Part shown: positions 1 to 64,000 of the stretch, piece by piece
Layout: every line of letters starts with the position of its first letter
Position numbering within the stretch: position 1 is the stretch's first letter
Assembly: GCA_035628995.1 (NCBI GenBank)
Contig: DASPIR010000023.1
Span: 1-64,000 of the forward strand
DNA length: 64,000 bases
Source of the DNA: Clostridia bacterium
GTDB taxonomy: Bacteria > Bacillota > Clostridia > Lutisporales > Lutisporaceae
Direction of reading: 5' to 3'
The notes under the pieces: model-generated
The model's input: only the letters and a program-made list of their open reading frames with translations
Told to the model about the DNA's origin: nothing
Databases searched by the model: none
Position numbers and translations under genes: made by a program

Positions 1-135
1 CGAAACCGACTCCAAGATAAGATTTCCCACAGAGTAATCTGGTAAGACCCCATGTAGACTACATGGTTGATAGGTCGGAGGTGTAAGCACAGCAATGTGT
101 TCAGCTGACCGATACTAATAGGTCGAGGGCTTGAT
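1..135 (+). rRNA. 23S ribosomal RNA, 3' end (partial)
   Basis: The first ~135 bases match the universally conserved 3' end of bacterial 23S rRNA, including the segment around 105-130 that reads ACCGATACTAATAGGTCGAG and the closing GGGCTTGATC. The gene enters from the left edge, so only its last ~135 nt are visible. A 5S gene follows about 130 nt downstream on the same strand with no tRNA between them. The exact 3' end is approximate. Confidence 0.93.
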
Positions 136-267
136 CTAAAAACAAACTTTACGATAATTATGTAGTTTTGAAGGTACAACACCAATTGTTGGTATTGCGT
201 AAGCAGTACGCGCAATTTGGAAGTTGCCTTTTAAAATTTAATATGAATTGGCAAAATCAATTCAGTA

Positions 268-384
268 ATCTGGTGGCAATGACGGAGAGGTCACACCTGT
301 TCCCATCCCGAACACAGAAGTTAAGCTCTCCAGTGTCGATGGTACTTGGACCGCAGGGTCCTGGGAGAGTAGATCGCCGCCGGG
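268..384 (+). rRNA. 5S ribosomal RNA
   Basis: A ~117-nt segment carries the 5S hallmarks: the loop sequence CCCATCCCGAACACAGAAG near 303-322, the GGGAGAGTAGATCGCCGCC segment near 363-381, and complementary 5' (TCTGGTGGC) and 3' (GCCGCCGGG) ends that form helix I. It is the last RNA of this rRNA operon in the window. Its 3' end runs straight into a long perfect hairpin. Confidence 0.94.
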
Positions 385-432
385 TAAAGCAAAAGAACAA
401 CAGTATTTACTGTTGTTCTTTTGCTTTACCCG
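381..432 (+). terminator. rRNA operon hairpin, 25-bp perfect stem
   Basis: Bases 381-405 and 408-432 are perfect inverted complements separated by 2 nt. The stem begins within the last bases of the 5S gene, so 5S helix I and this hairpin compete for the same bases. There is no clean T-tract after it, only a T-rich descending arm. It probably acts as terminator and/or 3' processing signal of the rrn operon. Confidence 0.7.
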
Positions 433-587
433 TTAGCGACGAAGCTTCGCATCGTCGATTGCGATATATTAAGGAAAGCTGTTCTGCGCAGCTGTGCTTA
501 TGGGCAGCTCACGCAGAAAGCTTTGATCGCCGCCTGGGTCGTGCTTGCGGGTAGTTTGTTAAAGACTTGATCGCTGCCGGGTAAATA
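433..587 (+). other. Structured post-5S spacer with echoes of the 5S 3' end
   Basis: No convincing gene lies here. A long imperfect hairpin spans 475-524 (arms AAAGCT...AGCTTT and TTCTGCG...CGCAGAA). The 5S tail motif GATCGCCGCCGGGTA (372-386) recurs in degraded form at 525-539 and 570-584. The spacer may hold debris of recombination between rrn operons. Confidence 0.4.
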
Positions 588-626
588 AAAAATACGATAT
601 GAGAAATCATATCGTATTTTTCTTTT
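588..626. terminator. Bidirectional terminator between rrn operon and hflC
   Basis: A 15-bp perfect stem (588-602 with 607-621, loop GAAA) is flanked by A-rich sequence on the left and T-rich sequence on the right. It can therefore terminate both the rightward rRNA transcript and the leftward hflKC transcript that ends at 637. Confidence 0.8.
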
Positions 627-636
627 TAGTTATTAT

Positions 637-1548
637 TTATTTCCCAATCAGATATTTCGTATAAGGTGAATCTATTGGAATTATGATTGTGGGGTTACCC
701 TTTAATGTCTTCTTATAAGATTCAAGAGTTCTTGTGAATTTATAGAACTCAGGGTCCTGGTTGTAGCTTTTCGCATATATCTTTGCTGCTTCTGCGTCTG
801 CTTGACCTTTGATCTCTTCAGAGGCTGCATAGGACTTCGATATGATTATTTTAGCTTCCTTATCAGCTTCTGCTTTTATTGCGGAAGCTTCATTTTCAGT
901 CGTAGATACGTATTGTTTTGCGATTCTTTCCCGGTCTTCCTTTATTTTCGCGTAGGCTGCCTCTTCTTCATCAGTGGGAATCCCAGTTCTTTTGAGCCTT
1001 ACATCCACGATATCGATTCCTTTACCTTGAAGCTGTTTTCTGACTTCCGCTGTGATTTCCTCATTATAATCCTTGCCGGAAGCAGTGCCTTTAATGATTT
1101 CATCATAGGACAACCCACTGTATTTTTGCCTTACTGCAGAATAGACTGCACTTTCAATTAAAACCTCGGCGCCTCCTATTGTCTGGACATTGCTGATGAA
1201 ATTGTGGGGCTCGGTGATTTTCCAAACTGCATAATTTGTAACAACAACATTCCTCTTATCCTTTGAAAACGCTTTTATTGGTTGGACCTCGTAATTTGAA
1301 AGCTTCTTGGTAAATGAATTGGTATTCTGCATAAGTGGAAGCTTGAAATACAGTCCAGGCTCATTTATTATTCTCTCCACCTTGCCGAATTGCGTGATGA
1401 CAACCAATTCGTCCTCTTGCACTACTAACATGCTTGCAACAACTACAACTGTTAAAAGAACCAGCAGGAATATTATAAGCAGCTTTTTCATCAGAAGATC
1501 TAAGAATACGCTTTTATTTTTATGGTCTAAGTTATTGGAGGTATTCAT
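637..1548 (-). CDS. hflC: HflC, SPFH/band-7 membrane protein
   Basis: A 303-aa protein of the prohibitin/stomatin (SPFH) family. It has a short basic N-terminus, one membrane segment at about residues 20-43 (start MKKLLIIFLLVLL), then a band-7 domain and an Ala/Glu/Lys-rich coiled coil near 200-265 (ASAIKAEADKEAKIII). HflC pairs with HflK and, in well-studied bacteria, the complex surrounds the FtsH protease and modulates its activity; no ftsH gene is in this window. The ATG is preceded by GGAGG and overlaps the hflK stop codon by one base, so the two are translationally coupled. The length fits the family. Confidence 0.92.
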   Translation of the reverse strand: MNTSNNLDHKNKSVFLDLLMKKLLIIFLLVLLTVVVVASMLVVQEDELVVITQFGKVERIINEPGLYFKLPLMQNTNSFTKKLSNYEVQPIKAFSKDKRNVVVTNYAVWKITEPHNFISNVQTIGGAEVLIESAVYSAVRQKYSGLSYDEIIKGTASGKDYNEEITAEVRKQLQGKGIDIVDVRLKRTGIPTDEEEAAYAKIKEDRERIAKQYVSTTENEASAIKAEADKEAKIIISKSYAASEEIKGQADAEAAKIYAKSYNQDPEFYKFTRTLESYKKTLKGNPTIIIPIDSPYTKYLIGK

Positions 1549-2492
1549 TATTCTTCACCTCCAAGTTCTTTTATGGGAATATATTTGACAGCACCACTGC
1601 GATCATCCATTATGTAAATATTGCTGCCTGGAAGCACTTCCTCAAGGGTTTCGATTAGAAGTCTTGTCTTGGTGACATCCTTACTCAGCTTGTATTGCTC
1701 ATAGAGGCTATTGAATCTTGCTGTTTCGGCTTTAGCTTTATTGAGTTTTTCCTCTGAATATGCCTCAGCTTCCCTTGACATTTTTTGAGCCTCACTTGCA
1801 GCAGCAGCAAGCTTCTGATTCTTATACTCTTCAGCTTTCGATACGAGGGTGTTTCTTTGCCCTATTACATCAGAAACACTATCAAAGGATTTCTGAACCT
1901 GAGCAGGTGGATGAGCTTCCTGGATTTTTACATCTAATACCTGTATGCCTATGTTGTATTTTGCAATGAGCTTTTCTAGCTGCTCCTTTGTTTTTATCTG
2001 TGCATCGATTTTCCCGTTGCCCAAAACTGAGTCAATAGTTGAATTCCCAATAACTGATCTAAGGGAAGCTATTATTGCATTCTCAAGTATTTCATCCGGG
2101 GCTTTGGCATTGATAAGGTAAGCCTTTGGGTCTGTTAACTTCCACTCTACAAGCATGTTAACCCAAAGTATATTGCCATCCCCTGTTATAAGTATAGAAT
2201 CCTTCTGCAGGTCATCATCCTTCTGTTTCTTTATATTATTGAAGCCGATCTCTATAATATTTGCCTTATTGATATTAATAGCTCCAGCCTGCTGTATAGG
2301 ATAGGGAAGCTTGAAATGTATGCCTGACTGTGTTATCTCTGTTATTCTGCCAAAAGTACGCAGAATTCCTACCTCGCCATCTTTAACAGTATAAACTGAT
2401 GTAAAAATACAAAAAACAAATATAATTGCTATAAATAACGTTATCAGTCTTGATAAACTGAATACTTCTGTCAATATTGCATCGTGTTTCAC
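1548..2492 (-). CDS. hflK: HflK, SPFH/band-7 membrane protein
   Basis: Partner of HflC. A single membrane helix near the N-terminus (SRLITLFIAIIFVFCIF) is followed by a band-7 domain and an Ala-rich coiled coil (KLAAAASEAQKMSREAEAYS). The frame is open up to a TTG at 2558, but that codon has no ribosome site. A GTG at 2492 sits 5-6 nt after GGGGTG and gives 314 aa, so I chose it. The Gly/Pro-rich leader of proteobacterial HflK is absent, which is usual in Firmicutes. The gene is divergent from hflX, with about 245 bp between the two starts. Confidence 0.88.
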   Translation of the reverse strand: MKHDAILTEVFSLSRLITLFIAIIFVFCIFTSVYTVKDGEVGILRTFGRITEITQSGIHFKLPYPIQQAGAININKANIIEIGFNNIKKQKDDDLQKDSILITGDGNILWVNMLVEWKLTDPKAYLINAKAPDEILENAIIASLRSVIGNSTIDSVLGNGKIDAQIKTKEQLEKLIAKYNIGIQVLDVKIQEAHPPAQVQKSFDSVSDVIGQRNTLVSKAEEYKNQKLAAAASEAQKMSREAEAYSEEKLNKAKAETARFNSLYEQYKLSKDVTKTRLLIETLEEVLPGSNIYIMDDRSGAVKYIPIKELGGEE

Positions 2493-2737
2493 GGTTTCAC
2501 CCCTTTGTATGTTATAAAGTATTCCTTCTTTATTATGGACAGAAAATTTAACCTTCAACTATCATTATCTCAGAAAAAGCAAATAATTTCAATTGCTGCT
2601 GAAGTAGGGGAATCCAGCTTTAATTTGAGAGTTTTCTGAAATGCTCCCATAGTGATTATATTGTATGTAATTATATGATAAAATATCTTATGAAGAATTT
2701 TGATAAGGCAGCTTAAGAAAGCAAACGGGGTGATAGT

Positions 2738-4504
2738 ATGGACAACACAGAAGGAATAAAAAAATCATTAGTGAAACGGCTGGAGAACCTTAAGGATTTA
2801 ACTGTCGAAAAGTATCAGCTGGTTTCGGAGGAAATAATTGCAGAGATCTGTTATGTAACGGAGGAAACCGGCAAGGAGATTGCGGTATACATAGACAGGA
2901 AGGGTGGAGTGCTTGATGTAAGCATTGGTGACGAGAATACTGTCACTTTGAAGGATTTTAGCAGCAGAAGGTCAGAGGAAAGCTTAAGCGGTATAAGGTG
3001 TGTGCATACGCATCCAAACGGCGTAGGAGGACTTTCTGACGTAGATATCTCTGCGTTAAAAAAGATGAAGTTTGATATTATGGCTGCTGTAGGAGTAGCA
3101 GATGGGAAAATGACTAATGCAAGTCTGGCTTTTCTTGGAACTGACAGCGATAAGCAGCTTCAGACAATTGTTATGGGCCTTTATAGTCAGGATCGGCTCA
3201 TGAAGGTTAATATTCTGGATATAATTAATGAAGCAGAAGCAAGCCTTAAGGATATAAGAAAATTAAGCAAAGAGGTTGATAGTGACACTGAGAGGGCAGT
3301 GCTTGTGGGCATAGAGGATGAGGAAGCTCTGGATGAGCTCAGAGAGCTGCTGAAAACGGCAGGAGGCTATGAAGTCGGCAGGATGGTTCAGAGTAGAGAA
3401 AAAAAGGATACCGCTTTTTTCATAGGAAAAGGAAAGCTTAAAGAGCTTATGCTTCTCAGTCAGGCAATGGATGCGAACCTTGTGGTTTTTGACGAGGAGC
3501 TTTCCGGAGCGCAGCTAAGGAATCTGGAAGAAGCTCTGGGGCTTAAAGTGATAGACAGGACTCAGCTTATACTTGATATTTTTGCTCAGAGGGCAAGGTC
3601 TAGAGAAGGTAAGCTTCAGGTGGAGCTGGCGCAGCTTAAATATATGATGCCACGATTAATAGGAATGGCGCAGCATATGTCAAGGACAGGCAGCGGTATC
3701 GGCAGCAGAGGGCCAGGGGAAAAGAAGCTGGAGGTAGACAGAAGAAGAATAAGGGATAGACTTAACGATTTGGAGAACGACCTGAAGGATGTTAAAAAGC
3801 ATAGGGACCTTCAGCGGGAAGGCAGGGTATCCAGAAAGGTTTTTCAGGTATGCCTTGTTGGTTATACTAATGCGGGAAAGTCCACGCTGCTTAATAATCT
3901 TGCAGAGGCTGACATATATGCCAAGGACCAGCTTTTTGCCACCCTTGATCCTACTACCAGAAAGGTAACTCTCGGTAACGGCAAGGAGGTCCTTATCACA
4001 GATACAGTAGGTTTTATAAGGAAGCTGCCCCATGATTTGGTTGAAGCCTTCAAATCAACGCTGGAAGAGGTGCTGAATGCCGATCTTTTGATACATGTGG
4101 TTGATGGCAGCAACCCTGACTATGAAACTCAGGTGAGGGTGGTTATGGACGTATTGGCAGAGTTGGGCGCAGATGATAAGGATACAATAATTGCAATTAA
4201 TAAGATAGATAAATGTCCTGGGAAATTTACTGCAGCCGAGTACAAGGATGTAGAGAATGCTGTGCATATCTCTGCTGCAGAAAGAATGGGTTTGCCTAAG
4301 CTGATTTCGCTTATTGAAAAATATTCAGGTATGCAGTCAAAGACTATAGAGCTCTTGATACCATACGCTGAGGGCAGTATGGTTTCCACCATATATGGCA
4401 GCGCTAACGAAGTAATAGAGGAGCAATACAGGGAAGATGGAATTTATATAAAGGCTGAGGTGGATGAAATCAGCTACGGAAGATTAGTCAAGTTTATCAT
4501 TTAG
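2738..4504 (+). CDS. hflX: GTPase HflX with JAMM-like N-terminal extension
   Basis: A 588-aa ribosome-associated GTPase of the Obg-HflX superfamily, which splits or rescues stalled ribosomes. The HflX core starts near residue 185 (ERAVLVGIED). A glycine-rich linker follows (SRTGSGIGSRGPGEKKLE), then the G domain with G1 GYTNAGKST at ~374, G3 DTVGF at ~421 and G4 NKID at ~488. About 180 extra N-terminal residues contain H90-T-H92...S100-x-x-D103, the exact HxHx(10)D spacing of JAMM/MPN (RadC/JAB-type) metal sites. The ATG has a GGGGTGAT ribosome site. The hflK-hflC pair is divergent, a rearranged form of the enterobacterial hflX-hflK-hflC neighbourhood. Confidence 0.93.
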   Translation: MDNTEGIKKSLVKRLENLKDLTVEKYQLVSEEIIAEICYVTEETGKEIAVYIDRKGGVLDVSIGDENTVTLKDFSSRRSEESLSGIRCVHTHPNGVGGLSDVDISALKKMKFDIMAAVGVADGKMTNASLAFLGTDSDKQLQTIVMGLYSQDRLMKVNILDIINEAEASLKDIRKLSKEVDSDTERAVLVGIEDEEALDELRELLKTAGGYEVGRMVQSREKKDTAFFIGKGKLKELMLLSQAMDANLVVFDEELSGAQLRNLEEALGLKVIDRTQLILDIFAQRARSREGKLQVELAQLKYMMPRLIGMAQHMSRTGSGIGSRGPGEKKLEVDRRRIRDRLNDLENDLKDVKKHRDLQREGRVSRKVFQVCLVGYTNAGKSTLLNNLAEADIYAKDQLFATLDPTTRKVTLGNGKEVLITDTVGFIRKLPHDLVEAFKSTLEEVLNADLLIHVVDGSNPDYETQVRVVMDVLAELGADDKDTIIAINKIDKCPGKFTAAEYKDVENAVHISAAERMGLPKLISLIEKYSGMQSKTIELLIPYAEGSMVSTIYGSANEVIEEQYREDGIYIKAEVDEISYGRLVKFII

Positions 4505-4537
4505 ATGTTTTGCGCAAAACGTTTAGGGGGTACAGCT

Positions 4538-5446
4538 TTGAATAAAAATAGAATCGGGTACATTTATGTTTTGCTGGCGGCATTCTTTTTCGCATTAATA
4601 GCCGTTATTGGCAAAACGGTAATGAACACCGGGATTAACGTTTTCGATTTGCTAATATTGCAGAATGCAGCAGCAGTAGTATTTATGCTTGCTTATTTTG
4701 CGGTAGTTGATATTAAAAAGCTTTTTCTTGATAGGAGCAGGCTAAAGACTATACTGATACAGGGCTTGATAGGCAGCGCAGGTACAACAATTCTTTTTTA
4801 TCTGGCATTACAGAGGATGAATGCAGGGATTGCTTCCATGCTGCTGTTTACTCATCCTGTACTTGTATGTCTTTACTTTATGGCAACTAAAACCAGGAAG
4901 ATAACGATAACCAGTAATTTGGCTCTGCTGTCTGCGTTTTTTGGGAGTATAATGGTAATAAATCTGTTCAACATTGATATTACAAAGACACCCCTTGCAG
5001 GGTTAGGCTTCGGAATATTGTCCAGTGCTGCGTATGCATTTTTTAACATATATGCAGATATTAAGCTTAAAGATTTTGAACCACTGGTCATAACCTTTTA
5101 TACTACATTCACAATTCTAGTGGTGGCATTGATACTTCGCCCTGGCTTTTTCAGGTTTGAGTTTGTAATGACTACCGAGCTGCTGCTGTATATATGCGAG
5201 CTTGCATTGGTTTCTGGGATATTGCCCATCATATTCCTTTATTCAGGCATAAACAGGGTTGGGGCAGATAAAGCAAGCATAGTGGCAACCTCTGAGCTGC
5301 CAATAACGATACTGATGTCATTTTTTGTGCTGGGTGAAAGGATGGGGCCTGTACAGCTTGCAGGGATACTGCTTATAATGTGCTCGATAGCAATATTACA
5401 GTATGAGGGAGTACTAGAGAGGTTTTTCAAGTCGTATTCTCAATAG
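4538..5446 (+). CDS. DMT-superfamily (EamA) transporter
   Basis: About 302 aa with ten predicted membrane segments arranged as two EamA repeats. The first opens GYIYVLLAAFFFALIAVIGK; the second contains the typical closing segment ASIVATSELPITILMSFFVLGE. The family exports small metabolites or amino acids, and the substrate here cannot be inferred. An upstream in-frame ATG at 4505 has no ribosome site, whereas TTG at 4538 lies 7 nt after AGGGGG, so I prefer it. The leader between the hflX stop and this start contains the 14-bp palindrome GTTTTGCGCAAAAC, which resembles one hairpin of the dispersed repeat at 27918, 28441, 28552 and 37915. The 3' end overlaps a convergent small ORF by 7 nt. Confidence 0.85.
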   Translation: MNKNRIGYIYVLLAAFFFALIAVIGKTVMNTGINVFDLLILQNAAAVVFMLAYFAVVDIKKLFLDRSRLKTILIQGLIGSAGTTILFYLALQRMNAGIASMLLFTHPVLVCLYFMATKTRKITITSNLALLSAFFGSIMVINLFNIDITKTPLAGLGFGILSSAAYAFFNIYADIKLKDFEPLVITFYTTFTILVVALILRPGFFRFEFVMTTELLLYICELALVSGILPIIFLYSGINRVGADKASIVATSELPITILMSFFVLGERMGPVQLAGILLIMCSIAILQYEGVLERFFKSYSQ

Positions 5447-5595
5447 TTTCCTCTCCCGTCATTTTCATTGTCATCACATCTGAAATAGTTCTCGCACTTT
5501 TCATTTTTGTCGGCAGGGCTATTTTGTTTGTTTTGACGATATTTGGTGACGCCTCTTACCAAGGCATACGCTGCCAGCAGTCTTCTGATTTTCAT
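5440..5595 (-). CDS. Small basic/hydrophilic protein, 51 aa, coupled to TauE half-gene
   Basis: A short frame on the minus strand encodes a 51-aa protein beginning MKIRRLLAAYALVRGVTKYR and ending in a polar Asn/Asp-rich tail with two cysteines. Its ATG overlaps the stop of the upstream TauE/SafE half-gene as ATGA and has a GGAAGGG ribosome site 3 nt upstream, which argues for translational coupling. It overlaps the 3' end of the convergent DMT gene by 7 nt. I do not recognise a family, and the function is unknown. Confidence 0.55.
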   Translation of the reverse strand: MKIRRLLAAYALVRGVTKYRQNKQNSPADKNEKCENYFRCDDNENDGRGNY

Positions 5596-5978
5596 TTGAA
5601 CCCTTCCTTCCCGGTTTTTGTATTGGCTGCTTTGCTTTTCGATGTTATTTCATAAACCCCCACAATTAGGAGGAATACTCCGAAGGATTTTTTTAAAAGG
5701 TTGGAGTCAAGATTTACAGCAAGCAGAGAGCCTATTACTGCACCTATGCAGCCAGTTACCGCCAGTTTTATGAGCAGACCCTTTTCGATGTTCTTTTTTT
5801 TTGCATGTACAAATAGCGCAGCTATTGCTGAGGGTATGAACACTAATAGGTTAATGCTTTGGGCGACTTGCTGTTTTGTGCCGATTATGAAGACCAGAGC
5901 GGGAATCAAAATTGTTCCTCCGCCTATGCCCATACCGCTGATGATGCCAGATGCAAAGCCAATAAGTATTGTGAGCAT
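5592..5978 (-). CDS. Half-size TauE/SafE-type permease subunit (second of pair)
   Basis: A 128-aa membrane protein equal to one repeat of the usual ~250-aa, eight-helix TauE/SafE sulfite/organosulfonate exporter. It opens with the family motif (GFASGIISGMGIGGGTILIP) and has about four membrane helices, followed by a short polar tail. The ATG shares one base with the stop of the preceding half-gene (TAATG), so the two are made in coupled fashion and probably form a heteromeric transporter. The substrate is unknown. Confidence 0.85.
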   Translation of the reverse strand: MLTILIGFASGIISGMGIGGGTILIPALVFIIGTKQQVAQSINLLVFIPSAIAALFVHAKKKNIEKGLLIKLAVTGCIGAVIGSLLAVNLDSNLLKKSFGVFLLIVGVYEITSKSKAANTKTGKEGFK

Positions 5979-6340
5979 TAGAACACCATCCTTATAGCGG
6001 CAATTATCATGAATATGCCGAATATTTTCCTAAGGGCATTTACAGGAACCTTATTCAGCAAGCAGGAACCAACCAATGCACCCATTACTGAGCCTATCGC
6101 AACCTTCAGAGCAAGATTAAGATCTATTACATCATAACTGAAGTATATAAAAGAGCTTATTAGGGATAAAGGAAGTATTATGGAAATTGCAGTTGCATGA
6201 GCTTTGTGATCCTCGATGCCCATAAGAAATACAAGGCAGGGAACAAGAATAGTTCCGCCGCCTGAGCCGAAAACACCATTTACAAGACCCACTATCAGGC
6301 CAATCAATGCAGTTTTTACTATGCTTGGGTTTTTATTCAT
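5978..6340 (-). CDS. Half-size TauE/SafE-type permease subunit (first of pair)
   Basis: A 120-aa protein with about four membrane helices and the same signature as its partner (GLIVGLVNGVFGSGGGTILVP). The frame can be extended upstream to a TTG at 6532, but those 64 residues are not membrane-like and lack a ribosome site. The ATG chosen here follows GGAG by 7 nt and begins MNKNPSIVKTALIG. The first gene ends at the base where the second begins. A duplicated half-transporter kept as two genes differs from the normal fused family. Confidence 0.85.
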   Translation of the reverse strand: MNKNPSIVKTALIGLIVGLVNGVFGSGGGTILVPCLVFLMGIEDHKAHATAISIILPLSLISSFIYFSYDVIDLNLALKVAIGSVMGALVGSCLLNKVPVNALRKIFGIFMIIAAIRMVF

Positions 6341-6488
6341 ATTTACTCCATTTTTAGAATTCTTTTGCTGCTTAAAATACGACTTTTCAGTATTAATCTT
6401 TGCAATACCTGTTTTATTATTGCATGTAAACATTCCCAAGGTAAATTTAAAACACAACTTGGATTTATTTTGCAACACACATTGATTA

Positions 6489-6517
6489 TTTACATCAAAT
6501 TTTAAGAATGCTATTAT
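6489..6517 (+). promoter_or_regulatory. Likely sigma-A promoter of nadE
   Basis: TTTACA (6489-6494) and TATTAT (6512-6517) are separated by 17 bp, about 70 bp upstream of the nadE start. The region is AT-rich and sits between divergent genes. Confidence 0.5.
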
Positions 6518-6586
6518 ATATAAAGGCAGCAATGAAAAATGGCAAGAGCTGCTGAATCATAGATTTTTCAATTTGGAGGTCTTCTT

Positions 6587-7327
6587 ATGATAAATGTTGA
6601 TAAGGTAATAGACGAAGCGGTGGAATGGATAAAAAGTATTGTGAAAGAGGCAGGCGCAAAAGGAGTTGTGTTCGGTCTTTCTGGTGGAATAGACTCTGCT
6701 GTTGTGGCAGCACTTTGTAAAAAAGCTTTTCCGGATGACTCTCTGGGAGTTATAATGCCCTGCTACAGCAACCCGGTGGATGAGGAGCATGCGCATCTTG
6801 TGGCTGACGCATTGAAGCTGGAAACTAAGACGGTGGTACTAAATGATGCTTTTGATGCAATGAAAGCTTTGCTAAGGGTGCAGGAAGGTGACCCAAGACT
6901 TGCAGTGGCAAACATTAAAGCAAGGCTCAGGATGATTACTGTTTATTATAATGCCGGAGTAAGGAATTATATTGTTGCAGGGACAGGCAACAGGAGCGAG
7001 CTTACAATAGGCTATTTCACAAAATACGGAGATGGTGGAGTAGACTTCATGCCCTTGACGAGTTTTGTAAAAAAAGAGGTAGTGGAACTGGCATATAAGC
7101 TGGGTATTCCAGAAATTGTAATTACTAAGCCACCGACAGCAGGGTTGTGGGAGAACCAGACCGATGAGCAGGAGATGGGCATGAGCTATGAAGAGCTTGA
7201 CAACTACATACTCACGGGGAATGGGTCAGAACGTATAAAGAGCAGAGTGGATGGCATGTATCAAAGAAGTGAGCACAAGAGATTGCCTGTACCAAAGTTT
7301 GTACCGACAGAAAAAGGAAATATGTAG
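6587..7327 (+). CDS. nadE: NH3-dependent NAD+ synthetase
   Basis: 246 aa, the size of the ammonia-using short form; there is no glutaminase domain. It catalyses the last step of NAD biosynthesis, ATP-dependent amidation of deamido-NAD. The PP-loop SGGIDSA lies at residues 32-38. Other family segments are visible: GTGNRSELTIGYFTKYGDGG for nucleotide and substrate binding, and KPPTAGLWENQTDE. The ATG has a GGAGG site. It appears to be monocistronic or co-transcribed with yebC, whose own promoter-like sequence starts right after the nadE stop. Confidence 0.95.
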   Translation: MINVDKVIDEAVEWIKSIVKEAGAKGVVFGLSGGIDSAVVAALCKKAFPDDSLGVIMPCYSNPVDEEHAHLVADALKLETKTVVLNDAFDAMKALLRVQEGDPRLAVANIKARLRMITVYYNAGVRNYIVAGTGNRSELTIGYFTKYGDGGVDFMPLTSFVKKEVVELAYKLGIPEIVITKPPTAGLWENQTDEQEMGMSYEELDNYILTGNGSERIKSRVDGMYQRSEHKRLPVPKFVPTEKGNM

Positions 7328-7357
7328 TTTACATATAAAAGGACTTTGTGATAAAAT
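7328..7357 (+). promoter_or_regulatory. Likely sigma-A promoter of yebC
   Basis: TTTACA (7328-7333) and TAAAAT (7352-7357) are separated by 18 bp, about 45 bp upstream of the yebC start. Confidence 0.45.
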
Positions 7358-7401
7358 TATACGTGGTTTTATTCATAAAGTTTAGGGGAGGTTATTCATA
7401 T

Positions 7402-8142
7402 ATGTCCGGACATTCAAAATGGGCCAATATTAAGCGTAAAAAAGGCAAGGTGGATGCCGTTAGAGGTAAGATATTTACTAAGATAGGTAAGGAAATCGCA
7501 ATTGCTGCCAAAAATGGTGCAGATCCAAGCACTAATAACAAGCTTGCGGATGCGGTAGCAAAAGCAAAGTCTAATAATATGCCCAGCGATACTATACAGA
7601 GAGCTATAAAGAAAGGCGCCGGAGAGATGGAAGGCGTGAACTACGAAGAAATAGTTTACGAAGGCTATGCTCCAGGCGGAGTGGCAGTTATTGTTTCCAC
7701 GCTTACCGAGAATAGAAACAGGACAGCAGGAGACGTAAGGCACATATTTGACAAAAACGGCGGCAGCATGGGAGTTTCAGGAGCTGTTAGCTGGATGTTT
7801 GATAAGAAGGGTATTATCATCGTTGAGAAAGACGGAAAGATAGACGAGGAAGAGCTTATGATGCAAGCTCTTGAAGCAGGAGCAGAGGACTTCAATGCAG
7901 AAGAGGATTCCTTTGAAATATTGACTTCCGCAGAAAGCTTCTCAGAAGTAAGACAGAAGCTTGAAGAACTTCGAATACCAATGGCTTCCGCTGAAGTAAC
8001 AATGGTACCGCAGAATTACATCTCAGTTACGGCTGAAGACGATATAAAAAAGATAAACAAAATGATGGATATGTTCGATGACAACGACGACGTGCAGGAC
8101 GTTTACCACAACGCCGAACTGCCTGAGGATGATGAGGAATAG
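7402..8142 (+). CDS. yebC: YebC/PmpR family protein
   Basis: 246 aa starting with the diagnostic MSGHSKWANIKRKKGKVDA. The family is conserved in nearly all bacteria; members act as transcriptional regulators (PmpR) and, by recent work, as ribosome-associated translation factors. The frame is open 18 codons further upstream, but the ATG at 7402 has GGGGAGG and matches the universal N-terminus. The C-terminus is very acidic. Copies of its final codons recur at about 9341 and 10105. In Bacillus subtilis the orthologue also lies upstream of bofC and the ruv genes, which fits the order here. Confidence 0.95.
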   Translation: MSGHSKWANIKRKKGKVDAVRGKIFTKIGKEIAIAAKNGADPSTNNKLADAVAKAKSNNMPSDTIQRAIKKGAGEMEGVNYEEIVYEGYAPGGVAVIVSTLTENRNRTAGDVRHIFDKNGGSMGVSGAVSWMFDKKGIIIVEKDGKIDEEELMMQALEAGAEDFNAEEDSFEILTSAESFSEVRQKLEELRIPMASAEVTMVPQNYISVTAEDDIKKINKMMDMFDDNDDVQDVYHNAELPEDDEE

Positions 8143-8449
8143 TAACGGATAAGGGAATTACAATCAGACATGGCATACGACATGTACACCTTCCTATGAA
8201 AGTAAAATTTCATGAGGAGGTGTATTTTTTATATTAAAGCAAGTTGCAATAAAGGATATGGTAAAGTCAGAAGGAGATATCCCTGAATATTCGAGACATT
8301 TTGGAATACTAGTCAGAACGCTTTAAAAATTAATGAAAATAATGTAAAATATACCATAAGCATGCAACTAAATCTGGAATAATCCGTCTAACTTATAAAT
8401 CAAACAATTGCACGCCGAAGGGCAATCATTAAATATGTGAGGTGATATC
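8143..8449 (+). other. Intergenic region after yebC
   Basis: No gene found. Bases 8156-8184 look like a weak echo of the yebC-derived relic at 9341 and lead into the same TGTACACCTTCC hairpin seen there. The rest (8231-8436) is AT-rich, non-coding-looking sequence before the GAGGTGAT ribosome site of the next gene. Confidence 0.4.
8185..8230 (+). terminator. Hairpin with T-run after yebC
   Basis: TACACCTTCCTATGAAA pairs with TTTCATGAGGAGGTGTA with G-U pairs, followed by TTTTTT. A near-copy of this hairpin occurs at 9390-9437. Confidence 0.7.
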
Positions 8450-9316
8450 ATGAAAAAAAGATCTTTAGGATCTATACTTTTTATTATCCTTATAGTCACA
8501 AGTATCATGTTTACTGGCTGCAGCAGCAAAGCCCCAAGTGAATCTGCACCTGCCGCACCATCAGAAGCTGGCTTTACAGTAGTAGACAAGGAAACAGCAG
8601 GCGTTACGCCGACATCAACATCTGCACAGATGCCAAATCGCAAACTCATAGTTAAGCTGCTTATGCAGATGAGAGTGGATAATATTGAAAAAAGCATTCT
8701 CGATGCTGAGGCAATGGCTGCAACTGTGGGTGGCTACACAAGAGAGTCTTACCAAAACGAATTATCAGGACAACTCACGATTATGATTCCGGCAGGACAT
8801 GTAGATACATTTACTACAAGCCTTAGAAGCCTGGGTAAAGTAACTAATAGTAATCGCAAAACAGAGGATGTAACAGACAGCTATTTCGATACTCAAATTC
8901 GAATTAAAAATCTGGAAACTGAAATTGTAACGATGCGAAATCTATTGCAAAAACCGGGCTGGAAGGTCTCAGAGATTTTAGAAATTGAAAGAGAGATACG
9001 ACGTCTTACTGATGAGCTTGAGTCTTTAAAGGGGTATATAACCAACCTTGATCGCCAAATAACTTATAGCGAAGTTCAAATAAGCTTTGAAAAGAGTCAA
9101 GCTGCTATTGGTTCTATTAGTCAGGACGGTCTTGGATATAAATTGTTACTTGCATTAAAAAGTGGGATAAATCTTCTAGTAGGTATTGTTACAGCCATCC
9201 TTAGCTTTATTGCATTTATATTGCCGATATCTCCCTTTGCAGTAATTGCTTACTTTGTCTTTCGTAAACCCATTCGTCGCTTCTATAAAAAAGGTCAGCA
9301 AGAGCCAAAACAATAA
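8450..9316 (+). CDS. DUF4349 domain lipoprotein
   Basis: 288 aa. An N-terminal signal ends in a lipobox (MFTGC, Cys at ~24), followed by a Ser/Pro/Ala-rich linker. A DUF4349-type region of about 150 residues with a coiled coil comes next (SEILEIEREIRRLTDELESL). Near the C-terminus there is a hydrophobic segment (LLVGIVTAILSFIAFILPIS) and then a basic tail (RKPIRRFYKK). It is probably anchored to the outer face of the membrane at one end and spans it at the other. Function is unknown. It lies as a cassette between two similar hairpins (8185 and 9390) and two yebC-like relics. Confidence 0.82.
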   Translation: MKKRSLGSILFIILIVTSIMFTGCSSKAPSESAPAAPSEAGFTVVDKETAGVTPTSTSAQMPNRKLIVKLLMQMRVDNIEKSILDAEAMAATVGGYTRESYQNELSGQLTIMIPAGHVDTFTTSLRSLGKVTNSNRKTEDVTDSYFDTQIRIKNLETEIVTMRNLLQKPGWKVSEILEIEREIRRLTDELESLKGYITNLDRQITYSEVQISFEKSQAAIGSISQDGLGYKLLLALKSGINLLVGIVTAILSFIAFILPISPFAVIAYFVFRKPIRRFYKKGQQEPKQ

Positions 9317-9340
9317 TTTAGAGAGTATATTTCAGCAAAA

Positions 9341-9392
9341 GATTACATAGATGTGGATATGCTCGACGATAATGATGACATACAAAATGTAC
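9341..9392 (+). pseudogene. Relic of a yebC 3' end
   Basis: In one frame this stretch encodes DYIDVDMLDDNDDIQNVH, closely matching two separated pieces of the yebC C-terminus (NYISV...MDMFDDNDDVQDVYH) with about 50 nt missing between them. No start or upstream body remains. It runs into the hairpin at 9390. Confidence 0.6.
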
Positions 9393-9437
9393 ACCTTCCT
9401 TTATAAATGTAAAAATTCGAAAGGAAGGTGTATTTTT
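9390..9437 (+). terminator. Hairpin with T-run, copy of the post-yebC hairpin
   Basis: TACACCTTCCTTT pairs with AAAGGAAGGTGTA, followed by TTTTT. It resembles 8185-8230 in sequence as well as shape, so the two flank the DUF4349 gene as imperfect direct repeats. Confidence 0.65.
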
Positions 9438-9592
9438 ATGCTGGTACAGTATTTACAGAAGCAGCAGAACCTGATCCCTTTTGAGAACCAGTGGTAGAAT
9501 TTATTTTACAATCAGTTCCCGGCATCTTTTCAGAGGTCAATTCTAAAAAGCAGTTGACTCTTTATCAGCACTATTGTATTATAAAATCATAA
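9411..9592 (+). pseudogene. Decayed ORF fragment of unknown origin
   Basis: One frame reads protein-like from about 9411 to TAA at 9590-9592 (YAGTVFTEAAEPDPF, stop, EPVVEFILQSVPGIF...LTLYQHYCIIKS), interrupted by TGA at 9482. The TGA stands where Trp would fit (F-W-E-P). There is no start codon with a ribosome site. I do not recognise the family; it looks like the degraded tail of a gene. Confidence 0.3.
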
Positions 9593-9704
9593 GAAACATA
9601 TTATTGCTCGGTCAAAGCCTTATCAGCGAAAGCGATATGAGCGGAGTAAGTCATCTAAGTCCTTTAGGATATGATGTTCTTATATGAGACGAGACTGTCA
9701 GGGT

Positions 9705-9735
9705 GGACAGCCATTTATTATGGTTGTCTTTTTTG
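9705..9735 (+). terminator. Small hairpin with T-run
   Basis: GGACAGCCA pairs with TGGTTGTC across a short loop and is followed by TTTTTT. No clear gene precedes it, so it may belong to a lost gene. It lies about 50 bp upstream of the next small ORF. Confidence 0.5.
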
Positions 9736-9786
9736 TTGTCCGAAACTCATTATAAGAAATGTCTTAAATGAAAGGAGGTGACAGAT

Positions 9787-9960
9787 GTGAAGAAATTTAA
9801 TAAGAAGAAACTCATCTTACCAGTTCTCTTAATGGTTATAGCATATGTTGCGGTGCCATTTATTAGCTCTGAAATTGACGCTTATGGAGCCTTTTTCTTA
9901 GTAGCGGTGGGTCTTGGATGCGGTATTATGATAAACCAATTTATTTTTAAAAAGGCATGA
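9787..9960 (+). CDS. Small two-helix membrane protein, 57 aa
   Basis: A short protein with a Lys-rich start (VKKFNKKK) and two hydrophobic segments (LILPVLLMVIAYVAVPFI and AFFLVAVGLGCGIMINQFIF). A GTG at 9778 overlaps the AGGAGG sequence itself, so the second GTG at 9787, 8 nt after AGGAGG, is the likely start. The family was not recognised. It sits between two yebC-derived relics. Confidence 0.6.
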   Translation: MKKFNKKKLILPVLLMVIAYVAVPFISSEIDAYGAFFLVAVGLGCGIMINQFIFKKA

Positions 9961-10104
9961 TGTAGTAAAAAACGGTAAAAAATCAAAATATATGAATGCA
10001 CAGTAAAAAGAGCCAATGTCTTAATATGCTATCTTTTTAGATACAGTTATAATATATCAACTGTCTATTATAAGGGTAGCATATTATTTTGATTATTCCG
10101 GCGC
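9961..10104 (+). other. Non-coding stretch with a large stem-loop
   Basis: Bases ~10021-10086 form an extended imperfect inverted repeat (outer arms TAATATGCTA and TAGCATATTA, inner arms ATACAGTT and AACTGT). No ORF is supported. It may be a terminator or the end of a lost mobile or regulatory unit. Confidence 0.4.
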
Positions 10105-10155
10105 GATGTGCAGGACGTATACCACAACGCCGAGCTTCCAGATGAAGAAGAATAG
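10105..10155 (+). pseudogene. Relic of a yebC 3' end with intact stop codon
   Basis: The 16 codons encode DVQDVYHNAELPDEEE and then TAG. The real yebC ends DVQDVYHNAELPEDDEE. The match starts abruptly after an unrelated AT-rich stretch and is followed 11 bp later by a strong terminator, as expected for the end of a genuine yebC gene. Confidence 0.75.
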
Positions 10156-10166
10156 AGGAAATTAGA

Positions 10167-10211
10167 CAACCTGCTATATGAATGACAAGTTCATATAGCA
10201 GGTTGCTTTTG
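10167..10211 (+). terminator. Strong terminator after the yebC relic
   Basis: CAACCTGCTATATGAA pairs with TTCATATAGCAGGTTG around a 6-7 nt loop, followed by CTTTTG. This is probably the original terminator of a yebC gene. Confidence 0.75.
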
Positions 10212-10319
10212 TTGGCGTATAATGGGTAATTAAGTTATAATAAAAATATCTATTGCATATTCAGATTAGTCTACGCTATCTCAAGTCAATAGAAAGAACG
10301 CTTGAAAGGATATAATTCC

Positions 10320-11921
10320 ATGAAATCAAACAAGAGCTATATAATTGGAGTCATCGCTGTGCAAATGATACTGCTTCCATTACTACTCACAGTAGGGAGC
10401 TTTGTTTATTCACCTATAGCAAATCTGTTGTCTGATGCTATTAGAGAAGCAGGGCTTGGAAATGATGTTCAGAAGCTTTCTCACGTATTGGCTTTAGTAC
10501 TTTGTACACTATTAGCAAGTGGAGCGGTGGGCTACATATACTCAAGACAATCTAAAACTAAGCCTGACTCTTCAAAGGCAAGATACATAGCTCCTCTGAT
10601 ACCAATAATCTATGCTTTTACTTTTGCCTTTCTTGCTGCTGTATTTTCAAAAGGCGACTACAATTCAGGCTGGTGGGGAGTATATATTTTCAAAAACCCC
10701 ATGTTTCTAATATTTGATATATTTCTTGCTTTTACCGGCATGAATCAATTGATTCCTGTAGCAGAGCTTACGGCCTATACAAGCTTTGCATTGGGGTTTC
10801 TGCTTCAGGAGCAAGTTGCCAAGTCGGGTATAAAGGATACTGCTTCAAGAAATATTAAAGCATTATTAGTGGCTTTATGCTTGGCTGTAATTGTATTTAC
10901 AGGAAACAGCAACAGAGATGTAATAGACAATGGAATAATTGAGATGATATACGGCGAGTCGAGTGTCGGGAAGGACTTAACAGAATACGATCTGTTGGAA
11001 ATAGCTCCATTCAGGGAGGATAACGGCTTAGCGAAGCTTGACAAAGAAGCCTCTCTACAGTTTAAGGAGATTGACGATATGCCACGCCTTGACGGTGCAA
11101 CTGCTGCATATCCGGTATATGCTGCTTTTGTTGAAGCAGTGTACAAGGGACTGGGTGATTATTATAATGCAAATAAGAATAATAACGATAAGGATATATA
11201 TCTTGCATTTGTTGATAGTAACCAGCCTCCCTTTGATAAAATAAAATGTTCAAAGACCGACAAGGCATATGAAAGACTGATAGATGGACAAACAGATATA
11301 ATTTTTGTTGCTGAACCGTCAAAATTCCAAAATGAATTGATAAAGGCAAAGGGTGACGAATTTGTACTTACTCCTATCGGCTATGAAGCCTTTGTATTTT
11401 TCACAAATGTTAAAAATCCGGTGGAAAGCTTGACAATAGGGCAGATACAGGATATTTACTTAGGCAAGGTAACCAATTGGAAGAAAGTAGGCGGTCAAAA
11501 CAGGGAGGTATTGCCCTATCAGCGGCCTGAGAACTCCGGCAGCCAGACAGTGATGGAGAACAAGGTAATGAAGGATCTTCAGATGATGGGACCTACGAAG
11601 GAATCTTTGGTAGAAGGCATGGGTGGTATTATCAAGGAGGTTGCAAGCTACAAAAATTCCAGGAACTCCATAGGCTACTCTTTTATGTACTATTCATCCT
11701 CGATGATTAGGAACAACCAGATAAAATATATTGGGGTAAATGGAATAAAGCCCACTACTGAAACGGTGAGAAACAGGACATACCCCTTTACTGTCCCTGT
11801 ATATGCAGTGACCTTAAAGTCGAATACTAAGGAAAAGGTAAGCAAGCTTATAGAATGGATATTATCAGAGGAAGGCCAAAGCCTTATTGAAAAAACCGGC
11901 TATGTACCTGCAATAAAGTAA
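10320..11921 (+). CDS. Membrane-anchored PstS-like substrate-binding protein
   Basis: 533 aa. The first ~200 residues contain about six hydrophobic segments (for example LALVLCTLLASGAVGYIY and APLIPIIYAFTFAFLAAVF). From about residue 255 to the end it resembles phosphate ABC-transporter binding proteins (LDGATAAYPVYAAFVEA..., IGQIQDIYLGKVTNWKKVGG, RPENSGSQTVMENKVM, WILSEEGQSLIEKTGYVP). Normal PstS proteins are secreted or lipid-anchored, so a polytopic N-terminus is unusual. No pstCAB genes are nearby. The ATG at 10320 follows AAAGGA by 9 nt; a TTG 18 nt upstream is less likely. Phosphate binding is inferred from family only. Confidence 0.8.
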   Translation: MKSNKSYIIGVIAVQMILLPLLLTVGSFVYSPIANLLSDAIREAGLGNDVQKLSHVLALVLCTLLASGAVGYIYSRQSKTKPDSSKARYIAPLIPIIYAFTFAFLAAVFSKGDYNSGWWGVYIFKNPMFLIFDIFLAFTGMNQLIPVAELTAYTSFALGFLLQEQVAKSGIKDTASRNIKALLVALCLAVIVFTGNSNRDVIDNGIIEMIYGESSVGKDLTEYDLLEIAPFREDNGLAKLDKEASLQFKEIDDMPRLDGATAAYPVYAAFVEAVYKGLGDYYNANKNNNDKDIYLAFVDSNQPPFDKIKCSKTDKAYERLIDGQTDIIFVAEPSKFQNELIKAKGDEFVLTPIGYEAFVFFTNVKNPVESLTIGQIQDIYLGKVTNWKKVGGQNREVLPYQRPENSGSQTVMENKVMKDLQMMGPTKESLVEGMGGIIKEVASYKNSRNSIGYSFMYYSSSMIRNNQIKYIGVNGIKPTTETVRNRTYPFTVPVYAVTLKSNTKEKVSKLIEWILSEEGQSLIEKTGYVPAIK

Positions 11922-11949
11922 GATGCCGAATTTGACACCTTACATATAT

Positions 11950-13869
11950 CTATTTTACTATCTTATTGAATAGCCTTACAATTCTATCCATGAAATCTGA
12001 AGCAGACTTTAAAGCTGTGCTAAAGGTTGTATGAGTATCTTCAATTGTGACAAACTCCGGTATAAGATCATTTGCCAGTATATATTCTGATTGCTGTATA
12101 TCTCTTAAGGCTCTTTCATACCCATCCCTGCAAAGTTGAATTTCGACAGGTTCCCTGGAACTTAAATTCCATGCCTTGCCATGCTCAAACACCCCATCTC
12201 TAGACATGATAAATATCTTATAATCATCAATGAAGGAACCCTTTATCATGTTTGACTGGGATGCTACAAATCCACTTTCAGCATTCAGAAGATCCTGCCC
12301 GAAAAGCTTCACTCTGCTTTCTCTTATACCAATAAGGTTCAGCATGGTAGGTAGAAAATCCATTTGCCCTCCCACGATAATATTCGTTTCACTTACAGCA
12401 CTTCCGGGAATATGTATAATAAGCGGTACATTAAGGGATTCATCAAAGGTGTATTCATGACCTAGAAGCTCCGTCATAAGCTTATCGTTTTCAGTCACAC
12501 CGTTAGGTATGCCTCTGTGGTCGCCATATAATGCTATGATTGAATTATCATACAGTCCATACCTTTTTAGCTCCTCTATGAAAAGCCCCAGAGCTTCATC
12601 TGCATAGTGAATTGCTTGGATATAGCGCCCTAGAGTTGTGTTTTCATGCTTAGGCAGCAGCTTCACTGTCTTATACTTCTTTGGCAGCGCATAGGGATGA
12701 TGGCTTGAAAGTGTGATCAAAAAAGAATAAAAAGGCTGCTTGGCTGTGCTGAGGTATTTTGCAGATTGCCTCAAAAAGTATTTGTCGCTTAAGCCCCAGC
12801 CGAATATCTCTTCAGGATTGAAATCATGCATATTGATGAACCTGTCGTAGCCCATCATGGGATATATGGTCTGCCTATTCCAGAACTCCGGCTTGTAAGC
12901 ATGAAACGCCATTGTATTATATCCTTGCTCCCTCATGATCATCGGCAAGCCCATGAATTTATTGTTCTGATACTTGCTGTATGCGGGTAAATCCATTGAG
13001 GGGTAAAGGGAATTCTGCGTGACGAATTCTGCGTCGGAGGTGCCGCCCTTTCCCAACTGCTGATAGTAGCGGTTGAAATATAGTGAATCCGAAAGCAGCA
13101 GCTTATTAAGGTTCGGTGTAAGCTTCTGTCCGTTGTAGTTCATATTTATCACAAAATCCTGAAGGGCTTCCACCTGAATGACTATAACATTCCTGTCTTT
13201 TGCTATTCCAAAAAATCGAGATTCTATTTCAAGCTTTTTCTTTTCTTGAGTTACTTGAAACCTGCTGATGTCGCTATCATTAACCAGTGTTTTATTAGAA
13301 AGCTGTGAAATATGATAATGCAGCAGGCCGAATTTCTCATATGCCTGCCCACTGCTTTTTATGCTGCTTAGAGAGAAGTCCGTGAATGTAAATACCAGTA
13401 TAAGTGCAGCTGCGATAAGAGAAGGCATTACCCGTGGATCTGAAGCCTTTTCCTGATTTTTTAGAGAGTTATGGTGGAATATCAATATTAGAGCATCAGC
13501 AAACAGTAGGATATGCATGATTGAAAAGAGTGAGCTTACGCTGTCCCATATCGTAGGTAGAACTTTCAAAAACTGTAAATCCGAAGCTTCCGGCAGCACA
13601 TTAAAATACTTGAAATAGAGCAGGTCTGCAAGCACTATAATTGCAAGGATTTCATGAACGGCAATCCTAAGAAAAAAGCTCTTTCTTGCAAAAACCAGGT
13701 TCAGCATTGTATATATTGCTAGTAGAAGCATGGAGGTTCTCAAGGCAGTCAGAAGCATATACTGGGGTTTTCCGACTGAGTAGTAAAGGGCTGTAAATTT
13801 ACATAACGTGAAAGCAATCATAAGTAAGGTCTGCTGCAAAAGGTACGAATACTTTTTGTTAGTGAACAT
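11950..13869 (-). CDS. LTA synthase-like sulfatase-fold membrane protein
   Basis: 639 aa of the LtaS/YfnI/YqgS type: about five N-terminal membrane helices, then an extracellular sulfatase/phosphatase domain. Expected catalytic elements are visible: the metal-binding Glu in VIVIQVEALQ, the Thr nucleophile in GKGGTSDAEF, the segment WNRQTIYPMMGYDRF, and the Asp-His pair in YGDHRG. The family polymerises glycerol-phosphate from phosphatidylglycerol or transfers phosphoglycerol at the cell surface. It is convergent with the PstS-like gene. Primase, synthase or modifying role cannot be told apart from the sequence alone. Confidence 0.88.
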   Translation of the reverse strand: MFTNKKYSYLLQQTLLMIAFTLCKFTALYYSVGKPQYMLLTALRTSMLLLAIYTMLNLVFARKSFFLRIAVHEILAIIVLADLLYFKYFNVLPEASDLQFLKVLPTIWDSVSSLFSIMHILLFADALILIFHHNSLKNQEKASDPRVMPSLIAAALILVFTFTDFSLSSIKSSGQAYEKFGLLHYHISQLSNKTLVNDSDISRFQVTQEKKKLEIESRFFGIAKDRNVIVIQVEALQDFVINMNYNGQKLTPNLNKLLLSDSLYFNRYYQQLGKGGTSDAEFVTQNSLYPSMDLPAYSKYQNNKFMGLPMIMREQGYNTMAFHAYKPEFWNRQTIYPMMGYDRFINMHDFNPEEIFGWGLSDKYFLRQSAKYLSTAKQPFYSFLITLSSHHPYALPKKYKTVKLLPKHENTTLGRYIQAIHYADEALGLFIEELKRYGLYDNSIIALYGDHRGIPNGVTENDKLMTELLGHEYTFDESLNVPLIIHIPGSAVSETNIIVGGQMDFLPTMLNLIGIRESRVKLFGQDLLNAESGFVASQSNMIKGSFIDDYKIFIMSRDGVFEHGKAWNLSSREPVEIQLCRDGYERALRDIQQSEYILANDLIPEFVTIEDTHTTFSTALKSASDFMDRIVRLFNKIVK

Positions 13870-14060
13870 ATATCAAACGTCCTTCCGCCATATTCTATCC
13901 ATGAAAGATATATTTGGTGCTTCGCATAGTTCACTAAATCTATATTCGAATATGGTTATCCAACATTACTACAAGTATATGAGAATATCTTGATATTAGT
14001 TTAAAGATATGAGAATCTAAGAATAGAATAGTATCATGTACGAACAAGGAGGAGTATATT

Positions 14061-14282
14061 ATGAACGCAAGAGAAATAAGGATAGGGGCAAAATACAGAC
14101 ATTTCAAAGGAAATGAGTACCTGGTGCTGCATGTGGCAAAACACTCTGAAACCTTGGAGGAATACGTTGTATACCAAGCTCTATATGGCGAGAAAGGTAT
14201 TTGGATAAGACCGCTGGAAATGTTCTTAAGTATGAAAGAGGTAGAAGGAAAGCAAGTTCACAGATTTGAAGAAATAGTATAA
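14061..14282 (+). CDS. DUF1653 family protein
   Basis: A 73-aa protein with the DUF1653 pattern: IRIGAKYRHFKGNEYLVLHVAKHSE, then YVVYQALYGEKGIWIRPLEMF. Members are small all-beta proteins of unknown function, often annotated only by domain. The ATG follows AAGGAGGAG. It ends 2 bp from the convergent uvsE stop. Confidence 0.85.
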   Translation: MNAREIRIGAKYRHFKGNEYLVLHVAKHSETLEEYVVYQALYGEKGIWIRPLEMFLSMKEVEGKQVHRFEEIV

Positions 14283-14283
14283 T

Positions 14284-15180
14284 TCAGCCTTGCTGCGCTG
14301 CAGCTTTCTCCATGATTTGCAGTACTGCAAGGTCCTTTTCCTTACACTCCATCATTATATCAAAATCATCCTTTACAAGCGCTACAGCCTGCTTGTAGTC
14401 CTCGAAGTCAATAAAATCCGAATGGTGCCTGTCAGTGGGGCAGCTTCTTCCACTGCTGAGGTGCATCTTAGGTCTTTGCCCTTTCCAAGAGTTCCTTATC
14501 CTTTCTATGAGCAGGGGCAGGTTGTCATTCTCATGGTTGCAGTTATGATGATGTATGTCCAATACCATTGGAATGTTCAGATGCTCGCATAGAGACAACA
14601 CATCTTCTGCATTGAAAATTTTATCGTCGTTTTCAACTACGATTTTCTCCTTAATGTCATTATCCAGAGTATTAAAGCTCTTGATGAATCTTTCTATAGC
14701 CCTCTGCTTGCCTCCTGTACCGCTGCCTACGTGAAGGACCAGGATTCTATTTCCTACCATATTTGAAAGTCTGTTGTGGTGTTCAAGAATTGCGAAGCTT
14801 CCCTTAACTACCTCCGGCCTATCTGAATTAAGTACGCAGAACTGGTCCGGATGCATGCTTATTCTTATTTTGCCCCCATTGACTATTTCCCTTATCTTTT
14901 CAGACATGTTCTGAATGTCAGTATCCTCCCACCAATGCCAATCAGGCACATAGGTGGCAAGGGGTATTAGATCAGAGCTTAAGCGATACAGGCTTATGCC
15001 GCTCTCAATGCACCAAAGCATGATTCTGGAGACATTATAGAGGTTGTCGACTGCTATCAATCGAAGTCTTCGCATCCTTTCTGATTGTTCTAACCCTTCA
15101 AAGGTCTTTACGCTCATTGTCTTGAATCTGCCATTTTCCTTCATGCTCTTTGAGATACATGCAAAGCCTAATCGCAACAT
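14284..15180 (-). CDS. uvsE: UV DNA damage endonuclease (UvsE/UVDE)
   Basis: 298 aa with a TIM-barrel UVDE domain. It nicks DNA 5' of UV photoproducts and other lesions in a repair route separate from UvrABC. Metal-ligand-type motifs are present: ISMHPDQFCVLNS, LHVGSGTGGKQ, IVVENDD, LDIHHHNCNHE and KMHLSSGR. The frame opens with a GTG at 15195, but the ATG at 15180 has AAGGATG upstream and gives the family-like start MLRLGFACIS. Typical of spore-forming Firmicutes. Confidence 0.9.
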   Translation of the reverse strand: MLRLGFACISKSMKENGRFKTMSVKTFEGLEQSERMRRLRLIAVDNLYNVSRIMLWCIESGISLYRLSSDLIPLATYVPDWHWWEDTDIQNMSEKIREIVNGGKIRISMHPDQFCVLNSDRPEVVKGSFAILEHHNRLSNMVGNRILVLHVGSGTGGKQRAIERFIKSFNTLDNDIKEKIVVENDDKIFNAEDVLSLCEHLNIPMVLDIHHHNCNHENDNLPLLIERIRNSWKGQRPKMHLSSGRSCPTDRHHSDFIDFEDYKQAVALVKDDFDIMMECKEKDLAVLQIMEKAAAQQG

Positions 15181-15286
15181 AATATCATCCTTCACAACTT
15201 TAGTATTCTATTCGGCTATATTATTTGAAGAAATTTTCATTCTAATGCGTATATACCTATGATGATATTTACAAGGAGGACTGAAA

Positions 15287-15610
15287 ATGGATCAGGTAAG
15301 AAGAGGAGAAAGTGGTTTTTTCGGCATAATAATATTCGGTTTATGTGTTTCACTTATCTCGTTAAGCCTGGGACTTATTGCTGCTCCAGTGGCATATCAG
15401 TTAGTTGAATACAATCTCAATATGGACGGCATCCAAATCAATGGATTGTTGGGTTTCTTGGGAATCAGCACCACACCTATGCAGGAAATGCTGATATTTA
15501 TGCTTTTGGGTGTATTTATTGGAATAGGAAGCTTGCATTTATTCAATAAGACTGCATATTTAATGGGTGGATTGCTGAAAGTCATGTCTCCTACACAGGT
15601 TAAAGACTAA
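15287..15610 (+). CDS. Hypothetical two-to-three-helix membrane protein
   Basis: 107 aa with a hydrophobic N-terminal segment (GIIIFGLCVSLISLSLGLIAAPVAY) and a second one (MLIFMLLGVFIGIGSLHLF) separated by a ~25-residue polar loop. The ATG has a strong AAGGAGG site. I do not recognise the family. It is the first of three small genes leading to the bofC-like gene. Confidence 0.65.
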   Translation: MDQVRRGESGFFGIIIFGLCVSLISLSLGLIAAPVAYQLVEYNLNMDGIQINGLLGFLGISTTPMQEMLIFMLLGVFIGIGSLHLFNKTAYLMGGLLKVMSPTQVKD

Positions 15611-15692
15611 AAGTCTACTTCAGGGTATATAAATAGCAACTAAGTAAAAAATATTGAAGAAGCTATTTCAAATATACTTTGGAGGTAATATA

Positions 15693-15911
15693 ATGAATAA
15701 TGGAGCATATGAAAAGGTTGTTAACGGAAGAAGCCTGAACAATATTTTCGGGGAAATCCAAAAGCTCAGTACGGTCGAAAGCTATCTTATACATGTTGAG
15801 ACAATAGATGGTGCTGAGAACAATTTCATTGAGGGTGCGAAGAATGGTCACAGAGAGGTCGAGAACCTATATGTATCCAGTGACAATATGACAGGTTTAA
15901 AAATGGTATAG
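15693..15911 (+). CDS. Hypothetical protein, 72 aa
   Basis: A soluble-looking protein starting MNNGAYEKVVNGRSLNNIF. The frame is open 13 codons further upstream, but GGAGGT lies 7 nt before the ATG chosen here. No domain recognised. Confidence 0.6.
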   Translation: MNNGAYEKVVNGRSLNNIFGEIQKLSTVESYLIHVETIDGAENNFIEGAKNGHREVENLYVSSDNMTGLKMV

Positions 15912-15939
15912 TAGCGGCGATAAAGGAAGGGGGTGCGGC

Positions 15940-16134
15940 TTGCATGGGGTGAATGACAGGGTGAACTGTATAACCTGTACTCATTATTATGTGACTTGGG
16001 ATAGAAGTTTTCCCAATGGCTGCAGACTTTTCGAGTTTGAGACGGGCAAACTGCCTTCCCAACTGGTACAGGAGTCAACTGGAGACAGCTGCAAAAACCA
16101 TATTGAGAAGAAAAAAAACAAGAAAAATTTATAA
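15940..16134 (+). CDS. Small four-cysteine protein, 64 aa
   Basis: The sequence has the pattern CITCTHYYVTWD...PNGCRLFEF...GDSCKNH, that is C-x2-C plus two later cysteines, suggesting a zinc or iron site. Short proteins of this type (CxxC...YVTWD...P.GC..F) occur across many bacteria without known function. It starts at TTG, 6 nt after GGAAGGGGG. The tail is highly basic (EKKKNKKN). Confidence 0.72.
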   Translation: MHGVNDRVNCITCTHYYVTWDRSFPNGCRLFEFETGKLPSQLVQESTGDSCKNHIEKKKNKKNL

Positions 16135-16195
16135 TTAGGAATAAAAGCTGATATTTTGGAAATAATACCCTCCAGAACAATATGGAGGGAAAATT

Positions 16196-16855
16196 ATGTT
16201 TGAAGATAGAAGTATCAGACGCAAAAGAAGGTATATACTAGCTGCAGTCTTTCTGCTACTGGCTTCTGCCGCATTTGGAGTTGGCTACTATTTTAATGCC
16301 GAGGCTCCGGAGGCATTGGACGATTCTGCAAACCCATCAAAGGTGAACCTGCAGATACCTGACAGTTTGATAAATCCAGCAGACAGCAAGCTGCCCTATG
16401 AGCCGGTGAATGCTGATACTGATGATACTACAGCATTAAACATGCCGAACAAGTATTTGCTGACTCCAAATACACAATTGATTTTCAAAACATATTTCAA
16501 TTCCTGCAGACATACTACAGAAAAGGCTGTACCGGCTTCCAGAGAAGAAGTGAGTATGAACGAGCAGCAGTTGAAGGATAAATATACGAGCTGGGAAATA
16601 ACTGCATTCTCACCTCCAATAGTTGAATTAAGCAGAGCAGTTGATGCATACTGCCCCATCCATTATATTATAGGTGTAGACAATGGGTATATTGCTATAT
16701 ATGTATATGATGAAAACGGGCAGAAGGTTATGCAGGAAAAGACCGACATTTCTATTGCTACTCTTACTCCGGAAGATCAGCAGGCCCTTAATGGAGGAAT
16801 AGTGGTGGATACAGAGGACCAGAAGGAACAAACCCTGGAAGGCTTTAGCAATTAG
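16196..16855 (+). CDS. bofC: BofC-like protein (BofC C-terminal domain)
   Basis: 219 aa: basic N-terminus, one membrane or signal segment at ~12-32 (YILAAVFLLLASAAFGVGYY), a disordered linker, then a BofC-type C-terminal region (LTPNTQLIFKTYFNSCRH..., HYIIGVDNGYIAIYVYDENG). In Bacillus, BofC is a forespore-secreted inhibitor of the SpoIVB protease controlling sigma-K activation. Its place between yebC and ruv genes matches the Bacillus gene order. Detailed function in Clostridia is not established, so the symbol is a homology call. Confidence 0.65.
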   Translation: MFEDRSIRRKRRYILAAVFLLLASAAFGVGYYFNAEAPEALDDSANPSKVNLQIPDSLINPADSKLPYEPVNADTDDTTALNMPNKYLLTPNTQLIFKTYFNSCRHTTEKAVPASREEVSMNEQQLKDKYTSWEITAFSPPIVELSRAVDAYCPIHYIIGVDNGYIAIYVYDENGQKVMQEKTDISIATLTPEDQQALNGGIVVDTEDQKEQTLEGFSN

Positions 16856-16871
16856 AAGATATGGTAGAAAT

Positions 16872-16959
16872 GTTTTCTACTAAGAAATTCCATGAACTTA
16901 TGCTCTATCGCGTAGCTCTCGCTAAGCGACCCGCATAAGGGAATTTCTAAGTGGAAAAC
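16872..16959 (+). other. Long imperfect hairpin between bofC-like gene and ruvC
   Basis: The arm starting GTTTTCTACTAAGAAATTCC at 16872 and the arm ending GGAATTTCTAAGTGGAAAAC at 16959 are near-perfect complements. The GC-richer loop (GCGTAGCTCTCGCTAAGCG) can fold again. The function is unknown; candidates are a repeat element or a small RNA. Confidence 0.5.
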
Positions 16960-16967
16960 AAGTCTTT

Positions 16968-16995
16968 AGCAGGTGAAATACTGCTTTATTTTTTT
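16968..16995 (+). terminator. Weak intrinsic terminator before ruvC
   Basis: AGCAG pairs with CTGCT, followed by TTATTTTTTT. The stem is short. Confidence 0.45.
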
Positions 16996-17050
16996 GCAAA
17001 AAAAGGTTATAGTATAATTTAGCGAATATATGTTTGGTGGTGCATTAATA

Positions 17051-17542
17051 TTGTTGATTTTAGGAATTGACCCGGGTATAGCAATACTTGGGTTCGGACT
17101 TGTACGGTACGAGGCAAACAAATTTACAGTAGTAGATTACGGAGCAATTACAACAAATGCAGGCACGCCGATGTCAAAAAGGCTAACCCAGATATACAAT
17201 GACCTTATTGATTTAATAGAAAGGTATAAACCTGACGCATTTGCCGTTGAAGAGCTGTTCTTCAACAAAAATATTAAGACAGCGCTGACGGTAGGACATG
17301 CCAGGGGGGTAGCGGTTTTGGCAGGTGCAAAGTCTGGGATACAGGTTTATGAATATACTCCTCTTCAAGTCAAACAGGCTGTGGTAGGGTATGGAAGGGC
17401 TGAGAAGAGCCAAGTACAGCAGATGGTGAAGATTCTTCTGAACCTTAGGGAAATACCAAAGCCTGACGACGTTGCAGATGCTCTGGCTGTTGCTATTTGC
17501 CACGGGAATTCCTCCAATTTCTCAGAACAATTCAGATTGTAG
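17051..17542 (+). CDS. ruvC: Holliday junction endonuclease RuvC
   Basis: 163 aa. It resolves Holliday junctions delivered by RuvAB. Catalytic acids are in place: Asp in ILGIDPG, Glu in AVEELFF, and the Asp pair in [12 protein letters not shown]. The frame also opens at ATG 17030, but no ribosome site precedes it. GGTGGTG at 17036-17042 points to the TTG codons at 17051 or 17054, which give the normal short N-terminus. First gene of ruvC-ruvA-ruvB; 12 bp separate it from ruvA. Confidence 0.92.
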
Positions 17543-17554
17543 AGGTGAAAGGAT

Positions 17555-18139
17555 ATGTATGAATATTTAAGCGGGATAGTGGACTATATGGGCGCGGATT
17601 ATGCTGTGATAGATATTTCGGGTCTGGGCTACAGGGTGTTCACTTCACAGAATACTATGAAGAGTCTTAAGCTTGGCGAAACCTCGAAGATTTTTACACA
17701 TTTGATCGTCAAAGAGGATGATCTGGTGCTTTACGGCTTTTCTACCAGGGATGAGCTTTCCATGTTCAAGCTGCTGATATCGGTATCGGGAGTTGGGCCG
17801 AAGGCTGGAGCTTCACTGCTCAATCAGTACAAAGCATCTGATATAGCGGCGGCTATTATCAGCAGGGACATAACAAAGCTTACAAAAGCTCAGGGTATCG
17901 GGAAGAAAATCGCTGAAAGAATAATACTTGAGCTTAAAGACAAGATAGATACAGAAAGTGCTATTGGAGGAATTGAGGCTTTCGATGGTGGAGATGAGGT
18001 ATCCCAGGTAATTGAAGCTTTGGTTTCTTTAGGGTATAATTATTCTATAGCAGCGACTGCTGTTATGAAGCTAAAGGATACAAAGAAACCTATCGATATT
18101 CTAATTAAGGATGCATTAAGGCAGCTTGCAACAATGTAG
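17555..18139 (+). CDS. ruvA: Holliday junction helicase subunit RuvA
   Basis: 194 aa, normal length. The N-terminal OB domain binds the four-way junction, tandem helix-hairpin-helix motifs lie in the middle (LLISVSGVGPKAGASLL and LTKAQGIGKKIAERI), and the C-terminal ~50 residues form the RuvB-binding domain after a flexible linker. The start has GAGGTGAAAGGAT. Confidence 0.96.
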   Translation: MYEYLSGIVDYMGADYAVIDISGLGYRVFTSQNTMKSLKLGETSKIFTHLIVKEDDLVLYGFSTRDELSMFKLLISVSGVGPKAGASLLNQYKASDIAAAIISRDITKLTKAQGIGKKIAERIILELKDKIDTESAIGGIEAFDGGDEVSQVIEALVSLGYNYSIAATAVMKLKDTKKPIDILIKDALRQLATM

Positions 18140-18161
18140 ATTTATAAAGTGAGGAAGTACT

Positions 18162-19157
18162 ATGGAAGATAGATTGATAACACCAAAGATAATGGAAGAG
18201 GACACTGAGGTTGATACAAACCTGAGGCCGAGATCTCTTGGGGAATATATAGGACAAACCAGCGCCAAGGAGAAAATAGATATTTTCATACAGGCGGCAA
18301 CTAAAAGAAAAGAGACTCTTGACCATGTTCTGCTTTATGGACCTCCTGGACTAGGCAAAACAACCCTTGCCAATATCATTTCCAATGAGCTGGGAGTAAA
18401 CATTAGGATTACCTCTGGCCCGGCAATAGAAAAGCAGGGGGACTTGGCAGCCATTCTCACGAATCTTAATAATAATGATGTGCTGTTTATCGATGAGATA
18501 CACAGGCTAAATCGAAGTGTTGAGGAAATCCTTTATCCGGCTATGGAAGATTATGCTTTGGATATAATAATTGGCAAGGGACCCAGCGCACGCTCCATAA
18601 GGCTTGACTTGCCGAGATTTACGATGATAGGTGCCACAACGAGAGCTGGAATGCTTACATCTCCGCTCAGAGACAGGTTTGGAGTAATTTGCAGGCTTGA
18701 ATATTATACTAATGAAGAGCTATATCAGATAATCACAAGGTCTGCAAAGATATTGAAGATAGAAGTGGACAATGATGGAGCCCTTGAGATAGCAAGAAGG
18801 TCAAGGGGAACCCCGCGTGTTGCCAACAGGCTTTTAAAGAGGGTAAGGGATTATGCGCAGGTCAGGGCTGAAGGTATCATCGATAAAGAGACTGCTGACA
18901 AGGCATTGAAGCTTCTTGAAATAGATGACATGGGACTTGATGAAATTGACAAGAGGATGCTACTGACAGTCATCAACAAATTCGACGGCGGACCGGTTGG
19001 CTTGGATACCCTTGCTGCATCCATAGGGGAAGACAGCGGTACCATAGAGGACGTTTATGAGCCGTACCTTCTGCAGATTGGCTTCATTAACAGGACTCCA
19101 AGAGGAAGAATTGCGACCAAATCTGCTTATAAGCATTTTGGAATTAATAAAGATTAA
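18162..19157 (+). CDS. ruvB: Holliday junction branch-migration ATPase RuvB
   Basis: 331 aa AAA+ motor. Walker [10 protein letters not shown] at about 60, Walker B with DEIHRLNR, and sensor 1 in IGATTRAG. An arginine-finger region follows, and a C-terminal winged helix reads [20 protein letters not shown]. It pumps DNA through the RuvA-bound junction. It lies 22 bp after ruvA. Confidence 0.97.
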
Positions 19158-19172
19158 CCAGGGGTGAAACAA

Positions 19173-19724
19173 TTGAAACTGCTGCTTCATATGTGTTGCG
19201 GCCCATGTGCTGTTTATCCTCATAAGATTCTCAGTAAGGAGCATGATATAACGGGATTGTTCTATAATCCCAATATACACCCTTATACCGAATACAAGAA
19301 AAGAATGGATACAGCTCAAGAGTTCGCAGATAAATCAGAGTACAAGCTTATAACAATAGATGAATACAACTTGGATGAATTCCTCAGAAATTCAGCCTTC
19401 CGGGAGGGGCAGCGGTGCATGATGTGCTATGCTGACCGTCTTGAGAGAACTGCTTCTGTTGCAAAAAAAGGGAAATTTGACGCTTTTACAACCACTCTTT
19501 TGGTAAGTCCCTTCCAGAAGCATGAGCTTATCAAAAGGATAGGCGAAGAAGCGGGAAGTAAATATGGAGTTGAGTTTCTGTATAAGGATTTCAGGGAAGG
19601 CTTCAAAGAGGGCGTGGAAAAGTCAAAGCAGTTGGAGCTTTACAGGCAGCCATACTGCGGATGCATATACAGCGAGAGGGACAGATATATGCCTAAGATA
19701 AAGGGCGAAAGAAAACAACAATAA
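19173..19724 (+). CDS. queH: Epoxyqueuosine reductase QueH
   Basis: 183 aa of the DUF208/QueH family, the non-B12 enzyme for the last step of queuosine synthesis in tRNA. Conserved cysteines: MCCGPC near the N-terminus, QRCMMCYADRL, and PYCGCIYSERDRY near the C-terminus, which are proposed to bind an Fe-S cluster and a second metal site. A GTG at 19164 overlaps the AGGGG site; TTG at 19173 is correctly spaced. The neighbours queA and tgt supply the preceding steps of the same pathway. Confidence 0.92.
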   Translation: MKLLLHMCCGPCAVYPHKILSKEHDITGLFYNPNIHPYTEYKKRMDTAQEFADKSEYKLITIDEYNLDEFLRNSAFREGQRCMMCYADRLERTASVAKKGKFDAFTTTLLVSPFQKHELIKRIGEEAGSKYGVEFLYKDFREGFKEGVEKSKQLELYRQPYCGCIYSERDRYMPKIKGERKQQ

Positions 19725-19761
19725 TAAATCCAACACAGACATGTTGAAGGGAGTAGTGCTA

Positions 19762-21426
19762 ATGAAAGCAAAAAAAGCCGTACTAACCTACTTAGTAATT
19801 ACTGCAGTTGCTTTAACATCCTTTTCTTTCAATGTTGAAACGGTACATGCCAGCGTTCCGGTCCCTGAAACAATAAAAGTGGGGCTGGGCTTTGGATCGT
19901 CTGCTGCCAACATATTTACCCTGGGCAGTGAGACAGGTATGGAAATTTTGGGTTTTGAAAATGGTGAATATAAGGACTTGATTGAAGTGACCAACCCTGC
20001 AGGAATCAAGGTACGCAGAGATAAATACTACAATATAGTGAACAGTAAGGAACGTGAAATAAACTATGTGAAGGCAGCCAAATATGAAGGGGAAGTAATA
20101 GGACCCTATCATATACAGATAGGTGATGTTTTTCCTGACATAGAAGCGGCCAAGCAAGTAATAGCACAGGTGTCCTCCATTACTCCGGCAGTGTTTCCTG
20201 CATATGAGGGCGGCTGGCGGGTCTGGTCGCAGCTTTACTTGGAAGAAAGTGAATGCCTTAACCAGATAAAGGTTATGCAGAATGAGAAAAGCGATATTAG
20301 CTATTCGGTGGTATACCCGGATAGAAAAAGAATACAGATCCTGGATGGCGCTACCGGACAGATGCTGCTTGTATTGAACAGTGAAGCAAAAACAAAGGTT
20401 ATGCCCAAGGATATACAGGGGAAAGTCAGTTCAATACAGTACAAGACTAAGAAATACAGGGGAAGCATAACAATGCAGAGCCTGGCTGAAAGTGATGTTA
20501 CATTAATCAATGAGCTGCCCTTTGATCAATATCTATACAGCGTTGTCCCTTCTGAAATGCCGGCGACCTGGCATGTAGAGGCATTGAAGGCTCAGGCAGT
20601 AGCTGCGAGGAACTTTGCAATCGTAACGATGGGCAGGCATAATGCACAAGGTTTTGATTTGTGCAGCGTTGAACACTGCCAAGCATACAACGGTATAGGA
20701 CAGGAAAGCAGCACGACCACTGAAGCGGTAAATGCTACTAAGGGAAAGATACTTACATACAATGACAAGCTTGTCACTACATATTTTCACTCTAGCAGCG
20801 GAGGCCATACAGAGAACATTGAGAATGTTTGGGGGAGCAATCTGCCTTATATCAGAGGAGTAGATGATCAATACGGTCTGGGAAGTCCCTACGATAACTG
20901 GACTCTTGATATGGATAAGACAGCATTAAAAGAAAAACTAACATCGGCAAATATAGATTTAGGTGAAATCTTAGATATAAGAGTATTGGAGGTAAGCAGT
21001 TACGGGCGTGTAACAAAGCTTGAAATAAAAGGCACAAAGGAAACCAGGATATTCGAAAAGGAAAAGATAAGGAGCATTATAGGCACAAAATCACTTAAAA
21101 GTATATGGTACAAGTTGAAAACCGATGCGGATATCTTTGTTAGAGGATCACTTTTAGGAACTTCCGAGTCGGGCAGAGCTTCGAATATGTATGTGATTTC
21201 TGCTGCAGGCAAAGCTAAGGTCAGCAGCCCGAAAAACTTGGTAGCCATAAAAGGCATGAACAGTACGAAAGCCTACAATGTGATACCCAATAAATACACC
21301 TTCGACGGAAAGGGTTTCGGGCACGGTTTGGGAATGAGCCAGTACGGTGCAAAAGGAATGGCTGAAGCAGGTAATAACTATCAGAAAATATTGGAACACT
21401 ATTATCAGGGATCAAAAGTACAATAG
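19762..21426 (+). CDS. SpoIID/LytB domain protein, exported
   Basis: About 554 aa with a signal peptide ([20 protein letters not shown]). The C-terminal half is a SpoIID/LytB domain: [54 protein letters not shown] and [19 protein letters not shown]. SpoIID is a lytic transglycosylase that acts on denuded glycan strands during engulfment; the Glu in PSEMP is the expected catalytic residue. It is longer than Bacillus SpoIID (~340 aa) because of a ~200-residue N-terminal extension, so it may be a paralogue rather than SpoIID proper. ATG 19762 follows GGGAG by 9 nt. Confidence 0.88.
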
Positions 21427-21440
21427 AAAGAAGGCATAAG

Positions 21441-22466
21441 ATGGAGCTTAAGGATTTTCACTTCGATTTGCCTGAAGAGCTTATCGCACAGGAGCCAATA
21501 GTCAACAGGGATATGTCCAGACTGTTGGTGCTTGACAAGAATGATGGAGAAATAACACACAGAAGTTTTAGAGATATTTTGGAATACCTGCATAGTGGGG
21601 ATTGCCTCGTGCTGAATAATACCAGGGTAATACCCGCAAGGCTGTTCGGAGTAAAAAAGGACAGCTTGGGCAGTATTGAATTCTTGCTTTTGAACAGAAA
21701 AGAGAAGGATGTCTGGGAGGTTATACTTAGGCCGGGAAAGAAGGCAAAACCCGGTGCAAGATTCCTCTTCGGGAATGGAGAGCTTGAGGGAGAGATACTT
21801 GAGATCCTTGAGGGCGGCAATCGGCTGGTGAGGTTTCATTATCAGGGTATTTTCGAGGAAGTGCTGGATAGGTTGGGAAATATACCTCTTCCTCCATATA
21901 TAAAAAAACAGCTGGAGGATAGGGAACGATACCAGACAGTGTATTCCAAGCATGAAGGTTCTGCGGCTGCACCAACTGCAGGGCTGCACTTCACTAAAGA
22001 GCTTCTGCAGCAGCTGGCGGATAACGGAATAATAATAGTTTATGTGACACTTCATGTTGGGCTCGGTACCTTCAGACCTGTAAAGGTTGATAATATCATG
22101 GAGCACAAGATGCACTCCGAGTACTATGAGCTAAGCACAGAAAGTGCTGAAACTATAAAAACCGCCAAAATTAATGGGGGGAGAGTTATCTGTGTAGGAA
22201 CTACCTCCACAAGGACTCTGGAATCAATAATGCAGAAAAAAGGCAAGCTCCAGGCAGACAGCGGTTGGACAGACATATTCATATATCCGGGGTACAAGTT
22301 CATGTTAACAGATGGACTAATTACGAATTTTCATCTGCCGGAATCCACACTGCTTATGCTGGTAAGTGCATTGGCGGGAAAAGATAACATAATGAAAGCA
22401 TATAAAGAAGCCATAGCAGAGCGCTATAGATTTTTCAGCTTTGGTGATGCAATGCTTATAATTTAA
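21441..22466 (+). CDS. queA: S-adenosylmethionine:tRNA ribosyltransferase-isomerase QueA
   Basis: 341 aa. It transfers and isomerises ribose from SAM onto preQ1-tRNA to form epoxyqueuosine. Family segments include [12 protein letters not shown] at the N-terminus, [37 protein letters not shown], and the C-terminal [18 protein letters not shown]. The ATG follows an AAAGAAGG site, 14 bp after the SpoIID/LytB gene. A three-stem repeat lies immediately downstream. Confidence 0.97.
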
Positions 22467-22471
22467 TTATA

Positions 22472-22540
22472 TGTCCCGCCCAGGCAAAGTATTGCCTGTC
22501 AGCATTGAACTTGGCTTCAATGAATGGACAAATTAATGAA
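22472..22540 (+). repeat. Dispersed three-way-junction repeat, copy 1
   Basis: Outer arms TGTCC (22472) and GGACA (ending 22530) enclose two hairpins, AGGCAaagtaTTGCCT and CATTGAA...TTCAATG, followed by AATTAATGAA. The same design occurs at 37827-37890 with conserved stems and different loop sequences. A further small hairpin (GCTTTAC/GTAAAGC, 22542-22559) follows before the tgt ribosome site. Confidence 0.7.
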
Positions 22541-22569
22541 TGCTTTACTAAAGTAAAGCTAGGAGGTAA

Positions 22570-23688
<1,119 letters not shown>

Positions 23689-23831
23689 GGTAATCATATA
23701 TAAGACAAAATATAATTGGATAATATACAATAATGAGAAGGATTTTTGACTTGTTTATTGAATAATAAGCATGAAGGATATTTTTTAGAATCCTTCATAA
23801 TATCAAAAGGTATAAAGGAGGAATATACAGA

Positions 23832-24116
23832 GTGAGTCAGTTTGGTTCTTTAGGATGGATTTTACCATACGCAGTTGTTATTGGGGCTTTTTACTTTTTT
23901 CTTATAAGACCTCAGAAAAAGAAGGAGAAAGCAACCCAGGAAATGAGAAATAGTATTAAAGAAGGTACAGAAGTTGTAACAATAGGTGGACTGTACGGCA
24001 AGGTTGTTAATGCGAAGGAAGATGTACTTACAATAGAAGTTGGAGCTGATAAAGTAAAACTCAAGGTTGCAAGATGGGCAATCGGGAAAGTTATAGAAAA
24101 TAGCGAAGAAAAGTAA
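23832..24116 (+). CDS. yajC: YajC, preprotein translocase subunit
   Basis: 94 aa with one N-terminal membrane helix (WILPYAVVIGAFYFFLIRPQ), the RPQKKKEK signature and a cytoplasmic tail. It associates with SecDF; secD and secF lie 1.6 kb downstream. It starts at GTG after AAGGAGG. Confidence 0.95.
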   Translation: MSQFGSLGWILPYAVVIGAFYFFLIRPQKKKEKATQEMRNSIKEGTEVVTIGGLYGKVVNAKEDVLTIEVGADKVKLKVARWAIGKVIENSEEK

Positions 24117-24145
24117 CTTGAATTCAAGTTACTTTTCTTCTTTTA
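24111..24145 (+). terminator. Terminator of yajC
   Basis: A 24-bp perfect palindrome (AAGTAACTTGAA/TTCAAGTTACTT) overlaps the yajC stop codon and is followed by TTCTTCTTTT. Confidence 0.8.
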
Positions 24146-24232
24146 GAGAATAAATATTCCCTATAGTGAATAGATTTATAGAAACAAACCTGTTCTGCGA
24201 TTAAAATAAATTACTATAGGGGGTTATTTTGT

Positions 24233-24646
24233 ATGAGGAAAATGATAAACTATGCAAAGAAAGCGCCTGCAGAAGAAAAAGGAATTAATATATATGGGGT
24301 ATTCCTGAAATCACTTGGGATATGCTTTACAATATCCTTTGCCCTAATTGTACTTTACGCATTGATACTATCATTCACAAGCATGAGTGATTCTTCAATG
24401 AACATGTCCATACAAATTATTATGATAGTAAGTATAACAATTTCAAGTATTTACGGGGGAAAGAAAATATCCAGAAAGGGCTGGTTGTTTGGTATAGCCC
24501 TGGGATTGCTGTTCACACTTCTGCTGGTTCCTTTGAGTGTGGGCTTCGGGCAGAATTTCAGTCTTGATAAATACTTCATGGCAAAAACCCTAATGGGTGG
24601 TGCTGTAGGGCTAATCGGAGGCATAATAGGCGTCAATCTCAATTGA
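24233..24646 (+). CDS. TIGR04086-type membrane protein
   Basis: 137 aa with about four hydrophobic segments (SLGICFTISFALIVLYALIL, IQIIMIVSITISSIYGG, GWLFGIALGLLFTLLLVPLS, TLMGGAVGLIGGIIGVNLN). Membrane proteins of this size recur next to yajC and SCIFF genes in Clostridia (TIGR04086 family). The function is unknown. ATG after AGGGGG. Confidence 0.75.
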   Translation: MRKMINYAKKAPAEEKGINIYGVFLKSLGICFTISFALIVLYALILSFTSMSDSSMNMSIQIIMIVSITISSIYGGKKISRKGWLFGIALGLLFTLLLVPLSVGFGQNFSLDKYFMAKTLMGGAVGLIGGIIGVNLN

Positions 24647-24671
24647 AATTCCAATTAATTTCAAATTTTAC

Positions 24672-24700
24672 TTTTCCATAAATCACTAATATGGTATAAT
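24672..24700 (+). promoter_or_regulatory. Likely promoter of scfA
   Basis: An extended -10 element (TGGTATAAT, hexamer at 24695-24700) follows a weak -35 (TTTTCC) by 17 bp, 34 bp upstream of the scfA start. Confidence 0.45.
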
Positions 24701-24733
24701 TTCAATGTGAAAAAACATTGAGGAGGAAACTAA

Positions 24734-24919
24734 ATGAAGCATATTAGAACTATCAACAGCAAAACATTATGTGAAAGTGTACAAAAGGGCGGTTGTGGTG
24801 AATGCCAGAACTCATGCCAGTCAGCATGCAAGACTTCCTGTACAGTAGCAAATCAGAAGTGTGAAAATGTTGAGAACAGCAGAGTAAAGCCGATGATTTC
24901 GCATAAAAACTTAATTTAA
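24734..24919 (+). CDS. scfA: SCIFF ranthipeptide precursor (six Cys in forty-five)
   Basis: A 61-aa peptide starting MKHIRTINSKTLCESVQKGG and containing the near-invariant Cys-rich core CQSACKTSCTVANQKCE. SCIFF precursors are matured by the radical SAM enzyme ScfB, which forms thioether crosslinks. The C-terminal ~15 residues (SRVKPMISHKNLI) extend past the typical ~46-residue end. The usual downstream gene, scfB, is absent: the next gene is a carbonic anhydrase homologue. ATG after AGGAGG. Confidence 0.9.
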   Translation: MKHIRTINSKTLCESVQKGGCGECQNSCQSACKTSCTVANQKCENVENSRVKPMISHKNLI

Positions 24920-24959
24920 GGTAATAATAGGTTATAATAATTCATTTTTTTGTACATAG

Positions 24960-25008
24960 GCAGTAATATGTCGGTAAGCATGTAAGCGAACCAATATGTT
25001 ACTGCTTT
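24960..25008 (+). terminator. Stem-loop after scfA
   Basis: GCAGTAATATGTCGGT pairs imperfectly with ACCAATATGTTACTGC across a ~14-nt loop and is followed by TTTAAAAC. It is a probable terminator between scfA and the next gene. Confidence 0.5.
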
Positions 25009-25031
25009 AAAACATTTTTAATGGAGGGCTT

Positions 25032-25544
25032 ATGGTAGTATTGTACAAGCATTACAAGCCTGAGACAGAAAAAAGCGCATTCATCGCTGAAAGCAGTACC
25101 TTAATAGGCAGATGCTTTATAGGCGAGGACTGCAGTATTTGGTTCAATGCAGTGCTTAGAGCGGATGTCAATGAGATAAGGATTGGAAGAGGCACAAATA
25201 TCCAGGACGGCTGCGTAGTCCACTGCGATCGTGATTTTAAAGTCAGCATTGGAGAAGATGTCACTGTAGGCCACAATGCAATTATCCACGGATGCACAAT
25301 AGGCAGCAACTGCATTATAGGAATGGGGTCAACAGTGCTTGATGGTGCAGTTATAGGCGATAATGTAATAGTAGGTGCCAACTCATTAATCACCTCCGGT
25401 AAGATCATTCCCTCAGGTGTTCTGGTTATGGGGAGCCCGGCAAAGGTTGTCAGAGAGCTGACTTTAGACGAGATAGAAGGAATCCGCCACTCAGTAAAAG
25501 GGTATGTTACACTTTCTAAAGAATACACTGGTGGGATAGAATAG
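25032..25544 (+). CDS. Gamma-carbonic anhydrase-like hexapeptide-repeat protein
   Basis: 170 aa left-handed beta-helix protein (Cam/YrdA/PaaY type). Isoleucine-rich hexapeptide repeats run from about 20 to 135. The metal-binding histidines expected in the family are present: Asp-Gly-Cys-Val-Val-His, then GHNAIIHGC. It may hydrate CO2 or be a related metalloenzyme; activity varies across the family. It occupies the position between scfA and secD where the SCIFF maturase is commonly found. Confidence 0.9.
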   Translation: MVVLYKHYKPETEKSAFIAESSTLIGRCFIGEDCSIWFNAVLRADVNEIRIGRGTNIQDGCVVHCDRDFKVSIGEDVTVGHNAIIHGCTIGSNCIIGMGSTVLDGAVIGDNVIVGANSLITSGKIIPSGVLVMGSPAKVVRELTLDEIEGIRHSVKGYVTLSKEYTGGIE

Positions 25545-25695
25545 AGAAAAAAACAAATAATACATATGCAAGCTAACCTGGATAATGTGGAAACATTGGG
25601 AAAGGCAAAGCAGGACAATATTTCTTCTACATTGACTAAGAATTGCAAAAGTTATATAATAACCATTGTGAAATTAAATAAGGGGGAGTTAACAA

Positions 25696-26961
25696 ATGAA
25701 GTCAAAAAGCCTAATAGTGTTTCTGGCAGTGGTTTTACTAATTTCATTTTTTGCGTATATAGCGGTCTACGGACTTAATATAGGAAAATATGAAATTTTG
25801 CCTGTGAAGCAGCTTATAAAATTGGGTCTCGATTTAAGAGGTGGAGCAACAGTACTTCTGGAGGCAAAGGACAATCCTAGTGATCCCGTAAATGAAGAGA
25901 AGATGACAAGAGCAGTTGCTACAATAAGAGAGCGTATAGATGCTCTGGGAGTAGCAGAACCTGTTATCACAAGAGTCGGAAAGAATAGAATAGAAGTGCA
26001 GCTTCCTGAAATCCAGGATCCGCAGAGAGCACTGGATTTAATTGGTCAGACTGCTCAATTGGAATTCATAGAAGAAGAAACAAAGCAGGTCATTTTAACT
26101 GGTAATGATATAAAGAAAGCAGAGGCGGAATTCGGACCAAGCAATGATGGACTTGGACAGGCACCAGTGGTATCCTTTGAGCTTTCACCTGAAGGGGCAA
26201 AGAAGTTTGCTGTTGCCACTGAAAGAAACGTAGGCAAGCAAATAGGAATTTATCTTGATAAGCAGCCAATATCACTTCCTACAGTACAGAGCGTAATTCC
26301 TGATGGGAAGGGTGTAATCACCGGTTCTGCAAATATGGAAGAAGCTGGGGACTTAGCTACATTGATAAGAGCCGGTGCGCTTCCGGTAGAACTGGAAACT
26401 CTTTCAGTAACAGCAGTTGGACCGCAGCTTGGTGCTGACTCCTTTGCTACTGCTCTCTATGCAGGTCAGGTTGGCATACTGCTGGTATTTTTATTCATGA
26501 TATTTTACTACAGAGCGCCTGGCGTAGTGGCATGTATAACTCTAGTACTTTATCTTACACTTACATTATTTGCACTTGCAGCAATGAAAGCAACGCTTAC
26601 ATTGCCAGGTATTGCAGGTTTGATACTTTCTGTTGGTATGGCAGTTGATGCAAATGTTGTAATCTACGAGAGAATAAAAGACGAGCTGCATCTAGGGAAG
26701 ACTTTGAGGGCAGCAATAGAGGGAGGCTTCAGAAGAGCTTTCCTGACCATATTTGACTCCAACTTTACTACCATAATAGCATGTGTAATACTCTTCTACT
26801 TTGGAGCAGGACCGATAAGAGGCTTTGCAATAACTCTTATTGTCGGTGTAATTTTAAGTATGTTCACCGCAATAACTATTACAAGACTTATGCTTAGGTT
26901 GCTCACAAGCAGCGGCATATTAAAGAGTATGAGATACTTTGGAGAAAGGGGAGTGAAATAG
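25696..26961 (+). CDS. secD: Protein translocase subunit SecD
   Basis: 421 aa. N-terminal membrane helix, then the D1 motif LGLDLRGGATVLLEA, a large extracytoplasmic P1 domain, and five C-terminal helices with the motif GLILSVGMAVDANVVIYERIKDEL. It uses the proton gradient to finish Sec-dependent export. ATG follows GGGGGAG. The secF start lies 2 bp after the stop. Confidence 0.96.
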   Translation: MKSKSLIVFLAVVLLISFFAYIAVYGLNIGKYEILPVKQLIKLGLDLRGGATVLLEAKDNPSDPVNEEKMTRAVATIRERIDALGVAEPVITRVGKNRIEVQLPEIQDPQRALDLIGQTAQLEFIEEETKQVILTGNDIKKAEAEFGPSNDGLGQAPVVSFELSPEGAKKFAVATERNVGKQIGIYLDKQPISLPTVQSVIPDGKGVITGSANMEEAGDLATLIRAGALPVELETLSVTAVGPQLGADSFATALYAGQVGILLVFLFMIFYYRAPGVVACITLVLYLTLTLFALAAMKATLTLPGIAGLILSVGMAVDANVVIYERIKDELHLGKTLRAAIEGGFRRAFLTIFDSNFTTIIACVILFYFGAGPIRGFAITLIVGVILSMFTAITITRLMLRLLTSSGILKSMRYFGERGVK

Positions 26962-26962
26962 T

Positions 26963-27850
26963 ATGAAAGCCATTAACTTTATGGGATATAAAAAGATATG
27001 GTTTGGAATATCGCTTACCCTATTGGCAATAGGCCTGGTATTTATGTTTATAAACGGCGGCTTGAATTTGGGTATAGACTTTAAAGGAGGTACCTCCATT
27101 CATGCTAACATAGGCAAGACCTTTGAGGTATCTGAAATAAGACAGATAATGGATAAGTATGATCCAGAAGCAACAATAACACATGCAGGTCCAAACAAGG
27201 ATCAGGTTATAGTCAGAACTAAAGTGACCCTCGATAATGCAAAAAGGGCTGAAATAATTAAAACTTTTTCTGACAAATATGCCATAGATTCAAAGAATAT
27301 TGCCTTTGAAACCATAGGGCCTACAGTAGGAAAAGAACTTTCAATACAGGCATTAATTGCGGTACTTCTAGCATTTGTAGGAATAATGGTTTATGTATCC
27401 TTTAGGTTTGAATGGAAGTTCGGCTTAGCTGCTATTACTGCATTGGTACATGACACAGCAATGATGGTTGCAGCATATGCAGTTTTCCAAATACCAGTAA
27501 ACAGCACATTTATAGCTGCACTGCTGACTATAATAGGTTACTCAATAAATGATACGATAGTTATTTTCGATAGAATTAGAGAAAACCTAAAGCGCGAGCA
27601 TGGCAAGAAGATTGACTATGATAAGCTGGTCAATGAGTCTGTAACACAGACTCTGGCACGTTCAATCAATACATCAGTGACTACATTACTTACAATATTT
27701 GCGCTATATTTCTTGGGCGTTCCTGCTATCAAGGAGTTTGCATTCCCAATGATTATCGGTATAATAAGCGGTTGTTACTCAACAATATTTATAGCAAGTC
27801 CGTTGTGGGTAATATTCCGACAAAAAATCAAGCTCGGCGGAGCAATCTAA
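26963..27850 (+). CDS. secF: Protein translocase subunit SecF
   Basis: 295 aa. Hallmarks are LGIDFKGGTSIHA after the first helix, and TIIGYSINDTIVIFDRIREN in the helix bundle. It forms a complex with SecD and YajC. The C-terminus is basic and short (FRQKIKLGG). Confidence 0.96.
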   Translation: MKAINFMGYKKIWFGISLTLLAIGLVFMFINGGLNLGIDFKGGTSIHANIGKTFEVSEIRQIMDKYDPEATITHAGPNKDQVIVRTKVTLDNAKRAEIIKTFSDKYAIDSKNIAFETIGPTVGKELSIQALIAVLLAFVGIMVYVSFRFEWKFGLAAITALVHDTAMMVAAYAVFQIPVNSTFIAALLTIIGYSINDTIVIFDRIRENLKREHGKKIDYDKLVNESVTQTLARSINTSVTTLLTIFALYFLGVPAIKEFAFPMIIGIISGCYSTIFIASPLWVIFRQKIKLGGAI

Positions 27851-27864
27851 GCTGAAAGCATTTA

Positions 27865-27900
27865 AGGTAACAGTTCAATACTGTTACCTTATTGGTTTTT
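27865..27900 (+). terminator. Terminator of secDF
   Basis: GGTAACAG pairs with CTGTTACC (loop TTCAATA), followed by TTATTGGTTTTT. Confidence 0.75.
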
Positions 27901-27917
27901 GTACTTTTATTTAATAT

Positions 27918-28027
27918 ATTGAACGCATTAAGAATTCGTATAGGGATTAGTGCGAATTCAATAACATTAAGGAAACATTTGTGCGAAAGTTGAATACTTT
28001 ATGTAAAATGTATTTCGCAAAATGTGT
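27918..28027 (+). repeat. Dispersed ~110-bp two-hairpin repeat, copy A
   Basis: It begins ATTGAACGC and contains the complementary AGTGCGAATTCAAT, then a second hairpin with arms GCGAAA and TTTCGC. It shares order and spacing with copies at 28441, 28552 and 37915. This copy is the most diverged. Confidence 0.7.
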
Positions 28028-28105
28028 AGTTGAAGTAATGACTAAAAAGAATTATATTAATATTGTCAGGGTTGACTGCTTATTAAAAGTACAGGAGGGA
28101 TTCAT

Positions 28106-28435
28106 ATGCAGGTTATTATTGTTATTTCATTGATTTTTTCAGTTTTCATAGCATTTTTTGCAGTACAGAACGCAGGGGTAGTTGCAATAAATTTGCTATG
28201 GTATACGGTAAGTCTGTCGCAGGCGGTGGTAATACTCTGCTCTGCGCTGTTCGGCGTGCTTATTATGCTGCCTTTTGACGTGGCGAGAACGATCAAAAAC
28301 AAGCTTAAGATTATGGAGCTGTCCGGGGAGATTAAAAGGCTTAAGGAAGAATTAAAGAAAACAGTTGAAGAGAAAGAAATCCTGCCGGAAAAATCTCAGG
28401 TAGAAGAAGTGGTTAATATCACAGAAAAACAGTAA
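28106..28435 (+). CDS. LapA-like (DUF1049) membrane protein
   Basis: 109 aa with two membrane helices (IIVISLIFSVFIAFFAVQNA and QAVVILCSALFGVLIMLPFD) and a Lys/Glu-rich coiled-coil tail (LSGEIKRLKEELKKTVEEK). It fits the lipopolysaccharide assembly protein A domain family, which in Gram-positives has no LPS role; function here is unknown. Conserved between secF and recJ in related genomes as far as I recall. ATG after CAGGAGGG. Confidence 0.78.
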   Translation: MQVIIVISLIFSVFIAFFAVQNAGVVAINLLWYTVSLSQAVVILCSALFGVLIMLPFDVARTIKNKLKIMELSGEIKRLKEELKKTVEEKEILPEKSQVEEVVNITEKQ

Positions 28436-28440
28436 TTTAA

Positions 28441-28549
28441 ATTGAACGCACTTAAGCTATTATATAGAGTATAGTGCGAATTCAATAACAAATAATGTAA
28501 CCGTTTCGCGGAATTTGATTGAATTTATATTTGTTTTCCGCAAAACGCC
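28441..28549 (+). repeat. Dispersed two-hairpin repeat, copy B
   Basis: Starts ATTGAACGCACTTAAG 6 bp after the lapA-like stop. First hairpin ATTGAACGCACT/AGTGCGAATTCAAT, second hairpin GTTTCGCGGAA/TTCCGCAAAAC. It is followed directly by copy C in the same orientation. Confidence 0.8.
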
Positions 28550-28551
28550 TT

Positions 28552-28662
28552 ATTGAACGCACTTAAGGTATTATATAGGGTATAGTGCGAATTCAATAAT
28601 AATAAATGAAACATTTTGCGAAATCTGAATGACATAACAATGGATATTTCGCAAAACGTTTA
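28552..28662 (+). repeat. Dispersed two-hairpin repeat, copy C
   Basis: Nearly identical to copy B in its first half. The second hairpin is TTTTGCGAAAT/ATTTCGCAAAA, so A-T pairs replace the G-C pairs of copies B and D at one stem position. It lies immediately upstream of recJ. Confidence 0.8.
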
Positions 28663-28681
28663 GATAGGCATGTGATGAGTA

Positions 28682-30382
28682 TTGAACAAAAGATGGACAA
28701 CTTACGATAAAAGTGTAGAAAATATCGAAATTATTATATCAGAATTCCAGATACCGGAGATAATAGCAAGAGCATTAATCAATAGGGGTATCAACACTGT
28801 CCCGCAGGCAAGGGCTTTCTTGAACACTGATTTGGGTTCTCTCCATGACCCGTACCTTATGAAGGGAATGGATCAAGCTGTCGGGAGAATATTGGAAGCT
28901 GTAAAGTGCCAAGATAAAATATGTGTATATGGTGATTATGATGTTGATGGAATTACATCAACGTCCCTGATGATAAGAACACTGAAAGAACTTGGCTCAG
29001 ATGCAGTTTATTACATACCCAACAGGATTGAAGAAGGTTACGGGCTGAGCATCAGTTCTATGGACAAAATAAAGGAGCTTGGTGTAAGCCTTATAATCAC
29101 AGTTGACTGCGGCATTAGGTCCAATGAGGTAGTTGATTATGCACAGAGCTTGGGAATGGAAGTAATAGTAACAGACCATCATGAATGCGAAGGTGAACTG
29201 CCCAAAGCATTAAGCATTGTCAATCCGCATCAGCCTGAATGCAGCTATCCGCACAAGGGCCTGGCAGGAGTCGGTGTTGCATATAAGCTGATAAGCGCAC
29301 TGCTTTCCAGAGCGGGAAATGATACTTTTGCAAAAGAACTGTTGGATATTGTTTCTATTGGTACAATAGCTGATGTAGTACCTCTTTTAGATGAAAACCG
29401 TATAATTGTGAAAAACGGCCTAAATAGAATAAAAGACACCAATAATGAGGGGATAAAGGCGCTTCTTGAGGTATGTGGATTGAGCGGCAAAGAGCTTAAT
29501 GCATACAATGTAGCCTTCATGCTTGCCCCTAGAATTAATGCAGCAGGTAGAATCGCGGATGCATCAGAATGCGTTGAATTGCTGCTTACCAATAGCGCTG
29601 GCAGAGCGATGGAAATAGCCAAGAAGCTGGATTCAGACAATAAGGAGCGTCAGGCAATAGAAAATGTAATACTGAACAGTGCAGCAGCCATAATCGAGAA
29701 AACAGTGGATGCAGATAAGGATAGGGTTTTAGTGCTGGGCAATGAGAATTGGCATATAGGGGTTGTTGGTATTGTAGCTTCACGGCTGGTAGATAAGTTT
29801 TATCTTCCGACCTTCATAATGTCTATAGATGGGGAATTTAGCAAGGGTTCGGCAAGAAGTATTCCCGGTTTTAATTTATTCGAGGCCATGTCCAAGCATA
29901 GTGATATATTTGAAAAGTATGGTGGACATGAAATGGCAGCGGGTTTTACAATAAAGACTGAAAGAATTGATGAGCTGCGGAACAGAATGAACTATGAAGC
30001 TGAAAGCGCAATGGGCAAGGAGAAGCTTCTGCCAGAGATTTTAGTAGACTATAAGCTAGTACCGGGGGATATTAATCTGAATACTGTTAGACAGCTAAAA
30101 GTCTTAGAGCCCTTTGGAATTGGCAATCCCAGCCCACTCTTCGTATATAGGGGACTAAAGGTATTGTCCTCCAGGGCAGTAGGAAGTGAGAGCAAGCATC
30201 TTTCACTTATGGTTTATGACGGCGTAAATGAAATCAAATGTATAGCTTATAACTTTGGCAATATACAAAAAGTATTATCAATTGGTAAAAAAATTGATAT
30301 AATATGTAGTGTTGAAAACAACATTTGGAACAACATTGAAAGTGTACAGCTAAACATAAAGGATATCAAAATTACAAAATAA
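28682..30382 (+). CDS. recJ: Single-stranded-DNA exonuclease RecJ
   Basis: 566 aa, bacterial length. DHH-superfamily catalytic motifs: VYGDYDVDGITSTS near 80, ITVDCGIRS, and VTDHHECEG near 160. The DHHA1 domain follows (GVVGIVASRLVDKFYLPTF, GSARSIPGFNLFEAM, KYGGHEMAAGFTI), then a C-terminal OB-like region. It degrades ssDNA 5'-3' in recombination and mismatch repair. It starts at TTG with a weak site, so the start is less certain. Confidence 0.94.
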   Translation: MNKRWTTYDKSVENIEIIISEFQIPEIIARALINRGINTVPQARAFLNTDLGSLHDPYLMKGMDQAVGRILEAVKCQDKICVYGDYDVDGITSTSLMIRTLKELGSDAVYYIPNRIEEGYGLSISSMDKIKELGVSLIITVDCGIRSNEVVDYAQSLGMEVIVTDHHECEGELPKALSIVNPHQPECSYPHKGLAGVGVAYKLISALLSRAGNDTFAKELLDIVSIGTIADVVPLLDENRIIVKNGLNRIKDTNNEGIKALLEVCGLSGKELNAYNVAFMLAPRINAAGRIADASECVELLLTNSAGRAMEIAKKLDSDNKERQAIENVILNSAAAIIEKTVDADKDRVLVLGNENWHIGVVGIVASRLVDKFYLPTFIMSIDGEFSKGSARSIPGFNLFEAMSKHSDIFEKYGGHEMAAGFTIKTERIDELRNRMNYEAESAMGKEKLLPEILVDYKLVPGDINLNTVRQLKVLEPFGIGNPSPLFVYRGLKVLSSRAVGSESKHLSLMVYDGVNEIKCIAYNFGNIQKVLSIGKKIDIICSVENNIWNNIESVQLNIKDIKITK

Positions 30383-30400
30383 TAAATGGGGGTAGTACTT

Positions 30401-30913
30401 ATGGATTTAGAAAGGTATATAAGAGCAATTGAAGATTTCCCTAAGGAAGGTGTAAGCTTCAAGGATGTGACGACGCTTCTGAAAGATGGGGATGCTTTCA
30501 AATATGCTATAAAATCCATTGCGGATAGATTAAGGGATCTTAATGTAGATGTTATAGTAGGGCCTGAGGCAAGGGGATTTATATTCGGAGCACCTGTGGC
30601 ATATGAGCTTGGTGTTGGCTTCGTTCCGGTCAGAAAACCCGGCAAGCTTCCGGCAGAGACACTCCGCTACGAGTATGAGCTGGAGTATGGGATGGACGCT
30701 CTTGAAATTCATAAGGATGCAATAAAAAAGGGTACAAGGGTGGCAGTGGTAGATGACCTGCTTGCAACCGGAGGCACTATCCTTTCTGCAGTAAAGCTTG
30801 TGGAACAGCTTGGCGGAGAGGTGGTTCATATCGGGTTTCTTATCGAACTGGAATTCTTGAATGGAAGAGATAATCTAGAGGGTTACAATATTAGCTCAAT
30901 GATTAAATACTAG
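30401..30913 (+). CDS. apt: Adenine phosphoribosyltransferase
   Basis: 170 aa, standard. It salvages adenine to AMP. PRPP-binding motif [13 protein letters not shown] near 117-129, and family N-terminus [21 protein letters not shown] follows GGGGGT. The frame extends 5 codons upstream without a ribosome site. Confidence 0.97.
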
Positions 30914-30995
30914 GGCAATCATTAATATATGAGAAATATCAAATTTTATATTTGATAAATATAGACAAATATACTAGAATAGATGTAAATAAATT

Positions 30996-31021
30996 AAAGC
31001 TGGTGTTACCAGCTTTTTTAT
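30996..31021 (+). terminator. Terminator of apt
   Basis: AAAGCTGGT pairs with ACCAGCTTT (loop GTT), followed by a T-run. Confidence 0.8.
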
Positions 31022-31071
31022 TAATACTCAAATATGCAGTAAAATAAACGCTCTAAAAGTTGGTGTTGTTT

Positions 31072-33240
31072 ATGCTACAGGATTTAATAGATATAATAAA
31101 AAAATATAACCCTACCAATGATACAGAAATCGTTGAAAGGGCTTATAACTATGCCGTAAAAGCTCATGACGGACAAAAGAGGATCTCGGGGGAGGATTAT
31201 ATCATTCACCCGGTTGAAGTGGCGAAAATATTGGCTGAACTTAACATGGACAATATAACAATAGCTGCTGGAATACTGCATGATGTTATAGAAGATACAA
31301 AATGCACTTATGAGGACTGCAAGAATCTTTTCGGTGAAGAAATAGCGATGCTTGTAGATGGCGTTACCAAATTGGGAAAGCTGGAGTACAAGACAAAAGA
31401 GGAGCAGCAGGCCGAAAGCCTCAGAAAAATGTTCATAGCTATGGCAAAGGATATCCGGGTAGTGCTTATTAAGCTTGCTGACAGGCTTCACAATATGCGT
31501 ACCCTAAAATATATGCCTCCTGAAAAACAGAGAGAAAAAGCCAAGGAGACAATGGAAATATATGCCCCTATAGCCCACCGGCTAGGAATATCAAAGGTCA
31601 AGTGGGAGATGGAGGACCTTGCGTTAAGGTACCTTGAGCCAAAGGAATATTATGAATTGGTGGAAAAGGTAGCTAAAAAGAGGAAGGAACGCGAGGAAGA
31701 AATCAATCATGTAATTGAACTGCTAAAGGAAAAGTTCAAGGAAGTTGGAATTGAAGCGCATATCGAGGGAAGGCCCAAGAGCTTCTACAGCATATATAGA
31801 AAAATGTACTATCAGAATAAGACTTTTGAGCAGATATTCGACCTTACTGCAGTTAGGATAATTGTTGATACGGTCAAGGACTGCTATGGAGTGCTGGGTA
31901 TAGTCCATACTTTATGGAAGCCAATACCGGGCAGGTTCAAAGACTATATAGCCATGCCAAAGCCTAACATGTACCAGTCCCTCCATACAACTTTGCTTGG
32001 CTCTGAAGGACAGCCCTTTGAAGTTCAAATAAGAACATGGGAGATGCACAGAACCTCAGAAATAGGTATAGCGGCACACTGGAAATACAAGGAGGGTAAG
32101 ACCTCCCAGTCAGAGTTCGACGAGAAGTTAAAGTGGCTGAGGCAGATGCTTGAATGGCAGAATGAAATCAAAGACACCAGAGAGTTCATGGAAACCTTGA
32201 AGGTAGATCTTTTCACAGATGAAGTATATGTGTTCACTCCAAAGGGTGATGTTGTGGATTTACCGGTAGAGTCAAACCCTATAGATTACGCATATAAAAT
32301 TCACAGTCAAATAGGCAACAGGTGCATTGGAGCGAAAATAAACGGAAGAATAGTTCCCTTGGATTATAAACTGCAGAATGGGGATATTGTTGAAGTAATC
32401 ACTTCGGCTGCTGCCAATGGTCCAAGTCGTGACTGGCTGAAAATAGTAAAAAGCTCGCAAGCGAAAAACAAGATAAGGCAGTGGTTTAAGAAAGAAAAAA
32501 GAGAAGAGAATATTCAGAAGGGAAAAGAACTTCTGGAGAAAGAAGTACGCAGGAATGGTTACACTGCAGCCCAGCTTTTAAGGCCGGAGTGGGTGGAGGC
32601 TATATACAAGAAGTTCAGCCTTCACACTATAGATGATTTATATTCTTCTCTGGGTTATGGAGGTTTGTCCCCCAACCAAGTTATAACAAAGCTGAAGGAA
32701 GAGTTCAGGAAAACCCAAAAGCTTGAGGAGAGGGAAGAAGAAGGCATTGAGCGCCAAGTGGAGAAGGCGCAGGAAAGACAAAAAAGGCATAGTGGTGCAG
32801 GTGTCAAGGTAAAGGGCGTGGAGAATATATTGATAAGGTTCTCCAAATGCTGCAACCCTGTACCTGGTGATGAGATAGTAGGATATATTACAAAGGGCAG
32901 AGGGGTGTCAGTGCACCAGAAGGATTGTCCGAATGTAGCAGATCTTATGAACGAGGAGGAAAGATTCATAGAGGTTGAATGGAATGCCCAGACGAAAGTT
33001 TCATATAATGCCGATTTAGAAGTAAGGGCAACTGACAGGAAGGGACTTCTAGCTGAGATAACCACTATTATTGATGAAAGCAAAGTAAATATTAACGCTT
33101 TCCACTCGAGAACAACTAAGGATAAGATAGCAATCATTAATTTCATACTGGAGATTTCAGATATTGAGCAGCTTAACAAGCTCATAAGGAAATTCAGGAA
33201 AATAGAAGGTGTAGTGGACGTATATAGGGCGAAGCAGTAA
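31072..33240 (+). CDS. relA: Bifunctional (p)ppGpp synthetase/hydrolase Rel
   Basis: 722 aa long RSH protein. The N-terminal HD hydrolase is intact (HDGQKRISGEDYIIHP, ILHDVIEDT, KLADRLHNMRTL). The synthetase domain has RPKSFYSIYRKM and GRFKDYIAMPKPNMYQSLHT. TGS (VFTPKGDVVDLP), a zinc-finger-like CCNPVPGDEIVGY segment, and a C-terminal ACT domain follow. It makes and degrades the stringent-response alarmone. An upstream TTG at 31060 is possible; ATG 31072 is preferred. Confidence 0.96.
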   Translation: MLQDLIDIIKKYNPTNDTEIVERAYNYAVKAHDGQKRISGEDYIIHPVEVAKILAELNMDNITIAAGILHDVIEDTKCTYEDCKNLFGEEIAMLVDGVTKLGKLEYKTKEEQQAESLRKMFIAMAKDIRVVLIKLADRLHNMRTLKYMPPEKQREKAKETMEIYAPIAHRLGISKVKWEMEDLALRYLEPKEYYELVEKVAKKRKEREEEINHVIELLKEKFKEVGIEAHIEGRPKSFYSIYRKMYYQNKTFEQIFDLTAVRIIVDTVKDCYGVLGIVHTLWKPIPGRFKDYIAMPKPNMYQSLHTTLLGSEGQPFEVQIRTWEMHRTSEIGIAAHWKYKEGKTSQSEFDEKLKWLRQMLEWQNEIKDTREFMETLKVDLFTDEVYVFTPKGDVVDLPVESNPIDYAYKIHSQIGNRCIGAKINGRIVPLDYKLQNGDIVEVITSAAANGPSRDWLKIVKSSQAKNKIRQWFKKEKREENIQKGKELLEKEVRRNGYTAAQLLRPEWVEAIYKKFSLHTIDDLYSSLGYGGLSPNQVITKLKEEFRKTQKLEEREEEGIERQVEKAQERQKRHSGAGVKVKGVENILIRFSKCCNPVPGDEIVGYITKGRGVSVHQKDCPNVADLMNEEERFIEVEWNAQTKVSYNADLEVRATDRKGLLAEITTIIDESKVNINAFHSRTTKDKIAIINFILEISDIEQLNKLIRKFRKIEGVVDVYRAKQ

Positions 33241-33272
33241 AAACAGGTTTCGAGGTTACGGGGTTTCGAGGA

Positions 33273-33300
33273 GTAGGGGCGATTCATGAATCGCCCCTAC
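33273..33300. repeat. 28-bp perfect palindrome, copy 1
   Basis: GTAGGGGCGATTCA and its exact complement. It is identical to 43498-43525, including the adjacent CAGGC. It is preceded by a C/G-rich run (TTTCGAGGTTACGGGGTTTC) unlike the surrounding AT-rich DNA. It lies between rel and dtd. Confidence 0.85.
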
Positions 33301-33351
33301 AGGCATCGAGGGCTAACGTGCCACGAGCCAAAATACACAGGAGGGATTATC

Positions 33352-33801
33352 ATGCGCGCAGTTATACAGAGAGTAAACAGTGGAAGTGTTACTGTTGATG
33401 AGAATATTGTAGGGAGTATAGGCAAAGGTTTTGTTGTACTGCTGGGTGTCAGTGAGAAGGATACGGCAGAGGATGTGCTGTATATGGCTGATAAGATAGT
33501 GAATCTGAGAATATTTGAGGATGAGGATGAGAAAATGAATCTTTCCCTGCTTGACATAAAGGGAGAGCTTCTTATAATATCGCAGTTTACACTGTATGGG
33601 GATTGCAGGAAGGGCAGAAGACCGAATTTTATGAGCGCTTCAAGACCTGAAAAGGCGGAAGAACTCTATAATGAATTGGTTAAGAAATGCAAGGAAGTGG
33701 GCGTAAAGACTGAAACAGGCACCTTTCAGGCATATATGAAAGTGAAGATTGAAAATGATGGGCCTGTGACAGTGATTGTGGATAGCGAAAAGCTTATTTA
33801 A
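33352..33801 (+). CDS. dtd: D-aminoacyl-tRNA deacylase
   Basis: 149 aa starting [16 protein letters not shown]. It removes D-amino acids and glycine mischarged on tRNA. Active-site motifs [15 protein letters not shown] and the Gly-cisPro motif in [12 protein letters not shown] are present. The frame is open 22 codons upstream through the palindrome repeat, but CAGGAGGG sits 5-6 nt before the chosen ATG. Confidence 0.96.
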
Positions 33802-33813
33802 GGAGAGAATAGC

Positions 33814-34434
33814 ATGGAGTTTAAAAGACTACCTTTAGGAGTATACCAGGCAAACTGCTATATTTTATTCGATGAAAATACAAAAGAGACGGCAGTAATT
33901 GACCCGGGAGGGGATTTTCCAGAAATAAAAAGCTTTATTGAAGAGAACGAGTTGAAGGTAAATTATATTATTATCACCCACGGTCATGGAGACCACATCG
34001 GTGCACTCAGGGAATTGAAGGACTACACCAATGCGGTTGTTTGCATACACAGTGAAGACAATGAAATGCTCAAGAACAGCAGAATGAATTATTCAGCAGA
34101 GATGGGTTATCCACGTGTTGAAATGTCAGCTGACAAGCTGCTGTCGGATGGGGATGAACTGATACTGGGTGGCACCAAGCTAAGTATCATACACACCCCC
34201 GGGCACTCTCGCGGAGGAATATGCATATATTCCGAGGGCAGTCTGTTTTCGGGAGATACTCTGTTTGCTTGTTCTATTGGGCGTACTGATTTGGAAGGCG
34301 GGTCTATGGATGGAATCATTGATTCTATCAAAGGCAAACTTTTAACTTTGCCTGAGGCTACTGCGGTATACCCAGGACATGGGCCATCATCTACAATATT
34401 AACGGAAAAAAAGAGAAATCCTTTTCTCCAGTAA
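33814..34434 (+). CDS. Metallo-beta-lactamase-fold hydrolase (glyoxalase II-like)
   Basis: 206 aa with the two-metal site THGHGDHIGA near 53-62, a later His in IIHTPGHSRGG, Asp in LFSGDTLF, and a final His in VYPGHGPSS. The family includes hydroxyacylglutathione hydrolases and other thioesterases; the precise substrate is unknown. 12 bp after dtd. Confidence 0.92.
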   Translation: MEFKRLPLGVYQANCYILFDENTKETAVIDPGGDFPEIKSFIEENELKVNYIIITHGHGDHIGALRELKDYTNAVVCIHSEDNEMLKNSRMNYSAEMGYPRVEMSADKLLSDGDELILGGTKLSIIHTPGHSRGGICIYSEGSLFSGDTLFACSIGRTDLEGGSMDGIIDSIKGKLLTLPEATAVYPGHGPSSTILTEKKRNPFLQ

Positions 34435-34551
34435 GGCTTTCACAAAAATACATTATATAAAAGACTTATGAAGTATTGGTCAATCGATGAATATGCTTAG
34501 TTCAAAAGGATAGACTAATATTATAAACACCTGTGCTGGGGAGGTTTTTCT

Positions 34552-34734
34552 ATGAGTAAGTCTTCTAAGAAAGCTTTTAGTGAGAAGTACAAAAACAGGC
34601 CGTCTCAGGAATACGGCGAGTTGATAGACATGATAGAATCAGGAATGGAAGATTATGAAATAGCAGATGAGCTTGGAATGACTTCAAACTATGTTTCTGA
34701 TATAAAGAGACAAATATACAATGATATGATTTAG
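34552..34734 (+). CDS. Small HTH-like protein, 60 aa
   Basis: A charged protein whose second half resembles a helix-turn-helix (MIESGMEDYEIADELGMTSN, then YVSDIKRQIY). It is 8 bp upstream of hemZ and has a GGGGAGG ribosome site, so it is likely co-translated with hemZ. It may be a regulator; the target is unknown. Confidence 0.7.
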   Translation: MSKSSKKAFSEKYKNRPSQEYGELIDMIESGMEDYEIADELGMTSNYVSDIKRQIYNDMI

Positions 34735-34742
34735 GGGAAGCT

Positions 34743-36236
34743 ATGATTGGAATTAAACTTGAGAACCATGATTATTACAATGAGGCCGCTGATATTGTAA
34801 GGATGTACTTCGGGAAATGTGAGATGCAAAGATTGGAAGGAGCTTTGGCGGACAGCCAAAGCTTTTTACAGGTTCATGATGTGTTTATCACAAGCAGTCT
34901 CGAAATAGCAGGAGTAAGCTGTACCTGCATCTCCAGGTATCAGAGTCTGCAAAAGCAGGAGGAAGTGATAATTAAAAGCACCATAGAGCTTCCTGATAAC
35001 AAGGCCTTGAAGCGTTTAATAAAAAAGTCCATGTACTCCCTATTATCAGAAGTATTTGAAAGGGAATATCCATGGGGTATACTTACTGGAATAAGACCGG
35101 TGAAAATAGTTCACGAGCTCATTAACAGCGGGTTCAAGGAAGCTGATATTCCTGGCATGCTGACAGAGGAATATCTTATGAGTGAGGATCGGGCCCAGCT
35201 GGCAGTTGAAATCGCGGGCATTGAGAGACCATTTGTCTTTCCCGTAGATGATGCCGCACTGAGTATATATATTGGCATACCTTTTTGCCCAAGCAGATGT
35301 CATTATTGCTCCTTTACCTCCAATTCAATAAGCGTATTGCACGCCTATGTGGAGCCTTATCTGGACAGCCTTATTAAAGAAATCCAAAGGGTTTCGGAAT
35401 ATCTTAACAAGACGGACTACCGAGTACAGACAATATACATAGGTGGCGGTACACCTACAGCCTTGAACGCAGAACAGCTTGAAAGACTAATGCAATGTAT
35501 AAGCCTCTGTTTTGGACAGCAGGCTGATGAATTCACCTGTGAGGCAGGCAGGCCTGATTCCATTACAAAGGAAAAGCTTCAAGTGTTATTAAAGTATAAT
35601 GTCAGCAGGATTAGCATCAATCCGCAGACTATGAATGATGCAACTCTGAAGTCCATAGGAAGAGCACACAGCACCGAACAGATTGTAGAAAGCTTCAGAC
35701 TGGCAAGGAATGAAGGTTTTAATAATATCAATATGGACTTGATACTGGGGCTTCCGGGAGAAAGTATGGAGCAGCTGACTCATACGCTGAAAGAGATAAA
35801 GAAGCTCGGCCCCGAGAGCGTTACAGTGCATACCATGGCTATAAAGCGAGCCTCAATATATAACGAAGAGTTTAAGAATTCGACAATTGCTGATGATGAG
35901 AATATATCAAACATGATGGACTATACAAAGAAATTCCTGAGAGAAATGGGTATGCATCCATATTACTTATATAGACAGAAGCATATGCTGCAAAACCTTG
36001 AAAATATTGGCTTCTCAAAAAAAGGATTTGAATGCATTTATAATATGCAGATTATTGAGGAAAAGCAGACAAATGTTGCCTTTGGCGCTGATGCTGTAAC
36101 CAAGATTTTTATAAGCAAAGAGAACCGAATAGAAAGGCAGCACAATATAAAGGATGTTAAGCTCTATATTGAAAATATCGAAGAAATGATTAGTAAAAAG
36201 CTAGATATTTTGGAACAGCTAAGGAAAACATATTGA
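34743..36236 (+). CDS. hemZ: HemZ, radical SAM coproporphyrinogen III dehydrogenase-like
   Basis: 497 aa. An N-terminal ~170-residue domain is followed by a radical SAM core with CxxxCxxC in PFCPSRCHYCSF near 185, then TIYIGGGTPTAL and LGLPGESMEQL. HemZ is the HemN-related protein conserved in Clostridia and Bacillus; role in heme synthesis is assumed from homology. ATG after AGGGGAAG. Confidence 0.9.
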   Translation: MIGIKLENHDYYNEAADIVRMYFGKCEMQRLEGALADSQSFLQVHDVFITSSLEIAGVSCTCISRYQSLQKQEEVIIKSTIELPDNKALKRLIKKSMYSLLSEVFEREYPWGILTGIRPVKIVHELINSGFKEADIPGMLTEEYLMSEDRAQLAVEIAGIERPFVFPVDDAALSIYIGIPFCPSRCHYCSFTSNSISVLHAYVEPYLDSLIKEIQRVSEYLNKTDYRVQTIYIGGGTPTALNAEQLERLMQCISLCFGQQADEFTCEAGRPDSITKEKLQVLLKYNVSRISINPQTMNDATLKSIGRAHSTEQIVESFRLARNEGFNNINMDLILGLPGESMEQLTHTLKEIKKLGPESVTVHTMAIKRASIYNEEFKNSTIADDENISNMMDYTKKFLREMGMHPYYLYRQKHMLQNLENIGFSKKGFECIYNMQIIEEKQTNVAFGADAVTKIFISKENRIERQHNIKDVKLYIENIEEMISKKLDILEQLRKTY

Positions 36237-36284
36237 CATAAGTGGAACTCAATATTATAATAATACATTAATATACCATAATTA

Positions 36285-36540
36285 ACTTTGAACGGGAAAG
36301 TAGGCATTTAATGCTATACAGGGAGAGGATATCTGAGTGTTTTGCACTTTGACTGGAAGTATCCTTATGGTTTAGAATGCTGAAGGACACCCGGGAGTTC
36401 GGCCGCTGAACACTATTTTAGACGATTAGGCTGCCGCGTATATTCTGCGTTAAAGAAAAAAGATGGATTTTCCAAACAGGGTGGCACCGCGGGATAATAA
36501 CTCTCGTCCCTGACAATATGTCAGGCACGGGAGATTTTTG
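36285..36540 (+). promoter_or_regulatory. T-box leader of hisS-aspS, probably sensing tRNA-Asp
   Basis: Stem I starts near GAACGGGAAAGTAGGC (AGTA internal-loop motif). The T-box proper AACAGGGTGGCACCGCGGG is at 36475-36493. A terminator hairpin (CTCTCGTCCCTGACA with TGTCAGGCACGGGAG, T-run ATTTTTG) ends at ~36540. In the specifier loop, GAAGGACACCC (36382-36392) contains GAC (Asp, 36386-36388, followed by A) overlapping CAC (His, 36388-36390). The acceptor-pairing bulge is TGGC, whose C would pair with a G discriminator as in tRNA-Asp; tRNA-His has C73. Asp is thus favoured, although hisS is first. Confidence 0.92.
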
Positions 36541-36572
36541 TTTTTGTAAAAATAATATTAGGGGTGGTTTTC

Positions 36573-37844
36573 ATGTTAACACAAGCGCCAAAGGGCACAA
36601 AGGACGTATTGCCGGCAGAGGTTTACAAGTGGCATTATGTTGAAGGCATAATCAGGGAAATATGCACCTTGCATGGATACAGGGAGATTAGGACACCTGC
36701 CTTTGAGCATACAGAGCTTTTTGAGAGGGGTGTTGGTGAGACTACCGACGTTGTTCAGAAGGAAATGTACACCTTCATGGACAAAGGAGGAAGAAGCATT
36801 ACGCTGAAACCAGAAGGCACATCCCCTGCTGTAAGGGCATTTATTGAACACAGTATCTTTAATGAACCTCAACCGACGAAGGCCTTCTATTTCACTCCGT
36901 GCTTCCGCTATGAGAAGCCGCAGTCCGGAAGGCTTAGAGAACATCATCAGTTCGGAGTTGAAGCCTTTGGAACCTCAGACCCATCTGTTGACGCAGAGAT
37001 TATAAATATTGCAATGATGCTGTATGGCAGATTGGGAGTCGGAAATCTGGAGATAAGGATAAACAGTGTAGGCTGCCCCAAATGCCGGGCGGAATATAAT
37101 AAAAAGCTCAAGGATTACCTTGCCGGCAAGCTTGGCAATCTTTGCGAAACCTGCAAGGACAGATACAACAAAAACCCAATGAGGATAATTGACTGCAAGG
37201 AGGAAAGGTGCAAGGAGCAGCTTACTGATGTACCTTTCATACTTGATAATGTTTGTGATGAGTGCAAAGAGCATTTTGAAGGCCTCAAGAGCTCACTTGA
37301 GATTTTGGGACTGACATATGTGGTTGATCCCAGAATAGTAAGGGGTCTTGACTATTATTCCAAGACAGCCTTTGAGATTGTGTCTAAGGACATTGGAGCA
37401 CAGGGAACGGTATGCGGAGGCGGCAGATACGACGGATTGATTGAGGAATGCGGTGGTCCTGGCACACCGGGAATGGGTTTTGGACTTGGACTTGAAAGAC
37501 TTCTGCTGGTTGTTGAGAATCAGGGGGTTGAAATTCCGGTACCTGCTTACATGGATGTTTATATAGCAAACATGGGGAGAGATGGAGCGGAGGAAGCACT
37601 TAGGCAGATAAACAAATTAAGAAAAGAAGGTATAAAGGCTGAAAAGGATTATATGGGAAGAAGCCTTAAAGCCCAAATGAAATATGCAAACAAAATAAAT
37701 GCAAAGTATGTGGTTGTGCTAGGTGAAGAGGAAATAAAAAGCAGCAGGATAAAGGTAAAGGATATGAGCAACGGCAGTGAAGATGAGATTGATCTACCGG
37801 CACTTGCAAGTTATATAAAGGAAAAATGTCCCTTCCAGGCGTAG
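36573..37844 (+). CDS. hisS: Histidyl-tRNA synthetase
   Basis: 423 aa class II synthetase. N-terminus [13 protein letters not shown], motif 2 region [19 protein letters not shown], the histidine-specific [13 protein letters not shown], motif 3 [13 protein letters not shown], and a C-terminal anticodon-binding domain. The ATG at 36573 follows AGGGGTGG; the frame opens 3 codons earlier at a GTG inside that site. The last codons (CPFQA) are encoded by the start of a dispersed repeat at 37827, so the C-terminus may have been altered by it. Confidence 0.97.
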
Positions 37845-37890
37845 CCTGTCAGCATTGAAGCTTCACTTCAATGAATGGACAAATTAATGA
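37827..37890 (+). repeat. Dispersed three-way-junction repeat, copy 2
   Basis: Outer arms TGTCC/GGACA with inner hairpins AGGCgtaGCCT and CATTGAA...TTCAATG, then AATTAATGAA. Same plan as 22472-22540 with conserved stems. It overlaps the hisS 3' end by 18 nt, so the transcript leaving hisS carries this structure. Confidence 0.7.
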
Positions 37891-37914
37891 AATTTTTAAT
37901 AAATTAAAAACTAT

Positions 37915-38008
37915 ATTGAACGCACTAAAGTGCGAATTCAATAACAAACAAGGAAACATTTACGCGGAATTTGAATTAATAATGAAAAATGTATTCCGCG
38001 AAATATTT
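37915..38008 (+). repeat. Dispersed two-hairpin repeat, copy D
   Basis: ATTGAACGCACT-aa-AGTGCGAATTCAAT, with the long loop of other copies reduced to 2 nt, then CGCGGAAT/ATTCCGCG. It lies between hisS and aspS and supplies sequence just before the aspS ribosome site. Confidence 0.8.
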
Positions 38009-38023
38009 AGGAGGCGAACAGGA

Positions 38024-39793
38024 ATGGCAAGAATAAATAGAACACATATGTGCGGAGAGTTAAGCCAGGATAACCTTGGAGGAAAGGTAATCATTACAGG
38101 CTGGGTTCAAAAAAGAAGAGACCTTGGAGGACTTATATTCATAGACCTCAGGGATAGAAGCGGCATTGTACAGTGCACTATAAATAAGGACATAACTCCT
38201 GATGTATTTCAAGAAGCTTTTAAAGTGAGAAGCGAGTTTGTACTTGTTGTAAAAGGTGAAGTTGTTAATAGGTCTGAAAGTGCTATAAATAAGAAGATGC
38301 CAACCGGCTATATTGAAATTGCGGTAAGCAGTCTTGAAATACTGAGCAAGGCCGAGACAACACCAATTTATATTGAGGACGATTTGAATGTCTCTGAGCA
38401 ACTTAGACTGAAGTACAGGTATTTGGATCTTAGAAGACCTTCTATGCAGAAAATTTTATTCACAAGGCACAAAATAGCAAAAGTAACAAGAGACTATATG
38501 GATCAGAACGGTTTTGTGGAAGTTGAAACTCCAATATTAATAAAAACATCTCCTGAAGGAGCTAGAGATTACCTGGTACCAAGCCGGGTGCAGCCGGGAA
38601 ACTTCTTCGCACTGCCCCAATCTCCTCAGCTTTTCAAACAGATACTTATGGTGGCCGGTTTCGATAGATACTTCCAGATAGCTAAATGCTTCAGAGATGA
38701 GGACTTGAGAGCTGACAGACAACCGGAGTTCACTCAGATAGATATGGAGCTTTCCTTCGTGGAAAAGGAAGACGTAATGGAACTCAACGAGGGACTGCTT
38801 AAGAGTCTTTTTAAGGAAGTGCTTGATGTAGAGATTCAGACCCCTTTCAAGAAGCTCACGTACAAGGAAGCTATGGAACGTTATGGTTCTGATAAGCCAG
38901 ACACAAGATTCAGTCTGGAGCTTAAGGAAATAGGCGATTTAGTTGCAAGCTCAGAGTTCAAAGTATTTGCAGATACTCTTGCAAATGGCGGCATAATAAA
39001 GGCAATAAACGCAGAAGGACTGGGAGAAAAACTCAGCCGTAAAGAGATTGACAGCCTTGGAGAGTTTGTGAAAATATATAGGGCAAAGGGTTTAGCTTGG
39101 ATAAACATTACTTCAGAAGGTGTAAAATCACCCATAGCAAAATTCCTAAAGGAAGAGGAGCTTAACGGAATAATTGAAAGAGTCGGTGGAAAACTAGGAG
39201 ATATAATATTTATTGTCTCCGATAAAGAAAAAGTAGTCTACGACTCACTGGGACAGTTGAGATTAGAGCTGGCAAAACGTTTTGGACTCATCGACAACAG
39301 CAAATACGATTTATTATGGGTAACAGAATTCCCTCTATTGGATTTTGATGAGGAAGAAAACAGATATGTGGCAATGCATCACCCATTTACAAGCCCTATG
39401 GACGAAGATTTGGAGCTCTTGGAAACTAATCCTCTCAAGGTTAGGGCAAAGGCTTATGACGTAGTTCTGAACGGTTATGAGCTGGGTGGAGGAAGCATCA
39501 GAATCCATAGGCAGGAGCTTCAGGAGAAAATGTTCAAGCTCTTGGGATTCTCACACGATCAGGCTTGGAGTAAGTTCGGCTACCTGCTGGAAGCCTTCAA
39601 ATATGGCACACCACCTCACGGTGGGTTGGCTTTTGGTCTCGACAGGATTGTAATGCTTTTCACTGGCACGGATAACATTAAAGATGTAATTGCATTCCCA
39701 AAGACACAGACAGCAAGCTGCCTTATGACAAATGCTCCTTCACCTGCGGATGCAAAGCAGCTGGAAGAATTGCATATTGAAGTAAAAGAATAA
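38024..39793 (+). CDS. aspS: Aspartyl-tRNA synthetase
   Basis: 589 aa, bacterial type. N-terminal OB anticodon-binding domain (VIITGWVQKRRDLGGLIFID), motif 2 CFRDEDLRADRQPEFTQID, a GAD insertion domain, and motif 3 GLAFGLDRIVMLFTG. The frame stays open 51 codons upstream, but those codons translate the two-hairpin repeat. TAGGAGG at 38008-38014 marks ATG 38024 (MARINRTHMCGEL). Discriminating versus non-discriminating type cannot be settled from the sequence alone. Confidence 0.97.
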   Translation: MARINRTHMCGELSQDNLGGKVIITGWVQKRRDLGGLIFIDLRDRSGIVQCTINKDITPDVFQEAFKVRSEFVLVVKGEVVNRSESAINKKMPTGYIEIAVSSLEILSKAETTPIYIEDDLNVSEQLRLKYRYLDLRRPSMQKILFTRHKIAKVTRDYMDQNGFVEVETPILIKTSPEGARDYLVPSRVQPGNFFALPQSPQLFKQILMVAGFDRYFQIAKCFRDEDLRADRQPEFTQIDMELSFVEKEDVMELNEGLLKSLFKEVLDVEIQTPFKKLTYKEAMERYGSDKPDTRFSLELKEIGDLVASSEFKVFADTLANGGIIKAINAEGLGEKLSRKEIDSLGEFVKIYRAKGLAWINITSEGVKSPIAKFLKEEELNGIIERVGGKLGDIIFIVSDKEKVVYDSLGQLRLELAKRFGLIDNSKYDLLWVTEFPLLDFDEEENRYVAMHHPFTSPMDEDLELLETNPLKVRAKAYDVVLNGYELGGGSIRIHRQELQEKMFKLLGFSHDQAWSKFGYLLEAFKYGTPPHGGLAFGLDRIVMLFTGTDNIKDVIAFPKTQTASCLMTNAPSPADAKQLEELHIEVKE

Positions 39794-39819
39794 TAACAGT
39801 GCAATAATCATTGCTAAAG

Positions 39820-39873
39820 CAACCCTGCTATGCTCGTTTCTGCTATTAATATAACGGCATTGCAGGGTTTTTT
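39820..39873 (+). terminator. Terminator after aspS
   Basis: AACCCTGC pairs with GCAGGGTT at the base of a longer imperfect stem (TATGC/GGCAT), followed by TTTTTT. Confidence 0.65.
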
Positions 39874-39886
39874 GGAGGTAATATAT

Positions 39887-40639
39887 TTGAATCAATTTTC
39901 AAGAACGGAACTTTTACTCGGCAAAGAAGGAATGGAGAAGCTGAAAAAAAGTACAGTTGCAATATTCGGAATCGGCGGAGTGGGGGCTTATACAGCTGAA
40001 GCGCTATGCCGGTGCGGTGTTGGCAGACTGGTGCTTATTGATTATGATGATATCTGCCTGACAAACATAAACAGGCAGATTCATGCAACAAGGAAAACAG
40101 TAGGTAAACCGAAAGTAGATGCTATGAAGGATAGACTTATGGAAATAAACCCTGATGCTGATATTATACTGCGTAAGGAGATGTATAACGAAGAGACTTC
40201 AGAAGCATTGCTGCTGCCGGAATACGATTATGTGGTAGATGCGATTGATATGGTCACCTCAAAAATCAATCTTGTAATGAAATGCATTGAAATGAATATA
40301 CCGGTAATAAGCTGTATGGGAGCGGGCAACAAGCTTGACCCCACAAAGCTGGAGATCACTGACATATATAAGACCTCTGTATGTCCTCTTGCTAAGGTAA
40401 TGAGATATGAGCTCAGAAAAAGAGGGGTTAAGAAGTTGAAGGTCGTGTATTCCAAGGAGGAACCAATTACTCCTCAAAAGGATGTTGCCGACTGTAAGAC
40501 AAACTGCATTTGCAGCAACAAAGAGACTGCAAACTGTACGAAAAGAAGGCAGATACCCGGCAGCATTTCTTTTGTACCATCAGCAGCCGGCCTCGCAATT
40601 GCATCAGCTGTTGTAAGGGATATACTAGGGCTGAAGTAA
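39887..40639 (+). CDS. tcdA: tRNA threonylcarbamoyladenosine dehydratase TcdA-like
   Basis: 250 aa ThiF/E1-like enzyme. Adenylate-binding IFGIGGVGAYTAEALCR, LIDYDDICLTNINRQI, and an Asp-containing DYVVDAIDMVTSK. TcdA cyclises t6A37 of tRNA to ct6A. A short Cys-rich stretch (DCKTNCICSNKETANC) sits near 210 before the conserved GSISFVPSAAGLAIAS. It starts at TTG after GGAGGT; an ATG-type frame opening at 39830 lies inside the terminator. Confidence 0.92.
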   Translation: MNQFSRTELLLGKEGMEKLKKSTVAIFGIGGVGAYTAEALCRCGVGRLVLIDYDDICLTNINRQIHATRKTVGKPKVDAMKDRLMEINPDADIILRKEMYNEETSEALLLPEYDYVVDAIDMVTSKINLVMKCIEMNIPVISCMGAGNKLDPTKLEITDIYKTSVCPLAKVMRYELRKRGVKKLKVVYSKEEPITPQKDVADCKTNCICSNKETANCTKRRQIPGSISFVPSAAGLAIASAVVRDILGLK

Positions 40640-40657
40640 GGGTATTCCTTAGGGGAG

Positions 40658-40807
40658 GCTGCGCGTTACGCGTTTCGAGTTGCGCGTGTTTCAGTCGGGC
40701 TATGGAGTGAAGAAATTGATGATAGGAAAGTCTTTAGTTTCTAGATTCAAGCCTAAACTTCGAAGAACAGGCTTCAATCGCGAAACGCGAAACGCGTAAC
40801 CCGTAAC
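40658..40807. repeat. CG-rich inverted repeat (GCGTTACGCGTTTCG type)
   Basis: Left arm GCGCGTTACGCGTTTCGAG (from 40660) and right arm CGCGAAACGCGTAACCCG (to ~40804) face each other. Between them AAGCCT/AGGCTT form an inner pair around CTTCGAAGAA. Base composition is strikingly unlike the surrounding AT-rich DNA. Shorter relatives lie at 33241-33270 and 54233-54290. Confidence 0.65.
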
Positions 40808-40814
40808 AAAAATA

Positions 40815-40842
40815 TTGACAAATATTTTTTAAGTACTATAAT
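40815..40842 (+). promoter_or_regulatory. Sigma-A promoter of the CsoR/RseC genes
   Basis: TTGACA (40815-40820) and TATAAT (40837-40842) are separated by 16 bp. ATACGGATACGGGGTAT just downstream (about 40853-40869) has inverted ATAC/GTAT ends and overlaps the transcript start region, so it is a candidate operator for the repressor encoded next. Confidence 0.7.
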
Positions 40843-40881
40843 AGCATTAGGATACGGATACGGGGTATAGGAGGCGATGAT

Positions 40882-41154
40882 TTGGATAATAAGGAAGTCA
40901 GTAAAGCGGACATTCTCAATAGAATGAAAAAGATTGAAGGACAGGCTAAAGGGATACAGAAAATGATTGAGGAAGACAAGTGCTGTGGTGACATAATGGT
41001 TCAGATTTCTGCCATCAGGTCTGCAATAAACAGGGTTGGCGGCTTTATAATGGACAGATATATAAAAGAGTGTCTGAAGGATTCTCTTAAAAATGATAAA
41101 AGTGGTGAAAAAGTCGAGGAAGTTATAGAAACAATTGTAAAATATGTTAAGTAA
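40882..41154 (+). CDS. CsoR/CstR-family repressor (DUF156)
   Basis: 90 aa all-helical repressor. Family pattern: NRMKKIEGQAKGIQKMIEED, then C35, then C64 in YIKECLKDS. Copper-sensing CsoR uses Cys-His-Cys; here the His position is Tyr60, and the Cys pair remains. That is the state seen in persulfide-sensing CstR proteins. It starts at TTG, 7 nt after AGGAGG. The neighbours are an RseC-like redox protein and thioredoxin, not a copper exporter, consistent with thiol or persulfide sensing (inference). Confidence 0.87.
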   Translation: MDNKEVSKADILNRMKKIEGQAKGIQKMIEEDKCCGDIMVQISAIRSAINRVGGFIMDRYIKECLKDSLKNDKSGEKVEEVIETIVKYVK

Positions 41155-41171
41155 AAGGGCTGGTACTAAGG

Positions 41172-41612
41172 ATGAAAGAGATAGGTAAAGTAATAAAGAT
41201 AGAAGAGGATCAAGCTACAATAATGATTCAAAGAAGCACTGCCTGTGGAGAGTGCGGAAATTGCCAGGTAGGCAGGGAAAAGCTGCAAATGGTAATGACG
41301 GCAGACAACGAGGTGGGAGCTAAGGTTGGGGATGAAGTGGAAATAGACCTGGAAAATGTGAATTTTATGACAGCAATGCTTATAGCGTATGGATTTCCGC
41401 TTCTTGCACTGATGGCTGGAATATTTGGAGGTTACTATGGCTTGCTGGCTTTGGGTTTAAGTGACGGTACTGCACAAGCATTGGGATCAATAATAGGCTT
41501 GGTTGCGTTAGCAGTTTCATATGCAGTTATAAAATATAAGGATGATTCAATTAAAAAAATGAAAAAGTTTAAACCCGTAATAGTAGGAATAAAAACAAAA
41601 GACAGCATATAA
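41172..41612 (+). CDS. RseC/MucC-like (SoxR-reducing system) protein
   Basis: 146 aa. N-terminal soluble region with a cysteine cluster (STACGECGNCQVG), then two membrane helices (FMTAMLIAYGFPLLALMAG and LGSIIGLVALAVSYAVI) and a basic tail. In gamma-proteobacteria RseC acts with the Rsx/Rnf complex to keep SoxR reduced. The ribosome site is weak (CTAAGG close to ATG). Likely in operon with the upstream repressor. Confidence 0.85.
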   Translation: MKEIGKVIKIEEDQATIMIQRSTACGECGNCQVGREKLQMVMTADNEVGAKVGDEVEIDLENVNFMTAMLIAYGFPLLALMAGIFGGYYGLLALGLSDGTAQALGSIIGLVALAVSYAVIKYKDDSIKKMKKFKPVIVGIKTKDSI

Positions 41613-41727
41613 TGGCATCTCTGCATTTGTTTAATAATTTATTAATTTTTAAAATGGATAAAATAAAGATATGCGACAAATCTGTTTGTATAAATTTTTG
41701 GCAGGTTTTTGAAAGGAGTATCAATAA

Positions 41728-42054
41728 GTGAGTAAAAATATTCAAATAGTAAATCAGCAGAATTTTGACAATGAGGTATTAAAATCTGACACGCCAGTAT
41801 TGGTTGACTTTTGGGCAGCATGGTGTGGTCCTTGCAGGATGGTATCACCAGTGATAGACCAGCTGGCTGATGAGTATGAAGGGAAGCTAAAAATAGCCAA
41901 AGTAAATGTGGATGAGAATCCTGAACTAGCAGGCAAATATGACATTATGAGTATACCGTCGGTATTCCTGTTCAACAATGGCAGCAAAGTGGACGGAGTG
42001 ATTGGTGCAAGACCCAAGCAGGCATTTGAGGATATGATAAAAAAGCATGTATAA
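41728..42054 (+). CDS. trxA: Thioredoxin
   Basis: 108 aa with the WCGPC active site in VDFWAAWCGPCRMV and the cis-Pro loop in MSIPSVFLF. General protein disulfide reductase. It starts at GTG after AAAGGAG. No thioredoxin reductase gene is adjacent. Confidence 0.96.
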   Translation: MSKNIQIVNQQNFDNEVLKSDTPVLVDFWAAWCGPCRMVSPVIDQLADEYEGKLKIAKVNVDENPELAGKYDIMSIPSVFLFNNGSKVDGVIGARPKQAFEDMIKKHV

Positions 42055-42060
42055 TTTAAA

Positions 42061-42098
42061 GGAAGCGCTTATATGCAACTATAGGCGCTTCTTATTCT
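42061..42098 (+). terminator. Terminator of trxA
   Basis: GGAAGCGCTTATA pairs with TATAGGCGCTTC, followed by TTATTCTG. The T-run is weak. Confidence 0.6.
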
Positions 42099-42240
42099 GT
42101 ATATAAGGAAATTAAATATGTTAAAGTATAAACAAAGCTTTATTGGTATTTATTTCTATGATATGATTATTTCTAATTAGCTGTTATGTTGGTTTTTAAT
42201 ATGGAACAATATATGTAAATTAGAACAGGAGGAAATGCAA

Positions 42241-43485
42241 ATGAGACTTGAAAACATTAAAGCTTTTGATGGAGAAATTGCCGATGCGATTCTAAAGGAA
42301 CTTGATAGAGAAAGAAACAAAATAGAGTTGATAGCATCAGAGAACTTTGTATCGACCGCTGTCATGGATACCCTTGCTACAGTGCTTACAAACAAATATG
42401 CAGAGGGATACCCAGGCAAGAGATACTATGGTGGCTGCGAATATGTGGATATAGTTGAGGATCTTGCGAGAGAACGAATGAAGACCTTGTTCGGAGCGGA
42501 TCACGCAAATGTTCAGCCTCACTCTGGCTCCAGTGCCAATGAAGCTGTGTATTTTACTGTGTTGAATCCTGGGGATGTTGTAATGGGAATGGATTTAACT
42601 CATGGAGGGCATCTGACTCATGGAAGTCCTGTTAATATTTCAGGAAAATATTTTAAGTTTGTACATTACGGAGTTTCACAAGATACTTGCAGGATTGATT
42701 ATGATAATGTCAGAGCTATTGCTAAAGAAAGCAAGCCTAAGCTCATTGTAGCTGGCGCAAGTGCATATGCAAGAAGCATAGACTTTGCGGCTTTTAAGGA
42801 GATAGCAGATGAGGTTGGAGCACTATTAATGGTAGATATGGCTCACATTGCAGGTCTTGTTGCAGCCGGACTGCATCAGAACCCTGTGCCATATGCTGAC
42901 TTTGTGACAACAACGACTCACAAGACCTTAAGGGGGCCAAGAGGCGGCGCAATACTTTGCAAGCAGGAATATGCCAAGGCTATAGACAAATCGATTTTTC
43001 CGGGAATGCAGGGTGGACCGCTGATGAACACAATTGCTGCGAAAGCAGTATGTTTCAAAGAGGCTATGAGTGAAGAATTCAAGGAATATCAGAAGCAGGT
43101 AATCAAAAATGCTTCAACTCTGGCAGCGGCTTTTACAGATAAAGGGATAGACATAGTTTCTGGCGGTACTGACAATCATATGATGCTCTTGGATTTGAGA
43201 AACAAGAATATAACAGGTAAAGACACTGAAAGAATGCTTGATGATATTGGTATAACTACCAATAAGAATACAATTCCCTTCGATCCTCAGAGTCCTTTCA
43301 TTACCAGCGGAATAAGAGTAGGAACGCCTGCGGTGACCACAAGAGGCTTCAAGGAAAAGGACATGGTGGAAATAGCTGATATAATTGCTTTAGCCATTGC
43401 AAAACCGGAATCAAAGGCAGAATGCAGCAGCAGGGTGAAAGCATTATGTGATAATCATCCGTTATATCCTGACTTTAAATATTAA
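42241..43485 (+). CDS. glyA: Serine hydroxymethyltransferase
   Basis: 414 aa PLP enzyme interconverting serine and glycine with tetrahydrofolate. Key segments: [40 protein letters not shown], and the PLP lysine in [14 protein letters not shown]. An ATG two codons earlier lies only 2 nt after AGGAGG; the second ATG at 42241 has correct spacing. I saw no glycine riboswitch or T-box in the 180-bp leader. Confidence 0.97.
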
Positions 43486-43497
43486 TCCGGTATGGGT

Positions 43498-43525
43498 GTA
43501 GGGGCGATTCATGAATCGCCCCTAC
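43498..43525. repeat. 28-bp perfect palindrome, copy 2
   Basis: Same 28 bp as 33273-33300, again followed by CAGGC and then by GC-richer sequence with GAGCCACG, also seen after copy 1 in variant form. It lies 12 bp after the glyA stop. Confidence 0.85.
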
Positions 43526-43612
43526 AGGCTTCGTAGGCTCAGCAAAAAGCATGAGCCACGCGGCACATAGCACAAGGTAAAAATTCCATTTCCCGTTATA
43601 TCAAATAATTGT

Positions 43613-43666
43613 TATAATAGAGGTATGTCCGATATGATTTTCATAAAGGCCATACCTTTTTAATTT
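43613..43666 (+). promoter_or_regulatory. Extended -10 promoter and leader hairpin of the sigma-54 activator gene
   Basis: TGTTATAAT (hexamer 43613-43618) is an extended -10. Right at the expected transcript start, AGGTATG (43621) pairs with CATACCT (to ~43656), followed by TTTTTAATTTTT. A terminator-like hairpin at the very 5' end of the mRNA could stabilise or attenuate it. Confidence 0.4.
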
Positions 43667-43682
43667 TTAGTGAGGTAATGAT

Positions 43683-45089
43683 ATGACGATGAATTTTATT
43701 TATAAATCAATAATCGATACAATAATAAAAAATATAGATATTGGAATAAATGTGGTTGATGATACGGGCAAGACAATCATTTACAATCAATCTCTGGCTG
43801 ACCTTGAAGGGCTGGATGTCAATGAAGTAATGGGCAAAAGCATTCTCGACATTTTTCCCAGTCTGACGCCGGAAACCAGTACACTGTTGACGGTGCTTAA
43901 GACCGGCAAACCCATATATAACACGTATCAAACATATTTAAACAATAAAGGCAAGCAGATAAATACCATAAACAGCACAATACCTATTATGATTGCTCCA
44001 GGCAAGCATGGGGCACTGGAGATTGCAAAAAATATTACAAAGGAAAAGGAACTGTCGGATAAGCTTGTTTATCTGCAGCAGGAGCTTGCCAGCATAGATA
44101 TAGACGATAAGGGACTCAAGGGCTATACCTTCAGGAGCCTCATAGGTGCAGAAGAGAAGTTCCTTAATGCCATAGAAATAGCCAGGAAAGCCGCAATGTC
44201 ATCCTCTACAGTGTTGATATTTGGTGAGACCGGCACTGGTAAGGAGCTCTTTGCACAGAGCATCCATAATGAGAGCAGCAGAAAACACAAGCCATTGATA
44301 GCTCAAAATTGCGCAGCACTGCCTGAGTCCCTTCTAGAAGGAATACTTTTTGGAACCGTAAAGGGAAGCTTCACAGGTGCTATTAACAGACCCGGCCTTT
44401 TTGAACAGGCAAATGGAGGAACACTGCTGCTGGATGAAATAAACTCCATGGGGCAACAGCTTCAAGCTAAGCTATTAAGAGTACTGCAGGAGGGATATGT
44501 AAGAAGAGTAGGGGGCCTTGAGGAAGTACCGATTGATGTAAGGATAATAGCGACAACCAATGAAGGCCATACTGATATACTGCAGAAAGGAATTATCAGG
44601 AAGGATTTGTATTACCGGCTGAATGTTATATCAGTCAATATACCCTCCTTAAGGGGAAGAAGAAGCGATATTCCTATTCTTATGGATCACTTTATAAAAA
44701 AGTACAATAACATACTGCATAAGGATGTTTGGTATTGCTCCAATGAGGTAAAAGAAGCCTTTCTGAATTATGATTGGCCCGGCAATGTAAGGGAGCTTGA
44801 AAATGTAATAGAAAGTGCTATAAACATGATTAACAAAGGACACATCATAAAGCCGGAGCATATATCTCTGGACATGTATGATATACTTTTCAAATCCAAT
44901 AAGAACAAGTACAGTTTGCACATAAACGAGAAGCAGTCTCTTGACAAGGTGCTTGAGGAAGTTGAACGGTCGCTGATATTGGAAGCCTTGAAGGAAAGCG
45001 GAAACAATGTATCCAGAAGCTCGGAGAAGCTGGGGATAAAGCGTCAGACTCTGCAGCACAAGCTGAAGAAATACGGAATAAAGATATAG
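43683..45089 (+). CDS. Sigma-54-dependent PAS-AAA-Fis enhancer-binding protein
   Basis: 468 aa. N-terminal PAS-like sensor (IDIGINVVDDTGKTIIYNQS), central sigma-54 interaction AAA+ domain with Walker A GETGTGKE near 182, the sigma-54 loop GSFTGA (a variant of the usual GAFTGA), and Walker B GTLLLDEINS. The C-terminal Fis-type helix-turn-helix reads NNVSRSSEKLGIKRQTLQHK. The best candidate target is the -24/-12 promoter of the ornithine operon 1.2 kb downstream, which has paired palindromes for binding. ATG after GAGGTA. Confidence 0.93.
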   Translation: MTMNFIYKSIIDTIIKNIDIGINVVDDTGKTIIYNQSLADLEGLDVNEVMGKSILDIFPSLTPETSTLLTVLKTGKPIYNTYQTYLNNKGKQINTINSTIPIMIAPGKHGALEIAKNITKEKELSDKLVYLQQELASIDIDDKGLKGYTFRSLIGAEEKFLNAIEIARKAAMSSSTVLIFGETGTGKELFAQSIHNESSRKHKPLIAQNCAALPESLLEGILFGTVKGSFTGAINRPGLFEQANGGTLLLDEINSMGQQLQAKLLRVLQEGYVRRVGGLEEVPIDVRIIATTNEGHTDILQKGIIRKDLYYRLNVISVNIPSLRGRRSDIPILMDHFIKKYNNILHKDVWYCSNEVKEAFLNYDWPGNVRELENVIESAINMINKGHIIKPEHISLDMYDILFKSNKNKYSLHINEKQSLDKVLEEVERSLILEALKESGNNVSRSSEKLGIKRQTLQHKLKKYGIKI

Positions 45090-45118
45090 AAGGCTCTTAG
45101 GGAGCCTTCTATATCTTT
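45080..45118. terminator. Bidirectional terminator, 17-bp perfect stem
   Basis: 45080-45096 and 45102-45118 are exact complements with loop TTAGG. The stem overlaps the stop codons of both convergent genes. Confidence 0.85.
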
Positions 45119-45906
45119 ATAAACACAGGTTTTCTGTCTTTGAAAATTGTATAATACTTGAAGCCCATATTTGAAAGCAGTGTCAGGGCGCTATTGAATT
45201 CATAACCTAAAGTGGTAGGGATGTGTGAGTCGGAGCCTAAAGTAATTATTTCTCCTCCGAGAAAACGATAAAGCTTGAGTATATCCGGCAGTGGATGGAA
45301 GGAAGATAGACCGTATCGAAGTCCGGAGGTGTTAACCTCTATGCCTCTATTTGAATTAACAAGCTTGGACAGCACATTATGTATGAGTCCCTTATAAACA
45401 TCATAGGAAAACCCCTTTTCATTCTTATAAAGGTATCGTCTGATACCATCCAAGTGTCCAAGCACATCAAAGTCTTTGAAATTGTCAATACACTGAAGCA
45501 TGTCCCTGAAATAATTAAGAATGCCTTCATCATGTGTTATCCCATCAAGAAATGACCCATCATATAAATCCTTTTTATTAACACAATGTATCGAGCCTAT
45601 TATAAAGTCAAAATTCTTGTCTCTAAGAAGAGCTTCATCTTGAGCGATGATATGAGGCTGCATTCCCAGTTCTATTCCTGAATATATTTCAAAATCCTCA
45701 GGAAATAAAGCTCTGATACTGTTCAGTTCATTTATATAATCAGTGTATGAGAAATCAAAACTGATCTGTGTGCTAGGATAATCCAAGTCAACATGATCGG
45801 TAAAGCATATGCCCTTTAAGCCTGAGTTCTTTGCGGCCTGAGCCATTGAAAGCATGGATGCGTTTGAATCGTTCGAAAAGTGTGAATGAATATGAAAATC
45901 GTACAT
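45109..45906 (-). CDS. PHP-domain phosphatase (HisK-type histidinol-phosphatase family)
   Basis: 265 aa. PHP metal-binding motifs: DFHIHSHFSND, CFTDHVDLD, SGIELGMQP, GSIHCVNKK, VLGHLDGIRR and TLGSDSHIPTTLG. The family includes HisK histidinol-phosphate phosphatases, but no his genes are nearby, so the substrate is uncertain. It is divergent from the ornithine operon and convergent with its probable regulator. Confidence 0.88.
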   Translation of the reverse strand: MYDFHIHSHFSNDSNASMLSMAQAAKNSGLKGICFTDHVDLDYPSTQISFDFSYTDYINELNSIRALFPEDFEIYSGIELGMQPHIIAQDEALLRDKNFDFIIGSIHCVNKKDLYDGSFLDGITHDEGILNYFRDMLQCIDNFKDFDVLGHLDGIRRYLYKNEKGFSYDVYKGLIHNVLSKLVNSNRGIEVNTSGLRYGLSSFHPLPDILKLYRFLGGEIITLGSDSHIPTTLGYEFNSALTLLSNMGFKYYTIFKDRKPVFIKI

Positions 45907-46112
45907 GATTATATCTCCTTATAGTGCATATATAGATAAATATCTAGTAAATAATACATACAAGATAATTTTATGATTAATATAGAACAAAGTCAATGAT
46001 GTTATCAGAGCTGATGAATGAAAAGTGCAAAATTATTTGCAGTGTTCCAATTTTGACACAAATGACTAGTGTATAGGATAAAAATGCATTTAAAAGCCTA
46101 TAAAAGCAATAT

Positions 46113-46146
46113 GCAAATATATTTGCGCACACGCAAATATATTTGC
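46113..46146. promoter_or_regulatory. Paired palindromes: probable enhancer-binding sites (UAS)
   Basis: GCAAATATATTTGC occurs twice (46113-46126 and 46133-46146), each a perfect 14-bp palindrome. The centres are 20 bp apart, that is on the same face of the helix, and the whole is itself palindromic. They lie ~120-150 bp upstream of the -24/-12 promoter, a typical place for enhancer-binding protein dimers. Confidence 0.7.
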
Positions 46147-46263
46147 ATATTTATGGTCTGTTATATTATTCTGAAATCTCAGGTTTTAAAGTAAGAATTT
46201 GAAATGTGCAGTAATATCAATGCTTACGAATAATACTTCAATAATTTTGTTAATAAAATAATT

Positions 46264-46279
46264 TGGCATGAAGTTTGCT
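46264..46279 (+). promoter_or_regulatory. Sigma-54 (-24/-12) promoter of the ornithine operon
   Basis: TGGCATGAAGTTTGCT matches the sigma-54 consensus TGGCAY-N5-TTGCW; the invariant GG (46265-46266) and GC (46277-46278) are exactly 10 bp apart. It is 48 bp upstream of the first ord start. Confidence 0.85.
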
Positions 46280-46326
46280 ATATATAAATACTAGTGACTA
46301 TAATTATGAATAGGAGGCTTTACATA

Positions 46327-47373
46327 ATGAGAAAAGAGAACATAAAGGTTATTATCTGGGGATTAGGCGCAATGGGCGGCGGAATTGCGGATATGCTGCT
46401 TAAGAAAAAAGGTGTTGAAATCGTTGGTGCCGTGGGCAGAGGAGAAAAAATCGGCAAGAGCATGTATGACTACATCAAGACTGAAAGAGGCAGCAGACCG
46501 GACGTAATAATCGGCACTATGGAAGATGTAATAAAAGAGAAGGCAGCAGATGTTGTACTGACTTGCACAGATTCTTTTACCGCAAAAGCGTTTGATAGAA
46601 TAAAGTATTGTTTGGAAAAGAAGATAAACGTAATATCCAGTGCAGAACAAATGGCTTATCCTAAGGCTCAGGAACCTGAACTTGCAAAGGAACTGGATAA
46701 GATTGCAAAAGCTAATGGTGTAACTGTTCTCGGTACAGGAATCAATCCTGGACTCATGATGGATCTCCTTGTTGTAATTTTCACTGGCGCATGTGAAGAG
46801 GTGGAACACATTACAGCAAGACGTGTAAACAGCTTGTCGCCATTCGGACCTGCAGTTATGGAAGAACAGGGAATAGGCATAACAGTGGATGAATTTAATA
46901 ATGGTGTTAAAACAGGAAAGCTTGCTGGTCATGTAGGCTTTGCAGAATCAATAGGAATGGTATCGGATGCTATAGGCTGGAAGCTTAGCGACTTCAAACA
47001 GAGCATGGAGCCAATAGTAACTGAAGTTGACAGAAAGTCTCCATACGGCTTTGCTAAAGCTGGAGATGTTGCAGGCTGTGCAATGAAGGGCTTTGGTTAT
47101 GTTGATGGTGAGCTGAAGATTGAAATGGATCATCCACAGCAGATAGAGCCTCATCTCGGAGGTACTGAAACTGGAGACTATATAATAATAAAAGGTACAC
47201 CAAATGTAAATATGGCCAATAAACCAGAAATACCTGGTGGAATCGGTACAATTGCTATGTGTGCTAATATGATTCCTCATGTAATAAATGCAAGGCCGGG
47301 TCTGAAGACTATGTTAGACCTTCCAGTGCCAAGAGCAATAATGGGTGACATGAGAGAAATGATAGAAGAATAA
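46327..47373 (+). CDS. ord: 2,4-diaminopentanoate dehydrogenase, paralogue 1
   Basis: 348 aa. It oxidatively deaminates (2R,4S)-2,4-diaminopentanoate to 2-amino-4-oxopentanoate. N-terminal Rossmann fold IIWGLGAMGGGIADML; the second strand ends VGAVGRGEKIGKS with no acidic residue, as is common for NADP(H) users. Conserved VLGTGINPGLMMDLL and SLSPFGPAVMEEQGIG follow. The frame opens 11 codons earlier, but the GGAGG site fits ATG 46327. First gene of the operon, directly behind the sigma-54 promoter. Confidence 0.9.
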   Translation: MRKENIKVIIWGLGAMGGGIADMLLKKKGVEIVGAVGRGEKIGKSMYDYIKTERGSRPDVIIGTMEDVIKEKAADVVLTCTDSFTAKAFDRIKYCLEKKINVISSAEQMAYPKAQEPELAKELDKIAKANGVTVLGTGINPGLMMDLLVVIFTGACEEVEHITARRVNSLSPFGPAVMEEQGIGITVDEFNNGVKTGKLAGHVGFAESIGMVSDAIGWKLSDFKQSMEPIVTEVDRKSPYGFAKAGDVAGCAMKGFGYVDGELKIEMDHPQQIEPHLGGTETGDYIIIKGTPNVNMANKPEIPGGIGTIAMCANMIPHVINARPGLKTMLDLPVPRAIMGDMREMIEE

Positions 47374-47383
47374 GAACAAAAAG

Positions 47384-47425
47384 CGAGGGACATAGAATTT
47401 ATGCTACACATAAATATGTCCCTCG
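47384..47425 (+). other. Intercistronic hairpin between the two ord genes
   Basis: CGAGGGACATA pairs with TATGTCCCTCG with inner pairing TTTATG/CATAAA. There is no T-run after it. It may stabilise the upstream ord mRNA segment or set the ord1:ord2 ratio. Confidence 0.55.
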
Positions 47426-47514
47426 TAAGTTGTCAAGGATGTATTGGTAAATTTTATATATATTCAAACCAATATATGTAGTTTAATCACAACAAGAAAA
47501 GGAGTCGAATACAG

Positions 47515-48576
47515 GTGGAAAACGTAAAGGTAGCAATTTGGGGATTTGGAGCAATGGGAAGCGGTATGGCAAGGATGCTTCTCACAAAGCAGGGAGTAGA
47601 TATAGTCGGTGTATGCGACATGCATCCTGAAAGAGTTGGCAAAAGCATTTATAGTATTTTAGATGTAGCAAAAGGCAGCAGAGATGAAGTAATTATTAAA
47701 GCAAATATTGATGATGTAATATCCGAAGGAAGCTGTGATGTTTGTCTGTGTGCAACGGACTCTTATACCGAAAGAGCATTTCCTAGGCTGAAGCATGTAC
47801 TTGAAAAGAAAATCAATGTAATATCAACAGCAGAAGAAATGTCATATCCTCAGGCTCAAAATCCTGTACTTGCTGCAGAATTGAATAAGATAGCAGAAGC
47901 AAATGGTGTGACTGTACTTGGAACAGGTATCAACCCTGGACTAATAATGGATCTTTTGGTTGTGTGCTTAACAGGCTGCATGACAGATGTGACCCATATA
48001 GAAGCAAAAAGAGTGAACAGCTTATCGCCCTTCGGACCTGCAGTTATGGAAGAGCAAGGAGTAGGCATCACTGTCAAAGAGTTTGAAGAAGGCGTTAAGA
48101 GTGGAACACTAGCAGGCCATGTTGGTTTTGCAGAGTCAATAAACATGATTGGTGATGCAATTGGTTGGGAAGTAGAGAAATTCGAACAGCAGATGAAACC
48201 AATTGTGACTAAAGTAGATAGAAAATCCCCTTATGGCTTTGCGGCAGCAGGAAATGTTGCGGGAGTTAACATGACTGGTCAGGGCTATGTTGACGGAGAA
48301 GTAAAAATCGATATGATCCATCCACAGCAGATTGAGCCGGAAATGGAAGGGACACAGACTGGAGACTATATTACAATAAAAGGTACTCCTGAGGTCAATA
48401 TGGCAATAAAGCCTGAAGTTCAAGGCGGATTAGGCACTATAGCAATGTGTGTAAACATGATTCCCCAGGTAATTAACTCGGAACCTGGATTAAAGAGTAT
48501 GATAGATCTTCCTATACCAAGAGCAATAATGGGAGATATGAGAAAGTTTATAAAGAGAAATAAAGGAGTGTTGTAA
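47515..48576 (+). CDS. ord: 2,4-diaminopentanoate dehydrogenase, paralogue 2
   Basis: 353 aa, homologous to the upstream gene over its full length (same GTGINPGLIMDLLVV and SLSPFGPAVMEEQG blocks). Here the second Rossmann strand ends VGVCDMHPERVGKS, with an Asp as expected for NAD(H) binding, unlike paralogue 1. It starts at GTG after AAAGGAG. ortA begins 2 bp after its stop. Confidence 0.9.
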   Translation: MENVKVAIWGFGAMGSGMARMLLTKQGVDIVGVCDMHPERVGKSIYSILDVAKGSRDEVIIKANIDDVISEGSCDVCLCATDSYTERAFPRLKHVLEKKINVISTAEEMSYPQAQNPVLAAELNKIAEANGVTVLGTGINPGLIMDLLVVCLTGCMTDVTHIEAKRVNSLSPFGPAVMEEQGVGITVKEFEEGVKSGTLAGHVGFAESINMIGDAIGWEVEKFEQQMKPIVTKVDRKSPYGFAAAGNVAGVNMTGQGYVDGEVKIDMIHPQQIEPEMEGTQTGDYITIKGTPEVNMAIKPEVQGGLGTIAMCVNMIPQVINSEPGLKSMIDLPIPRAIMGDMRKFIKRNKGVL

Positions 48577-48577
48577 A

Positions 48578-48889
48578 ATGAACTCAGCGAAAAAAGGTGA
48601 CTGGGTACAAATACACCAGATTGTCCTTAAACCTGAGGAGAGAGCACCACAGGTTCCAGACGACACCAAGAAGGTACCTCTGGAGCTTTGGGTAAAGGGC
48701 ATAGCTCTTCAAGATGCTAAAATTGGTGCGATAGTTGAAATCGAAACCACCACAGGGCGAAAGGTTAAAGGCGAGCTGACAGCAGTAAATCCCAGATACG
48801 AGCATGACTTTGGTCAATTTATACCTGAGCTTTTAAAGGTAGATATGCAGCTTAAGGAAATACTCTTTGGAGGTGATTCAAATGAGTAA
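48578..48889 (+). CDS. ortA: 2-amino-4-ketopentanoate thiolase, alpha subunit
   Basis: 103 aa small subunit of the PLP-dependent thiolase that splits 2-amino-4-ketopentanoate with CoA into alanine and acetyl-CoA. It starts GDWVQIHQIVLKPEERAPQV and has a beta-rich segment VEIETTTGRKVKGELTAV. It overlaps ortB by 8 nt. Confidence 0.92.
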   Translation: MNSAKKGDWVQIHQIVLKPEERAPQVPDDTKKVPLELWVKGIALQDAKIGAIVEIETTTGRKVKGELTAVNPRYEHDFGQFIPELLKVDMQLKEILFGGDSNE

Positions 48890-50303
48890 AGATATGTCAT
48901 ACGCAGCAGTCATGGGAAGAAAAAATGAAATAATGAAGCAGGCAATAGGCATTGACTATAGTGTATTTGAATCAGGAAGCATTTCCTTTGATTATGAGAG
49001 AATGATGAGAGAAGCCGGATATACATTGGAAGAAATGCAAAAGATACAAGCTGAAACAAGTGTAGGAAATACGCCAATTGTAGAACTTAGAAATTTAACT
49101 GAATTAGCTAGAAAGATAGCTCCGAAAGGAAAAGGAGCAAGGATTTTCATAAAGGATGAAGCAGTAAATCCTTCTGGAAGCTTTAAAGCAAGAAGAGCAG
49201 CTACTTCTGTTTATCATGCAAAAAAGAATGGTTATAAAGGAGTAATAACTGCTACAAGCGGCAATTATGGTGCGGCAGTGGCATCACAGGCTGCAAAGAG
49301 AGGGCTGAAATGCATTGTTGTACAGGAATGCTATGACAGCAGGATGATAGGACAGCCTGAAATAATGGAAAAACAGCGCGCATGTGAAGCATATGGCGCA
49401 GAGGTAGTTCAGCTTACTGTTGGACCTGAGCTTTTCTACACATTCCTTAATTTGCTTGAAGAAACAGGTTACTTTAATGCATCATTATATACACCTTTCG
49501 GAATTGCTGGGGTTGAAACCTTAGGCTATGAGCTTTCCATGCAGTTCAGAGAAAAACTGGGCAAGGATCCTGACAAGGTTGTTATAACAAATGCAGGGGG
49601 CGGTAATGTGACAGGTACTGCAAGGGGACTGATAAAAGCAGGTGCAAAGGATGTTGAAGTCGTTGGCGCAAGTGTTGACCTTTCAGGCCTTCATATGGCT
49701 TCTGACAAGGACTTCAATAGAAAATCCTTTACAACTGGACATACAGGCTTTGGAATACCATTTGCAACCTGGCCTGACAGGGCGGACGTTCCAAGAAACG
49801 CGGCAAGGCCTCTCAGATACCTAGACAGGTATGTGCTTGTAAAGCAGGGCGAGGTATTCTATATAACAGAAGCACTCTCAGTGCTTGAAGGATTGGAAAG
49901 AGGACCTGCAGGAAATACATCACTCACAGCAGCCTTTGCTTTGGCACAGGAAATGGATGAGGATCAGATCATAGTTGTTCAGGAAACTGAATACACAGGT
50001 GCAGGAAAGAGTCCGATGCCCCAGCTTAGCTTTGCAAAAGAAAACGGTATTGAGATATTGTTCGGTAATCCTGACCGTGATGAACCAGGCAAGAACATTA
50101 TACTTCCGGCTCATCCATCAGATATTAAGGTAAGAGATTATGAAATAGACAAGGCAAGAGCATCTTATATAAAGAACTGTATTAACAATTACAAGGTAAC
50201 AGAAATCACCAAAGAAGACCTTGATTTCCTTATGAAGGAAGTAAAAGCAGATAGCAAGTTTGTAGAAGACATATTAAAAAATTTGAACGTAAAAGTGAAA
50301 TAA
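48882..50303 (+). CDS. ortB: 2-amino-4-ketopentanoate thiolase, beta subunit
   Basis: 473 aa fold-type II PLP protein related to threonine synthase. PLP lysine segment AVNPSGSFKARRAATS, and phosphate-binding glycine loop NAGGGNVTG. The start at ATG 48882 has GGAGGTGATT and overlaps the ortA end; a frame opening at 48867 lies inside ortA. It makes acetyl-CoA and alanine with OrtA. Confidence 0.94.
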   Translation: MSKDMSYAAVMGRKNEIMKQAIGIDYSVFESGSISFDYERMMREAGYTLEEMQKIQAETSVGNTPIVELRNLTELARKIAPKGKGARIFIKDEAVNPSGSFKARRAATSVYHAKKNGYKGVITATSGNYGAAVASQAAKRGLKCIVVQECYDSRMIGQPEIMEKQRACEAYGAEVVQLTVGPELFYTFLNLLEETGYFNASLYTPFGIAGVETLGYELSMQFREKLGKDPDKVVITNAGGGNVTGTARGLIKAGAKDVEVVGASVDLSGLHMASDKDFNRKSFTTGHTGFGIPFATWPDRADVPRNAARPLRYLDRYVLVKQGEVFYITEALSVLEGLERGPAGNTSLTAAFALAQEMDEDQIIVVQETEYTGAGKSPMPQLSFAKENGIEILFGNPDRDEPGKNIILPAHPSDIKVRDYEIDKARASYIKNCINNYKVTEITKEDLDFLMKEVKADSKFVEDILKNLNVKVK

Positions 50304-50317
50304 ATGGAGGGATAAGA

Positions 50318-50668
50318 ATGAAACGTGCTGATGATTACGAGGTAAGGAGAGAGCATCTTAAAAACCTTACTGACGATGAGTTGAAAAAGAAATTCTGGGA
50401 TCTTGCAGAAAAAGTAGTTGAGCCAATGCTTGAGCTTGGTTACAAGAACACAACTCCGGCAATAGAAAGAAGTATTCTTCTTAGAATGGGTTTCTCAAGT
50501 CTTGAAGTAAAGCCGATCGTAGAAGGCGTTATTAAAAAGGGACTTATGGGAAAGGGTGCAGGTAATGTTGTATGGAGACTTTCCAAAAAGCTTGGAGTTT
50601 CTGTACGAGAAGCTGGCCTAAGTCTTTCTGAAGGCAAAAATTGGGATGAAGTCGAAAAATTGTTTTAA
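50318..50668 (+). CDS. oraS: D-ornithine 4,5-aminomutase, small subunit
   Basis: 116 aa. RADDYEVRREHLKNLTDDEL N-terminus and LLRMGFSSLEVKPIVEG are typical. It completes the OraE heterodimer that moves the terminal amino group of D-ornithine, giving 2,4-diaminopentanoate. ATG after TGGAGGG. Confidence 0.94.
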   Translation: MKRADDYEVRREHLKNLTDDELKKKFWDLAEKVVEPMLELGYKNTTPAIERSILLRMGFSSLEVKPIVEGVIKKGLMGKGAGNVVWRLSKKLGVSVREAGLSLSEGKNWDEVEKLF

Positions 50669-50682
50669 AGGAGGGGAAACTT

Positions 50683-52887
50683 ATGAAATTAGATCCGAAC
50701 AAAAAGATAGATATAAAAGAACTGCTTCAAGATCTTGATAGTTACAGACCAAGAAGAAGGGGCTGGCACTGGAGAGACGGAAGGAACGAGAAAAGGACAA
50801 TAGGAGATTTTGAATTCCATGAGACTTCTGAAAGTCTCAAGAACTATATTCCCCTGCCGGGAAGCAGAGGCTTCAATTATATTGATCCACAGCCGGACTG
50901 CGTAGTAACAACTGAGATAGCTTCAGGAAGGTTCGAGGACGATATAAGAAGAATGAGAATGGCAGCTTGGCATGGTGCTGACCATATAATGGTTATAAGA
51001 ACTATGGGACAATCTCACATTGACTCACTTATAGAAGGTACAACTCAGGGTATCGGCGGTATTGCCGTTACAAGAAAACAGTGCAGAGCAACAAGAAAAG
51101 CTCTCGATATGATAGAGGATGAAGTAGGAAGACCGATTAACTTCCATTCATATATATCCGGTGTTGCAGGACCTGACATAGCTGTTATGTTTGCAGAAGA
51201 AGGCGTTAACGGAGCTCATCAGGACCCTCAGTACAACGTATTATACAGAAACGTAAACATGGTCAGAAGCTTTGCAGACGCTTGTGAAGCAAAGAAGATC
51301 ATGTCCTGGGCAAACATACTGCAGATAGACGGTGCGCATAATGCCAATGCTACTGCAATGAAAGCTTGGAAAGTAAGACCTGAGCTTATGGTGCAGCATG
51401 CAATAAACAGTATATTCTCAAGGAAGATAGGCATGAAGGCAGAAAACATAGCGCTTTCAACAGTACCGCCGACAGCACCGCCGGCTCCTCGTATGAGAAT
51501 TGACCTGCCATATGCTGTAGCACTTAGGGATTTCTTCTCTGAATATAAGATGAGAGCACAGCAGAATACAAAATATATGGAATCAGACATGAGGGAAGCA
51601 ACAGTTACACATACACTGGACCTCTTGATTTCCAGACTTACAAGCGCTGACATACAGTCAACAATAACTCCTGATGAAGGAAGAAATGTACCGTGGCATT
51701 ATAACAACATAGCTGCAATCAGCACAGCAAAACAGGCTCTTAATGGCATGGACGGACTTCGCGAAATGGTAAAGCTGGACAGAGAAGGACCTTTGGGAGA
51801 TGAAGTCAGAGAGCTCAAAGAAAGAGCAGTGCTCTTCATGGAAGAAATACTTGAAGTAGGCGGCTATTTCAAGGCTGTAGAAAATGGCTTCTTCATAGAC
51901 AGCGGTAATTATCCGGAAAGAAATGGAGACGGTATTCCGAGGCAGATTGATGGCGGTATAGGTGTAGGAATGATATTCGAAAGAGATAAGGACTACTTTG
52001 CTCCTGTATCCGTTCACTATGGCTACAACAACATACCTGCTGAATTAAAGAAAGCTTCTGATGCTATAGGCGGCGATACCTTCGAAGATCCTTCAAAGAT
52101 AATTTATGTAGATGAGCTGGATGAATACGATAACGTGAACACAAGGCTCAAGGATCTCGATAAATATTATGAGTCAGATGTAGTAAAGCCTGAGGTTGAG
52201 TGGAGAGCAGACGGAGTTGTATCTACTACTATATTCCTGCCCCTTGATGAAAGAACTGCAGAGTTTGCAGCTATAAAATGCGGTGAGAAGCTTGGTCTTG
52301 AGGATGTGACAGTAGTTCACAAACAGGCAATGCATCCTTCAGAGGGTACATTGGTTGAGATAAAAGGAAGAGTTAAATTTGATATAAATGTTAAAGAGCT
52401 TGTAATACCTGAGAAGGTAGTTGTAATGTCAGAAGAAGAAATCAGAGCTGATATCGCAGCAAAACCAATGTTCGTCGTTGCTGCTACAGTAGGAAGTGAT
52501 GAACACTCAGTAGGTATGAAGGAAACCTTAGATATAAAGCACGGTGGAATTGAGAAATTTGGTGTAAAATATCTGTACCTCGGAACCTCCTGCCCTGTTG
52601 AAAAACTGGTTGATGCAGCTATAGAGACCAATGCGGATGCAATACTTGCCAGCACAATCATTACTCATGATGATGTACATCTAAAGAATATGAGAAAGAT
52701 TCATGAGCTCTGTATCGAAAAAGGTATAAGAGATAAGGTGATGATAATTGTAGGCGGAACTCAGGTTTCAAATGAAATTGCTGTGGAAGCAGGCATGGAT
52801 GCAGGCTTTGGAAGAGGATCACATGGTATTGACGTAGCCAGCTACATGGTTAAGAGAAGAAGGGAAAAGCAGAAGGATGGAAATTAG
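50683..52887 (+). CDS. oraE: D-ornithine 4,5-aminomutase, large subunit
   Basis: 734 aa B12- and PLP-dependent radical mutase. TIM-barrel part with QSHIDSLIEGTTQGIGGIAV and NFHSYISGVAGPDIAVMFAE. The C-terminal Rossmann cobalamin domain has the base-off motif DEHSVG near 605 and GTSCP and IIVGGTQ segments. The PLP lysine should lie in the KETLDIKHGG stretch. The MutL-like gene overlaps its 3' end. Confidence 0.96.
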   Translation: MKLDPNKKIDIKELLQDLDSYRPRRRGWHWRDGRNEKRTIGDFEFHETSESLKNYIPLPGSRGFNYIDPQPDCVVTTEIASGRFEDDIRRMRMAAWHGADHIMVIRTMGQSHIDSLIEGTTQGIGGIAVTRKQCRATRKALDMIEDEVGRPINFHSYISGVAGPDIAVMFAEEGVNGAHQDPQYNVLYRNVNMVRSFADACEAKKIMSWANILQIDGAHNANATAMKAWKVRPELMVQHAINSIFSRKIGMKAENIALSTVPPTAPPAPRMRIDLPYAVALRDFFSEYKMRAQQNTKYMESDMREATVTHTLDLLISRLTSADIQSTITPDEGRNVPWHYNNIAAISTAKQALNGMDGLREMVKLDREGPLGDEVRELKERAVLFMEEILEVGGYFKAVENGFFIDSGNYPERNGDGIPRQIDGGIGVGMIFERDKDYFAPVSVHYGYNNIPAELKKASDAIGGDTFEDPSKIIYVDELDEYDNVNTRLKDLDKYYESDVVKPEVEWRADGVVSTTIFLPLDERTAEFAAIKCGEKLGLEDVTVVHKQAMHPSEGTLVEIKGRVKFDINVKELVIPEKVVVMSEEEIRADIAAKPMFVVAATVGSDEHSVGMKETLDIKHGGIEKFGVKYLYLGTSCPVEKLVDAAIETNADAILASTIITHDDVHLKNMRKIHELCIEKGIRDKVMIIVGGTQVSNEIAVEAGMDAGFGRGSHGIDVASYMVKRRREKQKDGN

Positions 52888-54229
52888 TGTATTGGTCGCT
52901 GAAATAGGCAGCACCACTACAGTAGTTAATGCATTTGACGGGATTTTAAGCCCTTGTCCGAAATTTGTCGGACAGGGGCAAGCTCCCACTACGGTATTGA
53001 ACGGTGATGTTACCGTAGGGCTTAAAGGTGCTGTAGAGGACCTTAAAAGAAACCTGGGAGAAAAAGAGCTTACATGGGAGGAATTCCTTGCAACCAGCAG
53101 CGCAGCAGGGGGGCTTAGGATGACGGTCCATGGGCTTGTTTATGACATGACGGTTAGAGCTGCCAAAGAGGCTGCACTTGGCGCAGGAGCAATTATAAAG
53201 CATGTAACAGCAGGGAAGCTCAGAAGAACAGATTTAAAGAAGATAGAAGATATAAGGCCGAATATTATATTAGTTGCAGGGGGAGTGGACTACGGAGAGA
53301 GAGATACCGCCCTGCACAATTTTGAAATGATAGCATCAATGGGTCTTGGCATTCCTGTTATCTATGCTGGGAATATCGAAAATCATGAGGAAGTAAGGCT
53401 TATCGCAGAAGAAACTGGTACAAGGCTTTATTTGGTGGAAAATGTATACCCAAAGGTTGATATGCTTAACGTTGAGCCTACAAGAAAAGTCATTCAGGAG
53501 GTCTTTGAAGAGCATATAATACATGCACCGGGAATGACCACTGTCAGGGATATGGTAAAAGGACCTATAATTCCTACGCCGGGAGCGGTAATGGAAGCAG
53601 CAAAGCTTCTGAAGGAGTACCTGGGAGATCTTGTTGTATTCGACGTTGGCGGTGCAACTACAGATGTGCATTCTGTTACAGAAGGCTCGGAAGAAATAAG
53701 CCTTATGCTTATAAGCCCTGAACCTGTGGCTAAGAGGACTGTTGAAGGAGATTTGGGGGTATACGTCAACCTTACCCATATAGTTGAGAAAATAGGCTTG
53801 GAAAATCTTAAAAAGGAATTTGCGGACGCAGAAGAGCTTATAAATAATGTAAAGCCGATTCCCGAGACAGACAGGGAAAAAGAGTTTATAGAAAGATTGA
53901 CTAAAGAAGCTGTGCTTACATCCTTGGAACGCCACGCAGGGATGTTAAGACATCTATATGGTCCTACCGGAAAGAAAACTGTTGCAGAGGGCAAGGATTT
54001 GACCAATGTTAAATACATTATCGGAACCGGAGGAGCTTTAACAAGGCTTCCACACAGAGTAGAAATATTAAAGACGGTAGGAATGCACAGCAAAGGTATT
54101 GAGTTATTTCCGGGAAAGGAAGCTCAGATACTGATTGATAACCATTATATAATGGCGTCTTTAGGGGTGCTTTCCAAAAGATTTCCCGAGGCAGCTCTGG
54201 CACTTATGAGGGAAAGTATGGGAATATAA
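52877..54229 (+). CDS. MutL/GlmL-type protein of B12 aminomutase operons
   Basis: 450 aa ASKHA-fold protein. Phosphate-binding LVAEIGSTTTVVNAF at the N-terminus, VAGGVDYGERDTAL, FDVGGATTDVHSVTEG, and IGTGGALTRLPHR. It belongs to the glutamate-mutase GlmL/MutL family, thought to help reactivate or protect the cobalamin enzyme. It overlaps oraE by 11 nt, tying it to the aminomutase. Confidence 0.92.
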   Translation: MEISVLVAEIGSTTTVVNAFDGILSPCPKFVGQGQAPTTVLNGDVTVGLKGAVEDLKRNLGEKELTWEEFLATSSAAGGLRMTVHGLVYDMTVRAAKEAALGAGAIIKHVTAGKLRRTDLKKIEDIRPNIILVAGGVDYGERDTALHNFEMIASMGLGIPVIYAGNIENHEEVRLIAEETGTRLYLVENVYPKVDMLNVEPTRKVIQEVFEEHIIHAPGMTTVRDMVKGPIIPTPGAVMEAAKLLKEYLGDLVVFDVGGATTDVHSVTEGSEEISLMLISPEPVAKRTVEGDLGVYVNLTHIVEKIGLENLKKEFADAEELINNVKPIPETDREKEFIERLTKEAVLTSLERHAGMLRHLYGPTGKKTVAEGKDLTNVKYIIGTGGALTRLPHRVEILKTVGMHSKGIELFPGKEAQILIDNHYIMASLGVLSKRFPEAALALMRESMGI

Positions 54230-54324
54230 ACTGGTTCGAGGTTCGAGGTGCGGGGTTCGTGCTTATAAGCTGGAGCTTCGAAGAATAAATAAAGGGCGAT
54301 ATAGCTAAAAGTGAGGGATATAGA

Positions 54325-55386
54325 ATGCATTATCCTGCTATAAAAATTAATTTAGAAAAGCTGACTCACAACACCAAAGTGTTGATGGAAAAATGCAGCA
54401 AGCTCGGCATAGATGTAGTGCCTGTAACTAAAGTATACTGCGGTATCCCGGAAATTGCCAAAGCATCTGTGGCTGCGGGAGTAAAAATGCTTGCTGATTC
54501 AAGAATTGAGAATATAATCAAGATGAAAGAACTAAATGTACCGAAGCTGCTTCTCAGGGTTCCGATGATGTCGCAGGTTGATGAGGTAGTTGAACATGTT
54601 GACATCAGCCTAAACTCAGAATATGAAGTTATAAAAGCCCTCTCAAATAAGGCTCTCAAAAAGGGGAAGATACATAAGATAATACTTATGGTTGACCTTG
54701 GTGATCTTAGAGAAGGAGAGTGGAGCGAGACAGCAGTAGAATTCGCCGGCAGAATTATCGAGCTTAAGGGTGTCAGACTTATTGGAGTAGGAACCAACCT
54801 TACCTGCTATGGAGCAGTTATTCCTAGTAAGGATAATCTTGGACTTCTGGTAGCAATTGCAGAAGAGATTGAAAAAAGATATGATGTTAAGCTGGAGATA
54901 ATCTCAGGCGGAAATTCAAGCAGCATACATTTGATTGAGAAGAATGAAGTGCCAAAGCGGGTCAACCAGTTGAGAATAGGTGAAGCAATAGTGCTTGGAG
55001 CAGAGACAGCTTATGGTGAAAGAATAGAGGGAACCTATCCTGATGTATTTACCTACATGGCAGAAATCATAGAACTAAAGGAAAAGCCATCCATTCCGAC
55101 TGGGGAGACTGGCGTTGACGCTTTTGGCGAAGTACCTGTGTTTACTGACAGAGGTATAAGGAAAAGGGCGATTCTGGCTTCCGGCAGGCAGGATATAAAG
55201 CTGGACGGCATAAAGCCAAGAGATAAGGATGCAATAGTATTGGGAGCAAGCAGCGATCATTTAATAATTGATGTAAGCGACTGCAAGAAGGATTACAAAA
55301 CAGGGGACATTATGGAGTTTGACATGAGTTACGGCGCATTGCTTGTAGCTTTCACATCGGAGTATGTCGATAAAATAATAGAATAA
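54325..55386 (+). CDS. orr: Ornithine racemase (alanine-racemase family)
   Basis: 353 aa fold-type III PLP enzyme. N-terminal barrel with the PLP lysine in VVPVTKVYCGIPE, plus RIGEAIVLGAETAYG. It converts L- to D-ornithine, the OraSE substrate. The preceding 95 bp contain a short C/G-rich repeat (GGTTCGAGGTTCGAGGTG), so a small intrusion lies inside the operon. Confidence 0.92.
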   Translation: MHYPAIKINLEKLTHNTKVLMEKCSKLGIDVVPVTKVYCGIPEIAKASVAAGVKMLADSRIENIIKMKELNVPKLLLRVPMMSQVDEVVEHVDISLNSEYEVIKALSNKALKKGKIHKIILMVDLGDLREGEWSETAVEFAGRIIELKGVRLIGVGTNLTCYGAVIPSKDNLGLLVAIAEEIEKRYDVKLEIISGGNSSSIHLIEKNEVPKRVNQLRIGEAIVLGAETAYGERIEGTYPDVFTYMAEIIELKEKPSIPTGETGVDAFGEVPVFTDRGIRKRAILASGRQDIKLDGIKPRDKDAIVLGASSDHLIIDVSDCKKDYKTGDIMEFDMSYGALLVAFTSEYVDKIIE

Positions 55387-55397
55387 GATGAATTAAT

Positions 55398-55424
55398 TAA
55401 ACGGAGGTATTCCTCCGTTTTTTA
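55398..55424 (+). terminator. Terminator of the ornithine operon
   Basis: AAACGGAGG pairs with CCTCCGTTT (loop TATT), followed by TTTTAT. Confidence 0.85.
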
Positions 55425-55481
55425 TATCTTTTAATTTACCAGCATATGTTATACAATGTAACTTAGGAGGTGAGGTCACAT

Positions 55482-57332
55482 TTGAGAAGAAGAGTTGCAG
55501 TTTCAGTCATATTTCTTGTCATATGTGCGTTATTATCTACCATAGCAGTATACTGTGCTGAAGACAGAAGCTATTATATGAGCAGCTTTAAGGTAAACGC
55601 ACAACTTGACTCCTCAGGCAACATAGACATTATGGAAGAAATCACCTATGCATTTGACGGAAGCTTTAGAGGAGTATATAGAACACTAAAAACAGCAGGA
55701 AGCGATGGATTAGAAGCTATCGAAGTATATAAAACACAGGATAACAGGCTTGTTCAGTTTGCGCAGAGTGATTCGGAAACGGAAAATACCTATCAGCTAT
55801 TGGATGAGGGCGATGGTATCAGACTGAAGATATTTTCCACAGCGGAAGATGAAAGCAGAACGTTTGTTATTAAATACAAAGTATTGAACGCAGCTGTTAA
55901 ATATAAGGACACCGGAGAGCTTTACTGGAAGTTCATGGGTGAAGATACAGATGTGAAAATTGAGAATTTTGATCTGACTATAACACTTCCGCCAGGAGCT
56001 GGGAAGGAGCAGATTAAAATCTTTGCACACGGACCCCTTTCCGGTATATCAGAAATTGTAAACTCGCGAAATGTGAGCCTGAAGATAGAAAAGCTGTTGC
56101 CCCATAACTTTGTTGAAGCAAGAGTTCTATTTCCGACTGGTTTGATTATGGATTCAAAAAGAATAGTAGACAAAGAAGCACTTGCGGGTATAATGTCAGA
56201 GGAAAAGGGTTTTGCAGATGAGGCAAATGCCAGAAGGACTAAAGCCAGGGCGGCAGTTGGGTTTTCATTGGCATATGTATTATTTGAGCTATTTTTGATT
56301 ATATATTTATATTTCAAATATGATAAGGAATATAAGGCGAAATTTGCAGGGGAATACTTCAGGGAGCTTCCCGGGAACTATTCACCGGCTGTTTTAGCGG
56401 TGCTGTGGAATTTTGGGAAGGTTAATCCAAGAGATATCACAGCAACAATGATGGACTTGGTAAGAAGAAGATATCTTAAACTGAATGTTGAACAGCGTGA
56501 AATAAGGGGTCTTATAAAGCATAAGTTTGAAAACGAATATGTGTTTGAATTGAATAAAGAAGCTGATTTGGAAGCTCTATCCTCCCATGAGAAATACCTT
56601 ATTGATTGGCTGATATCCACGATTGGTAATGGGGACAGCGTATCTCTAAAGGATATAGAGCAGTACTCAAAGACCTTGAAAGGAGCAGAAAGCTTCAAGA
56701 CTGACTACGATGCATGGGTCGGATATGTAAAAATTGAAGCGGAAAGCCTTTCTTTCTTTGATAGAAACACAATGAAAGGTCAAATCTTTGGTGTTATAGT
56801 TGCTGTAATTGGAATGGTATATGGCGGGTTTACAGCCGCAGTCAACAACAATATTGCGGGTTTCATAGTATTGCTGATAGCTTCATTTACACTTTTGATA
56901 TATTCATTAATCATACGCAGAAGGTCAAAATACGGCGTAGAACAGTTCAAAATGTGGAAGGCTTTCAGAAGGTTTCTTAAGCATTTCAGCCAGCTTGATA
57001 AGGTGGATTTGCCTGCAGTGATACTTTGGGAGCATTATCTTGTATATGCAATAACCTTAGGAGTGGCTAAAGAAGTTATAGGTCAGCTGAGAGTGGTATT
57101 CAGGGAAGATGATTTCAAGAATTCAGCACTGACATTTATGTACTTTGGACATTATGGTCATAATTACAGCTACTTCGATACTATAGACAATGTGACAAAT
57201 ACTTTAGTGAAGACAACTGAATCCGTCTATACGCAAGCAATGTCTAAGATGTCCTCGGGAAGCGGGGGCGGAGGCGGCTTTTCTGGAGGCGGCGGAGGCG
57301 GAGGCGGCGGCGGTGGAGCCGGAGCGTTCTGA
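55482..57332 (+). CDS. DUF2207 membrane protein with glycine-rich tail
   Basis: About 616 aa. Signal peptide (AVSVIFLVICALLSTIAVYC), extracytoplasmic DUF2207 domain (FKVNAQLDSSGNIDIMEEIT...GVYRTLK), a membrane helix near 270, a cytoplasmic domain, two helices near 435-480, and a C-terminal tail of almost pure Gly (SGSGGGGGFSGGGG). DUF2207 genes are regularly paired with lemA, as here. The function is unknown. The ORF opens at GTG 55470; TTG 55482 fits the ribosome site better. Confidence 0.88.
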   Translation: MRRRVAVSVIFLVICALLSTIAVYCAEDRSYYMSSFKVNAQLDSSGNIDIMEEITYAFDGSFRGVYRTLKTAGSDGLEAIEVYKTQDNRLVQFAQSDSETENTYQLLDEGDGIRLKIFSTAEDESRTFVIKYKVLNAAVKYKDTGELYWKFMGEDTDVKIENFDLTITLPPGAGKEQIKIFAHGPLSGISEIVNSRNVSLKIEKLLPHNFVEARVLFPTGLIMDSKRIVDKEALAGIMSEEKGFADEANARRTKARAAVGFSLAYVLFELFLIIYLYFKYDKEYKAKFAGEYFRELPGNYSPAVLAVLWNFGKVNPRDITATMMDLVRRRYLKLNVEQREIRGLIKHKFENEYVFELNKEADLEALSSHEKYLIDWLISTIGNGDSVSLKDIEQYSKTLKGAESFKTDYDAWVGYVKIEAESLSFFDRNTMKGQIFGVIVAVIGMVYGGFTAAVNNNIAGFIVLLIASFTLLIYSLIIRRRSKYGVEQFKMWKAFRRFLKHFSQLDKVDLPAVILWEHYLVYAITLGVAKEVIGQLRVVFREDDFKNSALTFMYFGHYGHNYSYFDTIDNVTNTLVKTTESVYTQAMSKMSSGSGGGGGFSGGGGGGGGGGGAGAF

Positions 57333-57362
57333 TAAAGGAGTTATGAAGGAGGTAATAAATTA

Positions 57363-57908
57363 ATGGGAATAATAATTTTTGCTGTGCTGTTACTGCTTAC
57401 ACTAATAATAATAAGTACTTACAATAGCCTGGTAGTAAAAAGAAATAGAGTAAGAAATTCATGGGCGCAAATAGATGTGCAGCTGAAGAAAAGATTTGAT
57501 CTTGTACCGAACCTTGTAGAAACTGTAAAGGGCTATGCCAAGCATGAAGCAGGAACCCTGGAGGCAGTTGTAAAAGCGAGGAACCAGTACATAAGTGCAG
57601 GAACCCCGGAAGAAATGATGAAAGCAAACACAGAAATGACTGGGGCACTTAGCCGCTTGTTTGCACTTGCTGAAAGCTATCCGGATTTGAAGGCTAACAC
57701 AAATTTCATAGAGCTTCAAGGAGAGCTGTCGCAATTGGAAGAGAAGATAGCTTATGCAAGGCAGTTCTACAACGATACTGTAATGATATTCAACAATGCA
57801 ATACAGATGGTACCTTCAAATATAATAGCCGGACTGTTTGGGTTCAGAGAAGAGCCTTACTTCAAGGCTGAAGAAACAGAAAGGCAGAATGTAAAGGTGC
57901 AATTCTAA
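57363..57908 (+). CDS. lemA: LemA family protein
   Basis: 181 aa. N-terminal membrane helix (IIFAVLLLLTLIIISTYNSL) followed by the LemA helical domain: NSWAQIDVQLKKRFDLVPNL, ETVKGYAKHE, and ARQFYNDTVMIFNNAIQMVP. Widespread in bacteria with no firm function. 30 bp after the DUF2207 gene, with an AGGAGG site. Confidence 0.95.
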   Translation: MGIIIFAVLLLLTLIIISTYNSLVVKRNRVRNSWAQIDVQLKKRFDLVPNLVETVKGYAKHEAGTLEAVVKARNQYISAGTPEEMMKANTEMTGALSRLFALAESYPDLKANTNFIELQGELSQLEEKIAYARQFYNDTVMIFNNAIQMVPSNIIAGLFGFREEPYFKAEETERQNVKVQF

Positions 57909-57936
57909 TCCATAAATTTTAGGCAGGTAAATACCA

Positions 57937-59289
57937 ATGAAGAATGATATGTTCAGTCTTTTTGATATGAATAGAGAACAGGAAATGAAGAAGGAGAGTC
58001 CTCTGGCCATGAGGATGAGGCCGGAGACTCTTGAGGATTTTTTTGGACAGGAAGACATTGTGGCTCCGGGAAAGCTGCTTTATCGCGCTATTAAAGCAGA
58101 TAAGCTGACATCACTAATTTTTTTCGGACCTCCTGGTACTGGAAAGACAACTTTGGCGAAAATAATAGCAAATACCACCAAATCATATTTTGAACAGCTT
58201 AATGCTGTGACTTCGGGAGTAGCGGATATTCGCAGAGTGGTGGAGGAAGCAAAGAATCGCAAGGGTATGTACAGTCAGAGAACCATACTCTTTATAGATG
58301 AGATACACCGTTTTAATAAGTCTCAACAGGATGCAATGCTGCCATATGTCGAGGATGGTACAGTCATATTGATAGGAGCTACTACGGAAAATCCATACTA
58401 TGAGGTGAACGACGCCCTTATATCACGGTCTACTATTTTCAGGCTCAATTCACTTACAGAAGAAAATATAAAGAATTTAGTGAAAAAATGTGTGGCTGAT
58501 GAGAAGAAGGGACTTGGATCATACAATATTGTCATTACCGACGAAGCCATGACACACATTGCCAATATTGCGAATGGAGATGCAAGGGCTGCACTTAATG
58601 CTGTCGAGCTTGCAGCGCTCACAACAGAAAGAAGCAGTGACGGCAAGATACATATTGACTTGAAAGCTGCTGAGGAATGTATACAGCAGAGGGCTGTGAA
58701 CTATGAAAAGAAGGGTGAGAACCACTATGACACCATATCAGCCTTCATAAAGAGCATGAGAGGTTCCGATCCTGATGCAGTGCTGCATTACCTCGCCAAG
58801 ATGATTTATGCAGGTGAAGATCCCAAGTTCATTGCAAGAAGAATAATAATATGCTCATCTGAAGATGTCGGGAATGCAGACCCAAATGCATTGTCAGTAG
58901 CTACGGCAGCAGCTAATGCTGTTCAGATGATAGGTATGCCTGAAGCAAAGATTATTCTTTCACAAGCTGCCTTATATGTAGCATGTGCGCCGAAGAGCAA
59001 TTCAGCAGTGGTTGGAATTGATAAGGCTTTAAAGGATATAGAGGGCAAAAGGACTGGAGCAGTGCCGCTGCATCTAAGAAATGATGCTTTCAAGGGCGCA
59101 AAGGAGTGGGGCTACGGAATCGGGTACAAGTATCCTCATAACTTTGAGGGCAATTATGTGGAACAACAGTACCTGCCCGATGAAATCAAAGATGCCCAGT
59201 ACTATTTCCCATCAAACAATGGATATGAAAAGAAAGCTGGAGAGCTGCCAAAGATAAAAAAGAGAAAAGAAAAGGAGAATTCTATTTGA
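57937..59289 (+). CDS. rarA: Replication-associated recombination ATPase RarA (MgsA)
   Basis: 450 aa AAA+ clamp-loader-like ATPase. Walker A FFGPPGTGKTT near 66, Walker [12 protein letters not shown], sensor IGATTENPYYEVN, and C-terminal tetramerisation part (YKYPHNFEGNYVEQQYLPD). It acts at stalled replication forks. Its stop lies within a terminator shared with the convergent gene. Confidence 0.95.
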   Translation: MKNDMFSLFDMNREQEMKKESPLAMRMRPETLEDFFGQEDIVAPGKLLYRAIKADKLTSLIFFGPPGTGKTTLAKIIANTTKSYFEQLNAVTSGVADIRRVVEEAKNRKGMYSQRTILFIDEIHRFNKSQQDAMLPYVEDGTVILIGATTENPYYEVNDALISRSTIFRLNSLTEENIKNLVKKCVADEKKGLGSYNIVITDEAMTHIANIANGDARAALNAVELAALTTERSSDGKIHIDLKAAEECIQQRAVNYEKKGENHYDTISAFIKSMRGSDPDAVLHYLAKMIYAGEDPKFIARRIIICSSEDVGNADPNALSVATAAANAVQMIGMPEAKIILSQAALYVACAPKSNSAVVGIDKALKDIEGKRTGAVPLHLRNDAFKGAKEWGYGIGYKYPHNFEGNYVEQQYLPDEIKDAQYYFPSNNGYEKKAGELPKIKKRKEKENSI

Positions 59290-59312
59290 AGAATTCTCCT
59301 ATTTTTTTTATA
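59271..59312. terminator. Bidirectional terminator overlapping two stop codons
   Basis: AAAGGAGAATTC pairs with GAATTCTCCTA..., loop TATTTGAA, flanked by A-rich and T-rich tracts. It serves rarA (+) and the hypothetical gene (-), whose coding ends overlap by 8 nt. Confidence 0.8.
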
Positions 59313-60859
59313 AGGCTATTATTCTTTTCAGTGGTTTCGGCGCCAAGAGTGCCATTTCTCACAGATGCTTTCCTTGGCGCTATACCTGGATGAACATATG
59401 CTTGCTTTTCATTGCCTATGGTGACACCAATGGTTTTGTTTTCTTGGAGAATATCGCCTGACTCATTATTAGCTCCCGGCTTGCCAACAAAAGTAGTTAT
59501 GCTTTCCTGCTTCATAAGCAGACTGTCATAATTTGGAGTCTTCCCACTTTTCAGGAACTTTTCCTTGAAGTTGCTTTTCTTGAGCCTTGAGCCTTCGGAG
59601 TCACCATTTACTGCAGTCTTTGATTTTGCAGGAATCAGGTCTATTTGCTGCTCCTCTGCTGTATTCTGCACAAAGGTCTTGCTTTCCATGCTGTCTATCC
59701 TGCTATTAAGACATTTTACATTCTCACTAAGATCCTTAATTTCGCCTAGTATTTGCTTAAGATAGTCGCTCGTTTCATTGGTGGCTGCTGTCTGAAGCTT
59801 TTCCTTGGGCTTATCCTCTGTTATACTCTTGGAGGTGTGCTCAATGGGCCTGGAGATATTTAAGTTTTTATCGAGTATGAAGTAACCATTAGTAATAGAG
59901 ATGGAGCTTGAACTCCTTATGATTTTGATTATTTGCATATTTGTCTCTGCGGTTGCAGGCAAATCTATAGCTTTTCTCCATTTACCGGAAGAGTCATCAA
60001 AAGTATATTGATGAAATACATTATCCTTTACCCACGCAAGCTGCAGAGCTTTATCATCAGAGTAAAACAGAGGGATTATTCCGTTGGTATCGACACGACA
60101 ATTATTTAGTTCCTTAAAATCTGTTTCACCTGCACTTCCGGATTTGCTCAAGAAATGATATATGTTGCTTGCTTCCTGTTCAATAGAAAAACAGAGCAGG
60201 TTGATTTTTTTATTATGATGTATCAGCTTTATGAATACCTGGTTTTTGTATGAGATATTAAGGCTTTTCTGAAGCCAGGATTTTGTGGAATCGTCATAGC
60301 AGTAGTAGTTTATATAATAGTGAGTTCCATCGTACCAAACACTGGCATAATGTATTATGCCCCCCTTTGATGGAAGTAAGGAATAGGAGCTCTCTATATT
60401 TTGCGAGTATATTTCGGAAAGGCTGTTTTTCCTCCAGGCGTACTCTATAAAAGGAGTCTGCTCATTGATGGTTTTGTGAATGTGATACACGTTGTACATG
60501 TTGGCAACAGGCAGCTTCTTTGAAAAAAATATATGAATGGAACCATTCAGTACCAGCATATCCATAATATATATGTTGGAGCTGTTATGGAGAGTCACTA
60601 CCGGTTCGAACTTCCACCCATTGTTGGCATATATGAAAAGTAGAACCCCTTTGTACCTGCTATTGCAGGTAAGGTATATAGTGTCATCTGCATCTATTGC
60701 GGCGGTATAATCATTATTCGCTTGACTGATGAGTATAGTATCCTTTGTATCTCCGATGTCAGAGACCTCCCTGTAGTATATAGAGGAGTCCTTGTAATAA
60801 AAGAAATATCTGTTGCCTTTAGAATCTTCCAGTACTATTGATGGCTTTATATCTACCAT
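59282..60859 (-). CDS. Hypothetical 525-aa protein: propeller-like head, coiled coil, disordered tail
   Basis: The first ~340 residues show repeating Tyr/Trp-rich beta segments suggestive of a beta-propeller (YRFFYYKDSSIYYREV-like blades; YASVWYDGTHYYINYYCYDD; LQLAWVKDNVFHQYTFDD). Residues ~370-405 look coiled-coil (YLKQILGEIKDLSENVKCLN), then a low-complexity basic tail. No signal peptide, so it is likely cytoplasmic or spore-layer associated. The family was not recognised. ATG 60859 follows GAGGTGGTG; a GTG frame opening at 60883 is less likely. A hairpin with arms AAAAGGCTT/AAGCCTTTT lies at ~60957-61000 in the divergent spacer. Confidence 0.7.
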   Translation of the reverse strand: MVDIKPSIVLEDSKGNRYFFYYKDSSIYYREVSDIGDTKDTILISQANNDYTAAIDADDTIYLTCNSRYKGVLLFIYANNGWKFEPVVTLHNSSNIYIMDMLVLNGSIHIFFSKKLPVANMYNVYHIHKTINEQTPFIEYAWRKNSLSEIYSQNIESSYSLLPSKGGIIHYASVWYDGTHYYINYYCYDDSTKSWLQKSLNISYKNQVFIKLIHHNKKINLLCFSIEQEASNIYHFLSKSGSAGETDFKELNNCRVDTNGIIPLFYSDDKALQLAWVKDNVFHQYTFDDSSGKWRKAIDLPATAETNMQIIKIIRSSSSISITNGYFILDKNLNISRPIEHTSKSITEDKPKEKLQTAATNETSDYLKQILGEIKDLSENVKCLNSRIDSMESKTFVQNTAEEQQIDLIPAKSKTAVNGDSEGSRLKKSNFKEKFLKSGKTPNYDSLLMKQESITTFVGKPGANNESGDILQENKTIGVTIGNEKQAYVHPGIAPRKASVRNGTLGAETTEKNNSLIKKIGEFFK

Positions 60860-61084
60860 GCAATCACCACCTCGGAATTTCACATTTTATTTATATACAC
60901 TTCTATAAATTTATATGGGTTTGTTCAAGTTTATATGTTATTGCCATACGAAATAAAAAAGGCTTTTATTGAAAAATTTTAAAAAACAAGGAAGCCTTTT
61001 ATGAAACTCATTTACGGAAAGTGGCACACTAAGGAAATTTATACTTTCCTATTCGTTATAAAAAATATTTGTGTTAACTTGGTC

Positions 61085-61112
61085 ACAAAAATAATGGTAA
61101 TTCCATATTATA
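61085..61112 (+). promoter_or_regulatory. Candidate sporulation (sigma-K-like) promoter
   Basis: AC (61085-61086), 17 bp, then CATATTATA (61104-61112) fits the sigma-K pattern AC-N16/17-CATANNNTA. It lies 43 bp upstream of a Cys-rich protein gene. A short motif, so this is tentative. Confidence 0.35.
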
Positions 61113-61154
61113 AACTAGACAGCAAAGAAATTAATATATTAGGAAGGTGAGATA

Positions 61155-61919
61155 ATGACAGTCCCAAATGTTTCATTACCAACGGTATTATGTACTGGAA
61201 CTACTAAGGTAGAAATATCCGTAGGTGGAAGAACTGAAAGCAAAGATTTGGTATTTGAATGTATTAAGGTTAAGAAAGTATTTGACGAATTTGTTCTGAG
61301 GGATTGCGTGGAAGGCATAAAGTTCAAAGTATGTGGGGAGCCTCATGGAGGAACTATAGAACCGACCTTGATACTGAGAAATTGTAAGCTTAGTAATGTT
61401 GAAATTAAGGATGTATCCACTAATGCAGATAAAAGACTTAAATTCTCGGCAAGATGCTGCTGTGACGTATTTGGAAAGGATAGCAGAGGGAAAATTATTA
61501 GACTCGAAGTAATCGATGTTCCTGAGGGAACTAATCTATCAGAGGGACCCAGTGGAGAACTTTGCTTTACATTTAGCGTTAGAAGAACATATCCCAATGT
61601 GACAGAAGAAAACTTTGAAAGACTGCTGCACTTCCTTGATCAAGGGAGATTTGAGCTGCAGTGTTTTGGAGAAGCAGTAATAGATGAGGAAAACAATACA
61701 ACAACTGGCGAAATACTCATTACCAACCTTGGTGCATTTATTGCAATAAAGTTTGACGCTGAAGTTCAGCTTTGTGTTCCTGTATTGGGATACTGCGCAA
61801 TAGAGGAAGATGTAGCACCTATAGACATTAACTTCTGCGAAGAATTCGAATTTGAGGATATTCCTTCGTTCAATCCTCCACAGCTCGGTGTTCCGACTCC
61901 TCCATACACAACTGGCTAG
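61155..61919 (+). CDS. Cysteine-rich beta protein, possible spore coat/exosporium protein
   Basis: 254 aa with no signal peptide, 13 cysteines including a CCC triplet (FSARCCCDVFGKD), mostly beta-type sequence with repeated acidic stretches and a Pro-rich end (FNPPQLGVPTPPYTTG). Two internal segments look related (KFKVCGEPHGG..., ELQCFGEAVIDEE). The composition and the sigma-K-like promoter suggest a late sporulation structural protein, but I do not recognise a named family. 9 bp upstream of the candidate selenoprotein frame. Confidence 0.65.
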   Translation: MTVPNVSLPTVLCTGTTKVEISVGGRTESKDLVFECIKVKKVFDEFVLRDCVEGIKFKVCGEPHGGTIEPTLILRNCKLSNVEIKDVSTNADKRLKFSARCCCDVFGKDSRGKIIRLEVIDVPEGTNLSEGPSGELCFTFSVRRTYPNVTEENFERLLHFLDQGRFELQCFGEAVIDEENNTTTGEILITNLGAFIAIKFDAEVQLCVPVLGYCAIEEDVAPIDINFCEEFEFEDIPSFNPPQLGVPTPPYTTG

Positions 61920-61928
61920 GAATTGATT

Positions 61929-62129
61929 ATGATAACAGAGGACATGACAATAAAGGAAATAATCAAGAAATATCCACATACAAAAATAGTCTTAAAACAA
62001 TATGACTTGCTTTCATCAGGCTGTGGCTGAGGGGGAGGTCAGTGTAGGACCCTTCGGCAGGCTGCCGAATCGAGAGGAATAGAATTGAACAAGATCATAA
62101 ATATAATAAATAACAAGATAAAGGGCTAG
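61929..62129 (+). CDS. Candidate selenoprotein: ScdA_N/DUF1858-like small redox protein with in-frame UGA
   Basis: 67 codons starting ATG 61929 (MITEDMTIKEIIKKYPHTKI) run to TAG 62127-62129 with one TGA at 62028-62030. Read as Sec (U34) the motif is SSGCG-U-GGGQCRTLRQAAE. The layout (acidic start, KYP, then Cys/Gly motif, then TLxxAAxxxGI and NKIINIIN) matches ScdA_N (DUF542) and DUF1858 domains, where a Cys occurs in the CC-GGG position. The codons after TGA stay in frame and family-like up to the terminator, so the TGA is probably decoded. A SECIS-like hairpin follows. Alternatives: a disrupted gene, or a sequencing error at a Cys/Trp codon. Likely co-transcribed with the upstream gene. Confidence 0.6.
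62031..62069 (+). promoter_or_regulatory. Candidate bacterial SECIS element
   Basis: Directly after the TGA, GGTC/GACC form a small hairpin (62037-62051). A stronger one, TTCGGCA (62053-62059) and TGCCGAA (62063-62069) with loop GGC, follows. Its apical loop starts ~30 nt after the UGA and begins with G, which fits the bacterial SECIS rule (loop 16-37 nt from UGA, G in the first loop positions). Confidence 0.5.
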
Positions 62130-62155
62130 TGTTTACTAGCTCTAATCTTTTTTTT
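62125..62155 (+). terminator. Terminator at the end of the candidate selenoprotein gene
   Basis: GCTAGT pairs with ACTAGC (loop GTTT) and is followed by TCTAATC and a long T-run. The full-length frame stops inside this hairpin, as expected for a gene that is translated to its end. Confidence 0.75.
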
Positions 62156-62244
62156 GTTTTTTTGAAGTAACTTGTCACAGCAGAAAAGCATATTCTGAAA
62201 TTAAGAATACATTTAACCGCTTAAAAAAGGAGGACGTATCTCGG

Positions 62245-63198
62245 ATGACACACTATTACTATACAGTTGCAAGTAAGGAATATACGTACAAAATATTGCT
62301 CTTATATAATTCAATGATGAGGCATGATAAGGATTTCAAGTTTTTTATAGTCTGCTTGCAAAGTGACAGCATTAAAATGTTTGAAAGTCTTGGACTTCAA
62401 AATGCAGTGCTGATAGATATTGAGGCTTTGGAGGCTTATGATGGGGAGCTTGCTGCAGTAAAGTATAAAAGGAGCATTAAGCAGTATGCATGGGCTGCAA
62501 AGCCTATAGCTGCCTTATATATACTGGAGCATCACAACGAGGTGGACCAAATAATCTGGCTTGACGGAGATATGGCATTTCTTTCAAGTCCTGAATCCAT
62601 TTACGAGGAGTGGGCGAACTACTCAGTACTGCTTACTGAAGAGAAATTTACCGGTAAATATGATTATATAAGCAGCATATATGGTTACTTCAATACTGGG
62701 TTTATGGGTTTCAGAAAAGATGAAAATTCAATTGAATGCTTGAAATACTTCAGAAACAAGCTGCTTTATGAATGGAATTATGAAGAAAAGGAGCAGTACA
62801 GATGGAACGACCAGCTTTATGTGAGTGATTGGGACAGTAGATTTACTAATACTGGAATAGTAAAAAGTCCAGGCATTAACCTTACCCCTTTTATTTTTAA
62901 CAGGCTGATAGAGGAATGGAACTGTGTGCTTACTGGAGAAGAGGGACAGCTTTACATCGGTGAAAACAGAATAGTGCTTTTCCATTTCTATGGTTTTAAA
63001 TACTTTAATGAGAAAGAATTTGATTTGTGTGGTTATACAAATATATACTACAAACCGCAGATACAGTATATTTACCTTCCATATATAAAAGAGGCGGTTT
63101 ATATAAATGGGAAACTAAGTGCAATAGATAAGAGCTTCTGCTGCACGCAGCCAACTGAGGGCAACTATATAAAGAATTACTACCGGCTTCCGGATTAG
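62245..63198 (+). CDS. Glycosyltransferase-like protein (GT-A fold, first of tandem pair)
   Basis: 317 aa. It opens with HYYYTVASKEYTYKILLLYN and has a DxD-type metal/sugar-nucleotide motif IIWLDGDMAFLSSPE near 110, then LLTEEKFTGKYDY and YFNTGFMGFRKDENS. These resemble GT8-like or related transferases with the DGD motif and the NTGFMGF loop. No membrane segment. The acceptor is unknown; in spore-formers such genes often glycosylate coat or surface proteins. ATG after AAGGAGG. Confidence 0.78.
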   Translation: MTHYYYTVASKEYTYKILLLYNSMMRHDKDFKFFIVCLQSDSIKMFESLGLQNAVLIDIEALEAYDGELAAVKYKRSIKQYAWAAKPIAALYILEHHNEVDQIIWLDGDMAFLSSPESIYEEWANYSVLLTEEKFTGKYDYISSIYGYFNTGFMGFRKDENSIECLKYFRNKLLYEWNYEEKEQYRWNDQLYVSDWDSRFTNTGIVKSPGINLTPFIFNRLIEEWNCVLTGEEGQLYIGENRIVLFHFYGFKYFNEKEFDLCGYTNIYYKPQIQYIYLPYIKEAVYINGKLSAIDKSFCCTQPTEGNYIKNYYRLPD

Positions 63199-63257
63199 GC
63201 TTTCAAAGTATCAACAGAAAATGTCCATAAAAATGCACACTGAAGGGGGCAAGTAAA

Positions 63258-64000
63258 TTGAGCCATAATTACTGTTCACTAGCTAGCAGGGATTATACCT
63301 ATAAGGTATTAGCACTATACAGATCAATACAAAAATATGATGAAGATTTTCACTTTTTTCTTATTTGCTTAAATGAGGAAGCTAAGGAGCTCTTCAGCGG
63401 GATGAATTTAGATAAAGCAAGTATTATAGGCATAGATAGCATTGAAGCTAAAGACTGGGAGCTCCTTGAAGTGAAAAGCGGGAGAAATGAGAAAGAGTAT
63501 GCCTGGACAGTAAAACCGTCTGTAATGCTATATCTGCTTGAAAGCTATCCGGAATTGGAGCATATTGTGTGGCTGGATGGGGACACAGCCTTTTTGTCAA
63601 ATCCTCAGCCAATATATGATGAATGGGGAGATTATTCCATATTACTGACTGAAGAGAAGTACTCCGGTAAATATGACTACATGAGCTGGCATTTTGGAGT
63701 GTATAATACAGGATTTTTGGGTTTTAAGAGGGATGATAACGCCATTAAATGTCTGAATTGGCTGAGGGGAAAGGTTATTGAATGGTGTTATGACAGGCAC
63801 GAGGAAGGCTTGTGGAGTGACCAAATGCATTTCAACAATCTTCCGAGCTTATTCAGTAATGTCGGTGTAGTTAGAAATGTAGGCATAAATATGACACCAT
63901 TTATACTCAATAGATTGTTGGATGAAGAGGGAGGTGACATCAAAAAAAGCTCTGGCGGTATATTTGTTAATGCATCTAAAGTTGTGTTTTTTCACTATTA
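63258..64000 (+). CDS. Glycosyltransferase-like protein (second of pair, cut by window end)
   Basis: Starts at TTG, 7-8 nt after GAAGGGGG, and is open to the window end (about 247 codons). It is a clear paralogue of the preceding gene: CSLASRDYTYKVLALYRSI, HIVWLDGDTAFLSNPQ, LLTEEKYSGKYDYM, YNTGFLGFKRDDNA. The DGD motif is conserved. Tandem duplication with divergence suggests different donors or acceptors. Confidence 0.78.
   Translation, partial: MSHNYCSLASRDYTYKVLALYRSIQKYDEDFHFFLICLNEEAKELFSGMNLDKASIIGIDSIEAKDWELLEVKSGRNEKEYAWTVKPSVMLYLLESYPELEHIVWLDGDTAFLSNPQPIYDEWGDYSILLTEEKYSGKYDYMSWHFGVYNTGFLGFKRDDNAIKCLNWLRGKVIEWCYDRHEEGLWSDQMHFNNLPSLFSNVGVVRNVGINMTPFILNRLLDEEGGDIKKSSGGIFVNASKVVFFHY

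Follow-up and report, generated by a model that had tools for sequence, protein, structure and literature searches.

A candidate CxU selenoprotein of the DUF1858 family beside a cysteine-rich partner gene in a clostridial genome

A short frame near the end of a 64,000-nt stretch of clostridial DNA (the whole of which we call the window) is interrupted by an in-frame TGA codon. The locus raises two questions: does the UGA end a small peptide or is it read as selenocysteine (Sec), and, if it is read, what would the resulting protein do? Both were addressed by computational analysis. All features lie on the forward strand unless stated otherwise.

Frame, domain and predicted fold

Direct reading of the 66-codon frame (61929–62129) bore out the original prediction: 33 codons run from ATG at 61929 and are followed by TGA (62028–62030), 32 sense codons and TAG (62127–62129), the last lying within an intrinsic terminator. 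With U at the TGA, the translation is MITEDMTIKEIIKKYPHTKIVLKQYDLLSSGCGUGGGQCRTLRQAAESRGIELNKIINIINNKIKG, a 66-aa protein in which the UGA corresponds to residue 34 of a C32-G33-U34 motif. Gene finders are likely to miss such a gene or to end it at codon 33.

The domain had been predicted to be of the ScdA_N/DUF1858 type, and the second half of that assignment held. The window protein is a DUF1858 member, matching Pfam PF08984 with 43.4 bits (gathering score 32.2), and the same family was assigned to all 17 of the 17 members of the CGU subfamily. ScdA_N (PF04405) reached 21.3 bits against a gathering score of 32.5 and is thus a sub-threshold relative. The match to TIGR03980 was nearly full-length, with 39.2 bits against a curated cut-off of 44.95, and this model was likewise matched by 17 of 17 subfamily members; no NCBIfam model names the CGU form of DUF1858. 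The predicted structure has the four-helix DUF1858 fold, with residues 32–36 as a flexible loop; this active loop is a low-confidence part of the model, scoring below 50. It resembled the DUF1858 structure 2K53 (TM 0.76, probability 0.97), with a Foldseek E of 0.44, as expected for such a small protein. Nine residues are invariant in the CGU subfamily (I2, P16, C32, G33, U34, G35, G36, Q44, and N61), among which C32 and U34 are the sole chalcogen residues.

Decoding of the UGA codon

Whole-genome searches found the orthologue in 18 of the 22 genomes of the host's taxonomic order. Coding continued through the UGA in all 18, each gene having exactly one TGA, at the Sec codon, and none having Cys there. 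Four public MAG records also contain the orthologue, again with one TGA each at the Sec codon. Cys homologues, a proposed check on the prediction, were found among DUF1858 relatives with CxxC, where the U column is occupied by the second Cys of CLSC, CLGC, CVGC or CFGC; there were none inside the CGU subgroup, and the matches listed from searches of 22 order-level, 391 class-level and 398 phylum-level genomes included no Cys version of the CGU form. Within the genus, dN/dS was 0.14 before the TGA and 0.21 after it, or 0.16 outside the hairpin described below. The value of about 0.2 after the TGA indicates that the codons past it are under purifying selection. A chance open frame past a stop was thereby ruled out, by the orthologues and the dN/dS values together.

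Family searches of the genome recovered the whole Sec machinery whose presence had been put forward as a check: selD, a tandem selA–selB pair and a tRNA-Sec gene (selC) with anticodon TCA. The selD gene also encodes a selenoprotein, having a UGA of its own (motif SSGUAAKIGP; L126 508–1611). Genome-wide recoding of TGA was considered and ruled out, as TGA also ends long frames and tRNA-Sec, SelA, SelB and SelD exist.

The hairpin predicted about 30 nt past the UGA proved real and fits the published bacterial SECIS (bSECIS) model. It spans 62052–62070, pairing 62052–62058 with 62064–62070 around the loop AGGCU (62059–62063), which lies 28 nt from the UGA; the folding energy of 62052–62073 is −8.9 kcal/mol. 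Published rules call for a loop of 3–9 nt, a stem of 4–16 bp, a G within the first two loop positions, a distance of 16–37 nt from the UGA and an MFE of at most −7.5, and the hairpin agrees with them in loop size, G position, spacing and energy. Across 17 sequences, five of the seven stem pairs showed compensatory changes on both sides. The covariation score was 0.528, which none of 500 shuffles reached (mean 0.217), and the covariation was lost when the partner strand was slid by 1, 2 or 3 positions. The stem reads CUUCGGC/GCCGAA in the host's genus, AUUCAAC/GUUGAAU in a second genus and AUAGAGC/GCUCUAU in a third, with AGGCU or AGGUU as the loop. All 18 genomes use CAG for the loop Gln, which is only mildly informative because CAG is the commoner Gln codon anyway (39 vs 18 in five window genes). 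The whole 63 nt after the UGA folds no better than shuffled sequence (z 0.28), so that its folding energy is uninformative; the case for a SECIS comes from the short stem and from how it covaries, not from regional folding energy.

With conserved TGA, selection past it, covarying hairpin, sel genes and Cys-containing relatives all in agreement, the UGA at 62028 is almost certainly decoded as Sec, as originally proposed. That it is a genuine stop behind a 33-aa peptide, or marks a decayed gene or a sequencing error, is very improbable: UGA does end seven of the 43 long frames in the window as a normal stop, but an identical TGA in 18 genomes, purifying selection beyond it, a covarying hairpin and a full Sec machinery stand against this.

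The c1 unit, its promoter and possible roles

Directly upstream of the selenoprotein gene lies c1 (61155–61919), encoding a 254-aa Cys-rich protein with 13 Cys; the selenoprotein start follows the c1 stop by 9 nt. This arrangement recurred in all 18 CGU loci, across six genera, while the genes further downstream changed. Over these loci c1 measures 236–261 aa, with 13–19 Cys in the other full-length copies and many invariant positions. It has no family assignment in Pfam or NCBIfam, and a fold search with a low-depth model gave no significant match. The c1 family carries the motif VKKVFDEFxLRxCVEG ... FNPxQ, and distant C-terminal relatives were seen across other Clostridia (L121–L123). The two genes are very probably co-transcribed. 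A terminator (62122–62143; 9-bp stem and T run, z −3.7), which contains the TAG stop, closes the two-gene unit. An Rfam scan gave sub-threshold matches only, the best being the Listeria sRNA rli56 over the terminator (62086–62173; 32.8 bits against a gathering score of 47), probably a chance match.

Two genomes of the family (G018, locus L119; G019, locus L120) hold c1 without a selenoprotein gene before the next gene, a pattern consistent with clean loss of the selenoprotein gene. Thus c1 is not strictly dependent on the selenoprotein, which suggests that the latter may help c1 rather than being required.

SigK and SigE promoters have a CATA-type −10 element in common. In C. difficile the two factors share the −10 and differ at the −35, where SigK has AC and SigE has ATA (PMC3789822). 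We searched for a SigK pattern consisting of a −35 AC, a spacer of 16–17 nt and a −10 CATANNNT(A), and found it upstream of c1 at 61085–61112, as AC-N17-CATATTATA. An AC-N16/17-CATANNNT box was present in 16 of the 16 loci with enough upstream DNA. Alignment showed CACAAAA followed by CATATTATA as the only strongly conserved block 5' of c1 besides the ribosome-binding site. Of 17 regions upstream of c1, 12 had the strict form of the box, ending in TA, where 1.7 would be expected, and the extended promoter string has a single occurrence in the whole host genome. The host also has sigK (360 bits against a cut-off of 298.65). From this good pattern evidence we infer that the unit is likely expressed under SigK in the mother cell, and a sporulation link of the selenoprotein is probable.

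Gene names in the neighbourhood were assigned by eye from translations. The order is rarA, c2, c1, the selenoprotein gene, a glycosyltransferase island, iscR, iscS, iscU, mnmA, and alaS. On the reverse strand, c2 (59282–60883) is divergent from c1 and encodes an unnamed 533-aa protein with no Pfam family above cut-off; it is co-conserved, being a neighbour in most loci. The glycosyltransferase/sugar-nucleotide island separates the selenoprotein gene from iscR and covers window positions 62245–63998 and L124 1–6172, to about 70.2 kb of the contig. Its first gene (62245–63198) is GT8-like (PF01501, E 0.014, below cut-off), and a second, weaker SigK-type box, AC-N17-CATATTCT, precedes it at 62170–62197; two relatives (L073, L074) have a box at the corresponding position, which makes three species in all. 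The operon context, comprising c1, the SigK-type promoter and the glycosyltransferase island, was overlooked in the original prediction and is the best clue to function.

On this basis we lean towards the following proposal. Directed by the hairpin at 62052–62070, the host's SelA, SelB, tRNA-Sec and SelD almost certainly insert Sec at UGA 62028, giving a four-helix domain with C32-G33-U34 on a flexible loop. The CxU pair would be expected to alternate between a selenol/thiol and a selenenylsulfide state. CGC peptides are small-molecule mimics of protein disulfide isomerase. Together with c1, the selenoprotein would be made late from the SigK-type promoter, in the sporulating mother cell, where it would make, break or reshuffle disulfides of c1 or of other Cys-rich spore-surface proteins; the adjacent glycosyltransferases may decorate those proteins. 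Given a Cys-rich partner and mother-cell timing, formation, reduction or reshuffling of disulfides in a spore-surface protein would be the simplest explanation. The steps differ in strength. A spore-surface role of c1, to which its promoter, Cys content and neighbours point, is fairly likely, with less behind it than SigK control; action on disulfides of c1 or of proteins like it, the hypothetical redox substrates, has somewhat less than an even chance. More tentative still is the narrow form of the idea, a sporulation-specific selenoprotein whose synthesis is restricted to the late mother cell by SigK control and which is dedicated to disulfides of its co-transcribed Cys-rich partner in the outer layers of the spore. 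If the promoter and the partner gene have been read correctly, selenium use would be tied to spore building, a link that we did not find in the titles and abstract excerpts of the papers retrieved on selenoproteins, spore coat and sporulation together; two of these name selenoproteins only among their references.

The main rival accepts the Sec and assigns the protein to iron-sulfur or di-iron/NO chemistry, as in the N-terminal domain of ScdA/YtfE, acting with the nearby isc genes and not with c1. The locus stands in front of iscR-iscS-iscU-mnmA, and elsewhere in the family there are genera with iscR-iscS directly behind the selenoprotein gene and no island between, so that an iron-sulfur role is also allowed. 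Sub-threshold similarities to ScdA_N, in 17 of 17 members, and to the ScdA structures 9r7j and 9j47, along with the YtfE N-domain among the weak fold matches point the same way. Yet the ScdA_N cut-off is missed and there is no hemerythrin-like di-iron domain; moreover, the selenoprotein gene has its own terminator and has the SigK-type promoter in common with c1. The order rarA-iscR-iscS-iscU-mnmA is common in clostridia, and the isc linkage may therefore be ancestral background. We regard this role as unlikely.

Less likely again, and likewise accepting the Sec, is a general role as a small redox carrier or a peroxide-detoxifying thiol protein, with the adjacency to c1 reflecting only inherited gene order. 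The host genome does contain two further DUF1858 Sec proteins, DUF1858/TIGR03980 carries the name "redox disulfide domain", and c1 persists without the selenoprotein in two genomes. However, the paralogues are separate forms, and adjacency to c1 is strict in 18 genomes while the downstream genes vary.

Comparison with known selenoproteins and related domains

The original prediction knew of no account of the family as a selenoprotein. For DUF1858 as a whole this needs correction, because a "DUF1858 domain-containing protein, pfam08984, CxxU" is already catalogued (PMC9312934; PMC13188914, Table 1), and to call the CGU form a new selenoprotein family would be wrong. The CxU form alone is unlisted there: neither Table 1 of PMC13188914 nor PMC9312934 has a CxU DUF1858 entry. 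The 2026 review PMC13188914 assigns a domain that occurs with another Sec motif to a separate subfamily; on that convention the CGU form of DUF1858 is an unlisted subfamily. It has the domain in common with the catalogued CxxU proteins (representative WP_012065717.1), as well as the architecture of a single small domain and a Sec that takes the place of the second Cys in CxxC. It differs in being CxU and not CxxU, with the partner Cys two residues before U and Gly replacing the first Cys, in its invariant CGUGG, in having turned up in a single clostridial family, and in its fixed position behind c1 and a SigK-type promoter. Among the sampled 391 class and 398 phylum genomes, matches above 80 bits came only from the host's clostridial family, the best match outside it scoring 61.7 bits.

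The wider relatives of the CGU form are less close. TIGR03980, the hybrid cluster protein-associated redox disulfide domain, matches the subfamily as given above, with the window protein under its cut-off; a literature search for prismane/TIGR03980 selenoproteins returned nothing. ScdA_N/DUF542, the N-terminal domain of the ScdA/YtfE/RIC iron-sulfur repair proteins, has a similar helical fold and a C-(x)-[CU]-G-G pattern, but it differs from the window protein in the cut-off and di-iron domain already noted, and a Sec form of ScdA_N is unlisted in PMC13188914. The CxU spacing itself also occurs in rhodanese form 3, UshA-like, Trx-like Sec.1 and ferredoxin-thioredoxin reductase selenoproteins (PMC13188914, Table 1), whose domains are unrelated.

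Closer to home, the two DUF1858 paralogues of the host genome are of the CxxU type, one with CLGU-P (G000:C2:11528–11686; L045) and one with CFGU-GG (G000:C10:109833–109991; L047), which makes the CGU form a third, separate form. Relatives of the CLGU paralogue carry Cys, as CLSC or CLGC. A DUF1858 gene in another Bacillota genome reads VGCUGG, with Cys immediately before U (CU), and was seen once (L138, G504:C126:4219–4392). Taken together, the CxxU, CxU and CU forms suggest that in DUF1858 proteins the Sec stays fixed while its partner Cys shifts in position.
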